In this document: positions 1 to 64,000 of the stretch, piece after piece
Position numbering within the stretch: the stretch's first letter is position 1
Layout: every line of letters begins with the position of its first letter
Assembly: GCF_040546585.1 (NCBI RefSeq)
Contig: NZ_JBEPOC010000001.1
Location: 3,286,001-3,350,000 of the forward strand
Reading direction: 5' to 3'
Source of the DNA: Marmoricola sp. OAE513
Lineage (GTDB): Bacteria; Actinomycetota; Actinomycetes; Propionibacteriales; Nocardioidaceae
Length of the DNA stretch: 64,000 bases
The notes under the pieces: generated by a model
What the model was told of the DNA's origin: nothing
Seen by the model: the letters and a program-made list of their open reading frames with translations, nothing else
Database searches by the model: none
Program-made: the position numbers and the translations under genes

Positions 1-167
1 TCGCCAAGTGCTACGGCGGCGACATCAGCCGGAAGCGCAAGCTGCTCGAGAAGCAGAAGGAGGGCAAGAAGCGGATGAAGATGGTGGGACGGGTCGAGGT
101 CCCCCAGGAGGCCTTCATCGCTGCCCTCTCCACGACAGCCGGCGGCGGCGACACCAAGAAGAAGTGA
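1..167 (+). CDS. lepA: Elongation factor 4 (LepA), C-terminal end only
   Basis: The frame starting at base 3 runs for 54 residues to a TGA at 165-167, and the gene begins upstream of the window. The basic tail, with [17 protein letters not shown] followed by [10 protein letters not shown], is the conserved C-terminal tail of LepA, the ribosome-associated GTPase that back-translocates stalled ribosomes. A short hydrophilic end (GGGDTKKK) follows. In many actinobacteria lepA sits just before hemW; here hemW is about 9.3 kb away, so a block of accessory genes separates them. The spacer 168-282 holds no gene or terminator that I can support. Confidence 0.9.
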
Positions 168-282
168 GCGCGGTCATACGCGGCACCTGGCTGCGTTGTC
201 GTCACTTGAAGTCCGCTCCGCTGCGCTTCGCATGAGGACTCCTGCGTTCCTCCGCCTTGCCAGCCACCACGTCTGACCACGC

Positions 283-1122
283 TCAGCCCGCGAGGGTCGC
301 GAGGACCTCGTCCCGGACGCACGACGCTGCGGCGAGGAGTCCGTTCGCGGCGGCGTTGAGCACCGAGGCCATCGGCATCTGCAGCTCGGCAGTCGTCGCG
401 AGGTCGCCGGCGGCGTACACGCCCGCCAGGCTGGTGCGTCCGAAGCCGTCCACCTCGATGCAGCCGGTCGGCAGCATCGTCAGCCCGAGCTGCTCGGCGA
501 ACGGCGTGGACTGCGCATAGGTCGTCTTGACGATGAGGCCGCGGGCGTCGATCTCGGTCCCGTCGGCGCGGGTGACGACCACGCCGTCACCGCTGGCTCG
601 CACCTCGACGATGTCGTCGACCACGACGGTCTCGGCGGCGATGGGGGCCATCATCAGCACCATTGCCTGCGCGTGTTCGCTGCCCTCGATGACGACCCGG
701 CCGCCGGCGTACTCGTGGCCGTGGCAGAAGGGGCAGTGCGCAGCCGCGCTGCCGAAGACCTCGGGCAGGCCGGGGATGTCCGGCAGGGTGTCGCGCACCC
801 CGGTCGCGAGGAGCAAGCGTCGGGCGCGCAGGGGCTCGCCTTCGGCGAGGGTCACGGTGAAGTCGCCCTCGGTGCCGGACACCTCGGTGGCGGCGACCCG
901 GCGTACCTCGACCGTCTCGTACGTCGCGATCTCCCGCAGGGCATCCGCCCGCAGTTCAGCCGGGTCGGTGCCGTCGCGGGTGAGGAAGTTGTGCATCGCG
1001 TCTGCCGGGTCGTTGCGGTAGACCCCGGAGTCGAGGAGGACGGCGTAGCGGTGCATCCGGCCGAGGGTGAGTGCTGCCTGGAGGCCGGCGGGGCCTCCGC
1101 CGATGATGATCACGTCGTGCAC
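283..1122 (-). CDS. Thioredoxin-reductase-like FAD-dependent NAD(P) oxidoreductase
   Basis: 279 residues, starting at a GTG preceded by an AGGAG ribosome site. An N-terminal GGGPAG (about 8-13) binds FAD, a CPFC pair (C130, C133) fits the redox-active disulfide, and GVYAAGD (about 234-240) is the second FAD motif. Length and order match the thioredoxin reductase fold. The expected glycine-rich NAD(P) loop after the CxxC reads VIEGSEHA rather than GxGxxA, so nicotinamide binding may be altered. Its physiological partner is unknown, and no thioredoxin gene is adjacent. It is divergent from a MerR regulator across 60 bp containing a perfect palindrome, so control by that regulator is likely. Confidence 0.85.
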   Translation of the reverse strand: MHDVIIIGGGPAGLQAALTLGRMHRYAVLLDSGVYRNDPADAMHNFLTRDGTDPAELRADALREIATYETVEVRRVAATEVSGTEGDFTVTLAEGEPLRARRLLLATGVRDTLPDIPGLPEVFGSAAAHCPFCHGHEYAGGRVVIEGSEHAQAMVLMMAPIAAETVVVDDIVEVRASGDGVVVTRADGTEIDARGLIVKTTYAQSTPFAEQLGLTMLPTGCIEVDGFGRTSLAGVYAAGDLATTAELQMPMASVLNAAANGLLAAASCVRDEVLATLAG

Positions 1123-1167
1123 GGGAGTCTCCTGAGAGGTCGGGAACTTGATTCAGGGACCAGCGTG

Positions 1168-1191
1168 TGACTTCATGTTGACATGAAGTCA
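1168..1191. promoter_or_regulatory. Palindromic operator between the flavin reductase and MerR genes
   Basis: A perfect 10-bp inverted repeat, TGACTTCATG and CATGAAGTCA, separated by TTGA. On the minus strand TTGACT (1192-1187) can serve as -35, with a weak CACGCT -10 after 19 bp. A long spacer carrying a dyad is the classic arrangement for MerR-type activation of the reductase gene. The dyad also covers the ATG of the regulator at 1183, so binding could repress the regulator too. It resembles the SoxR box in layout but not exactly in sequence. Confidence 0.75.
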
Positions 1192-1578
1192 AATGAGTGG
1201 ACGGTCGGTCAGGTCGCGGAGCGGTTCGAGCTGCCCACCAACGTGCTGCGGCACTGGGAGACCGTCGGTCTGCTGACCCCGGCGCGTGACTCCGCGGACC
1301 GCCGTCGGTACGGCCGCGACGACGTTGTCCGGGTTGCGGTGATCCAGCGCAGCAAGGCGGCGGGGATGAGCCTCGACCAGATCCGGGTGCTGATGGACTC
1401 CGAGGCTCGGGGGCGACACGAGGTGCTCGAGGCGCACATCGCCGACCTGGACCGGCGGATGGAGGAGATGCGTCAGTCGCGCGAGATGGCGCAGCACGCG
1501 TTCTCCTGCAAGGAGCACGACGTGACCTCGTGCCCGGGGTTCCGCAAGCACGTGAAAGACCTGCTCACGGATTTCTGA
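1183..1578 (+). CDS. MerR-family transcriptional regulator with C-terminal cysteines
   Basis: 131 residues. The N-terminal winged helix-turn-helix (about 6-75) contains WTVGQVAERF, VLRHWETVGLL and RRRYGRDDV, typical of MerR proteins. A dimerisation helix (about 78-103) follows, then a tail with C109 and C117 plus His106 and His112. That tail could bind a metal or sense redox state; the effector is unknown. The only usable start is the ATG at 1183, because the frame is closed by a TGA at 1168. There is no ribosome site, so the message is probably leaderless. It likely controls the divergent flavin reductase through the dyad at 1168-1191. Confidence 0.85.
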   Translation: MKSNEWTVGQVAERFELPTNVLRHWETVGLLTPARDSADRRRYGRDDVVRVAVIQRSKAAGMSLDQIRVLMDSEARGRHEVLEAHIADLDRRMEEMRQSREMAQHAFSCKEHDVTSCPGFRKHVKDLLTDF

Positions 1579-1668
1579 ATTCACATCCGGGTGAAATATC
1601 CGTTCCCGATCGGTCTCGGAATGGCAGGATGTCCGGCGTCAACACGCACTTCTATCTTGGGGAACCTC

Positions 1669-2370
1669 TTGAAGACATCTCGCATCATGCGTCTCGCCGC
1701 TGCGGCGGCCATCGCCGGGCTCACTCTCGTGGGGACCGCCGTCGTCCCGGCCCAGGCGGACACCGCCTCCATCAAGGTCACCGGCATCAAGCTGAAGCCG
1801 ATCGTGACGTACAACGCTGGTCAGAACTTCATCGGTGGCACCATTGGGTTGGACTGGGACGAGGACGTCGACATCTACGATGTCGAGGCTGACGTCAAGG
1901 TGAACGGCAAGACCGTCGCCACGAGCGTTCCGCTGGCTCCCAACGGTTTCAACTACAACCGTTCCTGGGGCGCCGGCACGGTCCAGCTCACCAACGTCAA
2001 GGTGACAGGCACCGACGCCAACACCGGTGACTTCACCGATCTGCCGGTGGCGACTCCGGCCAACTCCGTGCAGGTCCGGCACGCAGTCGACCCGAACAGC
2101 ATCATCAAGTACAAGCGGGTCGGCAAGAAGCTGACCTTCAAGGCGACGGTCCGGTACATCTCCGCGACGGGCAAGCTGATCTCGGTCGGCAAGGCCACGA
2201 TCCAGTACAAGAAGGCCGGCAAGTGGAAGAAGCTGAAGACCCTGAAGCTGAACTCCGCCGGTTTCGCGAAGTACAAGATCTACTTGAAGAAGAAGAGGTC
2301 CTACCGCCTGGTGGTCGTCGGGACCAACGTGTTCCAGAGCGCGTCCACCGGTCCGAGCAAGAAGATCTGA
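1669..2370 (+). CDS. Secreted protein with lysine-rich C-terminal domain, function unknown
   Basis: About 233 residues from a TTG start at 1669, chosen because GGGGA lies upstream and it gives a signal peptide with a basic n-region (KTSRIMR), a hydrophobic core (LAAAAAIAGLTLVGTAVV) and cleavage near AQA. An alternative ATG is at 1687. The mature part looks like two beta-rich domains. The second (about 145-233) is lysine-rich, with YKKAGKWKKLKTLKL, and resembles the Ig-like C-terminal domain seen in many secreted actinobacterial proteins. I recognise no catalytic motif. A strong terminator follows, so it is probably a single-gene unit. Confidence 0.7.
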   Translation: MKTSRIMRLAAAAAIAGLTLVGTAVVPAQADTASIKVTGIKLKPIVTYNAGQNFIGGTIGLDWDEDVDIYDVEADVKVNGKTVATSVPLAPNGFNYNRSWGAGTVQLTNVKVTGTDANTGDFTDLPVATPANSVQVRHAVDPNSIIKYKRVGKKLTFKATVRYISATGKLISVGKATIQYKKAGKWKKLKTLKLNSAGFAKYKIYLKKKRSYRLVVVGTNVFQSASTGPSKKI

Positions 2371-2399
2371 CCCGGATCTGATCAGGCTTCGACCTGGTG

Positions 2400-2439
2400 A
2401 CCGGCCCCGGACGTTCCTGTCCGGGGCCGGTTCGCTTTT
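2400..2439 (+). terminator. Intrinsic terminator after the secreted protein gene
   Basis: A 13-bp perfect stem, ACCGGCCCCGGAC and GTCCGGGGCCGGT, with a 6-base loop (GTTCCT), followed by TCGCTTTT. It ends the transcript of the gene at 1669-2370, just upstream of the leaderless start of the next gene. Confidence 0.9.
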
Positions 2440-2480
2440 CCGAGGGCGTTCGGGCCGCGCGCGCTCGGTAGGCTGGGCGG

Positions 2481-3398
2481 ATGCCCTCCGCCCCCGTCCT
2501 GCCCGCCGAGGTGCTGGCGATGGCGGCGCGGGGGACCGGCTGGGCCGACTGGGTCGAGCGCCTGCCCGGCGTGCTCGGCGGCCTGCTCGAGGAGTGGGAG
2601 CTGCGCACGGACGGGGATCCTCTGCACGGGTTCACCGCGATCGTCGTCCCGGTGGTCACCCGCAACGGGCTGATGGCCGTGCTCAAGGTCGGGTACCCCG
2701 ACGAGGAGTCCGCGCTCGAGCACCTGGCCCTGACCCGATGGGAGGGCAACGGTGCCGTCCGGCTGCTGCGTGCCGACCCGCACCGACGGGCGTTGCTGCT
2801 GGAGCACCTGCGTGGTACCGATCTCGCGGACCACTGGGACCTGGAGGCCTGCGGCATCGTGGCGAGCCTGTACTCGCGGTTGCACGTCCCGGCCCCGAAC
2901 CAGTTCCGCCGGCTGTCCGCGGCCCTGGTCGAACCGCTGACCCAGCTGCGGGCGCTCGAGCGCAGCGCGCCGCTGCCGCGCCGCCTCGTCGAGCAAGCGG
3001 TCTCGCTGGCCGGCGACTTCGTGAAGGACGAGGCCACCGACGGCACCCTGATCCACACCGACCTGCACTACGGGAACGTGCTCTCGGCCGGCCGCGACGG
3101 CTGGTTGGCGATCGACCCCAAGCCGTTGTCCGGTGACTCGCACTACGAGCTGGCGCCCATGCTGTGGAACCGGACGGAAGAGCTCGCGGGCGACCTGCGC
3201 AACGGGATCCGACGACGCTTCCACGCGCTGATCGACGGTGCCGACCTCGACGAGGACCGCGCCCGCGACTGGGTGGTGGTGCGGATGATGGCGAACGCCG
3301 TGTGGCGGTTGACCGAGCGGGGGCCGATCGACACCGAGCTGGACGACGTCGACTGGCTGACGCTGTGCATCGCGGTGGCGAAAGCGGTGCAGGACTGA
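2481..3398 (+). CDS. Aminoglycoside/hydroxyurea phosphotransferase-family kinase
   Basis: 305 residues. The sequence HTDLHYGNV (about 192-200) carries the catalytic Asp194 and Asn199 of the APH fold, and IDPKPLSGD (about 211-219) supplies the metal-binding aspartate. VLKVG near residue 69 would be the ATP-contacting lysine. Overall it fits the streptomycin 6-kinase / hydroxyurea phosphotransferase group, which transfers ATP phosphate to a small molecule. The true substrate is not predictable, and resistance should not be assumed. TAGGCT lies 6 bases before the ATG, suggesting a leaderless message. It overlaps the next gene as TGATG, so the two are probably co-translated. Confidence 0.85.
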   Translation: MPSAPVLPAEVLAMAARGTGWADWVERLPGVLGGLLEEWELRTDGDPLHGFTAIVVPVVTRNGLMAVLKVGYPDEESALEHLALTRWEGNGAVRLLRADPHRRALLLEHLRGTDLADHWDLEACGIVASLYSRLHVPAPNQFRRLSAALVEPLTQLRALERSAPLPRRLVEQAVSLAGDFVKDEATDGTLIHTDLHYGNVLSAGRDGWLAIDPKPLSGDSHYELAPMLWNRTEELAGDLRNGIRRRFHALIDGADLDEDRARDWVVVRMMANAVWRLTERGPIDTELDDVDWLTLCIAVAKAVQD

Positions 3399-4066
3399 TG
3401 CGCCTCGTCGGTCTCGCGTTGGTGGGTCTGCTCGTAGTGGCGGGATGCTCGTCGGAGAATTCCGAGCAGACCGGCACGTCCAGCACCACGCCCAGCACGA
3501 AGCCCCCCGTCATGCCCACCGCCACGCCGACGGCCACCTCGACCCCGACGCTGACGGCCGCTCAGGCGCGCCGGCTCGGGTTGCGGGCGGTAGCGGCACT
3601 GAAGCGCGACGACCCTGCCGCGGCGTTGGCGCTGGTCGAGCGCGGAGCCGACGTGAACGTGCAGGACGACCTCCAGGACTCGGTGTTCCTGTACGCCGGC
3701 GCCGAGGGCTACGTCGACGTCGTCCGAGCCGCGCTGCGGAACGGCGCCGACGTGCGCAGCACCAACCGGTACGGCGGCACCGCCCTGATCCCTGCCTCAG
3801 AGCACGCACACCTCGACGTCATCCGGGTGCTGCTCGCCACCGACATCGAGGTCGACCACGTCAACGACCTCGGGTGGACCGCTCTCGGGGAGGCCGTCGG
3901 TCTCGGCAACGGGGGACCCGACAGCCAGGAAGCCGTGCGGCTGCTGCTGGCCGCCGGGGCCGACCCGGCGGTGCGGGACCGGTTCGGCCGGACCGTGCTG
4001 CAGAACGCCGAGCGGCGGGGGTTCGACCAGATCGCCCGCCAGATCAGGGCCGCACTGGCTCGCTAA
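3398..4066 (+). CDS. Ankyrin-repeat lipoprotein
   Basis: 222 residues, starting at the ATG in a TGATG overlap with the kinase. The signal peptide ends in a lipobox (VVAGC, Cys17), so the protein should be anchored to the outer face of the membrane. A Ser/Thr/Pro linker (about 20-50) leads to four or so ankyrin repeats (about 65-220), seen in ALVERGADVNVQDD, ALRNGADVRSTNRYGGTAL and LLLAAGADPAVRDRFGRT. Ankyrins mediate protein contacts, but the partner is unknown. Its TAA overlaps the stop of the convergent sigma factor gene by a few bases. Confidence 0.85.
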   Translation: MRLVGLALVGLLVVAGCSSENSEQTGTSSTTPSTKPPVMPTATPTATSTPTLTAAQARRLGLRAVAALKRDDPAAALALVERGADVNVQDDLQDSVFLYAGAEGYVDVVRAALRNGADVRSTNRYGGTALIPASEHAHLDVIRVLLATDIEVDHVNDLGWTALGEAVGLGNGGPDSQEAVRLLLAAGADPAVRDRFGRTVLQNAERRGFDQIARQIRAALAR

Positions 4067-5313
4067 CCCGGCAGGGACCCCCGCCGCCTGACCAGGTGCG
4101 CGCGCTCGGCGTCGTTCTCCGACAGCGCGAGCGCGGCGTCGTACGCCTCTCGGGACTGGTCGTGGCGGTCCATCCGGCGCAGCAGCTCGGCACGGGTCAC
4201 GTGCCACGGGTGGTAGCCGACGAGGTCGAGGCGGTCGACGATCCTCAGCGCGACCTCGGGACCGTCGAGCTCGGCGACCGCGACCGCGCGGTTGAGCTCC
4301 ACGACCGGGTTCGGGTCCTGGGCGAGCAGCTGGTCGTAGAGCTGCACGATCTGCGACCAGTCCGTCATCGAGGCGTCGATCGCGTTGGTGTGCACGGCGT
4401 TGATCGCGGCCTGGATCTGGTACGGCCCGGGGCGGTTGACGGCCAGGCAGCGGCGTACGAGCTGGTGGCCCTCGTCGATCAGAGCCGGGTCCCAGCGGGA
4501 GCGGTCCTGGCGGTCCAGGGTGGTCAGCACGCCGTCGGTGAACCGGGCGTCGCGCCGGGCCTCGGTCAGCAGCATCAGCGCGAGCAGCCCGTCGAGCTCG
4601 GGGGCACCGAGGTCGAAGGAGGTCAGCATCGCGCTGAGCTGGCGGGTCAGCCGGATGGCCTCGGAGGACAGGTCCTCGCGGGCGCCCTCGCCCGTCGAGG
4701 CCAGGTAGCCCTCGTTGAAGATCAGGTACAGCACGGTCATCACGCCGCCGAGACGTTCGACCAGGTCCTGCTCGCGCGGGACGCGGTACGGGATGTTCGC
4801 CGCCTTGATCTTCTGCTTCGAACGGGTGATCCGCTGCGCCATCGTGGTCTCGGGGACCAGGAAGGCGCGGGCGATCTCGGCCACCGTCAGCCCGCCGAGG
4901 AGGCGCAGGGTCAGGGCGACCCTGTTCTCCAGCGCGAGCGCCGGGTGGCAGCAGGTGAACACGAGGCGGAGCCGGTCGTCGGTGACGGGGCCGGTCTCCT
5001 CGTGCGGTTCGTCGTGGTCGAGCATCGTCGCCTCCGCGTGCTTCGCGTCGCGCTTGCCCTCCCGCCTGATCCGGTCGATCGCCTTGTTACCGGCCGTTGT
5101 GGTCAACCACGCGCCGGGGTTGGGCGGGATGCCGTCGGCCGGCCACCGCTCCAAGGCCGTGACCAGCGCCTCGGCGACCGCGTCCTCAGCGAGGTCGATG
5201 TCGCCGAGACGGCGGATCAGCTGGGCCACGACGCGTCCGTGCTCGGCACGGACGATCGCGGCGACCCGGTCGGTGAAGTCCACCTCGGGGCCCGGGTCAG
5301 GGGGTGCGCTCAC
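4063..5313 (-). CDS. ECF42-type RNA polymerase sigma factor with C-terminal TPR-like region
   Basis: 416 residues from the GTG at 5313, chosen because GAAGG sits about 8 bases upstream; a GTG at 5334 lacks this. Sigma-2 (about 10-80) includes AEDAVAEALVTALERWP and AWLTTTAGNKAIDRIRR. Sigma-4 (about 105-165) includes LTLRLLGGLTVAEIARAFL and MAQRITRSKQKI. The long C-terminal part (FNEGYLAS, LNRAVAVAELDGPE) is the DUF6596/TPR extension of ECF42. These factors lack a classic anti-sigma factor and are paired with YCII (DGPF) proteins, as here. The target promoters are unknown. Confidence 0.93.
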   Translation of the reverse strand: MSAPPDPGPEVDFTDRVAAIVRAEHGRVVAQLIRRLGDIDLAEDAVAEALVTALERWPADGIPPNPGAWLTTTAGNKAIDRIRREGKRDAKHAEATMLDHDEPHEETGPVTDDRLRLVFTCCHPALALENRVALTLRLLGGLTVAEIARAFLVPETTMAQRITRSKQKIKAANIPYRVPREQDLVERLGGVMTVLYLIFNEGYLASTGEGAREDLSSEAIRLTRQLSAMLTSFDLGAPELDGLLALMLLTEARRDARFTDGVLTTLDRQDRSRWDPALIDEGHQLVRRCLAVNRPGPYQIQAAINAVHTNAIDASMTDWSQIVQLYDQLLAQDPNPVVELNRAVAVAELDGPEVALRIVDRLDLVGYHPWHVTRAELLRRMDRHDQSREAYDAALALSENDAERAHLVRRRGSLPG

Positions 5314-5323
5314 GCCTCGACCT

Positions 5324-5692
5324 TCAGGCGACACCCTGGAAGGGGCGGACCTCGACGGGGTTGCGGCAGGCTTTCGAGCCGCGTGCTGCGATCGCGAGCG
5401 CCTCGTCGAGGTCGGCCGCCTCGATGACCCAGAAGCCGCCGAGCTGCTCCTTGCTCTCGGCGAACGGGCCGTCGGTGACGGCGTTCTGGCCGTTGCTGTT
5501 GTCGACGACCGTGGCGTTGCTGGGCGGCTCCAGGCCGCCGGCGAAGACCCAGTGGCCGGAGGCCTGGATCTCCTCGTTGAAGGCGCCCGTGTCGGCGAAG
5601 GACTGCTCGACCTCCTCGGGGGAGAGGTGGGCGGGCTTCCACTCGTCGGTGACGCCGTCGGGGTGGATCACCGAAAGCAGGTAGGTGGTCAT
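5324..5692 (-). CDS. YCII/DGPF-domain protein, ECF42 partner
   Basis: 122 residues with an ATG preceded by GAGGAG. The motifs MTTYLLSVIHPDG, SGHWVFAGGL, VTDGPFAESKEQLGGFWVIEA and RPFQG match the DGPF (YCII-related, PhnB-like) family. These small dimeric alpha-beta barrels are encoded beside ECF42 sigma factors in many actinobacteria. Their exact role is unsettled; an influence on sigma activity is the usual proposal. It is transcribed just ahead of the sigma gene, 10 bases from its start, and is probably translationally linked to it. Confidence 0.92.
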   Translation of the reverse strand: MTTYLLSVIHPDGVTDEWKPAHLSPEEVEQSFADTGAFNEEIQASGHWVFAGGLEPPSNATVVDNSNGQNAVTDGPFAESKEQLGGFWVIEAADLDEALAIAARGSKACRNPVEVRPFQGVA

Positions 5693-5794
5693 GTCTTCTC
5701 CTCGGTCCGGGGGCGCTGGCCCCATCTTGTCCTGTCGACCTGTCCACGAACGAGGTCAGGGGAATACGACAGAGCGCGGGAAGATTCTTTTCGC

Positions 5795-6461
5795 ATGTCC
5801 TCCCTCGCGCCCCGGGTCGTGTCCGTGAACGTCGGCATGCCCAAGGCGGTGCCGTACGAGACGACCTCGCTCCCGACCACGGGGATCGAGAAGCAGCCGG
5901 TCGATGGACCGGTGCGGATCAGCCTCGCCGGGGTCGAGGGCAACGGGGTCGGCGACACCCACAACCACGGCGACGAGTTCATGCGCGTCTACGCCTACTC
6001 CGTCGAGGACTACTCCTGGTGGCAGGCCCAGCTCGGGCGCACGCTGGCCCCCGGCCACTTCGCCGAGCAGCTCACCACCGAGGGCATCGACCTGAACGCG
6101 GCCCTGGTCGGGGAGATCTGGCGGGTCGGTACGGCGCGCCTGCAGATCGCGCACGTGCGGACCCCGTGCCTGACCTTCAAGGGCTGGATGGGCCACAGCG
6201 GGTACGACGCCACGGCGTGGGTCAAGCGGTTCGCCCTCGCCGGTCGGGGGGCCCGGCCCGTACTTCCGGGTGCTCGAGGAGGGGGTGGTGCAGGCCGGCG
6301 ACGCGATCGTGGTGGAGGAACGTCCCGACCACGGGCTGAGCGTCGCGGAGCTGTTCGCCGCGGTGACGATCCGGCCGCAGCTGTTGCCCAAGGTGCTCGA
6401 CGTACCGGGCCTGAAGCCGTGGATCTACGAGCGGGCAGAGGTCGTCGCGCGCAGGACGTAG
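5795..6461 (+). pseudogene. MOSC-domain protein (YiiM-like), interrupted by a frameshift
   Basis: The frame from the ATG at 5795 encodes a YiiM-like MOSC protein through FAEQLTTEGIDLNAALVGE and the conserved cysteine region VRTPCLTFKGWMGH, up to VKRFALAG. It then runs out of register at a run of six G (6246-6251). The +1 frame continues the same family (PYFRVLEEGVVQAGDAI, HGLSVAELF) to a TAG at 6461. Removing one G restores one continuous protein of about 221 residues. This is either a true homopolymer frameshift or a sequencing error. MOSC proteins bind molybdenum cofactor or transfer sulfur; YiiM homologues act on N-hydroxylated substrates. Confidence 0.85.
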
Positions 6462-6575
6462 GTCCCGCCGAACAAGGCGGTTGCCGGCGATTGGTGTGGG
6501 TTCACTAGCCGCGCCAACCAGGGGTGATCTAGGTTACGTGCAAGCCCAGACCCTGCTGAGAAGCGAGAGCCAACG

Positions 6576-8405
6576 ATGTCCCCCGTGGTGCGAGACCTGA
6601 CCTTCATCGAGAACCGGCCGTCGAACATGGCCACGCAGTTCCGGGACCGAGTCGCCAAGACCCCGAACGCCGAGGCGTTCCGCTACCCGCAGGCCGACGG
6701 CCAGCCGTGGAAGTCGCTGTCCTGGAAGGACACCGGCGACCGGGTCGAGAAACTGGCGGCCGGTCTGCTGGCACTCGGCATCGAGTCCGAGCAGCGGGTC
6801 GGTATCGCTGCGGGCACCCGGGTCGAGTGGATCCAGGCCGACCTGGCGGTGCTGTCCGCCGGTGCGGCGACCACGACGGTCTACCCGTCCACGATGGCGG
6901 CCGACGTGGCCTACATCCTGGCCGACTCCGAGTCCCGGATCGTCTTCGCCGAGGACGACGAGCAGGTCGCGAAGCTGCGCGAGCACAAGTCCGACCTCCC
7001 GGCGCTCGGCAAGGTCGTCGTCTTCGACGGCACCGCCGACGGTGACTGGGTGATCAGCCTGGACGACCTGGCCGCGCTCGGCGAGAAGCACCTCGCCGCC
7101 ACCCCGGACGCGGTCGACAAGGCGGTCGCCGGTATCCGCGGCGACGGTCTGGCCACCCTGATCTACACCTCGGGCACCACCGGCAAGCCGAAGGGCGTCC
7201 GGCTGACGCACTCGTCGTGGACCTACGAGGGCGCGGTCATCCAGTCCAACAAGATCCTCGACGAATCCGACCTGCAGTTCCTGTGGCTGCCGATGTCGCA
7301 CTCGTTCGGCAAGGTGCTGCTCTCCGCGCAGCTGGCCTGCGGCTTCGCGACCGCCGTCGACGGTCGGGTCGACCGGATCATCGACAACCTCGCGATCGTG
7401 CAGCCGACCTTCATGGGCGCCGCGCCGCGCATCTTCGAGAAGGCCTACGCCCGCATCGTCACGATGCAGGAGGCGGAGGGCGGCCTGAAGGAGAAGCTGT
7501 TCCTCCGGGCGTTCGAGGTCGGTCGCAAGGCGGACGCGCTGACGTTCGCCGGCAAGAGCGTGCCCCCGCTGCTCGCCGTCGAGCGGGCCCTGTTCGACAA
7601 GCTGGTGTTCTCCAAGATCCGGGCCCGCTTCGGTGGTCGGATCAGGTTCTTCATCTCCGGCTCGGCAGCGCTCAACCGCGACATCGCGGAGTGGTTCCAC
7701 GCTGCCGGTCTGCTGATCCTCGAGGGCTACGGCCTCACCGAGACCTCGGCCGGCGCGTTCGTGAACCACCCCGACGACTACAAGATCGGCACGGTCGGAC
7801 CGGTGTTCCCCGGCGGTCAGGTCAAGCTCGGCGACGGCGACGAGGTGCTGATCAAGGGCCCGAACATCATGGACGGCTACCACAACCTGCCCGAGGAGAC
7901 GGCGAAGACGCTGACCGAGGACGGGTGGCTGCACACCGGCGACAAGGGCTCCTTGGACGCCGACGGCTTCCTCACCATCACCGGCCGGATCAAGGAGCTC
8001 TTCAAGACCTCGGGCGGAAAGTACGTCGCGCCGCCGGCCATCGAGGCCAAGTTCAAGGCGATCTGCCCCTACGCCAGCCAGTTCATGGTCTTCGGCAACG
8101 AGCGCAACTACTGCATCGCGCTGGTCACGCTGGATCCCGACGGGATCGCCGGTTGGGCGAACGAGAACGGCAAGAGCGGTCAGTCCTACACCGAGATCGT
8201 CCGCTCGCCCGAGGCCAAGGCGATGGTCACCAAGTACGTCGACGAGCTCAACAACCAGCTCAACCGCTGGGAGACGGTGAAGAAGTTCGAGATCCTCGAC
8301 CACGACCTCACCATCGAGTCCGGTGAGCTCACCCCGTCGATGAAGGTGAAGCGGAACGTCGTGGAGGAGAACAACAAGGCGATCATCGACGGGCTGTACG
8401 CCTAG
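6576..8405 (+). CDS. Long-chain fatty acid-CoA ligase, FadD15-like
   Basis: 609 residues of the AMP-forming (ANL) superfamily. The P-loop YTSGTTGKPKG lies at about 197-207. GYGLTETSAG, LHTGDKG, and the hinge region ITGRIKELFKTSGGKYV ending in a lysine-bearing LTPSMKVKRN form the complete set for adenylation and thioester formation. Length and motifs fit the FadD15/long-chain acyl-CoA synthetase group, which activates fatty acids with ATP and CoA for lipid synthesis or beta-oxidation. It stands alone, with 114 bp upstream and a repeat-bearing spacer downstream. Confidence 0.92.
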   Translation: MSPVVRDLTFIENRPSNMATQFRDRVAKTPNAEAFRYPQADGQPWKSLSWKDTGDRVEKLAAGLLALGIESEQRVGIAAGTRVEWIQADLAVLSAGAATTTVYPSTMAADVAYILADSESRIVFAEDDEQVAKLREHKSDLPALGKVVVFDGTADGDWVISLDDLAALGEKHLAATPDAVDKAVAGIRGDGLATLIYTSGTTGKPKGVRLTHSSWTYEGAVIQSNKILDESDLQFLWLPMSHSFGKVLLSAQLACGFATAVDGRVDRIIDNLAIVQPTFMGAAPRIFEKAYARIVTMQEAEGGLKEKLFLRAFEVGRKADALTFAGKSVPPLLAVERALFDKLVFSKIRARFGGRIRFFISGSAALNRDIAEWFHAAGLLILEGYGLTETSAGAFVNHPDDYKIGTVGPVFPGGQVKLGDGDEVLIKGPNIMDGYHNLPEETAKTLTEDGWLHTGDKGSLDADGFLTITGRIKELFKTSGGKYVAPPAIEAKFKAICPYASQFMVFGNERNYCIALVTLDPDGIAGWANENGKSGQSYTEIVRSPEAKAMVTKYVDELNNQLNRWETVKKFEILDHDLTIESGELTPSMKVKRNVVEENNKAIIDGLYA

Positions 8406-8589
8406 GAGCGAGGCCGAGTCGAGCTTGCTCGAACTTGTGCCGAGCGACGACGGCGTTGAGGAGCGCAGCGACGATCTCGCCTAGGAGCCCAGCGACGATC
8501 ACGCGCTCCGGTCGTCGAGCCTGCCGAGACGTAGGCGACGTACAACCGCTTCACAGGAAACGCACAACTCCTCGGCGCACGATCACTGC
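8406..8589. repeat. Spacer with one copy of the dispersed GGTCGTCGAGC repeat
   Basis: This intergenic stretch has no gene. It holds GGTCGTCGAGCCTGCCGAGA at 8510-8529, a copy of the dispersed repeat seen elsewhere in the window. It also has degenerate copies of GAGCGCAGCGACGATC near 8460 and 8490, and TCGAGCTTGCTCGA (8417-8430), which is nearly self-complementary. No T-tract terminator is visible. Confidence 0.6.
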
Positions 8590-9456
8590 ATGACCACCGA
8601 AGAGATGCACCACGACGACCACGACCTCGGGCTGTCCCACGACCTGCCTCGGATCATCGAGCAGGGGGTGGCCCGACGTCGGTTGTTCGGCATCCTCGGT
8701 GGCCTCTCGGCGGCTGCGGTCGTCGCGGGCTGCGGCGCGGGGGAGGACGCGTCGACCTCGGGAACCACCAGCAGCACCGGTGGTGGCCCGGGAAGCAGCC
8801 CGGGAAGAAGCACCGGCACCGCAGTCGCCGACGGCGAGATCCCCGAGGAGACGGCCGGCCCGTACCCGGGTGACGGCTCCAACGGCAAGAACGTGCTCAA
8901 CCAGACCGGGGTCGTCCGCTCCGACATCCGTTCCAGCTTCGGAGGCGCGACCGGGGTGGCCGAGGGCGTGCCGCTCACGATCCGGTTGAAGGTCTACGAC
9001 CTGACCGGCGAGACGACCCAGTCGTTGCCGGGAGCCGCGGTCTACCTGTGGCACTGCGACCGGGACGGGCGGTACTCGATGTACGACTCCGAGATCGCCG
9101 AGGAGAACTACCTGCGCGGGGTCCAGGAAGCCGACGACGACGGGTGGGTCGAGTTCACCTCGATCTTCCCGGCGGCGTACGACGGGCGGTGGCCGCACAT
9201 CCACTTCGAGGTCTACGGCAGCGTCGACGACGCGACGAACGCGTCCAACAAGCTCCGGACCTCGCAGCTGGCGTTCCCGAAGGACACCTGCGAGGCGGTG
9301 TACGCGACGTCGGGGTACGAGGCGAGCGTCAACAACCTGGCGCGGACGTCGCTGAACACCGACATGGTGTTCTCCGACGGCTACTCGCTGCAGCTGGCGA
9401 AGATGACCGGGTCGGTGAGCAAGGGCTACGTCGCGACGCTGAACGTGCCGGTCTAA
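8590..9456 (+). CDS. Tat-exported intradiol ring-cleavage dioxygenase-like lipoprotein
   Basis: 288 residues. A twin-arginine signal (ARRRLFGILGG, about 28-38) ends in the lipobox VVAGC (Cys48), so the folded protein is probably exported and lipid-anchored. After a Gly/Ser linker comes the intradiol dioxygenase beta fold. GRY (Tyr162), PAAY (Tyr197) and HIHF (His203, His205) supply the two Tyr and two His ligands for non-haem Fe(III). Family members cleave catechols between the hydroxyls, but extracellular ones have unknown substrates. There are no other aromatic-degradation genes nearby. hemW starts 10 bases downstream with its own promoter-like hexamer. Confidence 0.85.
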   Translation: MTTEEMHHDDHDLGLSHDLPRIIEQGVARRRLFGILGGLSAAAVVAGCGAGEDASTSGTTSSTGGGPGSSPGRSTGTAVADGEIPEETAGPYPGDGSNGKNVLNQTGVVRSDIRSSFGGATGVAEGVPLTIRLKVYDLTGETTQSLPGAAVYLWHCDRDGRYSMYDSEIAEENYLRGVQEADDDGWVEFTSIFPAAYDGRWPHIHFEVYGSVDDATNASNKLRTSQLAFPKDTCEAVYATSGYEASVNNLARTSLNTDMVFSDGYSLQLAKMTGSVSKGYVATLNVPV

Positions 9457-9465
9457 CCTCGGGGG

Positions 9466-10665
9466 ATGCCCTCTTCGCTCCCCGACGGTGATCCGGCGCC
9501 GCGCGACGGCTCGTTGCCGTCCTCGGCACTGGCAGAGCTGAGCGGCCGGAAGCTGGGGGCGTACCTGCACGTGCCCTACTGCTCGGTGCGCTGCGGGTAC
9601 TGCGACTTCAACACCTACACCGCCACCGAGCTGGGCGGGGGTGCCTCGCAGGCGTCGTACGCCGTGACCGCGGTCCGCGAGGTGGAGCTGCTCGCTGACG
9701 TGCTCGTCGGTGCGCCGCCCGTGGAGACGGTGTTCTTCGGCGGGGGGACCCCCACGCTGCTGCCGAGCGCCGACCTGGTGGCGATGCTCGCCGGGGTCCG
9801 CGACGGCTTCGGTCTCGCGGCCGACGCCGAGGTCACGACCGAGGCGAACCCGGACTCGGTGACCCCCGAGAGCCTCGCCGAGCTCCGCGCGGGTGGGTTC
9901 ACCCGGATCTCGTTCGGGATGCAGTCGGCGGTGCCCGCCGTGCTCGCCGTGCTCGACCGGACCCACGACCCCGAGGGCGTGCCGAGGGCCGTCGCGTGGG
10001 CGCGCGAGGCCGGGTTCGAGCAGGTGAGCCTCGACCTGATCTACGGGACGCCGGGGGAGTCGGTGGCCGACTGGGAGAAGTCGGTGCGCGCCGCGCTCGC
10101 GTGCTCGCCGGACCACGTGTCGGCGTACTCGTTGATCGTGGAGGACGGCACCGCCCTGGCGCGCCAGGTGCGCTCCGGGGTGATCCCGATGCCGGACGAG
10201 GACGACCTGGCCGACAAGTACGAGCTCGTCGACGATCTGCTCGGCGCCGCCGGGCTGGGGTGGTACGAGGTGTCGAACTGGTCGCGCGACGAGGGCTCCC
10301 GCTGCAGGCACAACGAGCTGTACTGGACCTCGCAGAACTGGCTGGGCGTCGGACCGGGCGCCCACGCGCACGTCGGCGGGGTGCGGTGGTGGAACGCCAA
10401 GCACCCGACGGCGTACGCGGCCCGGCTGGCCGCGGGGGAGTCGCCGGGGTTGGCGCGCGAGGTGCTGGACGCGGAGACCCGGCGGGTCGAGCGGGTGCTG
10501 CTGGAGGTCCGGTTGCGGGACGGGCTTCCGGTCTCACTCGTCGACCGCTCGCGGGTGGATGCGGTCGTGGCGCAGGGGTTGGCGGAGGTGGTCGGGGAGC
10601 GGCTCGTGCTGACTCGGCCGGGGCGGTTGCTGGCCGACGCCGTGGTGCGCGACCTGCTGGGGTAG
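9466..10665 (+). CDS. hemW: Radical SAM haem chaperone HemW
   Basis: 399 residues. PYCSVRCGYCDF supplies Cys39, Cys43 and Cys46 of the radical SAM CxxxCxxC cluster, followed by FFGGGTPTLL (GGGTP binds SAM) and the HemN-like C-terminal domain (CRHNELYWTSQNWLGVGPGAH). The family was once called oxygen-independent coproporphyrinogen oxidase, but this group lacks decarboxylase activity and delivers haem to membrane proteins. TAACCT ends 6 bases before the ATG and overlaps the stop of the upstream gene, suggesting a leaderless promoter. The position downstream of lepA fits actinobacterial order. Confidence 0.93.
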   Translation: MPSSLPDGDPAPRDGSLPSSALAELSGRKLGAYLHVPYCSVRCGYCDFNTYTATELGGGASQASYAVTAVREVELLADVLVGAPPVETVFFGGGTPTLLPSADLVAMLAGVRDGFGLAADAEVTTEANPDSVTPESLAELRAGGFTRISFGMQSAVPAVLAVLDRTHDPEGVPRAVAWAREAGFEQVSLDLIYGTPGESVADWEKSVRAALACSPDHVSAYSLIVEDGTALARQVRSGVIPMPDEDDLADKYELVDDLLGAAGLGWYEVSNWSRDEGSRCRHNELYWTSQNWLGVGPGAHAHVGGVRWWNAKHPTAYAARLAAGESPGLAREVLDAETRRVERVLLEVRLRDGLPVSLVDRSRVDAVVAQGLAEVVGERLVLTRPGRLLADAVVRDLLG

Positions 10666-11072
10666 GTGCCCGGCTCGCCTGAGCGCCACGTCACAGGCTC
10701 CGGCGGCGACGACCAGCCGTTCGCTTCGCTCACGGGTGCCAGCCCATCCATCACCGCCGGAGCCTGCGTCGTGGCGCCCTGGTGCGCCGGTCACCACATC
10801 TCGACAAGCTCGATGACCGGGTGCCGAGCCTGGGTCGTGGTGGTTTGGTGCGCGGGTCACCACATCTCGACAAGCTCGATGACCGGTTGCGGAGCCTGCG
10901 TCGTGGCGCCCTGGTGCGCCGGTCACCACATCTCGACAAGCTCGATGACCGGGTGCCGAGCCTGGGTCGTGGTGGTTTGGTGCGCGGGTCACCACATCTC
11001 GACAAGCTCGATGACCGGGGGTGCTCGATGACCGGGGGTGCTCGATGACCGGGGGTGCTCGATGAGCGTGGC
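10666..11072. repeat. Gene-free 407-bp spacer: 132-bp duplicated repeat plus 17-bp tandem repeats
   Basis: This spacer between hemW and the DUF3097 gene has no credible gene. From 10759 to 11022 a 132-bp block occurs twice (10759-10890, 10891-11022). Each block consists of two related 66-bp halves, all four ending in CACATCTCGACAAGCTCGAT followed by GACCGG. Then CTCGATGACCGGGGGTG, 17 bp, is repeated three times (11007-11057) with a partial fourth copy. The open frames on both strands here exist only because 66 is divisible by three, and I do not call them genes. The core is the same dispersed repeat found at 8.5, 23.6, 56.5 and 63.3 kb. Confidence 0.9.
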
Positions 11073-11918
11073 CTACTGCGTCACGAAGTCGATGAGCTCC
11101 TCGACGCGACCCAGGAGTGCCGGTTCGAGGTCGGCGTACGAGGTGACCTTGGAGAGGATGTGCTGCCAGGCGCGGGCGATGTCGGCCTGGTCGCGGTGGG
11201 GCCAGCCGAACTGCTGGCAGACGCCCTTCTTCCACTCGATGTTGCGGGGGACGGTCGGCCAGGCGTCCTTGCCGAGGCGTTCGGGTTTCACGGCGGCCCA
11301 GACGTCGATGTACGGGTGCCCGACGATGAGGACGTGCTTGCCGATCGGGGACTTGGCCACCGACTGGGCGATCCGGCTCTCCTTCGAGCCGTGCACCAGG
11401 TGGTCGACGAGGACGCCGACGCGGCGCTCCGGGCCGGGGTTGAAGTCGCGGAGGTGGGCGGAGAGGTCGTCGATGCCCTCGAGGTACTCGACGACCACGC
11501 CCTCGATGCGCAGGTCGGCGCCCCAGACCTTCTCGACGAGCTCGGCGTCGTGCCGGCCCTCGACGAAGATCCGGCTGGCGCGGGCGACGCGGGCCTTGGT
11601 GCCGTGGACCGCGACCGAGCCGGAGGCCGTGCGGATGGGAGCGGCTGGGCCCTTCCTGACCGGCGCAACCAGGATCACCGGGACGCCGTCGAGCAGGAAG
11701 CCCGGACCGAGCGGGAAGGTGCGTCGCTTGTTGCGGCGGTCCTCGAGGATCACGGTGCCGAGGTCGCGCTCGACCTTGACGATCTCGCCGCAGAAGTCGG
11801 TCTGCACCTCTTCGACCACCAGACCGGGATCAGCGGCGACCTCGACCGACCGGCCGTTCTTCGGCTTGCGCCAGTCACCGGACAGGACGTCGGACCCGTA
11901 TCGATCGAAGCTGCTCAC
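11073..11918 (-). CDS. DUF3097-family protein
   Basis: 281 residues, GTG start, with TAGCGT exactly 6 bases upstream (leaderless). The sequence matches the actinobacterial DUF3097 family: an N-terminal beta-rich part (VVEEVQTDFCGEIVKVERD, DRRNKRRTFPLGPGFLLDG) and a C-terminal half with VEGRHDAELVEKVWG, VEYLEGIDDL and VLVDHLVHGSKE. That half looks TOPRIM-like because of its acidic EGxxD and DxD-like positions, but this is inference. The family is commonly found next to hemW, as here. No function is established. Confidence 0.8.
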   Translation of the reverse strand: MSSFDRYGSDVLSGDWRKPKNGRSVEVAADPGLVVEEVQTDFCGEIVKVERDLGTVILEDRRNKRRTFPLGPGFLLDGVPVILVAPVRKGPAAPIRTASGSVAVHGTKARVARASRIFVEGRHDAELVEKVWGADLRIEGVVVEYLEGIDDLSAHLRDFNPGPERRVGVLVDHLVHGSKESRIAQSVAKSPIGKHVLIVGHPYIDVWAAVKPERLGKDAWPTVPRNIEWKKGVCQQFGWPHRDQADIARAWQHILSKVTSYADLEPALLGRVEELIDFVTQ

Positions 11919-11977
11919 CGGGTCACGCTAGGCACTTCCGCCCCAGGAGTAACGGAGGCTCGCCTAGGCTCGCACGC

Positions 11978-13102
11978 ATGCACCGTAAATCTTGGGTCGT
12001 GCTGCTCTCGCTGGCCTCGCTCCTGCTCGCTCCGGGTCTGTTCAGCCCGGCGGGCGCGCTGGACCCGGTGCCGCCGGTCAACCAGACCCCGCCCGCCGTC
12101 GTCGGCACGGCCCGGGTTGGCGCGGCGCTGACGGCTGATCCCGGGACGTGGTTGCCCGAGGGGTCGTCGTACTCCTACACCTGGTTGCGCGACGGTGCCG
12201 CGATCGCGGGGGCTTCCGGGGCGATGTACCGGGTGGCGAACGGCGACCTCGGACACCGGCTGGCGGTGCGGGTGACCGCGCACGGCGAGGCCTCGGGCCA
12301 GCCGGCTACGTCGGCCGAGACGGCTGCGGTCGGCAAGGGCCGGTTCGCCTCGACCGCTCGTCCGACGATCTCCGGCGTACGGCGGTGGGGGCGGAAGCTC
12401 ACCGTGAAGCCGGGGGCCTGGAGCCCGAAGCCGACGTCGTACCGGTACCAGTGGCTGCGCGAGGACCGGCCGATCCCGGGGGCGACGAAGGCGACCTACA
12501 CGCTCAAGGTCAAGGACTACGGCAAGCACATCGCCGTACGGGTCTCGCCGCGGCGCGACTTCTACGAGCCGGGGGCCGTGCTGTCGTTCCGGACCGGGCC
12601 GATCGGGCACCGGGTGGGTGTGCGGAAGACATTCACGTACAGCATCGCAACCCGGGGTCGGATCACCGCGGACCTCGACACGTTCGCTGCGCTGACGGCG
12701 CAGACGTACGGCGATCCGCGCGGTTGGCGCTCGGCGGGCTACTCGTTCCGCCGGGTCGCGCGCGGTGGGGACTTCACCCTCGTGCTCGCGAGCTCGAGCC
12801 AGATGCCCAGCTTCGGGTTCCCCTGCAGCAGGACCTGGAGCTGCCGGGTCGGTCGCAACGTGATCATCAACCAGACGCGCTGGCTGCACGCGTCGCCGGC
12901 GTGGAACGCGCAGAAGCTGAAGCTGCGCGACTACCGGCACATGGTCGTCGACCATGAGACGGGGCACTGGTTGGGGCACCGCCACCGCGGCTGTCCGGGC
13001 AAGGGCAAGAAGGCGCCGGTGATGATGCAGCAGTCGAAGGGTCTCGGGGGCTGCCGGTTCAACCCGTTCCCGCTGCCGTCGGAGAGGTGGACGAGCCGGT
13101 AG
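11978..13102 (+). CDS. Secreted metzincin-like protein (DUF3152) with two Ig-like repeats
   Basis: 374 residues; signal peptide about 1-30 (VVLLSLASLLLAPGLF). Two similar beta modules follow (about 38-115 and 125-210), each with a YxYxWLRDxxxIxGA core, as in many actinobacterial cell-surface proteins. The C-terminal domain (about 220-374) is DUF3152 with HETGHWLGHRH at 326-336, an exact HExxHxxGxxH zinc motif, and VMMQQ as a plausible Met-turn. Active peptidase function is likely but not proven for the family. TAGGCT ends 7 bases before the ATG. It is divergent from the DUF3097 gene. Confidence 0.85.
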   Translation: MHRKSWVVLLSLASLLLAPGLFSPAGALDPVPPVNQTPPAVVGTARVGAALTADPGTWLPEGSSYSYTWLRDGAAIAGASGAMYRVANGDLGHRLAVRVTAHGEASGQPATSAETAAVGKGRFASTARPTISGVRRWGRKLTVKPGAWSPKPTSYRYQWLREDRPIPGATKATYTLKVKDYGKHIAVRVSPRRDFYEPGAVLSFRTGPIGHRVGVRKTFTYSIATRGRITADLDTFAALTAQTYGDPRGWRSAGYSFRRVARGGDFTLVLASSSQMPSFGFPCSRTWSCRVGRNVIINQTRWLHASPAWNAQKLKLRDYRHMVVDHETGHWLGHRHRGCPGKGKKAPVMMQQSKGLGGCRFNPFPLPSERWTSR

Positions 13103-13112
13103 GAATATCTTC

Positions 13113-13146
13113 TTGCATCGTGAGTGTTCGCGATATATCGTTAACA
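13113..13146 (+). promoter_or_regulatory. Probable promoter and PadR operator
   Basis: An imperfect 22-bp dyad at 13125-13146: TGTT, two bases, the perfect palindrome CGATATATCG (13131-13140), two bases, AACA. It overlaps a likely -10 (TATATC) downstream of TTGCAT at 13113-13118. PadR regulators usually bind such AT-rich dyads upstream of their own genes, so autorepression is the simple reading. Confidence 0.55.
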
Positions 13147-13206
13147 CATCGAGAAGAACGGCGAACTTAGAACCGCCGCCTCGATCCTGATGCAAGGAGA
13201 AACACC

Positions 13207-13908
13207 ATGAAGAACCCCAACGCACCGTGGGCGCCGTTCGAGGCAGCCCCGTTCAGGTCCGAGTTCGAGTCCGTACGCCGCCAGCGCGGCCACGGTGGCC
13301 ACGGTCGTGGCCGTCGCGGTGGCTGGGGCGGTCCCGGTTTCGGGCCGCCGCCGTGGGTCGGTCAGATGTTCGGCCCCGAGTTCGGTGGCCCCGGAGGAGG
13401 TCGCGGCGGCCGCCGTCCGCGTGCCCGCCGCGGTGACGTCCGGTCTGCGATCCTCGACGTCCTGGGTGCCTCGCCCGAGCCGATCAACGGCTACCAGGTG
13501 ATCCAGCAGATCGCCGAGCGCACCGAGGGCGCCTGGAAGCCCAGTCCCGGGTCGGTCTACCCGACCATGGCGCAGCTGGTCGACGAGGGCCTCGTCGAGG
13601 ACGCGCCGATCGGGCGCAAGACCGTGCAGCTGACCGAGGCCGGTCGCGCGTACGTCGCCGACAACGCCGATCAGATCGCCGCCGTGTGGGCCGCCTTCGA
13701 GGCCGGCGACAGCGAGGACCAGGACACCGATCTCCGCCAGGTCATCAAGCAGACTGTCGGTGCGATCGTCCAAGTCGCCTCGGCCGGGACGCCTGCCCAA
13801 CAGGCGAAGGCCGTCGAGATCCTGGCGGACACCCGCCGCAAGCTGTACGGGCTCCTCGCCGAGGGGCCCGAGGCCGCCGAGGGCCGCGAAGCCGCCGGGG
13901 AGGACTGA
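13207..13908 (+). CDS. PadR-family transcriptional regulator
   Basis: 233 residues, ATG start with AAGGAG upstream. The first 75 residues are a Gly/Arg/His/Pro-rich low-complexity arm (RGHGGHGRGRRGGWGG). The PadR winged helix (about 76-155) contains GDVRSAILDVL, NGYQVIQQIAERTEG, PSPGSVYPTMAQLVDEGLV and KTVQLTEAGRAYV. The C-terminal helical part (about 165-225) would form the dimer. PadR proteins repress transport or stress genes and often their own operon, and a dyad lies 60 bp upstream. It overlaps the DUF1707 gene by one base (TGATG). Confidence 0.9.
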   Translation: MKNPNAPWAPFEAAPFRSEFESVRRQRGHGGHGRGRRGGWGGPGFGPPPWVGQMFGPEFGGPGGGRGGRRPRARRGDVRSAILDVLGASPEPINGYQVIQQIAERTEGAWKPSPGSVYPTMAQLVDEGLVEDAPIGRKTVQLTEAGRAYVADNADQIAAVWAAFEAGDSEDQDTDLRQVIKQTVGAIVQVASAGTPAQQAKAVEILADTRRKLYGLLAEGPEAAEGREAAGED

Positions 13909-14288
13909 TGCACACGTTCGCGCCTCCGTCGATCCGGCTGTCTGACCGGGACCGCAGGGCCGCCCTGCGAGGTCTGGCGCGCGAGCACCGCCGTGGTCGG
14001 ATCGACGCCGCTGAGCTCGCCGAGCGGACCGACGCCGTGAAAACGGCGCGGACGCACGGCGACCTCGAACCGGTCTTCGCCGACCTCGCGGTGCGGCCGC
14101 GCGCCGGGCACTTCCGTCGGGGGCCGGTGCCGTTCCCCTTCCCGTTCCCGGTCCTGCCGTTGCTGATCATCGCGATCGTGCTCGCAGCCACGGGCCACGT
14201 GCCGTGGATCGCGCTGGTCGTCGTCGCCGCCGTCCTGGTGCTGACCGCGCCGCTGCGCTGGAGGCACCGGGCCCGCTGGGCCTGCTGA
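13908..14288 (+). CDS. DUF1707 small membrane protein
   Basis: 126 residues. The N-terminal DUF1707 domain (about 9-60) shows IRLSDRDRRAALRGLAREHR, GRIDAAELAERTDAVKTART and GDLEPVFADL. A proline/phenylalanine-rich link then leads to two membrane helices (about 82-97, 100-116) and a basic cytoplasmic end. Its start overlaps the stop of the PadR gene, so the pair is one operon and the regulator probably senses a state in which this protein acts. The molecular function is unknown. Confidence 0.85.
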   Translation: MHTFAPPSIRLSDRDRRAALRGLAREHRRGRIDAAELAERTDAVKTARTHGDLEPVFADLAVRPRAGHFRRGPVPFPFPFPVLPLLIIAIVLAATGHVPWIALVVVAAVLVLTAPLRWRHRARWAC

Positions 14289-14292
14289 CGGG

Positions 14293-15147
14293 CTAGATCA
14301 ACGGGAGCTGGCGCCGTACGCGGGGGAGCTGTTCGTAGCCCCGGCGTACGGCGTCCGCCATGTCCTCCGACGGATACGGCCAGTCGCCGAGTTCCAGGGC
14401 CTGGTCGAGCGGGACACCGCGGGTGGCCAGGTCGCGGATCGTCTCGGCGACGACGCCGATCGCCGAGCGCTGCTCGTGCACGAAGTCCTGGTCGACGACC
14501 GCGCCGTGCCCCGGTACCAACCGGGTGGCCGACCCGGTCAGCGAGAGCACCAGGTCCAGGCTCGCAGGCCAGTCCATCGGGAAGCAGTCGGGGCCGAAGC
14601 CGGGGACGGCGGACCGCTCGGTCGACTCCTCCACGAGGTCGCCGGTGAAGACGACGTCGGCATCGGGGACCCGGACCACGATGTCGCCGTCGGTGTGCCC
14701 GCGCCCGGGGTGCACCAGCTCGAGCGCGCGGTCGCCCAGGTCGAGCGCCAGGGCGGAGGAGAAGGTCCGGCGTGGGACCGCCACGTCGGTGCCCAGCAGC
14801 TCGGGGATCCCGGGTGAAGGGTCGTCGACCGCCTGGCGACGGATGCCCTCAACGTGCTCGACCAGCGCCGCCGCGGCGTTCTCGTGGGCGACCAGCTCGG
14901 CGCCGGCCTGCTCGAGGACAGCGTTGCCGAGGGTGTGGTCGAAGTGCACGTGCGTGTTGACGGCAGCGACCAGCGGGGCCGAGGAGATCCGGCGCACGGC
15001 GTCGAGAACCTCGCAACCGAGAGCACCCGAGGCGTTGGTGTCGATGACGACGATCCCGGCGTCGCCGGCGACCAGCCCGACGTTCACGTCGAACCACGGG
15101 TAGCGAGCCACCCAGACGCGGTCGGCGATCTCGGTGAAGGCGGTCAC
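14293..15147 (-). CDS. Metallo-beta-lactamase-fold hydrolase
   Basis: 284 residues, GTG start with TAGGGT 6 bases upstream; the spacer GAGGAG could also act as a ribosome site. The HxHxDH motif is THVHFDH (His66, His68, Asp70, His71). It is followed by HPGRGHTDGD, FTGDLVEES and PGHGAVV, the full metal-ligand set for a binuclear zinc site. It belongs to the broad glyoxalase II/SoxH-like group, so the substrate cannot be named, and there is no sign that it acts on antibiotics. It converges on the DUF1707 gene, 4 bases away. Confidence 0.9.
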   Translation of the reverse strand: MTAFTEIADRVWVARYPWFDVNVGLVAGDAGIVVIDTNASGALGCEVLDAVRRISSAPLVAAVNTHVHFDHTLGNAVLEQAGAELVAHENAAAALVEHVEGIRRQAVDDPSPGIPELLGTDVAVPRRTFSSALALDLGDRALELVHPGRGHTDGDIVVRVPDADVVFTGDLVEESTERSAVPGFGPDCFPMDWPASLDLVLSLTGSATRLVPGHGAVVDQDFVHEQRSAIGVVAETIRDLATRGVPLDQALELGDWPYPSEDMADAVRRGYEQLPRVRRQLPLI

Positions 15148-15195
15148 CTCCTCACCCTAGGTGAGGAGGTCCGGTGCGCCGCGGCGGGTGCAAGG

Positions 15196-16545
15196 ATGGG
15201 ACCCGTGCGCAAGGCCGTCGCTCCACTCCTCGCCGTGACCGTGGCCCTCGTGCTCGCCGACTCCGCGGTCGTGACGCTGGCGCTGCCGGACATCCTGCGG
15301 CACCTCGACGCCTCGGTCACCGAGGTCTCCTGGGTGCTCATCTGCTTCAACCTGGTCCTCGGACTCGGATCGGTGCCGACCGCGCTGGTCTTCGCGCGTG
15401 CCCAGCCCCGCTGGTTCAGCGCGGCCGGGATCGCCGTCTTCGCGGGTGCCTCGGCCTGGTGCGCGCTGGCAGGGTCGATCGAGATTCTGATCATCGCGCG
15501 GTGCATCCAGGCGATCGGCGGCGCGCTCGCGCTGGTCGGGTGCCTGGAGCTGCTCGTCACCGACCAGGGGGAGCGGCGGGGTGTCGGGACCTGGGTGGCC
15601 GCCGGGGTGGTCGGGACGGCGGCCGGTCCGTTCGTCGGCGGACTGCTGACCGAGGCGATCTCCTGGCAGGCGATCTTCGTCGTCCAGGTGCCCTTCGCGC
15701 TGCTCGCCGTGCCCGCCGCGCTCGCCGTGACCGCGGCGCCGGAGGTGACCGTCGACAGGCACCGTCCGGCGATCCGTCCGAACCTGACGTTGGCACTGCT
15801 CTCGGCGTCCCTCACCGCTGCGCTGTTCCTGCTGGTGCTGCTGCTCGTCGAGGGCTGGAGCAGGTCGCCCGCGACGGCTGCGATGACCGTCTCGGTGGTG
15901 CCGGTCGCGGCGCTGCTCGCGCGACCGCTGGCGCGGCTGCTGCACGCGCCGAAAGACGTCGAGGTGGCGGTGGGCTGCTTCCTGATCGCCGGAGGACTGG
16001 TCGGGCTCGGGATCCTTCCGTCCGCCGAGCTCGCCTGGACGATCGCTCCGCAGGCGCTCGTCGGGCTCGGTCTCGGCATGACCGTCGACCGGCTCACGGC
16101 GCAGGCGCTCGAGCTGCGGCTGCCGCGGATCAACCACGCCGGGTGGACCTTGAGCGCCCGGCACCTCGGGGTCGTCGTGGGGTTGGCGATCCTGACGCCG
16201 GTGTTCACCGGGGACCTGCAGGACGCGCAGCGACCCGCGCAGGAAGCCATCACGTCGCTGGTCCTCGACGCCCCGTTGCAGCCGCAGGACAAGATCGACC
16301 TGGCCGGTGCGCTCGGAGAGGACCTGAGCGCCCAGCAGGGTCAGGTCCCCGACCTGTCGGAGGCGTTCCGGAAGGCGAGGTTCTCGCCCGAGGAGCTGCC
16401 GGCAGCGAAACGCCTCCAGGACGACCTGGACGAGCAGCTCGAACGCGCCGCCACGTACGCCTTCCGGGATTCGTTCCTCATCGGTGCCGGGCTCGGGCTG
16501 CTCGCACTGGTCACGGTCGTCGTACCGCGCCGGAGAGCCTCGTGA
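15196..16545 (+). CDS. MFS drug/proton antiporter-type transporter
   Basis: 449 residues from the ATG at 15196; a GTG at 15205 with AAGGATGGG upstream is an equally good start. The first helix LLAVTVALVLADSAVVTLAL and motif WVLICFNLVLGLGSVP match the EmrB/QacA (DHA2) group, with about 12-14 predicted helices. An unusual feature is an extracytoplasmic stretch of about 80 residues just before the last helix (DLQDAQRPAQ through DDLDEQLERAATYAF), charged and helical. The gene overlaps the next one as GTGA, so the two products are probably partners. The substrate is unknown. Confidence 0.85.
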   Translation: MGPVRKAVAPLLAVTVALVLADSAVVTLALPDILRHLDASVTEVSWVLICFNLVLGLGSVPTALVFARAQPRWFSAAGIAVFAGASAWCALAGSIEILIIARCIQAIGGALALVGCLELLVTDQGERRGVGTWVAAGVVGTAAGPFVGGLLTEAISWQAIFVVQVPFALLAVPAALAVTAAPEVTVDRHRPAIRPNLTLALLSASLTAALFLLVLLLVEGWSRSPATAAMTVSVVPVAALLARPLARLLHAPKDVEVAVGCFLIAGGLVGLGILPSAELAWTIAPQALVGLGLGMTVDRLTAQALELRLPRINHAGWTLSARHLGVVVGLAILTPVFTGDLQDAQRPAQEAITSLVLDAPLQPQDKIDLAGALGEDLSAQQGQVPDLSEAFRKARFSPEELPAAKRLQDDLDEQLERAATYAFRDSFLIGAGLGLLALVTVVVPRRRAS

Positions 16546-17150
16546 AGGCGTGGCGGTACTGGGCGCTCCCGGTGTTCGCGCTCGCTCTGGTCGCCGGGGT
16601 GCTCGGGGTGCAGCGGGCGCACGGCGGCGGGGAGTTCGAGCCGTTGCGGGCGGCTGATCCGTGCGTCGCGCGCGAGGTCGGCTCGCGGGCCGAAGGGATC
16701 GAGGGACTCTCGGAGCGGTTGGTACTGCTGGGTCTCGACGGTGCTGCCTGCCGACTGCACCTGAGCCGTGAGGCTCTGACGCTGGAGTTCGCCGGGGGTG
16801 ACCGGCTCAGCGACCGTCAGGTCGCGGCGCTGCGGGCCGGACTGCTCGGCGCCGTGCGGCGGATGGAGAAGGACGGGTCGCTGCCGAAGGCGTCCGTGCT
16901 CCTCGACGAGGCGCTCGACTCGATCGACCTTCCCGGGCTGGTCAAGACGGCGATCCGCGCGCTACCGGACTCCGCGGTCAACGGGGTGCTGAAGACGGAC
17001 GACGTCCTGACCCGCGCCATCAAGAAGCTCGATCTCCGCGAGCTGCTCGCGAACCTGGATGATCAGGGAGACCTGGAGCGGCAGATCGAGGTCGCGGTCA
17101 CGGCCGCAGTGAAGGACTCGTTGAAGGACCGGGTCCGGAACCTGGTCTGA
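16542..17150 (+). CDS. Membrane-anchored protein coupled to the MFS transporter, function unknown
   Basis: 202 residues from a GTG overlapping the transporter stop. One N-terminal hydrophobic segment (about 5-22, YWALPVFALALVAGVLGV) would anchor or export it. The rest is soluble and helical, with two cysteines (in DPCVARE and GAACRLH) that could form a disulfide. Repeated amphipathic helices follow (LRAGLLGAVRRMEK, LLDEALDSIDLPGLVKTAIRAL, LTRAIKKLDLRELLANLDD). I do not recognise the family. Tight coupling suggests it works with the transporter on the outer face, perhaps through the extra loop there. Confidence 0.7.
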   Translation: MKAWRYWALPVFALALVAGVLGVQRAHGGGEFEPLRAADPCVAREVGSRAEGIEGLSERLVLLGLDGAACRLHLSREALTLEFAGGDRLSDRQVAALRAGLLGAVRRMEKDGSLPKASVLLDEALDSIDLPGLVKTAIRALPDSAVNGVLKTDDVLTRAIKKLDLRELLANLDDQGDLERQIEVAVTAAVKDSLKDRVRNLV

Positions 17151-17202
17151 GGTCCCTCGTGGAACACTGCCTTCCGTGGGCCGAGACCTGGGATGGAGCA
17201 AG

Positions 17203-17328
17203 ATGCGTGCAGCGCTGAGCCGGTGGACCGAGCGCGTGCTCGGTGAGACGAACCTTCTCGGGTTCTGGGCGCTGGTGCTCTCGATCATCAGCATCGCCAT
17301 GGTGATCTGGGTCCGCGCCGGGAACTGA
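17203..17328 (+). CDS. Small single-pass membrane protein
   Basis: 41 residues. GGAG lies 6 bases before the ATG; an in-frame GTG at 17176 would add nine residues. The N-terminal half is amphipathic and basic (RAALSRWTERVLGE), followed by one hydrophobic segment (FWALVLSIISIAMVIWV) and a short end. It lies between the transporter-associated gene and the CIRCE element. I do not know a function, and a shadow frame cannot be excluded, but the ribosome site and composition support a real gene. Confidence 0.55.
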   Translation: MRAALSRWTERVLGETNLLGFWALVLSIISIAMVIWVRAGN

Positions 17329-17344
17329 CCCTCGCCCGGCGGCC

Positions 17345-17379
17345 TAGTAGACTTGGCACTCGCACCACCGGAGTGCCAG
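17345..17379 (+). promoter_or_regulatory. CIRCE element and overlapping -10 upstream of hrcA
   Basis: TTGGCACTC (17353-17361), nine bases, then GAGTGCCAG (17371-17379), a close match to the CIRCE consensus TTAGCACTC-N9-GAGTGCTAA bound by HrcA. TAGACT (17348-17353) overlaps its left edge and fits a -10, so HrcA binding would block RNA polymerase. The hrcA-dnaJ operon should therefore be autoregulated and heat-inducible. Confidence 0.93.
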
Positions 17380-17401
17380 GTGTGGGACGAGAGGAGTCGA
17401 C

Positions 17402-18424
17402 ATGGTCGAGGACCGCAAGCTTGCGGTCCTGCGCGCGATCGTGCAGGACTACGTCGCGACGCACGAGCCGGTCGGCAGCAAGGCGCTCGTGGAGAGGCAC
17501 CAGCTCGGCGTCTCCCCGGCCACGGTGCGCAACGACATGGCGGCGCTGGAGGACGAGGGTCTGATCGCACAGCCGCACACCAGTGCCGGACGCATCCCGA
17601 CGGACAAGGGCTACCGGTTCTTCGTCGACCGGCTGACCACGTTGAAGGCCATGTCGGCTGCGGAGAAGCGGGCGATCTCGGGCTTCCTCGAGGGCGCTCA
17701 CGACCTGGATGACGTCGTGCAGCGCAGCGTCCGCCTTCTCGCTCAGCTGACGCAGCAGGTCGCGATCGTGCAGTACCCCACGCTCGCGAAGTCCACGATC
17801 CGGCACATCGAGATGGTCGCGCTGACCACCTCGCGGGTGCTGGTCGTACTCATCCTCTCGACCGGTCGTGTCGAGCAGAGGATCGTCGAGGTGCCGGTCG
17901 AGCTGACGGACGAGCTGCTCGGCGACCTGCGGATCAAGATGAACGGAGCTGCCAGCGGCGAGCGGATCTCCGACGCGGCCGCGGCGCTCGGTGCACTGCC
18001 CGAGAAGGTCGCCGCGGACGATGCGGCGACGTACTCGGTGATCGTGGCGGCGTTGGTCGAAGCGATGTCGGACCACCGCTCCGACGAGCGCGTCGTCGTC
18101 GGCGGAACTGCCAACCTGGCTCGCTTCGGTGACAACTTCGACCAGTCGATCAAGCCGATGCTCGAGGCTCTCGAGGAGCACGTCGTGCTGCTCAAGCTCC
18201 TCGGTCATGCCACGTCGTCCTCGCACGTCACCGTGCGGATCGGCCAGGAAGGACCGATCGACCAGCTCTCCTCGACCTCCGTCGTCGCGACCGGCTACGG
18301 AGCGTCCGAGGACGCGCTGTCGGTGCTCGGAGTCGTCGGCCCGACCCGGATGGACTATCCGGGGTCGATGGCCGCCGTGCGGGCGGTCGCCAGCTACATG
18401 TCCACCATCCTCGATGAATCCTGA
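17402..18424 (+). CDS. hrcA: Heat-inducible transcription repressor HrcA
   Basis: 340 residues, ATG with GAGGAG upstream. The N-terminal winged helix (about 1-75) includes [37 protein letters not shown] and [20 protein letters not shown], diagnostic for HrcA. The rest is the GAF-like dimer domain ([44 protein letters not shown]). HrcA represses chaperone genes through CIRCE and depends on chaperonin for activity. The CIRCE just upstream and dnaJ 9 bases downstream make this a self-regulated heat-shock operon. Confidence 0.97.
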
Positions 18425-18433
18425 GAGCCTCAC

Positions 18434-19597
18434 GTGAACCCGGATCCCTACGCCATCCTCGGAGTCGACCGCGACGCGGACGCCGATGCCTTGAAGAAGG
18501 CGTACCGCAAGCTCGCCCGTCAGTACCACCCGGACGTCAACTCCGATCCGGGTGCGCAGGAGAAGTTCAAGGAGGTCTCGGCGGCGTACGAGATCCTCTC
18601 GGACCCCGAGAAGCGTCGCGTCTACGACCTCGGCGGCGACCCGTTCGGCGGCGGTGCAGGTGGGTTCGGCCAGGGTGCGGGCTTCTCGTTCACCGACATC
18701 ATGGACGCGTTCTTCGGCGGTCAGCAGGGTGCGAGCCGCGGTCCCCGGTCACGGATGCGCCGCGGGCAGGACGCGCTCGTGCGCCTCGACCTGGAGCTGG
18801 CCGAGGCCGCCTTCGGCGTCACCCGCGAGCTCAAGGTCGACACGGCGGTGGTGTGCACGACGTGCGACGGTTCCGGTGCTGCGGAGGGCTCGCGCCCGGT
18901 GACCTGCGAGACCTGCCACGGACGCGGCGAGGTCCAGCACGTCCAGCGGTCCTTCCTCGGCGAGATCCGGACCCTGCGCCCGTGCGCCGCCTGCCGCGGG
19001 TACGGCGAGATCATCCCCGACCCGTGCCGCGACTGCGCCGGCGACGGACGGGTGCGCTCGCGCCGCGCGCTCACGGTCAAGATTCCCGGCGGTGTCGACA
19101 CCGGCACCCGGGTGCAGCTGACCGGTGAGGGCGAGGTCGGACCCGGCGGCGGGCCTTCGGGTGACCTGTACGTCGAGGTCCAGGTGCTGCCGCACAAGAC
19201 CTACACCCGTGAGGGCCTGAACCTGCACTGCACCGTGCCGGTCCCGATGACGGCGGCCGCGCTCGGCACCTCGATCACCTTGCCGCTGCTCGAGGCGGAC
19301 CTCGACACCGAGGAGATCAGCGTCGAGCGCGAGGTGCCGATCGACATCCGCCCAGGGACGCAGTCGGGGACGCAGCAGGTTCTGCGTGGCCGCGGCGTAC
19401 CGAGCCTTCGCAGCCAGGCACGTGGCGACGTCGTCGTGACGATCGAGGTCGAGACGCCGACCAAGCTCGACGAGCGCCAGGAGGAGCTTCTCCGAGAGCT
19501 CGCCTCGCTCCGCAACGAGGAGAACCCCGAGGGTCGGGCGCTCCCCGCGCACAAGGGGCTGTTCGGTCGGATGAAGGACGCGTTCAACCAGAAATGA
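18434..19597 (+). CDS. dnaJ: Chaperone protein DnaJ (DnaJ2 type)
   Basis: 387 residues, GTG start. The J domain (about 5-66) has HPD at 32-34, for stimulating DnaK ATPase. A Gly/Phe-rich stretch (about 68-100) precedes the zinc domain with all four CxxCxGxG-type motifs: C141/C144, C158/C161, C184/C187 and C198/C201. The C-terminal client-binding domains follow ([32 protein letters not shown]). The hrcA-linked copy in actinobacteria is usually the second dnaJ, with dnaJ1 beside dnaK elsewhere. The stop overlaps the rsmE start (ATGA). Confidence 0.97.
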
Positions 19598-20328
19598 CCC
19601 TGCCCGTCTTCCTCGCCGGCGCCGTCGCGGGCATGCACCCCGGAGAGGTGCTCCTGCTGGACGGGGACGAGGGGCGACACGCTGCGACCGTGAAGCGGAT
19701 CCGCGCGGGAGAGCAGGTGCTGGTCACCGACGGTGCCGGGACGACCGCGACGTGCACGGTGTCCGCAGCGGCCAGGTCGTCGCTCGACCTGGTCGTCGAC
19801 GAGGTCTCCGTCGCCGAGCGCGCGACACCGCAGGTGACGGTCGTCCAGGCGCTGCCGAAGGGCGACCGCGGCGAGCTCGCCGTCGAGGTGCTCACCGAGA
19901 TCGACGTCGACCGGATCGTTCCGTGGGCAGCCTCGCGGTCGGTCGCGGTGTGGAAGGGCGAGCGAGCGACGAAGGGACTCGCGAAGTGGCGGGCCACCGC
20001 GCGCGAGGCGACGAAGCAGGCCCGACGCGCTTGGCTTCCCGAGGTGCGGGAGCTGGCGTCGACAGCCGAGGTCGTCGCGCTGGTCGCGGAAGCGGATCTG
20101 GCCGTGGTGCTGCACGAGGCGGCCGACCTCCCGATCGCCGAGCTCGACCTGGCCGGAGTGTCCTCGATCGTCGTCGTCGTCGGGCCCGAGGGCGGGATCA
20201 GCGACGACGAGCTCGCGGCGTTCGCCGGGGCTCGAGTCGTCCGGCTCGGGTCCTCGGTGCTGCGGACCTCGACCGCGGGGGTGGCCGCGGTGGCTGCGCT
20301 GCTGTCCCGAACGGATCGCTGGGCCTGA
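19594..20328 (+). CDS. rsmE: 16S rRNA (uracil-1498-N3)-methyltransferase RsmE
   Basis: 244 residues of the SPOUT class. An N-terminal PUA-like part ([31 protein letters not shown]) precedes the knotted SAM domain with [44 protein letters not shown] and [20 protein letters not shown], the family signature. It methylates U1498 in the decoding centre of 16S rRNA. The ATGA overlap with dnaJ places it at the end of the heat-shock operon, a common actinobacterial order. Confidence 0.96.
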
Positions 20329-20334
20329 TGGCCC

Positions 20335-20424
20335 GGTTGTGAACCTCGGAGGGTCACAACCCAGCAACGGTTCTCGATTTTGAGCCTCCGAGGCTCAAAA
20401 TCGAAAAGCACTGCTGGGTTGTGA
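20335..20424. repeat. Nested inverted-repeat element between convergent genes
   Basis: Three interlocking dyads in 90 bp. An outer pair is TCACAACCCAGCA (20354-20366) with TGCTGGGTTGTGA (20412-20424). An inner pair is TCGATTTTGAGCCT (20374-20387) with AGGCTCAAAATCGA (20391-20404), loop CCG. An alternative left pair is GGTTGTGA (20335-20342) with TCACAACC (20354-20361). The two left structures compete for the same bases. It sits between the ends of rsmE and the minus-strand winged-helix gene, so it may act as a two-way terminator, but there is no T-tract. A mobile palindromic unit is another possibility. Confidence 0.85.
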
Positions 20425-20445
20425 GCGCTGTCGGTTCAGTGCCGG

Positions 20446-21504
20446 TCAGGGCGAGGCGAGCAGTGCCTCGACGCGCTCGATCTCGCCCTCGAGCTGGCTG
20501 GCCTGGGACTTCGTCGGCGCACGGAACGGCTCGACGACCACGCGGCCGTCCTCGACCCGCCACAGACCACCGAGCAGCCCGTCGACGAAGAGCGCCGACC
20601 CCACGCCTCCGTTGGCGCCCATCCAGTTCTTGCGCACGTCGTCCGGCGCGATCCGGTCCCGGTCGGCGTGGGAGAGGAAGATGTTGTCGTACATGCCGAG
20701 CAGCGTGACCGGCAGCTCGAGGTCCTCCTCCGCGATCGAAGCGCCGGGGACGTCGTACAGGGTTCGGCCCTTGTCGTCGGTCACCGTGGTCAGCCGTCCG
20801 TCTTTGTGCATCGCGGTGAACACCGGCCCGAGCCGGGTGACCAACGACCACTTCGTCATGTCCGCCGCGGTGGCCGGCCCGTACGCCGCCATGTACCGCA
20901 GCACCAGGTTCTCGACGTCGGCCTCGGCGAACGGGCGGTCCAGGAACCGGTCGGCGTACGCGTAGACCACGCCTCCGCTCTTCTTCCACTGGCCGCGCGG
21001 GGGCGTCTGCAGGAAGGGCAACCTCTCGCGGGCGACGTGCTTCAGCGCGACCGGGTCGATCCCGGGAAAGGCCTCGACCAGGCGGTCTCCGATCGCGGCC
21101 AGGGGCTGCGGCTCGACGACGAAATCGCGCAGGACCCCGTCGAGGTCCTCGGTGCTCAGGTGCTTGGCCGGGCGGCTGGTCTGGTTGGTGGCGCTCTGCC
21201 GGTCCAGCGCCGGCTGCACCCATCCGCGCAGCTGGAGCGCGTCGTCCGCGGTGAGCACGTGCACGGTGCCGCGCATCGTCAGGAACCGGACGAGCTCGCG
21301 CCGACCGAGCAGGTCGGACAGGTCGGCCGGCGTGAACGCGTCGATCCGCGCCGCCAAGGACAGGTACGGCGGCAGGTTGTCCTGGGCCTGGAGTCCGATC
21401 AGGTGCGTGACCACCTCCGGGACGCCGCCCGGAAGGCGCTGACCCGGAACCAAGCCCTGACGCAGCCAGAGGGTCCGGGTCAGCGCGCGCCTCGAGATGT
21501 CCAC
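20446..21504 (-). CDS. Winged-helix DNA-binding-domain protein (HTH_42 / AlkZ-like family)
   Basis: 352 residues from the GTG at 21504, 7 bases after the stop of the preceding gene. Motifs such as GLQAQDNLPPYLSLAARI, LVRFLTMRGTVHVL, TMRGT and DGLLGGLWRVEDGRVVVEPF match the DUF1006/HTH_42 family, which includes the AlkZ interstrand crosslink glycosylase. The catalytic QxQ of AlkZ corresponds to LQAQDN here, so a DNA-glycosylase role is possible, but many actinobacterial paralogues are uncharacterised. It is third in a minus-strand run after a sigma factor and its membrane partner. Confidence 0.8.
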   Translation of the reverse strand: MDISRRALTRTLWLRQGLVPGQRLPGGVPEVVTHLIGLQAQDNLPPYLSLAARIDAFTPADLSDLLGRRELVRFLTMRGTVHVLTADDALQLRGWVQPALDRQSATNQTSRPAKHLSTEDLDGVLRDFVVEPQPLAAIGDRLVEAFPGIDPVALKHVARERLPFLQTPPRGQWKKSGGVVYAYADRFLDRPFAEADVENLVLRYMAAYGPATAADMTKWSLVTRLGPVFTAMHKDGRLTTVTDDKGRTLYDVPGASIAEEDLELPVTLLGMYDNIFLSHADRDRIAPDDVRKNWMGANGGVGSALFVDGLLGGLWRVEDGRVVVEPFRAPTKSQASQLEGEIERVEALLASP

Positions 21505-21511
21505 CTCGGGA

Positions 21512-22531
21512 TTATGGCGCCTCGACGACGATGTCCTTGGTGTCGGAGTTGAGCGGTCGGCCCTCACCGGACTCGTCGGTGTCGCTCACCCGCAGCGTGT
21601 AGGTGCCTGCCTCGAGCCGGAGGTCGAAGGAGAACGGGGAGAGGACGCCGCCCTCGCCCGCCGTCGCGACGCCGCTGTCGACCACGGCGTCGCCGCCGAC
21701 GAGGAGCTCCCACTGCACGTTCGCCTCGAACGCCGCCGCCATGCCGGTGACGGTGATCTTCTGCTGCGGCAGGAACTTCTGGTTGTTGCTCGGGCTCGTG
21801 ATGGAGACGAGCGCGAGCACGTCCTCGTCGGTGCCAGGTCCGAACTCGGGTCCGGTGACGCCGAGGACGGTCTTCTGCAGCTTGTCGCCGACGAAGAACT
21901 CGACCGGCGGCAGGCTGGCGCCCTTGTCGTAGAACGACTTGTGGTTCTCCTGGATGGTCCTGACCACGGCCTGGACCTGGCGGGTCGCCTGCTCGGCCGT
22001 CACGCCCTCGGGAACGTCGGGGACCGCCTGGGACAGGAACACCTGGAAGGACTCGGTGCCGTCGCTGACCATCGCCACGCTCTCGACCACCGACGACTTC
22101 GGCCAGTAGGTCTTGTAGTCCGGGTCGAACGGGGTGCCGTGGGCCGAGGTGTTGGCCGCGTCCTCCTGCGGGTCCTCGTCCCCGACGGGGTGCTCCTCGG
22201 AGAACAGTCGCGGACCATCGGCGCCGTCGCCGACAAAGAACGCGGGCACCGAGAACCCGTCGGCGGGCACGCCCGTCGGGTCTGCCGTCGCGGACGAGCT
22301 CGGGTTACCCGCCGGGCCGGCCTGCGAGGCTTTGTCGTCGTCGCGCGTTGCCCAGAAGGCACCGCCGATCACCAAGGCCATCGCGGCGGCTGCGGCGAGG
22401 GAGGGGAGAAACCAGCGTCGTGCCATCGGGTCCACCTTCTCGGTCCGGGTGCGGATGTCGTCGAGGGTGCCCTCGGGTCGGATGTCGGCGGTGGCTTCGT
22501 GGAAGAGGTTCCGCAGGTCGTCGTCGTTCAT
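21512..22531 (-). CDS. Membrane protein with GerMN-like and Gmad2 domains, sigma-factor partner
   Basis: 339 residues. The N-terminal cytoplasmic segment (about 1-36) resembles the start of anti-sigma proteins (DDDLRNLFHEATADIRPEGTL). One membrane helix follows (about 40-60, FLPSLAAAAAMALVIGGAFW). The external part has a GerMN-like region (VFLSQAVPDVPEGVTAEQ) and a C-terminal Gmad2 Ig-like domain (about 245-339, VSITSPSNNQKFLPQQKITVTG). It overlaps the sigma gene by ATGA. A membrane sensor that controls the sigma factor is the likely role, but no canonical zinc anti-sigma motif is present. Confidence 0.75.
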   Translation of the reverse strand: MNDDDLRNLFHEATADIRPEGTLDDIRTRTEKVDPMARRWFLPSLAAAAAMALVIGGAFWATRDDDKASQAGPAGNPSSSATADPTGVPADGFSVPAFFVGDGADGPRLFSEEHPVGDEDPQEDAANTSAHGTPFDPDYKTYWPKSSVVESVAMVSDGTESFQVFLSQAVPDVPEGVTAEQATRQVQAVVRTIQENHKSFYDKGASLPPVEFFVGDKLQKTVLGVTGPEFGPGTDEDVLALVSITSPSNNQKFLPQQKITVTGMAAAFEANVQWELLVGGDAVVDSGVATAGEGGVLSPFSFDLRLEAGTYTLRVSDTDESGEGRPLNSDTKDIVVEAP

Positions 22532-23076
22532 GACTGCTCCTTGGGGGAAAGCGAGAGGCGGAGGGCGGCGGCGCCGCGGGCAGCGTGGCTCTTCACCGCG
22601 CCCTGGCTGACGCCCAGGGCTTCGGCGATGTCGCGCTCGGTGAGGTCGAGGTAGTACCGGAGCACGAGCACCTCGCGCTGCCGCGTGGGCAGGTCTGCCA
22701 GCGCGTCGAGCACGGCCTTGCGCCCGGCGGCCTCGAGCAGGGGCGCGTCCGCGGGCGCGGCGTCCGGCAGCGGGTCCGGTCGGTGCCGCGCCACGACGGT
22801 GCGGTGCCGCAACGCGCTGCGGGACCGGTTCACCACACTCTTGGCCAGGTACGCCGGGGCGTTGCCCTGGTCGATCCGGTGCCAGCGCTGGTGCACCGCG
22901 ACGAACGAGTCCTGGACGACGTCCTCGGCCAGGGCCCGGTCGCGCAGGAGCAGGACTGCGAGGCGGACCAGCCGGGCGTAGTGCCCGGCGTACAGCTCGG
23001 CGAGAGCCTGGTCGGCGTCCGTTCGGGCAGCGTCGATGACCGACTCCTCTGCGCTGGCGGCTGCGATCGTGTTCAC
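22528..23076 (-). CDS. SigE-family ECF RNA polymerase sigma factor
   Basis: 182 residues from a GTG at 23076, chosen because the protein then begins near the conserved core. Sigma-2 (about 25-90): YAGHYARLVRLAVLLLRD, AEDVVQDSFVAVHQRW, AYLAKSVVNRSRSALRHR. Sigma-4 (about 120-175): LADLPTRQREVLVLRYYLD, LTERDIAEALGVSQGAVKSH. The length matches the actinobacterial SigE-like group. The next gene, with a single membrane helix and overlapping start, is its probable regulator. The stimulus is unknown. Confidence 0.9.
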   Translation of the reverse strand: MNTIAAASAEESVIDAARTDADQALAELYAGHYARLVRLAVLLLRDRALAEDVVQDSFVAVHQRWHRIDQGNAPAYLAKSVVNRSRSALRHRTVVARHRPDPLPDAAPADAPLLEAAGRKAVLDALADLPTRQREVLVLRYYLDLTERDIAEALGVSQGAVKSHAARGAAALRLSLSPKEQS

Positions 23077-23175
23077 GCTACTTCTACGCGCGGGGTGCCC
23101 TGCGGGTTTACACGCCCGGGTAACGACTTGACCTCGGAGCAGGGGATTTCCGATTCGTCCGATTACCCTCGCCCC

Positions 23176-23526
23176 ATGAGCACGGACCCCGAGTGCATCT
23201 TCTGCCGCATCGTCGCCGGCTCCATCCCCGCCGACATTGTGCACGAGAGCCCGACCACCCTCGCCTTCCGCGACCTCCAGCCCCAGGCGCCCGTGCACGT
23301 CCTGGTGATCCCGCGCAGCCACTACCCGAACGCGGGTGAGCTCGCCCGGCACGAGCCGGCCACGGCGGCGCACCTGCTCGACGCTGCCCGCGAGATCGCC
23401 GAGAGCGAGGGCCTCCTGCGCGGCTACCGGCTCGTCTTCAACACCGGCGAGCAGGCGCACCAGACCGTGTTCCACGTGCACCTGCACCTTCTCGGCGGAC
23501 GTTCGATGGGCTGGCCCCCGGGATGA
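23176..23526 (+). CDS. HIT-family nucleotide-binding protein
   Basis: 116 residues. CIFCRIVAGSIPADIVHES starts the HINT fold and HVHLHLLGG (His100, His102, His104) is the histidine triad. The length fits HinT-type nucleoside phosphoramidases, which hydrolyse AMP-lysine-like bonds. TACCCT lies exactly 6 bases before the ATG, pointing to a leaderless transcript. In actinobacteria this gene usually sits between rsmE and phoH, as here. Its stop overlaps the next start (ATGA). Confidence 0.95.
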   Translation: MSTDPECIFCRIVAGSIPADIVHESPTTLAFRDLQPQAPVHVLVIPRSHYPNAGELARHEPATAAHLLDAAREIAESEGLLRGYRLVFNTGEQAHQTVFHVHLHLLGGRSMGWPPG

Positions 23527-24698
23527 TCCGGCGAGCTGCACTGGCAGCGGCGGTGCTGCTGGTGCTCAGCGCCTGCGGCAGCGGCGACGGCCGGGAGGCG
23601 TCCGCCCCGAGGACGACCCCCAGTCCGGTGGTCGAGCCTGCCGAGACCCACACCAACCACACCCCCTCCGCCACCCCTGCCAAGCCCAAGCCCCTGCGCG
23701 CCGGCGAGCGCCGGGTCGAGGTCACCATGCCGGCGGCGTACACGCCGAGCGCGCCGACCGGCGTCGGCACCGACGACTACCGCTGCTTCCTGCTCGACCC
23801 GAAGGTCGCGAAGGACAGCTTCGTGACGGGCTTCAACGTGCTGCCGGGAAACCCGGACGTCGTGCACCACGTGATCCTGTTCCGGGTCCCACCCGACATG
23901 GTCGGCCAGGCGGAGAAGAAGGACGCCGAGACCCCGGGGGAGGGCTGGACCTGCTTCGGGACCTCGGGTCTGGGCAACGACGGAAGCATCGACGACGCGC
24001 CGTGGCTCGGGGCCTGGGCGCCGGGCGGCGCCGAGCAGCTCTACGGGAAGGGCCTCGGTGAGGAGTTTCCGGCCGGGTCGGCGGTCGTCATGCAGGTGCA
24101 CTACAACCTGCTCGCCGGCGCCGAGCCCGACACCAGCGGTGCCGAGCTCCGGCTCACCGAGAACCCGCGCACGAAGGCGTTGCAGACCATGTTGCTGCCC
24201 GCCCCCGTCGAGCTGCCGTGCCGGTCGGGCAAGACCGGTCCGCTCTGCGACCGGGCGGCGGCGCTGAAGGACGTCCAGGCCCGTTTCGGGCGTGGCCCGG
24301 GTTCGACCGCCAACTACCTGCACGTGCTCTGCGGTGGTGCGCCGATCGGCCCGGTGCAGAGCTGCACCCGCGAGATCACGACGCCGCAGACGATCCGCGG
24401 CGTCGCCGGCCACATGCACCTGCTCGGCAAGTCCCTCAAGATCGAGACCAACCCCGGGACACCGCGCGCGCGGACGGTGCTGAACATCCCGATCTGGAAC
24501 TTCGACGACCAGCGCAGCGTCCCGACCAAGCCGATCCGGCTGGCGAAGGGCGACACCGTGCGGATCACCTGCCGGCACACGCAGGAGCTGCGCGACCTGC
24601 TGCCGTCCTTCAAGGACCAGCCCGAGCGGTACGTGATGTGGGGCGAGGGCACCACCGACGAGATGTGCCTGGGCATCGTGCTGGTCACCAAACCCTGA
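23523..24698 (+). CDS. Secreted copper type II monooxygenase-like lipoprotein (PHM/DBM fold)
   Basis: 391 residues. A signal peptide with lipobox LSAC (Cys18) is followed by a Pro/Thr linker whose codons contain the dispersed GGTCGAGCCTG repeat. The catalytic part matches copper type II ascorbate-dependent monooxygenases. PDVVHHVILF gives His115 and His116, MQVHYN His193, GHMHLLG His297 and His299, and TTDEMC Met381. These would be the three CuH and three CuM ligands, so an active bicopper enzyme is likely, hydroxylating an unknown substrate outside the membrane. It overlaps the HIT gene, but that link may be only positional. Confidence 0.85.
   Translation: MIRRAALAAAVLLVLSACGSGDGREASAPRTTPSPVVEPAETHTNHTPSATPAKPKPLRAGERRVEVTMPAAYTPSAPTGVGTDDYRCFLLDPKVAKDSFVTGFNVLPGNPDVVHHVILFRVPPDMVGQAEKKDAETPGEGWTCFGTSGLGNDGSIDDAPWLGAWAPGGAEQLYGKGLGEEFPAGSAVVMQVHYNLLAGAEPDTSGAELRLTENPRTKALQTMLLPAPVELPCRSGKTGPLCDRAAALKDVQARFGRGPGSTANYLHVLCGGAPIGPVQSCTREITTPQTIRGVAGHMHLLGKSLKIETNPGTPRARTVLNIPIWNFDDQRSVPTKPIRLAKGDTVRITCRHTQELRDLLPSFKDQPERYVMWGEGTTDEMCLGIVLVTKP
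23625..23648 (+). repeat. Dispersed repeat inside the copper monooxygenase linker
   Basis: GGTGGTCGAGCCTGCCGAGA (23627-23646) matches the repeat at 8510-8530 almost base for base. In frame it encodes PVVEPAET within the unstructured linker after the lipobox, so it adds residues without touching the fold. Confidence 0.75.
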
Positions 24699-24729
24699 CC
24701 GCCTTCACGCTGGCCGTAACGCAGGTGCC

Positions 24730-24756
24730 GGGAACACGACGCTCCCGTAGCATGTT
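24730..24756 (+). promoter_or_regulatory. Candidate stress-sigma (SigR/SigH-like) promoter upstream of phoH
   Basis: GGGAAC (24730-24735), 18 bases, then GTT (24754-24756). This fits the GGAAT/C-N18-GTT pattern of the SigR/SigH group, which responds to thiol and heat stress in actinobacteria. It lies about 50 bases before the phoH start. A chance match is quite possible. Confidence 0.3.
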
Positions 24757-24803
24757 TGGTGTACCACAGACACCGATCAGAAGGGCCGCCCGCCAGGGCA
24801 CGC

Positions 24804-25841
24804 ATGAGTGAGACGAACAAGGCACAGCACGGCAACGAGGATCGACCGGAGACAGTCCACACGGTCGTCGTTCCGAACAGTGTCAACATGGTCGCGCTCC
24901 TCGGTGCCGGCGACGAGCACCTCGCCCTGATCGAGAAAGCGCTGGACGCGGACATCCACGTCCGCGGGAACAAGGTCACCCTGCGCGGTGAACCCGCTGA
25001 GATCGCTCTGGCCGAGCGGATGCTCGACGAGCTGGTCACGATCATCCGGACCGGTCAGGGTCTCAACGCCGAGACGGTCGAGCGCGTGCTCGGCATGCTC
25101 CGGGCGGAGACCGAGGAGCGGCCGGCCGACGTGCTGTCGCTCAACATCCTGTCCAACCGGGGCCGCACCATCCGGCCGAAGACGCTGAACCAGAAGCGGT
25201 ACGTCGACGCGATCGACAAGCACACGATCGTCTTCGGCATCGGTCCCGCCGGTACCGGCAAGACGTACCTGGCGATGGCCAAGGCCGTCCAGGCGCTCCA
25301 GGCCAAGCAGGTCAACCGGATCATCCTGACCCGCCCGGCCGTCGAGTCCGGCGAGCGCCTCGGCTTCCTGCCCGGCACGCTGGGGGAGAAGATCGACCCC
25401 TACATGCGCCCGCTGTACGACGCGCTGCACGACATGATCGACCCCGAGTCGATCCCGAAGCTGCTCGCCTCGGGGACCATCGAGGTCGCACCCCTGGCGT
25501 ACATGCGTGGCCGAACCCTCAACGACGCGTTCATCGTCCTCGACGAGGCGCAGAACACCACCCCCGAGCAGATGAAGATGTTCCTGACCCGGCTCGGCTT
25601 CGGCTCCAAGATCGTCGTCACCGGCGACGTCACCCAGACCGACCTGCCGAGCGGGCAGAAGTCCGGCCTGCGGATCGTCGAGGGGATCCTCGACGACATC
25701 GAGGACATCTCGTTCAACCGGCTGACCGCCCAGGACGTCGTCCGACACCGGCTGGTCGGCAAGATCGTGGCGGCGTACGACGAGCACGACGCGCACAACG
25801 AGCACCGCAAGAACATGCGCGGCAACGGAGGCGCGGAGTGA
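24804..25841 (+). CDS. phoH: PhoH-like protein (ATPase, PhoH/YbeZ type)
   Basis: 345 residues from the ATG at 24804 ([10 protein letters not shown]); the longer frame adds an unlikely leader. After a KH-like N-terminal part (about 20-85) comes the PhoH ATPase: [16 protein letters not shown] (Walker A, 147-154), [18 protein letters not shown] and [21 protein letters not shown] (Walker B). It overlaps ybeY as GTGA. PhoH/YbeZ partners with the YbeY RNase in rRNA maturation and RNA quality control, which this arrangement supports. Confidence 0.95.
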
Positions 25842-26338
25842 CGATCGAGGTCCTCGACGAGTCCGGCACCGGCACCCTCGACGTACGCCGCACCCAGCAG
25901 CTCGCGGCGTACGTGCTCGAGCAGCTTCGGGTTCACCCGCAGGCCGAGCTGTGCATCACCGCGGTCGACGAGGACACCATCGCCGAGCTCAACGGCAAGT
26001 GGATGGAGAAGGACGGTCCGACCGACGTCCTCGCGTTCCCGATGGACGAACTCCGGCCCGGCATGATCAACGAGGAGCCCGAGGAGGGCGTTCTCGGCGA
26101 CCTGGTGCTGTGCCCGTCGATCGCGGCCAAGCAGGCCGAGGAGGCTGCGGCCAAGGGCCAGACCGGGTACGGCGTGACCGACGAGCTCGAGCTGCTGACC
26201 GTGCACGGCATCCTGCACCTGCTCGGCTACGACCACGCCGAGCCCGAGGAGCACGCCGAGATGTTCGGCCTGCAGGCTCGGCTGCTGATCTCCTGGCAGG
26301 GACACCTGGGCGAGCTGAGCCAGCAGGCTCAGAAATGA
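25838..26338 (+). CDS. ybeY: Endoribonuclease YbeY
   Basis: 166 residues, GTG start overlapping the phoH stop. HGILHLLGYDH supplies the three zinc ligands His123, His127 and His133 of the UPF0054 family. KWMEKDGPTDVLAFPMDE and LGDLVLCPSIAAKQAEE are also conserved. YbeY processes 16S rRNA 3' ends and degrades defective 70S ribosomes. ATGA overlap with the following CorC-type gene keeps phoH-ybeY-corC as one translational block. Confidence 0.97.
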   Translation: MTIEVLDESGTGTLDVRRTQQLAAYVLEQLRVHPQAELCITAVDEDTIAELNGKWMEKDGPTDVLAFPMDELRPGMINEEPEEGVLGDLVLCPSIAAKQAEEAAAKGQTGYGVTDELELLTVHGILHLLGYDHAEPEEHAEMFGLQARLLISWQGHLGELSQQAQK

Positions 26339-27651
26339 GGGCGGACAGTCCCGGCGCCCTCGTCGTGGTCATCGGGTTGGTGCTGGTCGCCGGCCTGCTG
26401 ACCGCCGTCGAGGCGGCACTCGCCGGGTTCTCCCGGTCGCGTGCCGAGAGCCTGGTCGCCGAGGGGCGCGCCGGAGCGGCGAGCATGCTCCGGATCGTCG
26501 AGGACTCGACCCGCTACCTGAACACCACGCTGTTCCTGCGGCTGCTCTCGGAGACCGCCGCCGTCGTACTGGCCACGCTCTGGGTCCAGGCACGGGTCGG
26601 GGACGGCACCGGCCGAGTCGCGCTGGTCACGATCGGTTCGATGCTGGTGATCTCGTTCGTGGTGATCGGTGTCGGTCCGCGCACGCTCGGGCGTCAGCAC
26701 GCCGAGACGATCGCGCTCTCCTCGGCCGTCGTGATCGTCGGCCTGACGCGCGTGCTCGGTCCCGTCCCGCAGCTGCTGATCAAGCTGGGCAACGCGCTCA
26801 CCCCCGGCAAGGGGTTCTCCGAGGGTCCCTTCGGCTCCGAGGCCGAGCTGCGTGAGCTCGTCGACCTCGCCGAGGCGAGCAGCGTCATCGAGTCCGACGA
26901 GCGCGCGATGATCCACTCGGTCTTCGAGCTCGGGGACACGATCGTGCGCGAGGTGATGGTCCCGCGCACCGACGTGGTCTTCATCGAGCGCCACAAGACG
27001 CTGCGCCAGGCGATGTCGCTGTTCCTGCGCAGCGGGTTCTCCCGGGTCCCGGTGGTCGGGGAGGACCTCGACGACATCGTCGGGTTCCTGTACCTCAAGG
27101 ACGTCAGCCGCCGGGTGTTCGACCGGAAGGACGCCGAGAGCACCGAGCAGGTCGAGTCCCTGATGCGTTCGGTCCTCTGGATCCCCGACTCCAAGCCCGC
27201 CGACGACCTGCTCCGCGAGATGCAGGCGTCGCGCAAGCACGTCGCCGTCGTCGTCGACGAGTACGGCGGCACGGCCGGGCTGGTCACCATCGAGGACATC
27301 CTCGAGGAGATCGTCGGCGAGATCGCTGACGAGTTCGACACCAGCGAGGTCGGTATCGAGATGCTCGAGGACGGCTCGGTGCGGGTGCCGGCGCGCTACC
27401 CGATCGACGACCTGGACGAGGTCATCGAGGGCGTGGAGATCGAGGACGACGAGATCGACTCGGTCGGCGGGTTGCTGGCCAAGGTCCTCGGCAAGGTCCC
27501 GATCCCCGGGTCGGAGGTCGAGTTCGAGGGCCTGCGCTTCCGCGCCGAGGAGGCCAAGGGGCGGCGCAACAAGATCGGCACGGTGCTGATCACGCCGCTG
27601 GTCCCCGAGGTCGTCGAGGACGCCGAGCCGGTCGACGCCGCGAACGCGTGA
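26335..27651 (+). CDS. CNNM/HlyC-CorC membrane transporter with CBS pair
   Basis: 438 residues. Four hydrophobic segments lie in the first 170 residues (VVVIGLVLVAGLLTAVEAAL; VALVTIGSMLVISFVVIGVG; LSSAVVIVGLTRVLG). Two CBS domains follow (about 200-320, MVPRTDVVFIERHKTLRQAM and VVDEYGGTAGLVTIEDILEE), then a CorC_HlyC domain (about 345-425). The family exports Mg2+ with Na+ or Co2+ tolerance roles. The first CNNM helices are somewhat degenerate compared with the two paralogues at 56.6-59.1 kb. This position between ybeY and era is the conserved actinobacterial one. Confidence 0.9.
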   Translation: MRADSPGALVVVIGLVLVAGLLTAVEAALAGFSRSRAESLVAEGRAGAASMLRIVEDSTRYLNTTLFLRLLSETAAVVLATLWVQARVGDGTGRVALVTIGSMLVISFVVIGVGPRTLGRQHAETIALSSAVVIVGLTRVLGPVPQLLIKLGNALTPGKGFSEGPFGSEAELRELVDLAEASSVIESDERAMIHSVFELGDTIVREVMVPRTDVVFIERHKTLRQAMSLFLRSGFSRVPVVGEDLDDIVGFLYLKDVSRRVFDRKDAESTEQVESLMRSVLWIPDSKPADDLLREMQASRKHVAVVVDEYGGTAGLVTIEDILEEIVGEIADEFDTSEVGIEMLEDGSVRVPARYPIDDLDEVIEGVEIEDDEIDSVGGLLAKVLGKVPIPGSEVEFEGLRFRAEEAKGRRNKIGTVLITPLVPEVVEDAEPVDAANA

Positions 27652-27679
27652 GCCGGAGCGCGACCCTAGACTTCCCTGC

Positions 27680-28018
27680 GTGACTTCCGTGGAGCTCGAC
27701 CCCGAGGACAACAAGCTCGTCGTGCTGGCCCGCGCGACCCGTGCCCGCACAGGGGCAGCCGAAGGAGCAGCACTGCGCGACCTCGACGGCCGTACGTACG
27801 CGGCCGCGACGGTCGCCCTGCCGTCCCTCGAGGTGAGCGCCCTCGACGTCTGCATCGCGATGGCGATCGCCAGTGGGGCCAAGGGTGCCGAAGCGGCTGT
27901 CGTCCTGGGGGAGGGTGCAGACCCGTCACTGGCCGCGCTGGGGGACTTCGCCGGTGCAGGAGTTCCGGTCCACATCGGCACGCCGGCCGGCGCGATCGGC
28001 TCGACGGTCTCGACCTGA
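27680..28018 (+). CDS. Cytidine deaminase-like protein lacking the catalytic motifs
   Basis: 112 residues, GTG with TAGACT 7 bases upstream. RARTGAAEGAALRDLDGRTYAAATVALP and LSALEVCIAM-like spacing fit the cytidine deaminase fold between corC and era. However, the zinc motif C/HAE is replaced by ALDVCIAMA, and the PCxxC pair is absent from the C-terminal half, which ends GVPVHIGTPAG. A catalytic deaminase is therefore unlikely. Degenerate homologues occupy this slot in other actinobacteria, so it is probably a maintained non-catalytic protein rather than fresh decay. Confidence 0.75.
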   Translation: MTSVELDPEDNKLVVLARATRARTGAAEGAALRDLDGRTYAAATVALPSLEVSALDVCIAMAIASGAKGAEAAVVLGEGADPSLAALGDFAGAGVPVHIGTPAGAIGSTVST

Positions 28019-28074
28019 TAACACCTCGGAATCTCGGTTGCGGAGGCCCCCTCCGGTAGTACTAGGGTGCAGGA

Positions 28075-29442
28075 GTGGCCTTAGTCGGGACCCTCCACCA
28101 CCAGGCAGCCGTCGAACGGTTGCGCTCGTCGTACGCCGCTATCGCACCGGAAGACCCGGTCAGGCTGGCGAAGAAGACCTCGAACCTGTTCCGACAACGG
28201 GCAGCCTCCGTCGGTCCCGGGCTGGACGTCTCCGGTCTCGGTGGCGTGATCTCGATCGACCCTGTCGCGCAGACCGCCGACGTCCAGGGCATGTGCACCT
28301 ACGAGAACCTGGTGGCCGAGACGCTCAAGCTCGGGTTCATCCCGTACGTCGTCCCGCAGCTGCGCACGATCACGCTCGGCGGTGCAGTCACCGGTCTCGG
28401 CATCGAGTCCACGTCCTTCCGCAACGGCCTGCCGCACGAGTCGGTCCTCGAGATGGACGTCTTCACCGGCGCCGGCGAGGTTGTCACCTGTGCACCCACC
28501 GGGGAGCACGCCGACCTGTACGCGACCTTCCCGAACTCCTACGGCTCGCTCGGCTACGCCACCCGGCTGCGGATCAAGCTGGAGAAGGTGCCGGCGTACG
28601 CCGCCTTGCGGCACGTCCGGTTCCACGAGACCGACAAGCTGTCCGCCGCGATCGCCGAGATCACCGAGTCCGGGGAGTGGCAGGGCGAACGGGTCGACGG
28701 CCTCGACGGCGTCGCCTTCGAGCCGGGCGAGTACTACCTGACCCTCGCGCGGTGGACGGCCGAGCGCGAGGCCGAGCCCTCGGACTACACCGGGATGGAC
28801 ATCTACTTCCGCTCGATCCAGGAAAAGCAGACCGACCTGCTGACGGTGCACGACTACCTCTGGCGCTGGGACACCGACTGGTTCTGGTGCTCGGGCGCGT
28901 TCGGTGCTCAGAACCCGACGCTGCGCCGGTTCTGGCCGCGCCGCTGGAAGCGCTCCGACGCGTACATGAAGCTGCTCGCCCTCGACCTGCGCTTCGGCAT
29001 CGCCGACAAGCTCGACAAGCGTGCCGGGCGCCCCGAGCGTGAGCGCGTCATCCAGGACATCGAGGTCCCGGTCGAGCGCCTGGGGGAGTTCCTCGACTGG
29101 TTCGACGACGAGATCGGCATGCGGCCGGTGTGGTTGTGCCCGCTGCGCGCGAGCCGGGACTGGCCGTCTTACCCGCTGGTGCCGGAGAAGACCTACGTGA
29201 ACGCCGGGTTCTGGGGCACGGTGCACGTCGGTCCGGACCGGGTGAACGCCCCGAAGAACAGGGCGGTGGAGGCCAAGGTGCACGAGCTCGACGGGCACAA
29301 GTCGCTGTACTCGGACTCCTTCTACGACCGCGACACGTTCGACCAGCTCTACGACGGCCGGAATCTGGCGGCGGTCAAAAAGCGTTACGACCCTGATGAC
29401 CGGTTCATCAGCCTGTACGAGAAAGCGGTAGCACGACGATGA
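28075..29442 (+). CDS. tmsA: FAD-binding oxidoreductase TmsA/BfaA-like (10-methyl fatty acid reduction)
   Basis: 455 residues, GTG with TAGGGT exactly 6 bases upstream. The N-terminal FAD-binding-4 domain includes RAASVGPGLDVSGLGGVIS, YVVPQLRTITLGGAVTGLGI and FPNSYGSLGYATRLRI. The C-terminal part resembles Diminuto/DHCR24-type reductases (FWPRRWKRSD, GFWGTVHV, KKRYDPDDRFISLYEKAV). Next to tmsB it should reduce the 10-methylene lipid made by the methyltransferase to the 10-methyl (tuberculostearic-type) chain, using NADPH. Codon 3 is TTA, rare in such high-GC DNA. Coupled to tmsB by ATGA. Confidence 0.85.
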   Translation: MALVGTLHHQAAVERLRSSYAAIAPEDPVRLAKKTSNLFRQRAASVGPGLDVSGLGGVISIDPVAQTADVQGMCTYENLVAETLKLGFIPYVVPQLRTITLGGAVTGLGIESTSFRNGLPHESVLEMDVFTGAGEVVTCAPTGEHADLYATFPNSYGSLGYATRLRIKLEKVPAYAALRHVRFHETDKLSAAIAEITESGEWQGERVDGLDGVAFEPGEYYLTLARWTAEREAEPSDYTGMDIYFRSIQEKQTDLLTVHDYLWRWDTDWFWCSGAFGAQNPTLRRFWPRRWKRSDAYMKLLALDLRFGIADKLDKRAGRPERERVIQDIEVPVERLGEFLDWFDDEIGMRPVWLCPLRASRDWPSYPLVPEKTYVNAGFWGTVHVGPDRVNAPKNRAVEAKVHELDGHKSLYSDSFYDRDTFDQLYDGRNLAAVKKRYDPDDRFISLYEKAVARR

Positions 29443-30734
29443 GCATCCTCTCTCCCACCTCCACGATCGCCGACGCGTTCAGCGCGCTGCTGATCGGGGA
29501 CATCCCGTTCCGGTTCACGGCGTACGACGGCAGCAGCGCCGGTCCCGAGGACTCCGCGTTCGGCCTGCACCTGAAGAACGAGCGCGGTCTGTCCTACATG
29601 GTGACCGCTCCCGGTGACCTCGGGCTCGCACGGGCCTACGTGATGGGCGATCTCGAGCTCGTCGGCGCGCACCCCGGAGACCCCTTCGCTGCGCTCTCGC
29701 ACATCAAGGGGAGCAAGACCGGGCTGAAGTTCCGCACCCCCACGCCGCTCGAGGCGCTCGCGCTGGTGCGCACCGTCGGGCTGACCAACCTCAAGCCGCC
29801 GCCGATCCCGGCGACCGAGCACGCTCCCCGCTGGCGCCGCCTGATGGAGGGGTTCCTGCACTCGCCCGAGCGCGACGCCGAGGCCATCCACCACCACTAC
29901 GACGTCTCCAACCGGTTTTACGAGATGGTCCTCGGGCCGTCGATGACCTACACCTGCGCGTGCTTCCCGACCGAGGACAGCACGTTGGAGGAGGCCCAGT
30001 TCCACAAGTACGACCTGGTCGCCCAAAAGCTCGACCTCCAGCCGGGGCAGCGGTTGCTCGACGTCGGCTGCGGGTGGGGTGGCATGGTCCGGCACGCGGT
30101 CAAGCACTACGGCGTGACCGCGCTGGGCGTGACGCTGTCGGCCGAGCAGGCTTTCTGGGCGCAGCAGAAGATCAAGGAGGAAGGTCTCGAGGACCGGGCC
30201 GAGGTCCGCCACCTCGACTACCGGGACGTCACCGAGAACGACTTCGACGCGATCTCCTCGATCGGCCTGACCGAGCACATCGGAGTCGACAACTACCCGG
30301 CGTACTTCGCGTTCCTGCGGGACCGCCTCAAGCCGCAGGGCCGCCTCCTCAACCACTCGATCACCCGTGCCGACAACAAGAAGACGTCGACCGGCGCGTT
30401 CATCGACCGGTACGTCTTCCCGGACGGCGAGCTGACCGGCTCGGGCCGGATGATCACCGAGATCCAGGACGCCGGGCTGGAAGTGCACCACGAGGAGAAC
30501 CTCCGGATGCACTACGCCAAGACCCTGGCGGGCTGGAACGCGTACCTGGTGGAGAACTGGGACGAGTGCGTTGCCGAGGTCGGCGAGGAGACCGCTCGGG
30601 TCTGGGGTCTCTACATCGCCGGCTCGCGGATGGGTTTCGAGACCAACGAGATCCAGCTGCACCAGGTGCTGGCGACGAAGACCGACGCCGACGGCAACAG
30701 CGGCTACCCGCTGCGCCCGACCTGGACTCCCTGA
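29439..30734 (+). CDS. tmsB: SAM-dependent fatty acyl methyltransferase TmsB/UfaA-like
   Basis: 431 residues of the cyclopropane fatty acyl phospholipid synthase family. HHHYDVSNRFYEMVLGPSMTY (from about 151) and LLDVGCGWGGM (SAM site, about 206-216) are diagnostic, followed by GVTLSAEQ and SIGLTEHIG. The neighbouring flavoprotein points to the TmsB/BfaB branch. This methylates the C9-C10 double bond of oleoyl phospholipids to give a 10-methylene chain rather than closing a cyclopropane ring. Start overlaps the tmsA stop. Together they predict 10-methyl branched membrane lipids, typical of Nocardioides. Confidence 0.88.
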   Translation: MSILSPTSTIADAFSALLIGDIPFRFTAYDGSSAGPEDSAFGLHLKNERGLSYMVTAPGDLGLARAYVMGDLELVGAHPGDPFAALSHIKGSKTGLKFRTPTPLEALALVRTVGLTNLKPPPIPATEHAPRWRRLMEGFLHSPERDAEAIHHHYDVSNRFYEMVLGPSMTYTCACFPTEDSTLEEAQFHKYDLVAQKLDLQPGQRLLDVGCGWGGMVRHAVKHYGVTALGVTLSAEQAFWAQQKIKEEGLEDRAEVRHLDYRDVTENDFDAISSIGLTEHIGVDNYPAYFAFLRDRLKPQGRLLNHSITRADNKKTSTGAFIDRYVFPDGELTGSGRMITEIQDAGLEVHHEENLRMHYAKTLAGWNAYLVENWDECVAEVGEETARVWGLYIAGSRMGFETNEIQLHQVLATKTDADGNSGYPLRPTWTP

Positions 30735-30805
30735 GCGGGTGCCCGCCGACACGCAAGAGTGCCGAAACCCCTGATTCACGGGCGCTTCTCCCGCAAGATT
30801 GTCCG

Positions 30806-31891
30806 ATGCGCGCGCGATCCCGGGTCCTGGCAGTTCTGTCCGGGCTGCTCCTCACCGTCTCCCTGGCCTCGGTTCCTGCCCTGGGAGCAGGGGCGCGCCC
30901 GGCGCCGGTCGGGCAGGACCCGATCACGGCCGGCCAGAGGTACTCCGGCGACTTCCCCGACCCGGCAGTCCTGCGGGTCGGTCTGAACTACTACGCGTTC
31001 TCCACCACGAGCTACGGGCTCAACGTGCCGGCGCTGACCTCGACGGACCTGAAGAGCTGGCGCGCCGTGCACGGGACGTCGGCCAACCCGACTGGCGACG
31101 CCCTGCCGCGCACGCCCGTGTGGTCCGACGGCGTCGAGCAGAAGGACGGTCGCTACCGGGCCACCACCTGGGCGCCGACGGTGACCAGGATCGGACCGGG
31201 CAGGTACGTCCTCGCCTACGCGACCCGGACGAAGGCGCCGAACGCCCGGATGTGCATCTCGATCGCGCGGTCCACCAGCCCGGCGGGTCCGTTCGTCGAC
31301 AGCTCGACCAAGCCGACGGTCTGCCCGGACCGCGGGGCCATCGACCCGCAGATCTTCATCGCCCCGACCGGGCGCCCCTTCCTGCTCTGGAAGAAGGACC
31401 ACTACCCGGCGCAGATGTTCACCATCGGTCTGAACGCCGATGGCGTCACCGTCACCCCGGGGGCGAAGCACTTCTACCTCGGCGGGATCGCCCGCGACTG
31501 GGAGGGCAAGATCATCGAGAACCCGGCGATGATCCGCTACAAGAAGCGCTTCTACCTGTTCTACTCCGCAAACTCCTACGCGTCCTCGAAGTACGCGGTC
31601 GGCTACATGATCTGCAAGAAGTGGTACCGCGACTGCAAGCGGCCCAAGAAGGGTCCGTTCATGAAGTCGGGCAAGTACCTGTCCGGCCCCGGAGGTGCGA
31701 CCCCGTTCGTGGACGCCGCAGGGAACCTCCGTCTCGCCTACCACGCGTGGCGCACCGGGGCGGTCGGCTACGCCAAGGACGCCGAGACCTGCCGCTCCAC
31801 CTGGCTCGGCTGCGGTCAACGACGGCTCTACATCGCGACGCTCGGCGTGAAGAAGAACGGGACGCTCAAGGTCGTGCGCTGGACCACGTGA
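30806..31891 (+). CDS. Secreted glycoside hydrolase family 43-like protein
   Basis: 361 residues with a signal peptide (VLAVLSGLLLTVSLASVPALGAGA). The mature protein starts with YSGDFPDPAVLRVG, where Asp52 matches the catalytic base of five-bladed GH43 propellers. Central AIDPQIFIAP (pKa-modulating Asp) and KIIENPAMIRYKKRFYLFYSAN (acid Glu) complete the triad. Family members cleave arabinose- or xylose-containing polymers; the substrate here is not predictable. Basic, Cys-bearing loops near the end (ICKKWYRDCKRPKKG) are unusual. It stands between tmsB and a siderophore-interacting protein as a separate unit. Confidence 0.82.
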   Translation: MRARSRVLAVLSGLLLTVSLASVPALGAGARPAPVGQDPITAGQRYSGDFPDPAVLRVGLNYYAFSTTSYGLNVPALTSTDLKSWRAVHGTSANPTGDALPRTPVWSDGVEQKDGRYRATTWAPTVTRIGPGRYVLAYATRTKAPNARMCISIARSTSPAGPFVDSSTKPTVCPDRGAIDPQIFIAPTGRPFLLWKKDHYPAQMFTIGLNADGVTVTPGAKHFYLGGIARDWEGKIIENPAMIRYKKRFYLFYSANSYASSKYAVGYMICKKWYRDCKRPKKGPFMKSGKYLSGPGGATPFVDAAGNLRLAYHAWRTGAVGYAKDAETCRSTWLGCGQRRLYIATLGVKKNGTLKVVRWTT

Positions 31892-31928
31892 TTCTCTGCC
31901 CGAGCGTCGCTGCCGATAGCCTCGACTC

Positions 31929-32705
31929 GTGAACGCCCGTCCCGAAGCCCGCGCCGTGACCGGCACGGTCGTCGACCGCAAGGTCCTCGGCGACCACCTG
32001 ATCCGGGTGACGATCGAGGTCGCGGGCGGTTTCACCAGCACCGGGATCCCCGACGAGTGGATCGCCCTCACGGTGCCCGGTCAGTTCCAGACGCGGTACT
32101 ACACGATCCGCGCGCACGACGCGTCCCGGATCGTCCTCGACATCGTGATCCACGACGAGGGCCTGGTGACCCAGTGGGCGCAGACCGACTGCGTCGGCGA
32201 CGTCGTCGGTCTCTCGGAGCCGAAGGGCTCCTTCGAGCTGCCACCCGACGCCGGGTGGGTCGTGCTCGTCGGCGACCTCACCGGACTACCGGCGATCGCC
32301 CGGATCTCCGAGACCGTGGACCTCTCGGTGACGGCGTACGTCGAGACGCCCGACGGTCCGCTCGCCGAGTACGTCGACGGCGAGGTCAGCTGGGTCGCGC
32401 CACCCGCGCCGCACGAGAGCGGTCTGGCCGATCTTGTCCGCGGGCTGACCTGGCCCCCGGGTGCCGGCTACTTCTGGATGGCGGGGGAGTCCGCGCAGAT
32501 GCGCGAGATCCGCCGCTACGTCCGGCACGACGTCGGGATGGCGTCGTCGGCGTACGACGTGATGGGCTACTGGAGCGGGAGCCGCGGCCGCCAGCGTCGG
32601 GCGGTCGACCCCGGCCCGATCTACGCCGCGGGCAAGGCAGTGGGCAAGAGCGACGCGCAGATCTGGGACGACTACGACAAGGCACGAGGAGACATCGGTG
32701 GTTGA
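31929..32705 (+). CDS. Siderophore-interacting FAD-binding protein (ferric reductase)
   Basis: 258 residues, GTG with TAGCCT 6 bases upstream. The flavin domain (about 5-105) has RYYTIRA and VGLSEPKGSFELP. The nicotinamide domain has VLVGDLTGLPAIARI, FWMAGESAQMREIRRYVRHDVG and MGYWSGS, the signature of the SIP family. These enzymes reduce siderophore-bound Fe3+ in the cytoplasm. No siderophore uptake genes are nearby. It overlaps era by 8 bases, so expression of the two is probably coupled even though the roles differ. Confidence 0.92.
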   Translation: MNARPEARAVTGTVVDRKVLGDHLIRVTIEVAGGFTSTGIPDEWIALTVPGQFQTRYYTIRAHDASRIVLDIVIHDEGLVTQWAQTDCVGDVVGLSEPKGSFELPPDAGWVVLVGDLTGLPAIARISETVDLSVTAYVETPDGPLAEYVDGEVSWVAPPAPHESGLADLVRGLTWPPGAGYFWMAGESAQMREIRRYVRHDVGMASSAYDVMGYWSGSRGRQRRAVDPGPIYAAGKAVGKSDAQIWDDYDKARGDIGG

Positions 32706-33627
32706 GCCTGGTGAAACCTTCAAGAGCGGGTTCGCCTGCTTCGTCGGGCGCCCGAACGCCGGCAAGTCGACCCTGACCAACGCCCTGGTCGGCTCGAAGG
32801 TCGTCATCACCTCCTCCAAGCCGCAGACCACCCGGACCGTCGTACGCGGCATCGTGCACCGGGACGACGCCCAGCTGGTGCTGGTCGACACCCCCGGTCT
32901 GCACAAGCCGCGCACCCTGCTCGGCGAGCGGCTGAACGACCTGGTGAAGACCACCTGGGCCGAGGTCGACGTCGTCGCCGTGTGCTTCCCGGCTAACGAG
33001 AAGCCGGGGCCGGGCGACCGGTTCATCGTCAACGAGCTCGCCAAGGTCCGGAAGTCGGTGAAATTTGCGATCGCGACCAAGACCGACCTGGTCGCTCCCG
33101 ACGAGCTCGCCGCGCACCTGCTCGCCATCGCCGAGCTCGGGCGCGAGACCGGGACGGAGTGGGCCGAGATCGTGCCGGTCTCGGCGAAGTCCGGCGACCA
33201 GGTCCAGCTCCTCGCCGACCTGCTCGTGGGCCGGCTACCCGAGGGCCCGCAGCTCTACCCGGACGGCGACCTGTCGGACGCGCCCGAGGAGACGATCGTC
33301 GCCGAGCTGATCCGGGAGGCCTCGCTCGAGGGTGTCCGTGACGAGCTGCCGCACTCGATCGCCGTCGTGGTCGAGGAGATGGGCCTGAAGGAGGATCGCC
33401 CCGCCGACAAGCCGCTGCTCTACATCCACGCGAACCTATACGTCGAGCGCGACTCCCAGAAGGGCATCATCATCGGCCACAAGGGAGCGCGCTTGAAGGA
33501 AGTGGGGATGGCCGCCCGCACGCAGATCGAGGCCATCCTGGGTACGCCCGTCTACCTCGACCTGCGCGTCAAGATCGCGAAGGACTGGCAGCGCGACCCC
33601 CGTCAGCTCCGCAAGCTCGGCTTCTAA
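32698..33627 (+). CDS. era: GTPase Era
   Basis: 309 residues. GRPNAGKST (17-25) is the P-loop, VDTPGLHKPR is G3, and TKTD (in ATKTDLV) takes the G4 place of NKxD, which is usual in actinobacteria. The C-terminal KH domain includes RDSQKGIIIGHKGARLKEVG and ends DPRQLRKLGF. Era binds the 3' end of 16S rRNA and assists 30S assembly, fitting the ybeY/phoH context upstream. The GTG start overlaps the end of the SIP gene. Just after its TAA lies a 32-bp tandem repeat. Confidence 0.97.
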   Translation: MVEPGETFKSGFACFVGRPNAGKSTLTNALVGSKVVITSSKPQTTRTVVRGIVHRDDAQLVLVDTPGLHKPRTLLGERLNDLVKTTWAEVDVVAVCFPANEKPGPGDRFIVNELAKVRKSVKFAIATKTDLVAPDELAAHLLAIAELGRETGTEWAEIVPVSAKSGDQVQLLADLLVGRLPEGPQLYPDGDLSDAPEETIVAELIREASLEGVRDELPHSIAVVVEEMGLKEDRPADKPLLYIHANLYVERDSQKGIIIGHKGARLKEVGMAARTQIEAILGTPVYLDLRVKIAKDWQRDPRQLRKLGF

Positions 33628-33710
33628 CCGACCCGGCAGCAATGTGCGCCTCCTGTACGCCGACCCGGCAGCAATGTGCGCCTCCTGTACGCCGACCCGG
33701 CAGGGATGTG
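33628..33710 (+). repeat. 32-bp tandem repeats, left arm of an inverted array pair
   Basis: Two exact 32-bp copies (33628-33659, 33660-33691) and a partial third copy (33692-33710) follow the era stop directly. Each begins CCGACCCGGCAGCAATGTGC; the third has GGGATGTG in place of CAATGTG. The same core returns in reverse orientation on the far side of the next gene (34750-34865). Confidence 0.9.
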
Positions 33711-33797
33711 TAGTCCCCAAGCATTCTTCCCGGTGGCCTTTCAACAGGCACCGGACGGGACGCGTGGCCCCGTCCGCCAAGCGGTTTCGCTTCTGCG

Positions 33798-34748
33798 GTG
33801 CCTCATACCGATCCACTTGCAGTACTGGTCAACTCCGGTCTCGACCTGAGCCGCCCCTTCGGCGGAGCAACGGCTCGAGCCGCGGGCCTGTCATCTCGCC
33901 GTCTTGCCGCGCTGGTCGACCTGGGCCTCCTCGACCATCCCTTCCAAGGGGTGTACGTGCCGGGGCACCTCGACGACACGCTCGCGAACCGGGTGGCGAG
34001 CCTGGCAGTCGTCGTCCCGGCCGACGCCGTCGTGACCGATCGGACCGCGGCCTGGCTCCACGGTGCAGGGATGGCGCTGGCGCCGAACAGTCATCTGACC
34101 GTCCCGCGGGTTTCGATCTTCCAGGGACCGGGTCGTCGGATCCGGCGCGACACCGCCGCGAGCGGGGAGCGGACGTTCAGTGCGCACGACATCACCGAGG
34201 TGAGCGGGATCCGGGTGACCACACCACTGAGAACGGCGTGCGACGTGGGCCGGTTTCTGCACCGGGACTCGGCGCTCGCTGCCATGGACGCTGTCGCGCG
34301 TCTCGGCGCGTTCAGTCTGGACGAGCTCGCACTCGAGGTCGGTCGGTTCAAGGGCTTCCGCGGCGTGCGTCAGCTGCGGACGCTGGTGCCGCTGGTCGAC
34401 CCGGGGTCGGAGTCGTTCGGTGAATCGGTGCTGCGGCTCCGCTGGTACGACGCTGGTTGCTCCGGCCGACCGGAGACTCAGATTGAGGTCTTCGACGAGG
34501 ACGGCCGGGTGCGAGCGCGACTTGACCTGGGCGATCGTCGTACGCGCTATGCCGCCGAGTACGACGGCGCAGAGTTCCACGGTGAGGAAGCCGCTGCCCA
34601 CGACGAGCACCGGCGCGCCTGGATCCGTCGACAGGGCTGGATGGTCGACGTGTTCCGGGCGAAGGACGTGTTCGGACGGAGACAGACGGCGGAGCTGGCT
34701 CTTTTCAAGGGCAGCAGACTGGCGGCGTTGCGGTTGCACGCTCGCTGA
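33798..34748 (+). CDS. AbiEi-like winged-helix protein with DUF559/Vsr-type nuclease-like C-terminus
   Basis: 316 residues, GTG start. The N-terminal region (about 20-60, ARAAGLSSRRLAALVDLGLLDHPFQGVYVPG) resembles the AbiEi-type winged helix. The middle (RTAAWLHGAGM, TTPLRTACDVGRF, GFRGVRQLRTLVPLVDPGSES) is conserved in actinobacterial paralogues. The C-terminal part (ARLDLGDRRTRYAAEYDGAEFHG, RRAWIRRQGWMVDVFRAKDVF) looks like a PD-(D/E)xK nuclease of the DUF559/Vsr group, with Asp and Glu/Asp in the expected places. No partner toxin gene is adjacent. It is framed by inverted repeat arrays, so transfer as a unit is plausible. Confidence 0.7.
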   Translation: MPHTDPLAVLVNSGLDLSRPFGGATARAAGLSSRRLAALVDLGLLDHPFQGVYVPGHLDDTLANRVASLAVVVPADAVVTDRTAAWLHGAGMALAPNSHLTVPRVSIFQGPGRRIRRDTAASGERTFSAHDITEVSGIRVTTPLRTACDVGRFLHRDSALAAMDAVARLGAFSLDELALEVGRFKGFRGVRQLRTLVPLVDPGSESFGESVLRLRWYDAGCSGRPETQIEVFDEDGRVRARLDLGDRRTRYAAEYDGAEFHGEEAAAHDEHRRAWIRRQGWMVDVFRAKDVFGRRQTAELALFKGSRLAALRLHAR

Positions 34749-34749
34749 T

Positions 34750-34865
34750 GCGCACATCCCCGCCAGGTCGGGCTACGGTGCGTGCACATCCCTGCCGGGT
34801 CGGCGAACTGCCGCGCACATTGCTGCCGGGTCGGCGAGCTGCTGGGGCACATCCCTGCCAGGTGG
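34750..34865 (-). repeat. Four diverged repeat units, right arm of the inverted array pair
   Basis: Four units start at about 34750, 34782, 34813 and 34846, a spacing of 31-33 bp. The third contains GCGCACATTGCTGCCGGGTC, the reverse complement of the left-arm core; the others read GCACATCCCTGCCGGG or close variants. No gene lies here. The array ends about 70 bases before the ABC transporter gene. Confidence 0.85.
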
Positions 34866-34937
34866 CTGACAAATGTCATGGGTAGGACGTGACGCACGGG
34901 CGAGGCGCGGCCCGCCACGAGCATGCAGGCTGGGGGC

Positions 34938-35840
34938 ATGACGACAACGACCACCCGGGCTGCGGTCCGGCTCGAGGGAGTGACGAAGCGCTTCGGTGAC
35001 GTCGAGGCGGTCAAGGGCATCGACCTCTCCATCCAACCCGGTGAGGTGGTGGCCTTCCTCGGTCCGAACGGCGCCGGCAAGACCACCACGATCGACATGA
35101 TCCTCGGGTTGTCCCAGCCGACCGCGGGCGAGGCGAGCGTCCTCGGCCTGGCGCCGCGCGACGCGATCGCCCGTGGCCTGGTCTCCGCGGTGATGCAGAC
35201 CGGCGGACTGCTCAAGGACCTCACCGTGCGGGAGACCGTCGCGTACACGGCGAGCCTCTTCGCCCGGACCCGCACCGTCGAGGAGGTGATCGCCGACGCC
35301 GGCATCACCGCGATCGCCGACCGCCTGGTGGGCAAGTGCTCGGGAGGCGAGCAGCAGCGGCTCCGGTTCGCAATGGCGCTGCTGTCGGACCCCGCGCTGC
35401 TCCTGCTCGACGAACCGACGACCGGCATGGACGTCGAGGGCCGCCGTACGTTCTGGTCCGCGATCCGTGCCGACGCCCACCGCGGCCGCACGGTGCTGTT
35501 CGCCACCCACTACCTCGAGGAGGCCGACCAGTACGCCGACCGGATCGTGCTGATCAGCCACGGCCGGATCGTCGCCGACGGCAGCGGCGCCGAGATCAAG
35601 GCGCTCGCCTCGGGGCGCGTCGTCCGGGCCACCCTGCCGGACCCCGACACGTCCGCCCTGGCAGCCGTCGGCGGTGTCGACAGCGTCGAGGTCCGTGGTG
35701 ACTCGATCATCGTGCATGCCAAGGACAGCGACGCCGTCGCCCGCTACCTGCTCAACCAGACGCCCGCCCGCGACATCGAGATCGCGGCCAAGGGCATCGA
35801 GGAAGCCTTCCTGACCCTCACCTCCGACGGGAGCGACTGA
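34938..35840 (+). CDS. ABC transporter ATP-binding protein
   Basis: 300 residues from the ATG at 34938, preceded by GGGGG; an ATG at 34923 is less well placed. Walker A is GPNGAGKTT (42-50), the signature is CSGGEQQR (about 137-144) and Walker B is LLLLDEPTTGMD, with the switch His in ATHYLEEAD. This DrrA/CcmA-like group energises ABC-2 exporters. It overlaps the permease by TGATG and is followed by a two-component pair. The layout resembles DesK/DesR-linked or antimicrobial-export ABC systems. The substrate is unknown. Confidence 0.93.
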   Translation: MTTTTTRAAVRLEGVTKRFGDVEAVKGIDLSIQPGEVVAFLGPNGAGKTTTIDMILGLSQPTAGEASVLGLAPRDAIARGLVSAVMQTGGLLKDLTVRETVAYTASLFARTRTVEEVIADAGITAIADRLVGKCSGGEQQRLRFAMALLSDPALLLLDEPTTGMDVEGRRTFWSAIRADAHRGRTVLFATHYLEEADQYADRIVLISHGRIVADGSGAEIKALASGRVVRATLPDPDTSALAAVGGVDSVEVRGDSIIVHAKDSDAVARYLLNQTPARDIEIAAKGIEEAFLTLTSDGSD

Positions 35841-36631
35841 TGAGTACCGAGACCACGCTGTTCGACCCGACCACCCGCACGGTGCCGCCGCTGGGCGGTT
35901 TTAACCTCACGATCCTCCGGCTCGAGCTGCGCCGGATGCTGCGCAACCGCCGGACGATCTTCTTCACGCTGATCTTCCCCAGCGCGATGTTCTTCATCAT
36001 CGTCGGTTCCGACAAGACCTGGAACGACCACGTCGGCAACGGCAACGAGGCGGCGTACATCCTGGCCTCGATGGCCCTGTACGGCGCCGCGCTCACGGCA
36101 GCGTCGGGCGGCGCGATGGTCGCGATGGAGCGGGCACTGGGCTGGTCGCGCCAGCTCCGTCTGACCCCGCTGAACCCGACCGTCTACATCCTGGTCAAGG
36201 TCGTGATGGCCCTGGTGCTCGGCGCGTTCGCCATCGTGATCGTGAACGCGATGGGGGTGCTCAACGGCAAGCCGGAGATGCCGTTCGGGACCTGGATCGC
36301 CTGCGGCGTGCTGACCCTGTTCTGCACCCTGGTCTTCGCCGCGCTCGGTGTCTTCGTCGGCTACCTGGTCCCCGGCGAGAACGCGATGCAGATCCTCGGG
36401 CCCGGCCTGGCGCTGCTGTCCTTCCTGGGCAACGTGTTCTTCCCGATCACCGAGGGCAGCACCCTGTGGCACGTGGCCTCGTTCACCCCGATGTTCGGGG
36501 TCGCCGAGATCTCGCGGTCGCCGCTGACCCACGACCTGCCCTGGTACGCCGTCCTCAACGCCGTGGTCTGGCTCGCCGTCTTCGTGGCCGGCGCCGCGTG
36601 GCGGATGAGCAAGGACACCGCACGGGTCTGA
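35840..36631 (+). CDS. ABC-2 type transporter permease
   Basis: 263 residues. A cytoplasmic N-terminus (about 1-35) is followed by six hydrophobic segments, among them TIFFTLIFPSAMFFIIVG, AAYILASMALYGAALTAASG, ILVKVVMALVLGAFAIVIVNAMGV (in parts), LTLFCTLVFAALGVFVGYLV, MQILGPGLALLSFLGNVFF and VVWLAVFVAGAAW. This matches ABC-2 permeases. The first base of its ATG is the last base of the ATPase stop, so the two are made together and form the exporter. Confidence 0.9.
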   Translation: MSTETTLFDPTTRTVPPLGGFNLTILRLELRRMLRNRRTIFFTLIFPSAMFFIIVGSDKTWNDHVGNGNEAAYILASMALYGAALTAASGGAMVAMERALGWSRQLRLTPLNPTVYILVKVVMALVLGAFAIVIVNAMGVLNGKPEMPFGTWIACGVLTLFCTLVFAALGVFVGYLVPGENAMQILGPGLALLSFLGNVFFPITEGSTLWHVASFTPMFGVAEISRSPLTHDLPWYAVLNAVVWLAVFVAGAAWRMSKDTARV

Positions 36632-36660
36632 GCACGACGTCGGGCACTACCGTGACGCTC

Positions 36661-37779
36661 ATGAGCAAGCACCCCGTCGACGTGGATTCTCCCGGTGGTC
36701 CGCGTCGCTGGGGCCCGGTGTTCGCGCTGGTCTGGCTGTTCTACCTGCTGAACCCGCTCGAGGAGGCGTGGAGCCAGCGCGACACCGTCTCGGGCTGGGT
36801 CGGCATCGTCGCGACGATCACCTTCGCGGTCGTGTACGGCGCCGGGTTCCTGATGCTCCGGCTCAACCGACCCGTCGGCAGTCCGTTCCGGATGTCGCAG
36901 AGCGTGACCCTCGGAATCACGATGATCGCGGCGCAGGTCGTCCTCGCCGTCGTCGTCTGCGCCGCCGTCGGCCAGGCCGGCACCGCCACGGCGGTCTACG
37001 TCGCCGTGACCAGCATGATCGCGCTGGAGGCCCGCTGGGCCTGGCTCGTCACCGTGCTGGTGGCCGGGACGGCGTACGGCGCTGGGTTGGTCGTCGACGG
37101 CTGGCACGAGGACCGCGGGCTGCTCTTCGGGACGCTCGTGGCCGCCCTGGCGATCTGGGGCATCTCCCAGTCGATCAGCCGCAACATCGAGGTGCTCGCC
37201 GTCCGCGAGGAGAACGCGAAGCTGGCGCTGGATGACGAGCGCAACCGGTTCGCCCGCGACCTGCACGACATCCTGGGCCACTCGCTGACCGTGATCACGG
37301 TGAAGGCCGAGCTGGCCCAGAAGCTCTTCGACGTCGACCCCGAGCGGGCCCGCGCCGAGGTCGCGGACCTGGAGAGACTCTCGCGCGACGCGCTCGCCGA
37401 CGTACGCCGTGCGGTCGAGGGCTACCGCGAGCTCACGCTGCCCGGGGAGCTGTCCCGGGCCCGGATGGCACTGCAGGCCGCCGAGATCGAAGCCGATCTG
37501 CCGAACTCGACCGACGAGGTCCCCGGCGAGCTGCGTGAGCTGTTCGCGTGGACGATCCGCGAGGGCGTCACCAACGTGATCCGGCACAGCGGGGCACGAC
37601 GGTGCGTCGTACGGCTCACCCCGCGCAGCGTCGAGGTGGCCGACGACGGGCGAGGGCCGGAGTCCTCGGTGCCCGGGAACGGTCTGGTAGGTCTGCGGGA
37701 GCGGGCCGCGGTGGTCGCTGCCACTGTGGTCACCACGGCGACCGAGCCGGGGTTCTCCCTCACGGTGGTGGCGCCGTGA
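36661..37779 (+). CDS. Sensor histidine kinase, DesK-like
   Basis: 372 residues, ATG with TACCGT 7 bases upstream. Five or six membrane helices fill residues 18-170 with no large sensor domain. A short coiled segment leads to the HisKA_3 phospho-acceptor RDLHDILGHSLTVITVKAELA (His202) and the ATPase with REGVTNVIRHSG, VADDGRG and GNGLVGLRERAA. The NarL/DesK class fits. DesK senses membrane fluidity and similar kinases sense cell-wall drugs. The ABC exporter just upstream is the likely target. Confidence 0.92.
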   Translation: MSKHPVDVDSPGGPRRWGPVFALVWLFYLLNPLEEAWSQRDTVSGWVGIVATITFAVVYGAGFLMLRLNRPVGSPFRMSQSVTLGITMIAAQVVLAVVVCAAVGQAGTATAVYVAVTSMIALEARWAWLVTVLVAGTAYGAGLVVDGWHEDRGLLFGTLVAALAIWGISQSISRNIEVLAVREENAKLALDDERNRFARDLHDILGHSLTVITVKAELAQKLFDVDPERARAEVADLERLSRDALADVRRAVEGYRELTLPGELSRARMALQAAEIEADLPNSTDEVPGELRELFAWTIREGVTNVIRHSGARRCVVRLTPRSVEVADDGRGPESSVPGNGLVGLRERAAVVAATVVTTATEPGFSLTVVAP

Positions 37780-38384
37780 GCATCCGGATCCTGTTGGCCG
37801 ACGACCAGGCGCTGGTCCGCGGCGCCCTCTCGGCGCTGCTCGACCTCGAACCCGACCTCGAGGTCGTCGCCGAGGTCGGGTCCGGTGACGCCGTGCTCGA
37901 CGCCGTGCGCGAGCACCGTCCCGACGTCGCGCTGCTCGACGTCGAGATGCCCGGCATGGACGGCATCGCGGCCGCAGCGCTGGTCCGCGCCGAGTTCCCC
38001 GACGTCCGGGTGCTGATCGTGACGACCTTCGGACGACCAGGTTTCCTGCGTCGGGCCCTCCAGGCAGGCGCTTCGGGGTTCGTCGTGAAGGACACCCCGG
38101 CTGCCGAGCTCGCCGACGCCGTACGCCGGGTGCACGCCGGACTGCGCGTGGTCGACCCCGCCCTGGCGACCGACAGCCTGGTCGCGGGGGAGTCGCCCCT
38201 GACCGCGCGCGAGACCGAGGTGCTGCGCGCTGCGCGCGACGGCTCCGCGGTGGCGGCGATCGCGTCCCGGTTGTTCCTCTCCGAGGGGACGGTGCGCAAC
38301 CACCTGTCTGCGGCGATCGGGAAGACCGGCGCTGCGAACCGTGCCGAGGCCGTGATCACCGCGGACAACAACGGCTGGCTCTGA
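37776..38384 (+). CDS. LuxR/NarL-family response regulator, DesR-like
   Basis: 202 residues, GTG overlapping the kinase stop (GTGA). The receiver (about 3-115) has Asp9/Asp10, the phospho-acceptor Asp55 in VALLDVEMPG, and the lysine in FVVKDTPA. The LuxR helix-turn-helix (about 140-200) has LTARETEVLRAARDG, AIASRLFLSEGTVRNHLSAAI and KTGAANRAEAV. It is the cognate regulator of the kinase and probably drives the ABC operon. No binding dyad is obvious upstream of 34938. Confidence 0.95.
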   Translation: MSIRILLADDQALVRGALSALLDLEPDLEVVAEVGSGDAVLDAVREHRPDVALLDVEMPGMDGIAAAALVRAEFPDVRVLIVTTFGRPGFLRRALQAGASGFVVKDTPAAELADAVRRVHAGLRVVDPALATDSLVAGESPLTARETEVLRAARDGSAVAAIASRLFLSEGTVRNHLSAAIGKTGAANRAEAVITADNNGWL

Positions 38385-38409
38385 CGGCCCCACTCGGTAC
38401 GCTCCACCC

Positions 38410-39663
38410 GTGACGACCTGGGACGACCTGTACGACGACGCGGACCGCGCGCGTCTGGTCGACGAGCCCGTCAAACGCGTGGCCGCGCCGGTCCGCACCC
38501 CGTTCGAGCGCGACCGTGCCCGCGTCGTGCACTCGGCGTCGCTGCGCCGGCTCGCGGCGAAGACGCAGGTGCTCGGACCGCAGGCCGACGACTTCGTGCG
38601 CAACCGGCTCACGCACAGCCTCGAGGTCGCCCAGGTGGCTCGGGACATCGCCTACCCGCTGGGCTGCCATCCCGACCTCGCCGAGACCGCGGCGCTCGCG
38701 CACGACCTCGGCCACCCGCCGTTCGGGCACAACGGCGAGGAAGCCCTGGACCGCCTCGCCCAGGACTGCGGCGGTTTCGAGGGCAACGCCCAGACCCTGC
38801 GGATCCTGACCCGGCTCGAGGCCAAGTCGGTCGACGCCGAGGGGCGTTCGATCGGTCTGAACCTGACGCGCGCGACCCTGGACGCCTGCACCAAGTACCC
38901 GTGGCCGCGCCCCGAGGCGGGAGGCAAGTTCGGCGCGTACGCCGACGACCTCCCCGTGTTCACCTGGATGCGCACCGGCGCCGCCGTACGCCGTCGGTGC
39001 CTGGAGGCGCAGGTGATGGACTTCGCCGACGACGTCGCCTACTCGGTGCACGACTTCGAGGACGGCATCGTCGGCGGACACATCGACGCCGCGGTGCTCG
39101 ACGCCCCGGACGAGCTGAGCGGCGTGTGGGAGACCGTGCGCGACTGGTACCTGCCGGACGTCGAGGACGACCGGCTCGACGCCGCGCTCAAGCGGCTGCG
39201 CACCGTGCGCACCTGGTCACCCACCGAGTACGACGGCAGCCGGCGCGCGCTGTCCGGCCTGAAGAACCTGACCAGCGACCTCATCGGCGTCTTCTGCGGG
39301 AGCGTGCACACGGCCACCCGCAACCGGTACGGCGAGGGTCCGTTGGTGCGCTACGACGCGGACCTCGTGGTGCCGGCGGAGACCGCCGAGGAGATCGCGG
39401 TGCTCAAGGGCATCGCCGCGCACTACGTGATGCGCTCACCCGCACGGGTGGCGCTGATGGAGCGGCAGCGGGCGCTCGTCGAGGAGCTGTTCGCCGTGCT
39501 GGTCTCCTCCGAGGGCACCTTGCTGGACGCCACCCTGCGCCCCGACTACGACGAGGCCGACGACGACGCCGCCCGGAGGCGGGTCGTCGTCGACCAGATC
39601 GCGTCGCTCACCGACGGCAGTGCCGTCGCGTGGCACGAGCGGTTGTGCCGGTCCTCGGGCTGA
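38410..39663 (+). CDS. dgt: Deoxyguanosinetriphosphate triphosphohydrolase-like protein
   Basis: 417 residues, GTG with TACGCT 6 bases upstream. The HD-domain metal site is spread over RLTHSLEVAQVARDI (His69), LAHDLGHPPFGHNGEEAL (His98, Asp99) and MDFADDVAYSVHDFEDG. VVHSASLRRLAAKTQVLG is the family N-terminal signature. Dgt enzymes remove triphosphate from dNTPs and limit their pool. The dgt-dnaG neighbourhood is conserved in actinobacteria, although here three small minus-strand genes sit between them. Confidence 0.95.
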   Translation: MTTWDDLYDDADRARLVDEPVKRVAAPVRTPFERDRARVVHSASLRRLAAKTQVLGPQADDFVRNRLTHSLEVAQVARDIAYPLGCHPDLAETAALAHDLGHPPFGHNGEEALDRLAQDCGGFEGNAQTLRILTRLEAKSVDAEGRSIGLNLTRATLDACTKYPWPRPEAGGKFGAYADDLPVFTWMRTGAAVRRRCLEAQVMDFADDVAYSVHDFEDGIVGGHIDAAVLDAPDELSGVWETVRDWYLPDVEDDRLDAALKRLRTVRTWSPTEYDGSRRALSGLKNLTSDLIGVFCGSVHTATRNRYGEGPLVRYDADLVVPAETAEEIAVLKGIAAHYVMRSPARVALMERQRALVEELFAVLVSSEGTLLDATLRPDYDEADDDAARRRVVVDQIASLTDGSAVAWHERLCRSSG

Positions 39664-39966
39664 TCAGATCCTGACCGCGAACGGGTCGACGCCCGGTGCG
39701 GTCGCGGCGGTGGCCCCGTGCGGGCGCAGGTCGCCGGTCTGCTCGATGCCGGGCTCCGGCGTGACCTTGTGCACGACGGCCTCGGCCAGGGCGACACCCT
39801 GGTCGTGGGCGAAGTGCGCGGCCTCGTGGGCCTTCTCCTGGACGGTCGGGTTGTCCTTGACCTTCAGGAAGAGCGACCGGATCTGCTCGTAGCGTTCCTT
39901 GCCGGCCTTCGCCCCCAGCACGTAGCCAGCGGTGAACGCGGTCAGGACCAGTGCTTTCTTCACCAT
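39664..39966 (-). CDS. Small YtxH-like membrane-associated protein
   Basis: 100 residues from the ATG at 39966. The start MVKKALVLTAFTAGYVLGAKAGKERYEQI has one short membrane segment with a glycine face and the AGKxRYEQI signature shared by actinobacterial YtxH-like proteins. A helical stretch follows (VQEKAHEAAHFAHDQG). Function is unknown; envelope stress association is common for the group. It abuts the dgt stop with no gap and lies 10 bases after a DUF3618 gene, so the two are probably one transcript. Confidence 0.8.
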   Translation of the reverse strand: MVKKALVLTAFTAGYVLGAKAGKERYEQIRSLFLKVKDNPTVQEKAHEAAHFAHDQGVALAEAVVHKVTPEPGIEQTGDLRPHGATAATAPGVDPFAVRI

Positions 39967-39976
39967 GTCAGCCTCC

Positions 39977-40282
39977 TCAGCGGACCAGGCGACGCACGAT
40001 CGCCAGGACCACCACGACACCGAGGGCACCGAGCAGGAAACCCTTCTTCGGGCGACCCTGGTCGTCGGTGGCCTGGTCGAGGAGCTGCGAGGCACCGGCC
40101 TCGGCCTTCGCCCTGATCTCGTCGGTGTCGATGTTGGACGTGATCTTCTCGACCTTGTCCGTCAGAGCAGTGGTGTCGATCTTGTCGCCGAGCTTCTCGG
40201 CGACCGCCCCCACGGACTCGGACAGACGATCCCGCTGCTCGGCGATCTGCGCGCCGAGGTCGGCGGTCTGCGTGCGACTCAT
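39977..40282 (-). CDS. DUF3618 family protein
   Basis: 101 residues. IAEQRDRLSESVGAVAEKLG is the DUF3618 coiled segment, followed by a charged helix (EIRAKAEAGASQLLDQATDD) and a C-terminal membrane helix (GFLLGALGVVVVLAIVRRL). DUF3618 proteins often accompany YtxH-like and phage-holin-like membrane proteins in actinobacteria, consistent with the neighbour. The ATG at 40282 was chosen over an upstream in-frame ATG at 40312 because the protein then starts at the conserved block. Confidence 0.82.
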   Translation of the reverse strand: MSRTQTADLGAQIAEQRDRLSESVGAVAEKLGDKIDTTALTDKVEKITSNIDTDEIRAKAEAGASQLLDQATDDQGRPKKGFLLGALGVVVVLAIVRRLVR

Positions 40283-40363
40283 GCGTGACTCCCATCGTCG
40301 GTTGAGGGACACATACCCATTTCACGCGCGGGACACACACCACGACCGATCAGAGCGACCGAT

Positions 40364-40639
40364 TCAGAGCCCCAGCCGGGCTCGCGCCTGGTCGACGGCG
40401 AACTTGGCCTCGGCCAGTCCGAGGTTGGTCCGCTCGCGCCACGCCTTGATCGCGCCGATCTCGTTGCCGGCCTGCAGGCAGGCGAGTACCTCCGGGTCGT
40501 GCTCGGGACCACCCGCGGGGGCGGACGGCACGGCAGGGACGGGTGCCGACGTGCCGGTCAGGGCGGCGACCTGGGCCTCGAGCGCGGCCACGCGTTGCTG
40601 GAGATCCTGAACTGCGAGACGGACGTCGACTTCGTTCAT
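40364..40639 (-). CDS. Small protein with ribosomal L7/L12 C-terminal-like domain
   Basis: 91 residues, ATG with TAGAGT 7 bases upstream on its strand. A predicted coiled coil (about 5-27, VRLAVQDLQQRVAALEAQVAAL) joins through a Pro/Ala linker to a helix-turn segment (EIGAIKAWRERTNLGLAEAKFAVD). That segment strongly resembles the L7/L12 C-terminal domain, which contacts translation GTPases. It is not L7/L12 itself, being too short and lacking the N-terminal dimer domain. Role unknown. It is divergent from dnaG across 80 bases. Confidence 0.8.
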   Translation of the reverse strand: MNEVDVRLAVQDLQQRVAALEAQVAALTGTSAPVPAVPSAPAGGPEHDPEVLACLQAGNEIGAIKAWRERTNLGLAEAKFAVDQARARLGL

Positions 40640-40719
40640 GTGCCCGACTCTAGGACCGCGTCCGAGAGGTGAACAGAGCGCTAGGAGGAGTGTCCGCCCG
40701 CCGACGTAGACTCACCGCC

Positions 40720-42597
40720 GTGGCGGGCCGCATCAACGAAGAAGACATCGCGAAGGTGCGCGAGACCGCGCGCATCGACGACGTCATCGGCACCTACGTC
40801 ACCCTCCGGAACGCCGGCGGCGGCAACATGAAGGGGCTGTGCCCGTTCCACGACGAGAAGTCACCGTCGTTCAATGTGACACCAAGCCGGGGTATGTACC
40901 ATTGCTTCGGTTGCGGAGCAGGCGGCGACGTCATCAAGTTCGTCATGGAGATGGACGGGCTGGGCTTCTCCGAGACCGTCGAGCGGCTGGCCGAGAAGGT
41001 CGGCATCGCGCTCCGGTACGAGGAGGGCACCGGACCGTCCCGCAGCAGCGGCGGCCCGCAGCGGCCCCGGCTCGTCGAGGCGCACAAGATCGCCGCCGCC
41101 TACTACGCCGACCAGCTCGCCACTCCCGAGGCGATGACCGCGCGGCAGTTCCTCGACACCCGCGGGTTCGACAAGGACGCAGCGGCGCACTTCGGCGTCG
41201 GGTTCTCCCCGCGCGGGGGCAGCGACCTGACCAAGCACCTCAAGCAGCTCGGGTTCAGCGACGCCGAGCTGGTCACCGCCGGCCTTGCCGGCGACAACAA
41301 CCGCGGCCTCTACGACAGGTTCCGCGGCCGCCTGATGTGGCCGATCCGCGACTCCAGCGGTGACGTGATCGGGTTCGGCGCCCGACGCATCTTCGACGAC
41401 GACCGGATCGAGGCCAAGTACCTCAACACCTCCGAGACGCCGATCTACAAGAAGAGCCAGGTCCTCTACGGGATCGATCTGGCCCGGCGCGAGATCGCCA
41501 CGGCCAGCCAGGCCGTCATCGTCGAGGGCTACACCGACGTGATGGCTGCGCACCTGGCCGGCGTGAAGACGGCCGTCGCCACCTGCGGTACGGCGTTCGG
41601 CGACGACCACGCGCGGGTGATCCGGCGACTGCTGCAGGACCACGACGAGTTCCGCGGCGAGGTGATCTTCACCTTCGACGGCGATGCGGCCGGTCAGAAG
41701 GCGGCCATGCGGGCGTTCGAGGGTGACCAGAACTTCGCCGGACAGACCTACGTCGCGGTGGCCGCCGCGGGCCTCGACCCGTGCGACCTCCGGCTCCAGC
41801 ACGGCGACGCGGCCGTCCGTGACCTGGTCGCCAGCCGGGTGCCGCTGTACCGGTTCGTGCTGGGCAACGTCGTCCAGCGCTACGACCTCGACCGGGCCGA
41901 CGGACGGATCGACGCCCTGCGCGAGGCAGCCAAGCTGGTCACCGCGATCCGCGACCGCTCCAAGGTCGACGCCTTCGCCCGGGAGCTCGCCGGCATGCTC
42001 GGTATCGACCCGAACGACGTCCAGCGCGAGGTCCGGCGCGCCGCGAGTCGCGGCAACGACACCGCCTCCGGCGGACGGGCCGCTCCTGCGCCGGCGCCGG
42101 CGGAGTCCCTCGGCATGCCCGATCCGCGCGACCCGCGTTTCCTGCTGGAGCGCGAGACCCTCAAGCTCGTCGTCCAGTACCCGCAGGTGATCGCCGCCGT
42201 CCTCAAGGAGGTCGGCCCGGAGGACTTCACCCACCCGGCGTACCGAGCGGTGTGGGCCGTGGTGACTCTCGCCGGAGGGCCGCCGACGGTCGAGGACGCC
42301 AGCTGGGGCGCACGACTGCAGGCGAACTCGGTCGACGAGCGGGTGCACTCCCTCCTCACCGCCCTCAGCGTCGAGCCGATCCGGACCGCCAAGGCGCCGG
42401 ACGCGGCGTACGCCTCGGTGCACGCGAACCGGCTCCGCGAGGTGACGGTGATGCGGCAGATCGCCGACCTGAAGTCCAAGCTCCAGCGCACGAACCCGAT
42501 CGACGACCAGCTCGAGTACAACCGGATGTTCGGCGATCTCGTAGCGCTCGAGCAGCACCGCCGGATGCTGCGCGAAGCCGCCCTGGACGCGACGTGA
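40720..42597 (+). CDS. dnaG: DNA primase DnaG
   Basis: 625 residues from the GTG at 40720, chosen because TAGACT (40707-40712) lies 7 bases upstream, the leaderless pattern. A GTG at 40690 has AGGAGGA directly abutting it, too close to serve. The CHC2 zinc finger has Cys41, His44, Cys62 and Cys65. The TOPRIM core shows VIVEGYTDVMAAHLAG and FTFDGDAAGQKAA, and a C-terminal helical DnaB-binding part ends the protein. It makes RNA primers for lagging-strand synthesis. It overlaps the next gene as GTGA. Confidence 0.96.
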   Translation: MAGRINEEDIAKVRETARIDDVIGTYVTLRNAGGGNMKGLCPFHDEKSPSFNVTPSRGMYHCFGCGAGGDVIKFVMEMDGLGFSETVERLAEKVGIALRYEEGTGPSRSSGGPQRPRLVEAHKIAAAYYADQLATPEAMTARQFLDTRGFDKDAAAHFGVGFSPRGGSDLTKHLKQLGFSDAELVTAGLAGDNNRGLYDRFRGRLMWPIRDSSGDVIGFGARRIFDDDRIEAKYLNTSETPIYKKSQVLYGIDLARREIATASQAVIVEGYTDVMAAHLAGVKTAVATCGTAFGDDHARVIRRLLQDHDEFRGEVIFTFDGDAAGQKAAMRAFEGDQNFAGQTYVAVAAAGLDPCDLRLQHGDAAVRDLVASRVPLYRFVLGNVVQRYDLDRADGRIDALREAAKLVTAIRDRSKVDAFARELAGMLGIDPNDVQREVRRAASRGNDTASGGRAAPAPAPAESLGMPDPRDPRFLLERETLKLVVQYPQVIAAVLKEVGPEDFTHPAYRAVWAVVTLAGGPPTVEDASWGARLQANSVDERVHSLLTALSVEPIRTAKAPDAAYASVHANRLREVTVMRQIADLKSKLQRTNPIDDQLEYNRMFGDLVALEQHRRMLREAALDAT

Positions 42598-43124
42598 GGT
42601 TCTTCTACCGGGCCGAGAAGGCGCCTGCCGCCGTCGTGGAGGCCGCGTCGCTCGCTCGCGGCGAGAAGGTGCTCGCCTTCGCCCGCGACACCCGCGCCGG
42701 GGACGGTCAGCGCTGGTTGCTGGGGACGCGGTTCGCACTCCACCTCGTCACGCCGGGGGAGGAGTCCGTCCGGATCGGCTGGGAGTCGGTGCAGGCTGCG
42801 GACTGGTCCCAGGACGAGGAGACCCTGACGCTCAGCGAGGTCGGCGAGTTCGGCTCGCCCCGGGCGGCGTACGTGTTCGGTCTCGACGACCCGGTGCTGC
42901 TGCTGCAGCTGATCCGGGAGCGGGTGACCGCCAGCGTCGTGCTCCAGCGCGGGTACCTGATCGAGGGCAAGAGGGGCTTCAAGGTGATCGGTCGGCGGTC
43001 GCCGGCGGGCGGTGAGATCGCGTGGATGCACGAGTACGACGCCGGGATCGACCCCGAGCGGGCCGACGTCCAGAAGGCTGCCCAAGAGGCCCTGGTGCGC
43101 GCACGGGCGGACGTCGGGGAGTAG
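42594..43124 (+). CDS. Conserved-looking protein of unknown function, coupled to dnaG
   Basis: 176 residues from a GTG overlapping the dnaG stop. The sequence is soluble with alternating beta strands (KVLAFARDTR, RWLLGTRFALHLVTPGEE, RIGWESVQAADWSQDEETLTL) and a C-terminal helix (VQKAAQEALVRARADVG). No catalytic or metal motif is evident. The beta-rich first half has the rhythm of a PH-like or lipocalin-like fold, but I cannot name the family. Translational coupling to primase is the only functional clue. Confidence 0.75.
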   Translation: MRFFYRAEKAPAAVVEAASLARGEKVLAFARDTRAGDGQRWLLGTRFALHLVTPGEESVRIGWESVQAADWSQDEETLTLSEVGEFGSPRAAYVFGLDDPVLLLQLIRERVTASVVLQRGYLIEGKRGFKVIGRRSPAGGEIAWMHEYDAGIDPERADVQKAAQEALVRARADVGE

Positions 43125-43179
43125 ACCGGGAGCCGATTAGCCGACTGCCCGACCCCCTTGCTAATCTTTCCCGGCACGA

Positions 43180-43255
43180 TCCCCTGTAGCTCAATTGGCA
43201 GAGCATTCGACTGTTAATCGGAGGGTTGTTGGTTCGAGTCCAACCGGGGGAGCCA
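43180..43255 (+). tRNA. tRNA-Asn (GTT)
   Basis: A full cloverleaf. The acceptor stem TCCCCTG (43180-43186) pairs with CGGGGGA (43245-43251), with a D arm GCTC/GAGC, anticodon loop CTGTTAA (anticodon GTT) and T arm GTTGG-TTCGAGT-CCAAC. The discriminator is G and CCA is encoded (43253-43255). TAATCT at 43162-43167 is a plausible -10. tRNA-Asn near dnaG is a known actinobacterial arrangement. Confidence 0.97.
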
Positions 43256-43265
43256 GCAGCGAAGG

Positions 43266-43296
43266 CCCGCACCTCGTGGTGCGGGTCTTTGTCTTT
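43266..43296 (+). terminator. Intrinsic terminator after tRNA-Asn
   Basis: CCCGCACC (43266-43273), loop TCGT, GGTGCGGG (43278-43285), then TCTTTGTCTTT. A perfect 8-bp GC-rich stem with a T-rich tail ends the tRNA transcript. Confidence 0.88.
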
Positions 43297-43327
43297 CCCC
43301 AGGGGGACCTGGGGTAGAACAGACCCC

Positions 43328-43813
43328 ATGCCCTCCCGCCGCCCTGCCGCCCTGCTCGCCGTCCTCGCCCTGACCCTCGGTCTCGGTCTGTCCGCGTGCG
43401 GCGGTGACGACGACCCGAAGTCCAAGGCCGGTGCCAAGCCGTCCTCGACCGCGCTGCCCTCGGCCACCGGACCCGGAACGACCCCGTCGGTGAACTTCGC
43501 CACCGGGCAGGACTTCTTCGAGGCGCTGGCGTCCAACGACCCCGACCAGCTCACCGCGGTCGAGGACCTGGTCGCACCGCAGTCGGACGCCGCCGGTTAC
43601 GTGAGGGCGCTGATCGCATCCCTGAGCAGTGCGGCCGAGAAGCCTGCTGCCCTGGAGCTCAGGACCCCGGAGCCCGGTGTCTACCGACTCTGCTCCACGA
43701 CGGGAGCCGGGTGCAGCAAGGTCACCGCCGTCGTCCTGACCGACGGCAAGGTCAGCAGCTTCAAGCTGGACGGCAAGGCTGTCAGCAAGAAGTCCGTCGC
43801 CCGGTCGGAGTAG
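43328..43813 (+). CDS. Small lipoprotein of unknown function
   Basis: 161 residues. The signal peptide LLAVLALTLGLGLSAC gives a lipobox at LSAC, then GGDDDPKSK and a Ser/Thr/Pro linker. The mature domain (about 55-160) has helices (GQDFFEALASNDPDQLTAVEDLV as parts) followed by short strands with two cysteines (RLCSTTGAGCSKVT). No known motif is seen. It begins 32 bases after the tRNA terminator and converges on the lipase gene, whose stop is 2 bases away. Confidence 0.75.
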   Translation: MPSRRPAALLAVLALTLGLGLSACGGDDDPKSKAGAKPSSTALPSATGPGTTPSVNFATGQDFFEALASNDPDQLTAVEDLVAPQSDAAGYVRALIASLSSAAEKPAALELRTPEPGVYRLCSTTGAGCSKVTAVVLTDGKVSSFKLDGKAVSKKSVARSE

Positions 43814-43814
43814 C

Positions 43815-45005
43815 TCAGGCCCCGGGGCAGTCGTTCTTCGCCGGTTTGCCGGCGAACCGGTCCGCCAACCACTGCGCCGGGTCACCGGCGTTCATCACGG
43901 CGTGGGTCCCCTCAGGGTCGAGGTGCGCCTCGATCACGTCGCCCTGCTGGCACGCGCGGGCCAGCGCCCGGGTCGTCCAGACCGGGTCGATGAAGGTGTC
44001 CTTCTCGCCGTACGCGACGAACATCGGGGCGCTCGTCGGCTTCCGCGGCAGCGCCCACCCCTCCAGCGCCTTGCGGAGGAGCGCGGCGGCCTCGGGGCTG
44101 TCGGGTGCCAGGTCGGCGTTGCTCACCTCGGCCTGTGCGTCCTGCCGCCTGCCGCCGTCGTCCTTGACCCCCGCGCAGGTGGACAACGTGTCCCAGTACG
44201 TCTTCGCCGCACCGCGTCGGTAGTGGTCGAGGTCGAGGTCCGGGTGCTGGCGCTCCAGGCTCGCGAGCAACCACTGCAACGTCGGCCGCTGGTCGGCGGT
44301 CAGGGTGCCGGCCACGGCCTTGTCGACCAGACCCGTCACGTCCGCTGCCGGAGCCAGGGCGATCACGCCGACCAGGTCGAGCTCGGGAGCGTAGGAGCCG
44401 GCCTCCTCGTTGGCCGCCCAGACGGCACCCCCGCCCTGGGAGCCGCCGAAGGCTGCCCAGGTCGTCGAGATCCCGGGGAAGGTTGCTCGCGCGGCGCGAA
44501 CCGAGTCGATGACGTTCAGGCCGGCGGTGGGGGAGTCGAGGTAGGCGTGCACGCCTGGTTCGCCGAGGCCCTGGTAGTCGGTCATCGTGACGGCGACCCC
44601 GAGACGCACCAGCTTGATCACCAGCTGCGCCTGCTCGGCGAGGTCCGGGCTGCTCGAGGGCGCACAGCTGTTCAGGATGCCGGTCGACCCGTGACCGAGG
44701 GCGACCACGTGCCACCCTCCGGCAGGCGCGTCGCGGTCGGGGACGAACACGGTGCCGGAGACGACGGTGTCCTTGCCGGTGCTGGCGTCGGTCGAGCGGT
44801 AGGAGACCCGGGCGGCCCTGATCCCCGCGCGGATCACCGACCGGTCGAGCTGCGGCATGGTCTCGGCACGCACCAGCGACCCCGGCGTCGTACCGCCGAG
44901 GTCGGCTCCCTTGATGGTCCGGATGTCGCCGCTGGCGCCGCAGGCCTGCAGCGCGGTCACCAGGACCACGACGAGGGCAGCGGAGCCTGCGGTCCGGCGG
45001 AACAT
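43815..45005 (-). CDS. Lipid-anchored alpha/beta hydrolase (secretory lipase family)
   Basis: 396 residues from the ATG at 45005, which gives a clean lipoprotein signal (LVVVLVTALQACGAS, Cys22). VALGHGSTGILNSCAPS is the oxyanion region and AAFGGSQGGGAVWAAN contains the nucleophilic Ser of GxSxG. APMFVAYGEKDTFIDP carries the acid and EGTHAVMNAGDP the His. This matches the LIP (secretory lipase) family, which includes mycobacterial and fungal enzymes for ester substrates. A -10-like TAGATT lies upstream on the minus strand. Confidence 0.88.
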   Translation of the reverse strand: MFRRTAGSAALVVVLVTALQACGASGDIRTIKGADLGGTTPGSLVRAETMPQLDRSVIRAGIRAARVSYRSTDASTGKDTVVSGTVFVPDRDAPAGGWHVVALGHGSTGILNSCAPSSSPDLAEQAQLVIKLVRLGVAVTMTDYQGLGEPGVHAYLDSPTAGLNVIDSVRAARATFPGISTTWAAFGGSQGGGAVWAANEEAGSYAPELDLVGVIALAPAADVTGLVDKAVAGTLTADQRPTLQWLLASLERQHPDLDLDHYRRGAAKTYWDTLSTCAGVKDDGGRRQDAQAEVSNADLAPDSPEAAALLRKALEGWALPRKPTSAPMFVAYGEKDTFIDPVWTTRALARACQQGDVIEAHLDPEGTHAVMNAGDPAQWLADRFAGKPAKNDCPGA

Positions 45006-45145
45006 GGCGGAGACCTCCGAGGTCGGGAACGTGCGCACGGAGAATCTAGCCGCCCGGCCTCGTGTGTCCCGAAACACGGCGAGAGGCCCTTCTCCGCGGG
45101 CTTCTCGAATAGGTAGGTTGCGCCGCCGCCCACTACCCTTGGTCG

Positions 45146-46894
45146 GTGACCGAGACTTCCACCATCACGTTCGACGACCTCGGTCTTGACCCCAAAGTGC
45201 TCAAGGCCATCAAGGACGTCGGCTACGAGACCCCCTCGCCGATCCAGGCCGAGGCCATCCCACCACTGCTCGACGGCGGTCACGTCGTCGGTCTCGCGCA
45301 GACCGGAACCGGCAAGACCGCAGCGTTCGCGCTGCCGATCCTGTCCCGGATCGACCTGAGCCAGAAGACCCCGCAGGTCCTCGTCCTCGCGCCCACCCGT
45401 GAGCTCGCGCTCCAGGTCTCCGAGGCGTTCGAGAAGTACGCGAGCAACATCCGCGGCCTGCACGTCCTCCCCGTGTACGGCGGTCAGGGCTACGGCGTCC
45501 AGCTCTCCGCGCTGCGTCGCGGCGTCCACGTCGTCGTCGGTACGCCGGGCCGCGTCATGGACCACATCGAGAAGGGCACCCTCGACCTCTCCGAGCTGCG
45601 GTTCGTCGTGCTCGACGAGGCCGACGAGATGCTCAACATGGGCTTCGCCGAGGACGTCGAGTCGATCTTGTCCGACACCCCGGACGACAAGCAGGTCGCG
45701 TTGTTCTCCGCGACGATGCCCTCGCAGATCAAGCGGATCGTCAAGCGGCACGCCCCGGACGCGACCGAGATCAAGGTCAAGGCGACCTCGACGACGGCCG
45801 CGAACGTCGAGCAGCGCTTCCTCAAGGTCGCTCACCCGCAGAAGGTCGACGCTCTTACGCGCATCCTCGAGGTCGAGAACTTCGACGGCATGATCATCTT
45901 CGTCCGCACCAAGCACGCCACCGAGGAGCTCGCCGAGAAGCTCCGGGCCCGCGGGTTCTCGGCCGCCGCGATCAACGGTGACGTCGCCCAGGTGCAGCGC
46001 GAGCGGACCGTGGACCAGCTGCGCAACGCCAAGCTGGACATCCTGGTCGCAACCGACGTCGCGGCCCGTGGTCTCGACGTCCCGCGGATCAGCCACGTCA
46101 TCAACCACGACATCCCCACCGACACCGAGTCCTACGTCCACCGCATCGGCCGCACCGGTCGCGCCGGCCGCTCGGGTGTCGCGATCTCCTTCGTCACTCC
46201 GCGCGAGAACCACCTGCTGCGCGCGATCGAGAAGACGAACAAGACCACCCTGACCGAGATGCGGCTGCCGTCGGTCTCCGACGTGAACGCCTTCCGGGTC
46301 TCGAAGTTCAACGACGCCATCGGTCAGGCGATGAGCGACCCGCAGCTCGCGCTGTTCCGTGAGCTGATCGAGGACTACGAGCGCAACAACGACGTACCCG
46401 CGCTCGACATCGCCGCCGCGATCGCGGTGCTCTCCCAGGACGGCCAGCCGCTGCTGCTCGAGGAGATGCCCGAGCCGCTGCGGGTGCCGCACAAGGAGCG
46501 TTCCAAGGACCGCGCGCCGCGTTCCGGCGAGCGCCGCGGGTTCGCCAGCTACCGGCTCGAGGTCGGCAAGCGGCACCACGTCGAGCCCCGCCAGATCGTT
46601 GGTGCACTGGCCAACGAGGGCGGTCTGTCCCGCGAGGACTTCGGCAAGATCGACATCAAGCCGGCCTTCTCCATCGTGGAGCTCCCGGTCGATCTCGACC
46701 CCGCGGTCCTGGACAAGCTGTCGGGCACCCGCATCTCGGGGGTGCTGATCAACATCAAGCCGGACAAGTTCGACCGAGGTCACAAGCGCGGGCACACCGG
46801 TCCGACCGGCAGCCCGAACAAGAAGTGGAACGCCACCGGCGGCGATTCCTACGCGGGCGCCAAGAAGCCGCGGCACAAGAAGCGGGACAAGTAG
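45146..46894 (+). CDS. deaD: DEAD-box RNA helicase (DeaD/CsdA-like) with DbpA-type RNA-binding domain
   Basis: 582 residues, GTG with TACCCT 6 bases upstream. The helicase core has the Q motif (YETPSPIQAEAI), AQTGTGKT, PTRELALQ, VLDEADEML, FSATMP, IIFVRTK, ATDVAARGLD and HRIGRTGRAGR. A C-terminal DbpA-like RNA-binding domain (about 468-545, YRLEVGKRHHVEPRQIVGAL) and a basic tail (KKPRHKKRDK) follow. Such helicases assist ribosome assembly and mRNA turnover, particularly in the cold. It stands alone. Confidence 0.94.
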   Translation: MTETSTITFDDLGLDPKVLKAIKDVGYETPSPIQAEAIPPLLDGGHVVGLAQTGTGKTAAFALPILSRIDLSQKTPQVLVLAPTRELALQVSEAFEKYASNIRGLHVLPVYGGQGYGVQLSALRRGVHVVVGTPGRVMDHIEKGTLDLSELRFVVLDEADEMLNMGFAEDVESILSDTPDDKQVALFSATMPSQIKRIVKRHAPDATEIKVKATSTTAANVEQRFLKVAHPQKVDALTRILEVENFDGMIIFVRTKHATEELAEKLRARGFSAAAINGDVAQVQRERTVDQLRNAKLDILVATDVAARGLDVPRISHVINHDIPTDTESYVHRIGRTGRAGRSGVAISFVTPRENHLLRAIEKTNKTTLTEMRLPSVSDVNAFRVSKFNDAIGQAMSDPQLALFRELIEDYERNNDVPALDIAAAIAVLSQDGQPLLLEEMPEPLRVPHKERSKDRAPRSGERRGFASYRLEVGKRHHVEPRQIVGALANEGGLSREDFGKIDIKPAFSIVELPVDLDPAVLDKLSGTRISGVLINIKPDKFDRGHKRGHTGPTGSPNKKWNATGGDSYAGAKKPRHKKRDK

Positions 46895-46955
46895 CCCCGC
46901 CCACGGGTTGGTCCAGGAGGTTGCGCCGCAAACCTCTCGAGTCCATGCTCCGTGC

Positions 46956-47870
46956 ATGCGTCGACTCACCTCCCTGCTGATCGGGCTGCTCGCCGTCGGC
47001 TTCCTGACAGCTCCCGCGCAGGCCGCGGACAAGCCCCTCCCGGTGCCGTACTCGTTCCTCCCGAACGCACTCTTCGGCGGCGTCCCCGGTTCCGACGCCC
47101 CCGGCACCAACGACTTCGGCTGCAAGCCCTCGGCGGCGCACCCCAACCCGGTCGTCCTGGTGCACGGCACGGCCGGCAACCGCAGCACGAACTGGCAGAC
47201 CTACGGGCCGCTGCTGAAGAACAACGGCTACTGCGTGTTCTCGCTGACCTACGGCTCGACGCTGCCGCTGCCGTACCCGGGCGCGCTGGGCGGGTTCGGC
47301 GACATGCGCACCAGTGCGGGTGAGCTCCAGGTCTTCGTCGACAAGGTGCTGGCCAGCACCGGCGCGCGCGAGGTCGACCTGATCGGGCACTCCCAGGGCA
47401 CCCTGATGCCGAACTACTACGTGAAGTACCTCGGCGGCGCCGCCAAGGTCGACAAGTACATCTCGTTGGCCCCGGTCTGGAACGGCACCCGGCTCGCTGA
47501 CCCGATCACGCTGCTGCGCTCGGTGTTCCTGTTCACCGCCGAGCAGACCCCGGTGTGCGTGGCCTGCGCCCAGTTCGCGACGGGCACCGAGTTCATGGCG
47601 CAGATCCAGGCCGGCGGTACGGCGGCCGCAGGCGTGCGGTACACGAACATCATGACCAAGTACGACGAGCTCGTCGTTCCCTATACCAGTGGGGCGCAGC
47701 CGGGGATGACGAACATCGTGCTCCAGGACCGTTGCGCGCAGGACTACAGCGAGCATTTCGAGATCGCGTCGGACAGAAATGCCAGTGTTCTCGTGCTCAA
47801 CGCGCTGGACCCGGCCCATCCGCGCACGCTCACGTGCTCCGTCGTCCTGCCCTTCGTCGGTGGGATCTGA
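46956..47870 (+). CDS. Secreted class 2 lipase (triacylglycerol lipase)
   Basis: 304 residues with a signal peptide (LTSLLIGLLAVGFLTAPAQA). VVLVHGTAGNRSTNWQTYGP is the oxyanion strand and DLIGHSQGTLMPNYYVKYL has the nucleophile in GHSQG. The acid Asp is probably in TKYDELVVPYTSG, and the His in DYSEHFEIASD. Paired cysteines (FGCKPS, YCVF, CVACAQF, DRCAQD, LTCS) indicate disulfides outside the cell. It resembles the extracellular lipases of Streptomyces and Propionibacterium. It stands alone between the helicase and a beta-helix protein. Confidence 0.9.
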   Translation: MRRLTSLLIGLLAVGFLTAPAQAADKPLPVPYSFLPNALFGGVPGSDAPGTNDFGCKPSAAHPNPVVLVHGTAGNRSTNWQTYGPLLKNNGYCVFSLTYGSTLPLPYPGALGGFGDMRTSAGELQVFVDKVLASTGAREVDLIGHSQGTLMPNYYVKYLGGAAKVDKYISLAPVWNGTRLADPITLLRSVFLFTAEQTPVCVACAQFATGTEFMAQIQAGGTAAAGVRYTNIMTKYDELVVPYTSGAQPGMTNIVLQDRCAQDYSEHFEIASDRNASVLVLNALDPAHPRTLTCSVVLPFVGGI

Positions 47871-47906
47871 GTCCGTCAAGCGGTCTATGACACGCATCGT
47901 GGGTGT

Positions 47907-47935
47907 TTGACACGCTCTCAGGCTGCTCTTAGGTT
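47907..47935 (+). promoter_or_regulatory. Housekeeping-type promoter for the beta-helix gene
   Basis: TTGACA (47907-47912), 17 bases, TAGGTT (47930-47935). The -35 is a perfect consensus with optimal spacing, the best such promoter I see in the window. Transcription should start near 47942, giving a leader of about 50 bases for the gene at 47994. Confidence 0.7.
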
Positions 47936-47993
47936 TCGTCGTGGGTGAGGGCCTACAGCGCGTCCGCGCGCACCTATGACCAAGGAACTGTAG

Positions 47994-50276
47994 ATGCGGC
48001 GTTTCCTCCTTGCCCTTGCCGTGGCCCTCTCGGCACTGCTCTTCGTCCCGCAGGCCGCCTCGGCCCACGTGGAGCGGCCGTCGTACTGGCCCGACCCGAC
48101 GGCGGACTGCGCGGTCGCACCCTGCGCGGGCGGCGCCGTACCGACGGCCCGGTCTCTGTCCTCGGCGCTGGACAGGAGCAAGCCCGGCAAGACCCGGGTC
48201 GTCTGCAAGTCCAACTCCCTGAAGCTGGTCAAGAAGTCGATCAGGAAGGCGCGCGAGGACGGCTACTACATCCGTCCGTCCGACCACCGCGCGCTGGGCA
48301 AGAAGGCCGCCGCCAAGCTGCTGCGCATCAACAAGGCCCTGTTCGAGCGCTGCAAGTACAAGGAGATCCAGCCGGCTGTCACTGCCTCGGGGAACAACGA
48401 CCGGGTCGTGATCATGCCGGGCATGTACCTCGAGCCGACCTCGCGGTCCAAGCCGACGTACGACGCCAGGTGCGCGAAGTACCACACCCACTCCGACTCC
48501 GGTGACCCCGGCGCGATGTCGCACGAGGCCCAGCTGCGCTGCCCGAACGACGCCAACCTGATCGCCATCATCGGTCGCGACCTGGGCAAGGGCATGAAGG
48601 CCGACCCCGACCCGGCGCTGGAGAACCGTCTCGGCATCCCGAACCCGGGCAAGTGCATCCGCTGCAACTTCCAGCTCGAGGGTTCCGGTGTCAGCGCCGA
48701 CGACGTGATCATCGAGGCCGGCGACCCGAAGGCCGGGGACTCCGGGCCCTCGGCCGCCGGTCACAAGAAGGACGTCGGCATCTTCGTCGACCGCGCCGAC
48801 GGCGTGGTGCTGCGCAACATCAAGATCCGGCACGCGCGCGAGCACGGCATCTACGTGATCGAGACCGACGGCTACCTGTTCGACCGGTTCAAGGCCTACT
48901 ACGCCGGTGCGTACGGCGTGCTGTCGTTCGTCGGTGACCACGGTGTGGTGCAGAACTGCGACGCCAAGGGGTCCGGTGACTCCGGCATCTACCCGGGCTC
49001 GGGCGCGCCCAGCCTGCTCGCCAACCGCGACACCGGGTTCTACCCGACTGCGCGGTACAGCCAGTACTACCGGTTCTGCGACAGCCACCACAACACGGGC
49101 GGCTTCTCCGGCACCAACAGCCACGGCACGCTGATCTACGCCAACAACTTCTACGACAACGCGTTGGGCCTGACCACCGACGTCTTCACCGCGGCCGGCC
49201 ACCCCGGCTTCCCGCAGGCGGGCAACGTCATCGACGGCAACAACTTCTACTCGAACAACTTCAACCCGTTCAAGCCTGGTTCGGACGTCGTGCCGTTCAT
49301 CCCGGCACCGGTCGGCTCCGGGCTCTGGCTCGCCGGCGGCAACGAGAACATCGTCAAGAACAACCGGTTCTACGACAACTGGCGCTACGGCACCATGATC
49401 TTCGCCGTCCCGGACGCGACCGTCTGCGGCCCGATCCTGGGCGACACGGAGACGCCGATCCCGGGCTGCAACCCGATCGGGATCAGCACGTCGTACGGGA
49501 ACAAGACGTTCAACAACAAGATGGGCGTCGCTCCGAACGGCGACGTCCGGCCGAACGGTACCGACTTCTGGTGGGACGCGTTCCCGACCAACACCGGCAA
49601 CTGCTGGTGGGGCAACACCGCCGCGCCCGGCAAGAAGGTCAGCACGAACACGATGCTGCCGAGCTGCAGCAGCGGCACCAAGCCGAACCAGAGCGTCGGC
49701 CTGGGCAACGTGCTGGGCGAGGCCGAGCTGGTGGCCTGCCTCGCCGGTCTCCAGCTCGGTGGGTACCCGGGCGGCACCGACGGACTCTGCACCTGGGCGG
49801 TCACCCCGAAGAAGCCGGGGAGCGCAGCCGCCAAGGCGGCCGCGTCCTCGACGAAGGTGAGCGACCAGCAGATGAAGGTGATGTCGGCGTTCTGCAAGGC
49901 CGGGCTCGGCCAGCGCACCTGCAAGCCCTACAAGCAGGGTCTCGACGCCGTCGGCCTGCTGAACATGGTGCTCGGACCGCTGCTGCCCGGCAACGTCAAG
50001 CCCGGTCCGACCAGCACCAAGCCGCTGAGCATGTACACCTGCAGCTGGTGGAACAAGGCGACCCCGAGCGCCCAGCTGGAGATCATCCAGCGGATCCGCA
50101 ACATGAACGGCAAGCAGGTCCAGGGCGGCAACAAGGCCGTGGGCTACGGCTCGCTGCTCAAGGACAACGCCGCGAAGCAGCTCTTCGACGGCCGCTGCAC
50201 CAGCGGCTACTCCGGCGGGTTCGCGCTGTACAAGATCTACGGAGCGGCAGCGGCGTTCACCGCAGCCAACCAGTGA
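47994..50276 (+). CDS. Large secreted right-handed parallel beta-helix protein
   Basis: 760 residues with a signal peptide (FLLALAVALSALLFVPQAASA). The N-terminal part (about 30-130) is basic and helical. The central region (about 150-500) has repeated short strands typical of pectate-lyase-like beta-helices: VGIFVDRADGVVLRNIKIRH, HGIYVIETDGYLFDRF, YGVLSFVGDHGVVQNCDA, NVIDGNNFYSNNFNPF, NENIVKNNRFYDNWRYG. Many Asn ladders and cysteines are present. The C-terminal 200 residues are unfamiliar. A polysaccharide lyase or binding role is likely, but I cannot assign catalytic residues. A strong promoter precedes it and a 15-bp hairpin follows. Confidence 0.8.
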   Translation: MRRFLLALAVALSALLFVPQAASAHVERPSYWPDPTADCAVAPCAGGAVPTARSLSSALDRSKPGKTRVVCKSNSLKLVKKSIRKAREDGYYIRPSDHRALGKKAAAKLLRINKALFERCKYKEIQPAVTASGNNDRVVIMPGMYLEPTSRSKPTYDARCAKYHTHSDSGDPGAMSHEAQLRCPNDANLIAIIGRDLGKGMKADPDPALENRLGIPNPGKCIRCNFQLEGSGVSADDVIIEAGDPKAGDSGPSAAGHKKDVGIFVDRADGVVLRNIKIRHAREHGIYVIETDGYLFDRFKAYYAGAYGVLSFVGDHGVVQNCDAKGSGDSGIYPGSGAPSLLANRDTGFYPTARYSQYYRFCDSHHNTGGFSGTNSHGTLIYANNFYDNALGLTTDVFTAAGHPGFPQAGNVIDGNNFYSNNFNPFKPGSDVVPFIPAPVGSGLWLAGGNENIVKNNRFYDNWRYGTMIFAVPDATVCGPILGDTETPIPGCNPIGISTSYGNKTFNNKMGVAPNGDVRPNGTDFWWDAFPTNTGNCWWGNTAAPGKKVSTNTMLPSCSSGTKPNQSVGLGNVLGEAELVACLAGLQLGGYPGGTDGLCTWAVTPKKPGSAAAKAAASSTKVSDQQMKVMSAFCKAGLGQRTCKPYKQGLDAVGLLNMVLGPLLPGNVKPGPTSTKPLSMYTCSWWNKATPSAQLEIIQRIRNMNGKQVQGGNKAVGYGSLLKDNAAKQLFDGRCTSGYSGGFALYKIYGAAAAFTAANQ

Positions 50277-50283
50277 TCCGGGG

Positions 50284-50322
50284 CATGTCGGTTGCTGGAA
50301 GGGACATCCAGCAACCGACGTG
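50284..50322 (+). terminator. Strong hairpin after the beta-helix gene
   Basis: CATGTCGGTTGCTGG pairs with CCAGCAACCGACGTG around a 9-base loop (AAGGGACAT), 15 pairs with one G-T. There is no T-tract, which is common for actinobacterial terminators. It sits between the gene and the CAU tRNA. Confidence 0.65.
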
Positions 50323-50364
50323 CTGCTCCGCGCCCCGGAGCGTATGGGTAGGCTCGCGCGTCGA

Positions 50365-50438
50365 AGGGCGGTAGCTCAGTCGGTCAGAGCAGAGGACTCA
50401 TAATCCTTGGGTCGTGGGTTCGAGCCCCACCCGCCCTA
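50365..50438 (+). tRNA. tRNA with CAU anticodon (Ile2 or elongator Met)
   Basis: Acceptor AGGGCGG (50365-50371) pairs with CCGCCCT (50431-50437), with discriminator A at 50438 and no encoded CCA. Anticodon loop CTCATAA gives CAT; the T arm is GTGGG-TTCGAGC-CCCAC. The A-U first pair and the GAGCAGAGGACTCATAATCC stretch look more like the lysidine-modified Ile2 tRNA than typical elongator Met, but sequence alone cannot settle this. The first pair is not C-A, so it is not an obvious initiator. A methyltransferase stop codon on the other strand overlaps the last three bases. Confidence 0.9.
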
Positions 50439-51104
50439 CTCAGGTGAAATTCTGCCGGTCGGTGCGTCGAGGTCGTCCTGTCGCGCAGGCGTCGCGGCCA
50501 GCAGCGTCAACCAGCTGCTCTGCTCCTCGTCGCTGCTCTGCACGCTCCACTCGACGCTCATCCCGGCCCGCTCGATCTCAGCAACGAACTGCGCCTCGGA
50601 CCACAGTGCTCGGAAGTAGGGGTTGCCGGACTCGCCGACCTCCCAACCTGTCCCTTCGCCCAGGCGCACCGCTACGGCGAACCGGCCGTGGGGACGCAGG
50701 CTGGTCGAGATGCGGGCGAGGACGCCGGGGAGGTGCTGGGGCTCGACGTGCTGCAGGACGTGCAGAGCCACCACCCCGTCGTACGGACCTCCGAGGTCGT
50801 CCGTCACGACGTCGAGCCGTTCGACCCGCTTGCCGCGTGCCGCTTGGAGGTCGAGGAAGGCCTGCGTGATGTCGGTACGGCGGACGCGAAGGCCGGCTTC
50901 CTCCAGGGCATCGGCGTCCCAGCCGGGGCCGGACCCGATCTCGAGGACCTCGCCCGTCGGGACGGCCCGCACCAAGCGGGTCAGGACCTCGGACAACCCG
51001 ACGCCGGCCGTCTCGCGTGCGTAGTCCTCGGCGATCAGCTCGTAGGACGCGACGGTGCGGGCGTTGGGCGGACCCCCTGGGTCCGGCACGTGGCGACGCT
51101 CCAT
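50436..51104 (-). CDS. SAM-dependent class I methyltransferase
   Basis: 222 residues, ATG with TAGGCT 6 bases upstream. VLEIGSGPGWDADALEEAG is the SAM loop (motif I), VRRTDITQAFLD the acidic loop, and VVALHVLQHVEPQHLPGVLARI motif IV onward, as in the methyltransferase 11/25 type. The C-terminal WSEAQFVAEIERAGMSVEW caps the site. The small-molecule substrate is unknown. Its stop codon overlaps the 3' end of the tRNA on the opposite strand, so transcription of the two genes converges. Confidence 0.87.
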   Translation of the reverse strand: MERRHVPDPGGPPNARTVASYELIAEDYARETAGVGLSEVLTRLVRAVPTGEVLEIGSGPGWDADALEEAGLRVRRTDITQAFLDLQAARGKRVERLDVVTDDLGGPYDGVVALHVLQHVEPQHLPGVLARISTSLRPHGRFAVAVRLGEGTGWEVGESGNPYFRALWSEAQFVAEIERAGMSVEWSVQSSDEEQSSWLTLLAATPARQDDLDAPTGRISPE

Positions 51105-51346
51105 CCGTGGAGCCTACGGGCAACCAGGCACGCTCGCCCCAGCTGAGGTTCACGGCGGCGCGCTGTGCCGGGCCGCTCGGGGCAGCGCGCCAGGCCGGGG
51201 GTGCGTCCCCATAGGTCTGGACCACCCCGGGACCTAGGTCACGATTCAGACAATTGACGTCCGATTTGCGCGTTTAGATCGATCCACGGCCGATCTGGGT
51301 GTTCCATAGAGGCAAGCACTCAGATCGAGTTGAAAGGGAGAGCACA

Positions 51347-51535
51347 ATGCAGTGCACTCACTCGCCGCGCTGTCCGGAAGCCACCGCTCCCAACTGCTGC
51401 AGCGCGCACACCGTTTCCGACCACTTCGAGCAGGGCTGGGAGCAGCTCTGCAACGGGGTCATCCTGTTCGACGACGGCCGGTACCTCGCCCCGGACGGCC
51501 ACGTCGAGATGGTCCCGCTGTCCGCAGCTTCCTGA
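51347..51535 (+). CDS. DUF5999 small cysteine-rich protein
   Basis: 62 residues; AGGGAG lies 6 bases before the ATG. MQCTHSPRCPEATAPNCCSAH followed by EQGWEQLCNGVILFDDGRYLAPDG closely matches the actinobacterial DUF5999 family, known from Streptomyces. Five cysteines cluster in the first 50 residues (C3, C9, C17, C18, C51), suggesting metal binding. No function is established. TTGACG at 51254-51259 may be a -35, with TAGATC at 51275 a poor -10. Confidence 0.8.
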   Translation: MQCTHSPRCPEATAPNCCSAHTVSDHFEQGWEQLCNGVILFDDGRYLAPDGHVEMVPLSAAS

Positions 51536-51556
51536 TCAGCACACCCCGAGACTGAT

Positions 51557-51613
51557 CAGCCCAGAAGTCAGCCCAGAAGTCAGCCCAGAAGTCAGCACAG
51601 AAGTCAGCCCAGG
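51557..51613. repeat. 12-bp tandem repeat between convergent genes
   Basis: CAGCCCAGAAGT occurs three times exactly (51557-51592), once with one change (51593-51604), then partially (51605-51613). It lies between the ends of the DUF5999 gene and the propeller gene. It could be a slipped-strand array; no terminator stem is visible. Confidence 0.85.
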
Positions 51614-51616
51614 ATC

Positions 51617-52711
51617 TCAGCGCAGCCGGGAGATCTTCCGGCGGTAGGTCGGCACACCCTGTTCGCCGACCTGGACGTCGTGGATCACGTGGTGGTTCCG
51701 GTCGCCCGCGACGGGCGACTGGCTCGCGACCAGCAGTCGCTTCCCGATGAACGTCGCGTTCGACGGCCCGTCGAACGGGATCGACGAACCGTTCTTGCCG
51801 GCACCCACCCCCTTGGGGAACCGCTCGAGCTCCTTGCCCGCGGGCGAGAGCACGACGATCTGGTTCGAGACCACGTTCGCGAGGTAGATCTTGCCGGACT
51901 TCCCGATGCCGAAGCCGTCGGGGAGCTCCATCGTGCGCGACTTCCAGAGCGTGCTGAGCGCTCCGGGCTTCCCGCCCTTCTTGACGGGCAGTCGGTAGAG
52001 CCGGCCGCGCAGGGCCTGCCCGTCGACGGTGGTCTGCTGGCCGATCAGGAACGAGCGGGTCGAGGCCTGGTAGACCAGTCCCGTCGTGCCGAACCCGAGG
52101 CTGTTGTCCAACGCTGCCGACGCGAACCACACCGTCGGCGCACCGCCCTTCGCCGGGATCCGCCAGATCACCGCCTGGCCGTAGTCGGTGATGTACAGGG
52201 CACCGTCCGGGCCCCACGCGGCGTAGTTCGGGATCGCCTTGTCGTCGGAGCCGTTGGGGGAGCACGGCTTCTTCTTCTTCGAGCACAGCGGCAGGTCGGG
52301 CAGGGTCGCCTGCCGCTTGAACTTGCCGGTCTTGGTGTTGAGGGTGAGCACGCCCGAGGTCGACTTCTCCAGCAGCACCAGCCTGCCGCGGGCGTCCGAG
52401 GTCGCGACCTGGACGCCGGGCTCCTGCCCGAGCTTCTGGCCGGGGACCGTCCACGAGCGCAGCAGCGTCCCGCTGCCGGTCCACTCGAAGACCCGCGAGG
52501 CCGTCTTGTTCGACGTCGAGGCGTAGGTGCCGGCGTACACCCGGCCGTTGGGGTGCGCGAAGACGTACGCCGGGGTGCCCGGGTAGGGGACCCGCGAGAA
52601 CACCTGGGTGTTCCACTTCGCGCGGGCGGCCGAGGAGGCCGACTGCGGGTGCGCGGACAGCACGACGACGCCGAGGACGGTGGCGACGGCGGCCGCGAGG
52701 ACCCGCCTCAC
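51617..52711 (-). CDS. Secreted beta-propeller protein (ScyD/ScyE-like)
   Basis: 364 residues from the GTG at 52711, which overlaps the amine oxidase stop (GTGA). The signal peptide is VLAAAVATVLGVVVLSAHPQSASSA. Repeating blades follow (TPAYVFAHPNGRVYAGTY, AIPNYAAWGPDGALYITDYG, LPDGFGIGKSGKIYLANVVS), with the xxPDGxLYxxD signature of SMP-30/NHL-like six-bladed propellers, similar to the ScyD/ScyE family. The catalytic role is unknown. Tight coupling to a secreted amine oxidase suggests a shared extracellular pathway. Confidence 0.8.
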   Translation of the reverse strand: MRRVLAAAVATVLGVVVLSAHPQSASSAARAKWNTQVFSRVPYPGTPAYVFAHPNGRVYAGTYASTSNKTASRVFEWTGSGTLLRSWTVPGQKLGQEPGVQVATSDARGRLVLLEKSTSGVLTLNTKTGKFKRQATLPDLPLCSKKKKPCSPNGSDDKAIPNYAAWGPDGALYITDYGQAVIWRIPAKGGAPTVWFASAALDNSLGFGTTGLVYQASTRSFLIGQQTTVDGQALRGRLYRLPVKKGGKPGALSTLWKSRTMELPDGFGIGKSGKIYLANVVSNQIVVLSPAGKELERFPKGVGAGKNGSSIPFDGPSNATFIGKRLLVASQSPVAGDRNHHVIHDVQVGEQGVPTYRRKISRLR

Positions 52712-54195
52712 AGCTTGTCCAGAACTTCGATCGCGGCACGCTTGCCGGAGCGCACGGCTCCGTCCATGTAGCCGTTCCAGTACGTCGAGGTCTCCGTGCC
52801 GGCCCAGTGCACGCGACCGTGCGGCTGACGGATCGCCGGGCCGTACTTCGTCATGGTTCCCGGCGCCATGATCGGCACCGGTCCGCCGCCGGTCCACCGC
52901 TCCTTGGTCCAGTCGTGCTCGGTGTACTCGATCGGCTTGAGCGCCTTCGGTCCGAACATCTGGGCGAAGCCCTCGAGCACCGCCTTCCGGCGGTTGGCCA
53001 GCGACAGGTGGGCGTACTGCCGGTGCACCGAGCCGCCGACGAAGGCGAGCAGGACGCCCACCTTCGCGTCCTGCGGGGAGTTGTCGAAGACCGCGCGGGT
53101 GGCGCCCGCGTCGGCCAGGCCGGATCCGCTGTGGCCGTCCTTGCGCCAGAACGGCGTGGAGTAGACGGCGTCGCACTTCATCAGCTCGCCCATGTTCCAG
53201 TGCGTGAGCAGGTTGTGACGCTGCGTCGAGAGCTGGGGGTACCAGTCGATCCCGAGCACCATCGGCGGCGGCGCCGCGACGATCACCCGGCGGGCCCTTA
53301 CGATGCCGCGGCTGGTGTGCACCACCGCACGGTGGCCAGGACTCTGGTCGATGCGGTTGACCCGCGTGTGCAGGGCGACACGGTGGCCGAGCTTCTCGGC
53401 CAGGCGCAGCGGGACCAGCTGGGAGCCACCGACGAAACGACGTTCCTGAGCGCCGCCCTTGGTGTCGGAGTTGAGCTCGAAGGTGCCGGGCGTGGACTCG
53501 TTGCCGGAGCACGCGAGGTAGTGGATGACGAACAGCAGCGAGAGCTGGTTCGGGTCCGCGCCGAAGCCGGGCTGGGTCCAGCACTTGATCAGGTTCTCGA
53601 CCGCGGTCTTGTTCAAGGTGTTGTGACGGATGAACTGGGACAGCGTCTGGGAGTCCCACTCCTTCGCCTTGGGGTGCGACCAGGGCGCGTCGACCGGCAT
53701 CTCGGCGGCGTACCCGTCCAGCTTGCTGAGCAGCAGCGCGGCGTCGAGCAGGATCGTCGGGTCCGGCGGCACGGTACCGGTGTACGTCGACCGCTGACCC
53801 CGCGAGACGAAGACGTTCTTGCCGGCGGTGTACTCGGGAAAGGTCGGGACCTTGAGCTTCTTGGCCAGCGCGATGATGTGGTCCTGGGTGGGCCCGACGA
53901 ACGCGCCACCGGCCTCGATGACGCTGCCGTTCTTGAGCTCGTGGTTGAGCAGTCGCCCGCCCACGCGCTTGCGGGCCTCGAGCACGAGCACGGACTTGCC
54001 CGCGCGCGCCACCTTGCGAGCGGCGACCAGTCCGGACAGGCCGCCGCCGACGACGACCACGTCGACCTTCTTCGGCAGCGACCCCTGCAGCGTCGCCGCG
54101 CTGACCTGTTCCTCGAGCAGGCCGACACCCATCGTGCCGAGGCCGGTGGCGAGGGCGCCCTTGAACAGGGTCCGCCGGTCGAGGGGGAGGGTCAT
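52708..54195 (-). CDS. Tat-exported flavin monoamine oxidase
   Basis: 495 residues. The twin-arginine signal DRRTLFKGALATG (about 6-18) points to export in folded form with FAD bound. VVVVGGGLSGLVAARKVA (GxGxxG, 50-55), LEARKRVGGRL (Glu73, 77-81) and the C-terminal WAGTETSTYWNGYMDGAVRSG are the amine oxidase FAD motifs. The substrate (an amine, amino acid or carotenoid-like compound) is not predictable. It is the first gene of a minus-strand operon with the propeller protein, divergent from a TetR regulator 66 bases away. Confidence 0.9.
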   Translation of the reverse strand: MTLPLDRRTLFKGALATGLGTMGVGLLEEQVSAATLQGSLPKKVDVVVVGGGLSGLVAARKVARAGKSVLVLEARKRVGGRLLNHELKNGSVIEAGGAFVGPTQDHIIALAKKLKVPTFPEYTAGKNVFVSRGQRSTYTGTVPPDPTILLDAALLLSKLDGYAAEMPVDAPWSHPKAKEWDSQTLSQFIRHNTLNKTAVENLIKCWTQPGFGADPNQLSLLFVIHYLACSGNESTPGTFELNSDTKGGAQERRFVGGSQLVPLRLAEKLGHRVALHTRVNRIDQSPGHRAVVHTSRGIVRARRVIVAAPPPMVLGIDWYPQLSTQRHNLLTHWNMGELMKCDAVYSTPFWRKDGHSGSGLADAGATRAVFDNSPQDAKVGVLLAFVGGSVHRQYAHLSLANRRKAVLEGFAQMFGPKALKPIEYTEHDWTKERWTGGGPVPIMAPGTMTKYGPAIRQPHGRVHWAGTETSTYWNGYMDGAVRSGKRAAIEVLDKL

Positions 54196-54230
54196 GAAGT
54201 GCTCCTGGGAGGGCAGAAAGCGAACATGTG

Positions 54231-54257
54231 TCAGGTTTAGGTTTGATGCTAACCTCA
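54231..54257. promoter_or_regulatory. Candidate TetR operator and -10 in the divergent spacer
   Basis: AGGTT (54240 region) and AACCT form a short dyad around TTGATGCT. TAACCT at 54250-54255 lies exactly 6 bases before the TetR GTG and would be its -10. A regulator bound here could control both the TetR operon and the divergent amine oxidase operon. Confidence 0.4.
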
Positions 54258-54261
54258 GGCC

Positions 54262-54909
54262 GTGCCTGCTGTCACCTCACCTGCGCTCACCGGCTCGCCG
54301 GGGCTGCGTCGTACTCCCATGCAGGCTCGTTCGCGCGAGCGGGTCGAGCGCATCCTGGACTCCGCCTCGGACCTCGTCGTGGAGCACGGTGTCGACGCGT
54401 TGAGCACACGGGCGATCGCGGCCGAGGCCGAGGTCCCGATCGCCTCGCTCTACCAGTACTTCTCCGACCGGGACGCCATCCTGCTGGCCCTGGTCGAGCG
54501 CGACACCCTGGAGATGGACGAGCAGGTCGCCGCCGACCTCGCGGAGCTGACGGACCTTTCCGTGGCCTCGCTGGTCGAGACGACGATGCGCGCCTACGTG
54601 AAGGTCTACGCCCGGCGTCCGGACTTCGTCGAGATCTGGCTGCGTGGTCGCACCAACCCCGCCGTCAACGACTTCGGTCGGCAGCACAACCGGCGTACCG
54701 CGCAGGAGCTGCGCACCTTCGCGGTCGACGCCGGTCTTGCCCGTCCGGACATGCCGCTGGCCGCGGCCGAGCTCGCGGTCGAGATCGGCGACCGCTGCTT
54801 CCAGCTCGCCTACGAGACCGATCTGGCCGGGGATCCGTTCCTGGTCGAGCAGGGCATCGCGATGGTCGCGGCCTACCTGCGCACCTTCGCTGCGGAGCCC
54901 GCGGCGTGA
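54262..54909 (+). CDS. TetR-family transcriptional regulator
   Basis: 215 residues, GTG start, apparently leaderless. The N-terminal helix-turn-helix (about 20-66) shows RVERILDSASDLVVEHGVDALSTRAIAAEA and VPIASLYQYFSDRDAILLAL. The remaining helices form the ligand domain (VARRPDFVEIWLRG, AELAVEIGDRCFQLAYE). It overlaps the aldolase by GTGA and faces the amine oxidase operon. The ligand is probably a metabolite of this gene cluster, but it is unidentified. Confidence 0.9.
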   Translation: MPAVTSPALTGSPGLRRTPMQARSRERVERILDSASDLVVEHGVDALSTRAIAAEAEVPIASLYQYFSDRDAILLALVERDTLEMDEQVAADLAELTDLSVASLVETTMRAYVKVYARRPDFVEIWLRGRTNPAVNDFGRQHNRRTAQELRTFAVDAGLARPDMPLAAAELAVEIGDRCFQLAYETDLAGDPFLVEQGIAMVAAYLRTFAAEPAA

Positions 54910-55589
54910 CGGCGTACGACGGGGTCCGCGCGCAGGTCGCGGACGCCTCGCGGCGCCTGGCCGCCGAAGGCCTCCTCATCGGTACGGCGGGCAACGTCAG
55001 TGCCGTCGACGCGTCTTCGGGCCACGTCGCGGTGACGGCGACCGGGGTCGTCCTGGGGGAGTGCTCTCCCGAGCACGTGACCGTCGTCGACCGGGACGGG
55101 AACGTCGTCCTCGGCGATCTCGAGCCCACCTCCGAGGTCGAGCTGCACCTCGCTGCCGTCGGACGCGCGGGCGCGCTCGCGGTCGTGCACACGCACGCCC
55201 CTGCCGCCACCGCCGTCGGCTGCGTCCAGGACGAGCTCCCGGTGATCCACTACCAGCAGCTGCTGCTCGGCGGTGCGATCCCGGTGGTGCCGTACGCGAC
55301 CTTCGGCAGCACCGAACTCGCTGACGGTGTCACCGCGGCACTGACCGGCCGGTCCGCCGCGCTGATGGCGAACCACGGAGCGGTCACCACCGGCGGCGAC
55401 CTGGCCAAGGCTGTCGAGAACGCGCTGCTGCTCGAGTGGTGCTGCCGGCTGCTGCTCGACGCGACCGTCCTGGGTAGCCCCCGCTTTCTGGACGAGGTCC
55501 AGCAGGCGGCGGTCATCGAGGCCGCTCTCGCCCGCAGCTACGGAACCACCCGAGCGGTCGCGGACCGCCATCCCGAGGAGACTCCATGA
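54906..55589 (+). CDS. Class II aldolase/adducin-family protein
   Basis: 227 residues from a GTG overlapping the TetR stop. GTAGNVSAV is the phosphate-binding region, VVHTHAPAATAVG supplies two zinc His residues, and LMANHGAVTTGGDLAKAVENAL the third. EHVTVVDRDGNVVLGD and PTSEVELH, with the catalytic Glu, complete the fuculose-phosphate aldolase / ribulose-phosphate 4-epimerase family. Together with the next gene, a sugar kinase, it suggests phosphorylation and then cleavage of a sugar or sugar acid. ATGA overlap with the kinase. Confidence 0.9.
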   Translation: MTAYDGVRAQVADASRRLAAEGLLIGTAGNVSAVDASSGHVAVTATGVVLGECSPEHVTVVDRDGNVVLGDLEPTSEVELHLAAVGRAGALAVVHTHAPAATAVGCVQDELPVIHYQQLLLGGAIPVVPYATFGSTELADGVTAALTGRSAALMANHGAVTTGGDLAKAVENALLLEWCCRLLLDATVLGSPRFLDEVQQAAVIEAALARSYGTTRAVADRHPEETP

Positions 55590-56503
55590 CCCAGACGATC
55601 GCCGTGGTCGGCGTCCACGTGCTCGACACCCACGTCCTGCGGGTCGAGTCGATCCCCGAGAGCTCCGACGGCGCCGTCGTCGACACGATCCGGATGTCGG
55701 CCGCCGGGACCGCCGGGGGGACCGGTCTGGTGCTGTCCCGCCTCGGCGCCGACGTGCACAGCATCGGCGCGCTCGGTGACGACCCGATTGCCAGCGTGCT
55801 CACCTCGCTTCTTGCTGCGGACGGCATCGACGTCTCGCGCCTGGTCACCAAGGAGGGGGTGCAGACCTCCTCGAGCGTGATCCCGGTGCGCCCGAACGGC
55901 GACCGCCCGGCGTGGCACTGCATCGGCGCCAACGGCACGCTGACGCTCGAGGACATCGACCTGACCTCGGTGCCGGGGCTGACCCACGTGCACCTCGGGG
56001 GGCCCGAGTTCCTCGGTGGCCCGGCCGCCGGCGAGCTGCTCGCCGCGGCGAAGGCGGCCGGCTGCACCACCTCGGTCGACATCCTCGCGCCGGGCGACCC
56101 CGACCTCCTCGCGTGGATCGAGGACTGCCTCCCGCACACCGACTACCTGCTGCCGAACGACGAACAGGTGCTCGGCTTCACCGGCGAGACCGACCTGGCC
56201 GCCGGTGCCCGTGCGCTCGTCGCCAAGGGAGCCGGCTGCGTTGCGGTCACCCAGGGCTCGAAGGGCGCGATCGTCGTGACGGCCGAGGAGGAGCACGAGG
56301 TCCCGGCGTTCAGCATCGAGGTCGTCGACACCACCGGCTGCGGCGACGCGTTCTCCGCCGGCTTCCTGCTCGCCCGGGCCGAGGGCCTCGGCCTCGCCGA
56401 GTCCGCCCGCCTCGGGTGCGCCGCCGCCGCGCAGGTCGCCACCGGCGTCGGCACCGACGCGGGGGACTACGACTGGGACAAGGTCAAGGCGTTCGCCGGC
56501 TAG
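55586..56503 (+). CDS. PfkB-family carbohydrate kinase
   Basis: 305 residues. The N-terminal AAGTAGGTGLVLSRLGADV matches PfkB signature 1 and VVDTTGCGDAFSAGFLLARA (about 245-264) is signature 2, with the catalytic Asp. SVDILAPGDP and LLPNDEQVLGFTG line the substrate site. It resembles ribokinase/fructokinase-type kinases that act on furanose-type sugars with ATP. The operon TetR-aldolase-kinase suggests a small regulated sugar catabolic route with no visible transporter. Confidence 0.9.
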   Translation: MTQTIAVVGVHVLDTHVLRVESIPESSDGAVVDTIRMSAAGTAGGTGLVLSRLGADVHSIGALGDDPIASVLTSLLAADGIDVSRLVTKEGVQTSSSVIPVRPNGDRPAWHCIGANGTLTLEDIDLTSVPGLTHVHLGGPEFLGGPAAGELLAAAKAAGCTTSVDILAPGDPDLLAWIEDCLPHTDYLLPNDEQVLGFTGETDLAAGARALVAKGAGCVAVTQGSKGAIVVTAEEEHEVPAFSIEVVDTTGCGDAFSAGFLLARAEGLGLAESARLGCAAAAQVATGVGTDAGDYDWDKVKAFAG

Positions 56504-56505
56504 CC

Positions 56506-56629
56506 CGGTAGTCGAGCTTGCCGAGACGCGGTTCGGTACGCGTGGACCTCAGGGCGTCTCGGCAAGCTCGACGACCGATGCCGCTCGACGACCGATGCCG
56601 TTCGACGACCGATGCAGCTCGACGACCGG
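56506..56629. repeat. Inverted pair of the dispersed repeat plus 17-bp tandem copies
   Basis: Two 24-bp arms, 56506-56529 (core GTCGAGCTTGCCGAGACGC) and 56554-56577 (core GCGTCTCGGCAAGCTCGACG), are reverse complements with one mismatch, around a 24-base loop. The right arm runs into 17-bp tandem copies of CTCGACGACCGATGCCG (56567-56583, 56584-56600, 56601-56617, partial 56618-56629). The spacer lies between convergent kinase and CNNM genes, so the hairpin may help terminate both. Confidence 0.88.
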
Positions 56630-56631
56630 AC

Positions 56632-57669
56632 TCAGTGGTGCGCTGCGTCGCGGATCTCGCCGACAAGCTCCTCGATGACGTCCTCGAGCGTCGCGATGCC
56701 CACGACCTCGCCGGACTCGTCGACGACTCGCGCCATGTGCGCGCCCTGGGACTGCACCGCTTGCAGCGCGTGCACCAGGGTCTCGCCGGTCCGGACGTTG
56801 GCGAACTGGCGGATCCAGCGGTCCTCGACGACCCGGGCACGTCCATGCGGGTCGTGACCGAGGACGTCCTTGATGTGCAGGTAGCCGATCAGCGTGCCGG
56901 TCTCACCGACGACGGGGAAGCGGGAGAACCCGGTCTCCGCGCAGATCGCCTCGACCTCGGTGACCCGGGCACCCCGCGTGACGGTCTGCAGCCCGGCCAT
57001 CGGCAGGTACACGTCGGCGACCGTTCGGGAGGTGAACCCGAGGGCGCCGGAGAGGCGTTCGTACTCACCCTCCTCGAGCAGGCCCTCGGCGCGGGACTCG
57101 TCGACCAGCGCCTCGACCTGCTCGTGGGTGAACACCGAGGACACCTCGGCCTTCGGCTCGATGCCGACCAGGCGGAGGATGCCGTTCGCGATCGCGTTCA
57201 GGATCCACACGATCGGCTTGAGGGCGGTGACGATCATGATCATCGGCGCGCCGAAGACCAGCGCCGCGCGCTCGGGGCCGGCCAGCGCCAGGTTCTTGGG
57301 CACCATCTCGCCGAGCACCACGTGCAGGTAGACGACGAAGGTCAACGCGATCGTGAACGCGATCGGGTGCACGGCTCCGTGCGGGATGCCCAGGTTCTCG
57401 GCGATAGGTTCCAGCAGGTGGGCCAGTGCGGGTTCGGCGACGGCACCGAGGCCGAGAGAGCAGACCGTGATGCCGAACTGGGCTCCGGCCATGACCAGGG
57501 AGACCTGCTCCATCGCGCGTAGCGCCGACTTGGCCAGCGCCGAACCCTGCTGGGCGCGTGGCTCGATCTGCGTACGACGGGCGGAGACCAACGCGAACTC
57601 GGCACCGACGAAGAACGCGTTGCCGATCAGCAGCGCGACGCCGAGGAGGAGACCGGCTTCCGTGCTCAT
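56632..57669 (-). CDS. CNNM/CorC-type membrane protein (hemolysin family), short form
   Basis: 345 residues from the ATG at 57669. The CNNM transmembrane domain (about 1-180) has GNAFFVGAEFALVSARRTQIE, FGITVCSLGLGAVAEPALAHLL and VVLGEMVPKNLALAGPERAAL. Two CBS domains follow (about 205-335, GFTSRTVADVYLPM and RVVDESGEVVGIATLEDVIEE). It lacks the C-terminal CorC_HlyC domain present in its neighbour, so the two may form a heteromeric unit for Mg2+ or related ion efflux. It follows the paralogue at 57743 by 73 bases. Confidence 0.92.
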   Translation of the reverse strand: MSTEAGLLLGVALLIGNAFFVGAEFALVSARRTQIEPRAQQGSALAKSALRAMEQVSLVMAGAQFGITVCSLGLGAVAEPALAHLLEPIAENLGIPHGAVHPIAFTIALTFVVYLHVVLGEMVPKNLALAGPERAALVFGAPMIMIVTALKPIVWILNAIANGILRLVGIEPKAEVSSVFTHEQVEALVDESRAEGLLEEGEYERLSGALGFTSRTVADVYLPMAGLQTVTRGARVTEVEAICAETGFSRFPVVGETGTLIGYLHIKDVLGHDPHGRARVVEDRWIRQFANVRTGETLVHALQAVQSQGAHMARVVDESGEVVGIATLEDVIEELVGEIRDAAHH

Positions 57670-57742
57670 GCGCGACCTCGCTTCGTGTCGGCCGCCCACG
57701 AGCACAGGTGGCAGTGCTCGATCAGTCGCTCACTTCGTTCGC

Positions 57743-59101
57743 TCATGCCTGCACCTCCTCGTCGACCTCACGGCGTACCGAGATGCGGTCGACCCGCAAC
57801 CCGTCCATCAGCTCGACGCGCAGTCGGGCGAACTCGTGCACGGGCTTCTCGTCGTCGTCCTCGGGGGGGATGACCGGGAGGGGGACGCGGACCTCGTCGC
57901 CGCGGACGGGGATCCGGCCGAGCGCCTGGACCAGCAGTCCCGCGACGGTGTCGTAGTCCTCGTGCTCGGGCAGGTCGAGACCGGTCGCGTCGAGCACCTC
58001 GTCGGGACGCAGCAGGCCCGAGACGATCCACGACCCGTCCGGACGCCGGCGCAGCCGGGCCGAGAGCCGGTCGTGCTCGTCGGAGATGTCGCCGACGATC
58101 TCCTCGACCACGTCCTCCAGGGTCACGATCCCCGCGGTGCCGCCGTACTCGTCGGAGACGATCGCCATCTGGAAACCCTCACCGCGCAGCAGCGCGAGCA
58201 ACGGGTCCAGGCGCAATGACTCGGGGACCAGTGTGGCGGCCACCATCACCTCGCGGACCAGGGTGGAGTCGCGGTCGCTGCGGGCCACCGCGACGGCCTG
58301 CTTCACGTGCACCGACCCCACGATGTTGTCGCTGCTGCCCTTGATGACGGGGAACTTGGAGAACCCGGTCGCTGCGGAGAGGTCGATGATCTTCGAGACC
58401 GGGTCGGAGGCGTCGACCGACGCCATCCGCATCCGCGGCGTCATGATCTCGCCGGCGGTCCGGGGTCCGAACGCGATCGAGCGCTGCACCAGGTGCGCGG
58501 TCTCGGTGTCCAGGGTTCCCTCGGAGGCCGACCGCCCGGCGAGCGAGGCGAGCTCCTCGGAGGAACGTGCCGACCGGAGCTCCTCCTGCGGCTCGACGCC
58601 GAGCGCGCGGACGATCGCGTTCGCCGAGCCGTTGAGCCCCTTGATCGGGAGCGAGATGACCATCGTGAAGACGCGTTGGAAGCCCTGGGTCGCCTTGGCG
58701 GTCGCGAGCGGGAGGGAGATCGCCACGTTCTTCGGCACCAGCTCGCCGAAGATCATCGTCGCGAAGGTGGCGATGATCAGTCCGAGGGCGACCGAGACCG
58801 GGGTGACCGTGTCCTCCGACAGGCCCCACGACTCCAGGGGGTCCTCGAGCAGCCGGGCGATCGCGGGCTCGGCGAGGAAACCGATCGCGAGGTTCGTCAG
58901 CGTGATCCCGACCTGGGCACCGGAGAGCTGGGTCGAGAGCGAACGCAGCGCGACCGAGACTCCCTCGGCGCCACGGTCGCCACTGGCGACGGCTCGTTCG
59001 ACCTCGGCGCGGTCGACGGTGACGAGGGCGAATTCGGCCGCGACGAACAGGCCGCACATGACCATCAGGGCCACGGCCGCGCCGAGCAGGATCCACTCCA
59101 T
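57743..59101 (-). CDS. CNNM/CorC-type membrane protein with CorC_HlyC domain
   Basis: 452 residues from the ATG at 59101; an ATG at 59110 would add three residues. The CNNM domain has CGLFVAAEFALVTVDRAEVE, VGITLTNLAIGFLAEPAIARLL and MIFGELVPKNVAISLPLATA. CBS pair: MTPRMRMASVDASDPVSK and VSDEYGGTAGIVTLEDVVEEIVGD. The C-terminal CorC_HlyC domain (about 355-445) is present. This is the full-length partner of the shorter gene downstream. It probably exports divalent cations. Divergent from the PP2C gene. Confidence 0.92.
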   Translation of the reverse strand: MEWILLGAAVALMVMCGLFVAAEFALVTVDRAEVERAVASGDRGAEGVSVALRSLSTQLSGAQVGITLTNLAIGFLAEPAIARLLEDPLESWGLSEDTVTPVSVALGLIIATFATMIFGELVPKNVAISLPLATAKATQGFQRVFTMVISLPIKGLNGSANAIVRALGVEPQEELRSARSSEELASLAGRSASEGTLDTETAHLVQRSIAFGPRTAGEIMTPRMRMASVDASDPVSKIIDLSAATGFSKFPVIKGSSDNIVGSVHVKQAVAVARSDRDSTLVREVMVAATLVPESLRLDPLLALLRGEGFQMAIVSDEYGGTAGIVTLEDVVEEIVGDISDEHDRLSARLRRRPDGSWIVSGLLRPDEVLDATGLDLPEHEDYDTVAGLLVQALGRIPVRGDEVRVPLPVIPPEDDDEKPVHEFARLRVELMDGLRVDRISVRREVDEEVQA

Positions 59102-59243
59102 GCGCCCCATTGTTGCGGGTCGCTCCCACTCGCGCCGCACAGGTAGGTGCAGGAGAGGCTCTGGACTTCCTCCCAGGTAGTCGTGAGAGGGTCGTCATCT
59201 CGCGCGAACCAGCGGTTCGCATCCCGTCGTCAGGAGGACCTCG

Positions 59244-60053
59244 ATGCTTCGGCTCTCCGGCACCGGCGACTCCCACGTCGGTCTTGTCCGCGGCAACAAC
59301 GAGGACTCCGCGTTCGTGAGCCCGTACTGCATCCTGGTCGCCGACGGGGTCGGCGGGGGAGCAGCGGGCGAGGTCGCCTCGGCCACGGCGGCGTACGCGT
59401 TGGCAGGAACTGCCCTGATGCGCCGCGGCGAGGACCCGGCCCAGGTGCTCGCCGCCGGGTTCGCGCTCGCCCAGGCCCAGGTGCACGCGGGGGTCGACCT
59501 CGACCCGAGCCGCAGCGGCATGGCGACGACGCTGACCTCCGTGGTCACCGACGGGACCCGGTTCGTGCTCGGGCACCTCGGCGACTCCCGCGGCTACGTG
59601 TTCCGCGACGGCGAGCTGAACAGGGTCAGCACCGACCACACCTACATCCAGAACATGCTCGACGAGGGGCGTCTCGACGAGGCGGGATCTGCCGAGCACC
59701 CGTGGCGCAACGTCGTGCTGCGGGTCGTGAACGGGCACGCCGACGTCGAGCCGGACCTGGTCGAGCTCGACCTGGTGGTCGGAGACCGGGTACTGCTGGC
59801 CAGCGACGGCCTGAGCGACCTGGTCACCGAGGACGAGATCGCGCGCACGCTGGGCGCTGCGAGCGACGACGCAGCCGTCCCCGAGCTGATCGCGCGGGCG
59901 CTGGGGCGGGGCGGCAGGGACAACGTCACCTGTGTCCTGGCCACCGTCGTCGACGGCCCCGAGATCAGTGCCGACGGTCATCTGTACGGCGCGCTCGGGG
60001 ATCCCGGGAACGTGGTCGACGTCGCCGCCGTACGGGCGCCGGAGTCCGCCTGA
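59244..60053 (+). CDS. PP2C-family serine/threonine phosphatase
   Basis: 269 residues, ATG with AGGAGG upstream. The metal-binding motifs are present in order: GLVRGNNEDSAFV, LVADGVGGGAAGEVASATAA, GMATTLTSVV, LGHLGDSRGYVFRDGELN, DHTYIQNMLDEG, LLASDGLSDLV and GRGGRDNVTCVLATVV. This is a compact cytoplasmic PP2C like PstP without the membrane tail. It would reverse Ser/Thr phosphorylation, but no eukaryotic-type kinase gene is in the window. Confidence 0.95.
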   Translation: MLRLSGTGDSHVGLVRGNNEDSAFVSPYCILVADGVGGGAAGEVASATAAYALAGTALMRRGEDPAQVLAAGFALAQAQVHAGVDLDPSRSGMATTLTSVVTDGTRFVLGHLGDSRGYVFRDGELNRVSTDHTYIQNMLDEGRLDEAGSAEHPWRNVVLRVVNGHADVEPDLVELDLVVGDRVLLASDGLSDLVTEDEIARTLGAASDDAAVPELIARALGRGGRDNVTCVLATVVDGPEISADGHLYGALGDPGNVVDVAAVRAPESA

Positions 60054-60075
60054 GCAGGAGTGGCAGGTTCCACAC

Positions 60076-60089
60076 TGGAACGTGTTCCA
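60076..60089. promoter_or_regulatory. Palindrome matching the KstR-type TNNAACNNGTTNNA motif
   Basis: TGGAACGTGTTCCA, 31 bases before the hydrolase ATG, with an additional TTCCA half-site at 60068-60072. It fits the TetR-type KstR consensus exactly, but other TetR proteins bind similar dyads and no steroid genes are near. An operator for the hydrolase gene is likely; the regulator is unknown. Confidence 0.5.
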
Positions 60090-60119
60090 CTTTCACGTTC
60101 GTGCGGGGAGAATGGCGGG

Positions 60120-61049
60120 ATGGCTGACATCGCGCGCCCCCGTCTCGAAGGCTCCGTCGCCGTGCGCGGCGAGCGTCGGCTCTCCTTCGCCGAGTTCGGG
60201 ACGCCGCGCGGCGCCGCGATCATCTGGCTGCACGGCACGCCGGGCGGACGCCGCCAGGTACCGGTCGAGGCGCGCCTGTACGCCGAGGAGCACGACCTCC
60301 GGATCATCGGGATCGACCGCCCGGGCATCGGTACCTCCACCCCGCACCTGTACGACGACATCCTCGACTGGACCGGCGACCTCGAGCTCCTGGCCGACAA
60401 CCTCGGCATCGACACCTTCCGGGTGATCGGCCTGTCCGGCGGCGGCCCCTATGCGCTCGCGGCCGGCGCCGCCCTGCCGCACCGCGTGCACGGCGTCGGG
60501 GTCCTCGGCGGCGTCGCGCCCACCAAGGGCGCGGACGCGATCCGCGGCGGGCTGGTCGAGGTCGCGCCGTACGCCGCCCCGGTCCTGGGTGCGGTCCGGC
60601 TCCCGCTCAGCTACGCCCTGGCCGCCGGCATCCAGCTGGTCAAGCCGCTGGCCGGCCTGGCGATCGGCACCTACGGCGTCTTCCAGCCCCGCGGTGACCG
60701 CGAGCTGCTCGCCCGGCCCGAGTTCAAGGCGATGTTCCTCGACGACCTGATCAACGGTTCCCGGTTCCAGGTGGGCGCCCCGCTGGCCGACATCATCCTC
60801 TTCACCAAGCACTGGGGTTTCGAGGCCGCGGACGTCAGCGTGCCGGTGCGTTGGTGGCACGGCGACGACGACCACATCATCCCGCACGCGCACGGCGTCC
60901 ACATGGTCGAGCGGCTGCCCGACGCGGCGTTCGCCACCATCGACGGGGAGTCGCACCTGTCCGGGATGAGCGTGGCGACCGAGGTGCTGCAGACCCTGAT
61001 GGAGCTCGGGCCGCGCAAGGTCACCCGCAAGCGCGCGGCGAAAGCGTGA
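60120..61049 (+). CDS. Alpha/beta hydrolase
   Basis: 309 residues from the ATG at 60120. IIWLHGTPGGRRQVP is the oxyanion strand, VIGLSGGGPYALAAGAAL has the nucleophile in GLSGGG, VPVRWWHGDDDHIIPHAHG holds the acid, and DGESHLSGM the His. The lid region (about 160-240) includes VRLPLSYALAAGIQLV, suggesting a hydrophobic ligand. The specific substrate is not predictable. It is preceded by a TetR-type dyad, so expression is probably induced by a small molecule. Confidence 0.88.
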   Translation: MADIARPRLEGSVAVRGERRLSFAEFGTPRGAAIIWLHGTPGGRRQVPVEARLYAEEHDLRIIGIDRPGIGTSTPHLYDDILDWTGDLELLADNLGIDTFRVIGLSGGGPYALAAGAALPHRVHGVGVLGGVAPTKGADAIRGGLVEVAPYAAPVLGAVRLPLSYALAAGIQLVKPLAGLAIGTYGVFQPRGDRELLARPEFKAMFLDDLINGSRFQVGAPLADIILFTKHWGFEAADVSVPVRWWHGDDDHIIPHAHGVHMVERLPDAAFATIDGESHLSGMSVATEVLQTLMELGPRKVTRKRAAKA

Positions 61050-61216
61050 TTCCTCCGCATTTGCCCCACAACCGATCCTGTGTCCCTCTGGTGTCAGGGC
61101 TCGACTTGAGCCACAATGGGGGACACAAGTTCACATTCGTCACAGGTCAACCTCGCTGACGTCGAAGAGCCCGCTGGGGAAGGCGTAGCTCAACGCCGGA
61201 GTCAGAGGAGGCTGAA

Positions 61217-61720
61217 GTGACACGTACTGCGACCCGTGGAGTCTTGTTCATCCACTCGGCGCCGTCTGCGCTGTGCCCGCACGTGGAGTGGGCCGCAGGG
61301 GGTGTGCTCGGCAATGCCGTGAACCTCGAGTGGACGCCGCAGCCTGCTCAGGCGGGTACCTACCGTGCGGAGTACTCGTGGACCGGAGACGCCGGCACGG
61401 CCGCTGCCATCGCTTCGGCCCTGCGCGGCTGGAACCAGCTCCGCTTCGAGATCACCGAGGAGCCCACCTCGTCCACCGAGGGCGCCCGCTTCTCCTACAC
61501 CCCCGAGCTCGGTGTGTTCCACGGCGTGACCGGCCTGCACGGCGACCTGATGATCCCCGAGGACCGGATCAAGGCAGCCGTCATCAAGGCCGCGCTCGGC
61601 GAGACCACGATCGAGCTCGAGATCGACAAGCTCCTCGGCAAGCCGTGGGACGACCAGCTCGAGACCTTCCGGTACGCCGGCGACGGCGTGCCGGTCAGGT
61701 GGCTCCACCAGGTGGTGTGA
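61217..61720 (+). CDS. DUF3145 family protein
   Basis: 167 residues, GTG with GAGGAGG upstream. RGVLFIHSAPSALCPHVEWA, NLEWTPQPAQAGTYRAEYSW and RFSYTPELGVFHGVTGLHGDLM are diagnostic of DUF3145. This actinobacterial family is regularly found beside the fatty acid synthase cluster (fabD-fabH-acpP-fabF). Here it converges on accD6-KAS, keeping that link. Its role is unproven; a part in fatty acid synthesis is inferred from position only. Nothing else is seen in the 167 bases upstream. Confidence 0.9.
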   Translation: MTRTATRGVLFIHSAPSALCPHVEWAAGGVLGNAVNLEWTPQPAQAGTYRAEYSWTGDAGTAAAIASALRGWNQLRFEITEEPTSSTEGARFSYTPELGVFHGVTGLHGDLMIPEDRIKAAVIKAALGETTIELEIDKLLGKPWDDQLETFRYAGDGVPVRWLHQVV

Positions 61721-61834
61721 TCGACCACCAGCCCGGGTCAGCGATCGCGTCGCGGGTCTGAACGATGCTCGCGTTGGTGCCGGGTGCGCCGACACGTCGC
61801 TTTCGCGCACGTGCGCTCCTCCGCACGCGTGCAC

Positions 61835-61887
61835 AAAACCGACGGGTCGGCTTCATCCCGCTCTTCGCCAGAGCTCAGAGCGGGATG
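61835..61887 (-). terminator. Probable terminator of the accD6 operon
   Basis: CATCCCGCTCT (61854-61864) pairs with AGAGCGGGATG (61877-61887) across a 12-base loop; the right arm covers the accD6 stop codon. On the minus strand a short CCGACCCGTCGG follows, then TTTTG (61838-61834). The second stem has only 4 pairs, so the first hairpin plus the T-run is the best reading. Confidence 0.55.
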
Positions 61888-63323
61888 TTCGTGTGTGCCC
61901 CGCGCTGCACCAACCCAGCGCCTGCGATCGCCTTCGCGATCGCCGACCGGGTCGACGCCGGTGAGACGACCTCGTCCACCACGCCGATCTCGACAGCCTT
62001 GTCGATGCCGCCCGCGATCCGGGCGTGCTCCTCGGCGAGCTCGGCCTCGACCTGCGGGCGGATCTCGGGAGCCACGTCGGCGAGCTTGCGACGGTGCAGG
62101 ATCCGTACGGCGGCGACGGCGCCCATGACGGCGACCTCCGCGTCCGGCCAGGCCAGGACCTTGGTGGCGCCGAGCGAGCGCGAGTTCATCGCGATGTAGG
62201 CGCCGCCGTAGGTCTTGCGGGTCACCACGGTCACCCGCGGCACGACCGCCTCGCCGAACGCGTGCAGGAGCTTCGCGCCTCGGCGTACGACGCCGTCCCA
62301 CTCCTGGCCGACGCCGGGGAGGTAACCGGGGACGTCGACGAGCACGATCAGCGGGATGCCGAACGCGTCGCACATCCGCACGAAACGTGACGCCTTCTCC
62401 GCCGAGGCGGAGTCCAGGCAGCCGCCGAGGCGCAGCGGGTTGTTGGCGATGACGCCGACGCTGCGGCCCCCGAAGCGTCCGAGCGTGGTGACGATGTTCG
62501 GGGCCCACTTCGCGTGCAGCTCGATCGCGGTGCCTTCATCCAGGACGCCGGCCACCAGCGGGTGCACGTCGTAGGCGCGCTTCTTGGACTCCGGCAGCAG
62601 GCCGCCGAGGTCGATGTCCTCGACAGCGGCGACGTCGAGGGTGCCCTGGGCGCCGAGCAGGAAGGCCAGGTCGCGGGCCGCATCGAGCGCCTGGCGCTCG
62701 GTGTCGGTGACGACGTGCACGACACCGGACCGACGTCCGTGCGGCTCCGGGCCACCGAGCCGCAGCATGTCGACGTCCTCACCGGTGACCGAGCGGACCA
62801 CGTCCGGGCCGGTCACGAAGATGCGGCCCTCGGGACCGAGGATCACCACGTCGGTCAGCGCCGGCCCGTACGCCGCGCCGCCGGCGGCGGGTCCGAGCAC
62901 GACCGAGATCTGCGGGATCGTGCCGGACGCCTTGGTCATCGCGTGGAAGATCTCGCCGACCGCGTGCAGCGAGAGCACGCCCTCGGCCAGCCGGGCGCCG
63001 CCGGAGTGCCACAGGCCGATGATCGGGACCCGGTCGGTCAGCGCTCGCTGGTACGCCGCGACGACGACCTTGCAGCCCTCGAAGCCCATCGCCCCGCCCA
63101 TGACGGTGGGGTCGGAGCAGAACGCGACCACGGTCTTCCCGTGGGTGCGCCCGATGCCGTAGAGCATCCCGGAGCCGTCGACCGGGGAGAGCGGCTGGAA
63201 CGTGCCTTCGTCGAAGAGCGCCTCGAGCCGGACCAGGGGATGACGCGGATCTGCGGGCGTCTCGGCGAGCTCGACGACCGGCGCCCGGTCATCGAGCTTG
63301 TCGAGATGCGGCGCGGCGGTCAC
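61875..63323 (-). CDS. accD6: Acyl-CoA carboxylase beta subunit (AccD6-like carboxyltransferase)
   Basis: 482 residues. The two carboxyltransferase halves are seen in VMGGAMGFEGCKVVVAAYQRAL, IGLWHSGGARLAEG, VLGPAAGGAAYGPALTDVVI and VDVPGYLPGVGQEWDGVVRRGAKLLHAFGE (in parts), and TRKTYGGAYIAMNSRSLGA. It transfers carboxyl from biotin to acetyl- or propionyl-CoA to make malonyl-CoA for fatty acid synthesis. The accD6-KAS order matches mycobacterial kasA/B-accD6. The GTG overlaps the KAS stop (GTGA). The first 24 residues (HLDKLDDRAPVVELAET) are encoded by a dispersed repeat, not by the family. Confidence 0.93.
   Translation of the reverse strand: MTAAPHLDKLDDRAPVVELAETPADPRHPLVRLEALFDEGTFQPLSPVDGSGMLYGIGRTHGKTVVAFCSDPTVMGGAMGFEGCKVVVAAYQRALTDRVPIIGLWHSGGARLAEGVLSLHAVGEIFHAMTKASGTIPQISVVLGPAAGGAAYGPALTDVVILGPEGRIFVTGPDVVRSVTGEDVDMLRLGGPEPHGRRSGVVHVVTDTERQALDAARDLAFLLGAQGTLDVAAVEDIDLGGLLPESKKRAYDVHPLVAGVLDEGTAIELHAKWAPNIVTTLGRFGGRSVGVIANNPLRLGGCLDSASAEKASRFVRMCDAFGIPLIVLVDVPGYLPGVGQEWDGVVRRGAKLLHAFGEAVVPRVTVVTRKTYGGAYIAMNSRSLGATKVLAWPDAEVAVMGAVAAVRILHRRKLADVAPEIRPQVEAELAEEHARIAGGIDKAVEIGVVDEVVSPASTRSAIAKAIAGAGLVQRGAHTNIPL
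63257..63307. repeat. Inverted pair of the dispersed repeat inside the accD6 N-terminus
   Basis: GTCTCGGCGAGCTCGACGACC (63259-63279 without its last base here) and CGGTCATCGAGCTTGTCGAG (63286-63305) are near reverse complements around a short loop. Unlike most copies, this pair is translated, supplying the start of AccD6. Confidence 0.82.
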
Positions 63324-64000
63324 GAAAGGCTCCCGAACGCGACGGCGACGTTGGCGCCGCCGAAGCCGAAGGAGTTGTTCAGTGCCGCGATGTCGCCGCT
63401 GCGCAGCTCGCGCGCGGTGGTCGGGATGTCGAGCTCGACGGCCGGGTCGAGGTTGTCGAGGTTGATCGTCGGCGGCGAGATCCGGTGGTGGATCGCGAGC
63501 ACGGTCGCGATCGACTCCAACGCCCCGGCGCCACCGAGCAGGTGCCCGGTCATCGACTTGGTGCTGGTGACCACGACCTCGTCGGCGAACTTGCCGAGCG
63601 TCGCGTGGATCATCAGGCCCTCGGCGACGTCACCCTGCGGTGTGGAGGTCGCGTGCGCGTTGACGTGCGCGATGTCGCCGGGCGCGATGCCGGCGTCCTC
63701 CAGAGCGCGGGCGATCGCCCGGGTGCCGCCACGGCCCTCGGGGTCGGGCTGGGCGATGTCGTGGGCGTCGTTGGTGATGCCGGCGCCGAGCAGCTCGGCG
63801 TAGATCTTCGCGCCGCGGGCCTGGGCGTGCTCGAGCTCCTCGAGCACCAGGACGCCGGCGCCCTCGCCGAGCACGAACCCGTCGCGGCCGGTGTCCCAGG
63901 GGCGGGAGACGGCCGTCGGGTCGCCGCCGTCCTCGCTCCCGGTCTTCGACAGCGCCATCATCTGCGCGAACGCCGCCATCGGGAGCGGGTGGATCGCCGC
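63320..64000 (-). CDS. Beta-ketoacyl-ACP synthase II (FabF/KasA-like), C-terminal part
   Basis: At least 226 residues; the gene starts beyond the window. VNAHATSTPQGD carries the first catalytic His, STKSMTGHLLGGAGALES the Lys and second His, and ALNNSFGFGGANVAVAFG the C-terminal glycine loop. DTGRDGFVLGEGAGVLVLEELEHA is also typical. The active-site Cys lies upstream, out of view. It elongates acyl-ACP with malonyl-ACP. It precedes accD6 with a 4-base overlap, so precursor supply and condensation are co-produced. Confidence 0.94.
   Translation of the reverse strand, partial: AAIHPLPMAAFAQMMALSKTGSEDGGDPTAVSRPWDTGRDGFVLGEGAGVLVLEELEHAQARGAKIYAELLGAGITNDAHDIAQPDPEGRGGTRAIARALEDAGIAPGDIAHVNAHATSTPQGDVAEGLMIHATLGKFADEVVVTSTKSMTGHLLGGAGALESIATVLAIHHRISPPTINLDNLDPAVELDIPTTARELRSGDIAALNNSFGFGGANVAVAFGSLS

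Follow-up and report, generated by a model that had tools for sequence, protein, structure and literature searches.

The gap between a gene for an RsmE-like RNA methyltransferase and a convergent gene for an AlkZ-like protein (117 bp from stop codon to stop codon) is nearly filled by a tandem array of three imperfect palindromic units, and arrays of the same kind occur at five further places in the 3.89-Mb single-contig genome of the host, giving six arrays and 26 units in total. Our tentative reading is that the junction array is one copy of a lineage-restricted dispersed element resembling REPs and BIMEs, composed of 41-bp units that would act as phased sites for a putative protein. Counting against this reading, the arrays number only six, and the first detection of three of these relied on a model with the pitch built in.

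Layout of the array

The analysis covered a window of 64,000 nucleotides, by which we mean the whole stretch of DNA under study. Each unit is 27 nt long, and the units share the half-site consensus TTNTGRRC-N7-GYYCANAA, a symmetric 23-bp site; in all six arrays they lie between called genes. The features at the junction are collected in Table 1. We take the PF04452 product of the left-hand gene (19594-20328) to be RsmE, and the nearest named relatives of the locus are records of Nocardioides, Marmoricola and Propionibacteriales, so that the host is probably a Nocardioidaceae-like actinobacterium.

Table 1. Features at the junction of the RsmE-like and AlkZ-like genes (positions in the window)
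Feature	Position	Strand	Details
RsmE-like RNA methyltransferase gene, left flank	19594-20328	+	PF04452, E = 8.2e-45
Tandem array of three imperfect palindromic units	20335-20443		centres 20348, 20389 and 20430; pitch exactly 41 bp; motif scan and alignment
Unit 1, GGTTGTGAACC-TCGGA-GGGTCACAACC	20335-20361		motif-scan score 35.6
Unit 2, perfect 31-nt palindrome (inner hairpin of the initial annotation)	20374-20404		motif-scan score 39.2
Unit 3, degenerate; left half is the right outer arm of the initial annotation	20417-20443		motif-scan score 21.2
Left outer arm, comprising the right half of unit 1 and 5 bases of spacer	20354-20366		inverted-repeat search
Right outer arm, comprising 5 bases of spacer and the left half of unit 3	20412-20424		inverted-repeat search
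Long imperfect inverted repeat over nearly the entire gap	20333-20445		56-nt arms (20333-20388 and 20390-20445), 75% complementary, centre 20389
AlkZ-like gene, convergent right flank	20446-21567	-	PF06224, E = 2.4e-62

The initial annotation described this place as a 90-bp nested inverted repeat (20335-20424) in which an inner hairpin sits within outer arms and the left outer arm can pair upstream instead. The repeats are real: the outer arms are perfect over 13 bp, the inner palindrome has 15-bp arms around a 1-nt centre, and the left outer arm does have an upstream partner, since GGTTGTGA at 20335-20342 can pair with TCACAACC at 20354-20361. The unit had been misread, however: the outer arms are halves of units 1 and 3, unit 1 has the upstream GGTTGTGA as one half and most of the left outer arm as the other, and a third, weaker unit extends the element to 20443. 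Its placement exactly between convergent genes was correct, as was the remark setting it apart from usual terminators: the region 19500-21600 has 0 sites resembling an intrinsic terminator, and T's are found on the 5' side and A's on the 3' side of the GC core, opposite to a hairpin with a U-tract.

The junction is not the only place with strong palindromes: perfect inverted repeats (arms of at least 13, gap of at most 70) occur at six places in the window, compared with 0.42 on average and 3 at most in 50 control sequences from a first-order Markov model. At 50276-50439, a perfect hairpin (GTCGGTTGCTGGA...TCCAGCAACCGAC) stands upstream of a tRNA-Met gene (50365-50439).

Arrays in the genome and in relatives

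A blastn search of the element against its own genome gave two further places (L003/L046 and L005/L045), and a covariance model that was built on unit pairs of these first three arrays and contains the pitch gave three more; the junction array served as a seed, so that model matches to it hold by construction. The arrays comprise three units at the junction and in L046, L045 and L043 (the first one of L043 being weak), four in L044 and ten in L042. Over the 26 units there are 20 intervals, 14 of them 41 bp, three 42 bp, two 43 bp and one 40 bp; the scan that placed the units ignored the pitch, while the regions scanned had partly been found with it. We also counted matches to a pitch-free single-unit pattern, TTNTGRRCCNNNNNGGYTCANAA, with at most two mismatches. 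It matched the genome 23 times forward and 18 times in reverse, and its backwards control matched 0 times forward and once in reverse. All but one of the 23 forward matches fell inside the six arrays, the remaining one (1997111) being a lone site. The modules named in the initial annotation thus recur and are not unique in the genome.

At the margin of detection, the first unit of L043 (score 8.5) was counted, and isolated sites at 45195 in the window (8.0) and at 1387222 in L047 (7.8) were left out; one extra weak unit each in L043 and L045, placed by eye, was used only in the same-index comparison below. The array of L042 (2742-3141) consists of a block of about 125 bp and three units, present three times in almost identical form, plus one unit, and judging from these copies it reflects local tandem amplification. 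The same locus has a hairpin of ordinary look centred at 2694. An initial impression that all arrays share one strand and one order was dropped, since L043 and L045 give the better match to L044 when reverse-complemented. The arrays lie at 0.37, 0.76, 2.87, 3.09, 3.31 and 3.39 Mb, all within a 46% arc that runs from 2.87 Mb through 0 to 0.76 Mb.

Convergent genes flank five of the six arrays (junction, L042, L043, L044 and L045); the sixth, L046, has tandem neighbours, and its last unit overlaps the stop codon of one of them. The count of five depends on our correction of the gene calls: a simple home-made gene finder alone called three of the six convergent, having missed the Pfam-supported YchJ-like and MaoC genes. 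By the same finder, 11 of the 56 neighbouring gene pairs in the window are convergent, and 8 of 31 where the gap is at least 50 bp; at this latter rate, the chance of at least five of six is about 0.005, while three of six would not stand out. Convergent placement would equally follow from neutral insertion at harmless sites. The flanking genes include those for RsmE, AlkZ, a histidine kinase, a YchJ-like protein, pyrimidine nucleoside phosphorylase and MaoC, two DAHP synthases and DUF4873, while 3 of the 12 flanking proteins gave no Pfam match. These genes show no regulon theme, which counts against a protein-site reading. Another nested palindrome (GTCGAGCTTGCCGAGACG ... CGTCTCGGCAAGCTCGACGACC), with GCTCGACGACCGATGCC-like tandem repeats after it, lies at 56503-56632 in the window between genes that the simple finder calls convergent, and similar letters occur in L047 near contig positions 1387280-1387350.

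Next, we compared the same junction in relatives. The ends of the RsmE-like and AlkZ-like genes share 4 bp in L068 and L069 and are separated by 1 bp in L070 and by 11 bp in L071; because of this, the junction array is probably a lineage-specific gain. In L072, from a Marmoricola MAG, a 76-bp gap (4736-4811) holds an unrelated nested palindrome, GGTTTCGAGACGG...GTCTCGAAACC, which we take to be a repeat common in Nocardioides. PF06224 was confirmed in the AlkZ-like partner at all five junctions (L068 to L072), and in L073 to L076 no such convergent partner was seen right after RsmE.

Searches for other carriers agreed with a narrow distribution. By blastn, neither 23 further genomes of the genus nor the plasmid and phage collections gave a copy of the array, and viral contigs had no match to a two-unit pattern at a pitch of 41 only. 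Among 341 family genomes, the model matched two at E ≤ 1e-4, the host genome and G286 (1.3e-6), and yielded no second carrier; this search scored 14 candidates per genome, so that weak arrays could be lost. Within the genus, single matches at E ≤ 0.01 occurred in G020, G017, G009 and G022, with no array at the G020 place (L048) and one palindrome without neighbours at the G009 place (L079). With at most one mismatch allowed, the pattern matched 24 of 391 genomes of the order (a set that overlaps the family set), and only the host genome had several matching places. Since 27 of the 391 have matches to the backwards control, the single sites elsewhere look like chance hits.

A narrower pattern, GGTTNTGANC..GNTCANAACC, matched 4 of the 341 family genomes in the forward direction, once each in the host genome and G009, 29 times in G216 and 28 times in G286; its backwards control matched only in two other genomes. 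G216 and G286 are two species of another genus, and they carry a TTNTGAC palindrome element with a 31-bp pitch (loci L080-L101 and L065), which we refer to as the GGTTNTGACCC element. Among the matches listed, 17 loci of the two genomes held 28 palindromes by a stricter pattern, and 11 of the 12 close palindrome pairs at these loci were exactly 62 bp apart (the other, 37 bp), often with a different palindrome midway; some palindromes are single (e.g., L080, L086 and L088). The N positions of the 28 palindromes ignore pairing (T-G 8, T-A 7, C-A 6, C-G 2, G-C 2, C-C 2, G-G 1). Four GGTTNTGACCC-type elements occupy orthologous places in both species. In L096 of G216, an element at about 1440-1526 lies inside the open frame 620-1813 of a chorismate-binding enzyme, immediately ahead of the PF00425 domain match, and in L093 of G286 there is an element at the orthologous place.

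Conservation, folding and competing explanations

To compare sites and spacers, we aligned units between arrays, using one copy per array (20 units). Identity was 77.5% in motif columns, 32.8% in N columns, 40% in the 7-bp centre and 27.9% in spacers, where 28.2% is expected from composition; the motif value is inflated and decayed arrays will have been missed, because the arrays were found via the motif. In the four 4-unit copies (16 units, including the two weak ones placed by eye), units of the same index agreed at 75.9% of motif, 62.5% of N and 33.3% of spacer columns, and units of different index at 69.7%, 25.7% and 26.8%. The higher same-index identity suggests that the 4-unit copies probably share descent as whole elements, the spacers having largely diverged while the half-sites and their spacing were kept.

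We then evaluated folding. The junction array folds better than dinucleotide shuffles as RNA of the + strand (z = -6.4), RNA of the - strand (z = -7.55) and DNA of the + strand (z = -8.5), with 0 of 200 shuffles as good in each of the three cases. Such very stable folds on both strands, the position between two stop codons and the convergent setting of most arrays are what could be expected if the element were a bidirectional terminator or a stabiliser of mRNA 3' ends acting through RNA hairpins. We consider this quite unlikely: the array has no U-tract, relatives have little or no gap at the same junction, and in most other copies pairing between the arms is poorer. Moreover, if hairpins were under selection, their stems should covary, and in an 18-row alignment paired cells amounted to 73.4% compared with 74.5% in shuffles, with no excess. 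A weak covariation signal in the 9-unit seed alignment (24 of 500 shuffles reached its score) vanished with more units. A left arm pairs with the right arm of its own unit at 6.85 of 11 positions, with those of units in other arrays at 7.09 and within the array at 7.25. Kept half-sites, together with stems that do not covary in the larger alignment, fit phased DNA-protein sites better than a conserved RNA fold, and the conserved columns resemble a symmetric site for a protein that recurs every four helical turns or so. In Rfam, region 20000-20800 gave only a microRNA precursor model (25.8 bits, threshold 100) and no gathering-score match. DnaA boxes, parS, integron attC and the core sites of tyrosine recombinases were also weighed as candidate identities and provisionally discarded.

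The initial annotation had further proposed a switch between two structures, the upstream arm competing with the outer arm. Folding lends this some colour, in that the unit-1 hairpin is predicted to form first in the growing + strand RNA and to be replaced by the nested fold once unit 3 has been made, so that a passing sequence of folds is conceivable. A balanced two-state device is nevertheless not indicated by the predicted energies: the nested fold reaches -70.4 kcal/mol against -45.7 for the three local hairpins summed on the + strand, and -67.8 against -43.9 on the - strand, a gap of about 25 kcal/mol. The competing stems are expected, because similar palindromes in tandem always let unit 1 pair with unit 3. 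Self-complementarity over the whole length belongs to the junction copy only (score 110 with itself, 57 to 66 with other copies); for every other row, its own reverse complement scores below that of at least one other row. A location downstream of both genes, moreover, offers a switch no obvious output, and we regard the proposal as extremely improbable.

A more serious contender, although still somewhat unlikely, is a non-autonomous, selfish mobile palindromic repeat (REP, REPIN or MITE type) that has no host function and for which convergent junctions are merely harmless places to insert. It would account for copies dispersed in one genome only, among the genomes searched, for array-free junctions in relatives and for the amplification in L042. 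It also agrees with portions of PMC3733652, which place most REPs between ORFs that are unidirectional or convergent, allow for small families and describe CGTC-type REPs as having no transposase of their own. Against it stand the small number of loci, the results for the transposase and the GTAG tag given below, and the contrast between a kept motif and spacers near composition, which neutral decay alone would not yield.

On the reading that we tentatively favour, the units would be DNA sites for a putative dimeric protein, and since 41 bp is close to four turns, they would all face almost the same side of the helix. A row of such bound proteins downstream of both genes might block read-through from either direction or anchor DNA topology, as gyrase-binding BIME-2 arrays may do in E. 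coli, and the hairpin fold would be a by-product of site symmetry. New arrays may arise by copying or insertion into 3' junctions followed by local tandem amplification. A point against this reading is that the junction copy is an unusually good hairpin, for which a pure DNA-site model has no need.

Comparison with known repeat systems

By architecture and position, REPs and BIMEs are the nearest kind, and the array is built like a BIME: portions of PMC2817692 and PMC3733652 describe imperfect palindromes of 20 to 40 bp in regularly spaced composites that are dispersed, intergenic and often flanked by convergent genes. Our arrays likewise have extragenic, palindromic units at a regular spacing of 40 to 43 bp. 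They differ in having only six loci and 26 scored units, in the near symmetry of the units and in an unrelated sequence. Copy numbers of REPs are usually above 100 per genome according to passages of PMC2817692, and many families hold 20 to 100 units or fewer according to passages of PMC3733652. BIME palindromes are preserved in a way that suggests complementary mutations (part of PMC2817692), whereas none were detected in the stems of our larger alignment. Within 20 nt of the centres of the 26 units, we found GTAG 0 times, CTAC 0 times, CGTC 4 times and GACG 4 times. The RAYT-type Y1 transposase (PF01797) was found in 0 of 13 genomes, the host included, while a control search was positive in 5 of 14 named genomes. 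Because the tag and RAYT tests fail and the copy number is low, we do not file the element as a member of a REP family.

REPINs, which are paired REPs mobilised by RAYT, are similar in being composites with inverted parts, as in L044, where each of the two middle units matches the reverse complement of the other; unlike REPINs, our copies are diverged rather than near-identical, the L042 blocks excepted, and go without a detected Y1 transposase in the 13 genomes. An intrinsic bidirectional terminator shares the hairpin between convergent stop codons and differs from the array, which has reversed T/A polarity, no T-run and several phased units. The GGTTNTGACCC element resembles the 41-bp arrays in its TTNTGA core with a free N, its equally spaced palindromes and its many copies; it differs in its 31-bp pitch (62 bp between outer palindromes), its different middle palindrome and the replacement of RR by AC, and we matched it to no described family. 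A literature search found no description of a 41-bp array element, which is not proof of absence, and the main text of PMC2817692 and PMC3733652 has 0 matches to the term 'actinobacteri'.

BIME-2 arrays bind gyrase (portions of PMC2817692 and PMC3733652). We think it unlikely, if worth stating, that a putative actinobacterial protein makes helically phased arrays at convergent junctions into two-way transcription barriers or topological insulators, related species using a re-tuned TTNTGA code at a three-turn (31-bp) rather than a four-turn (41-bp) pitch. Palindromic repeat arrays at convergent junctions are familiar from proteobacteria, and here they occur in an actinobacterium. The element described here combines a near-constant pitch, half-sites kept over randomised spacers and a setting in which RAYT was not found; with these features, one short DNA probe could directly test the arrays as insulating protein platforms for convergent genes.
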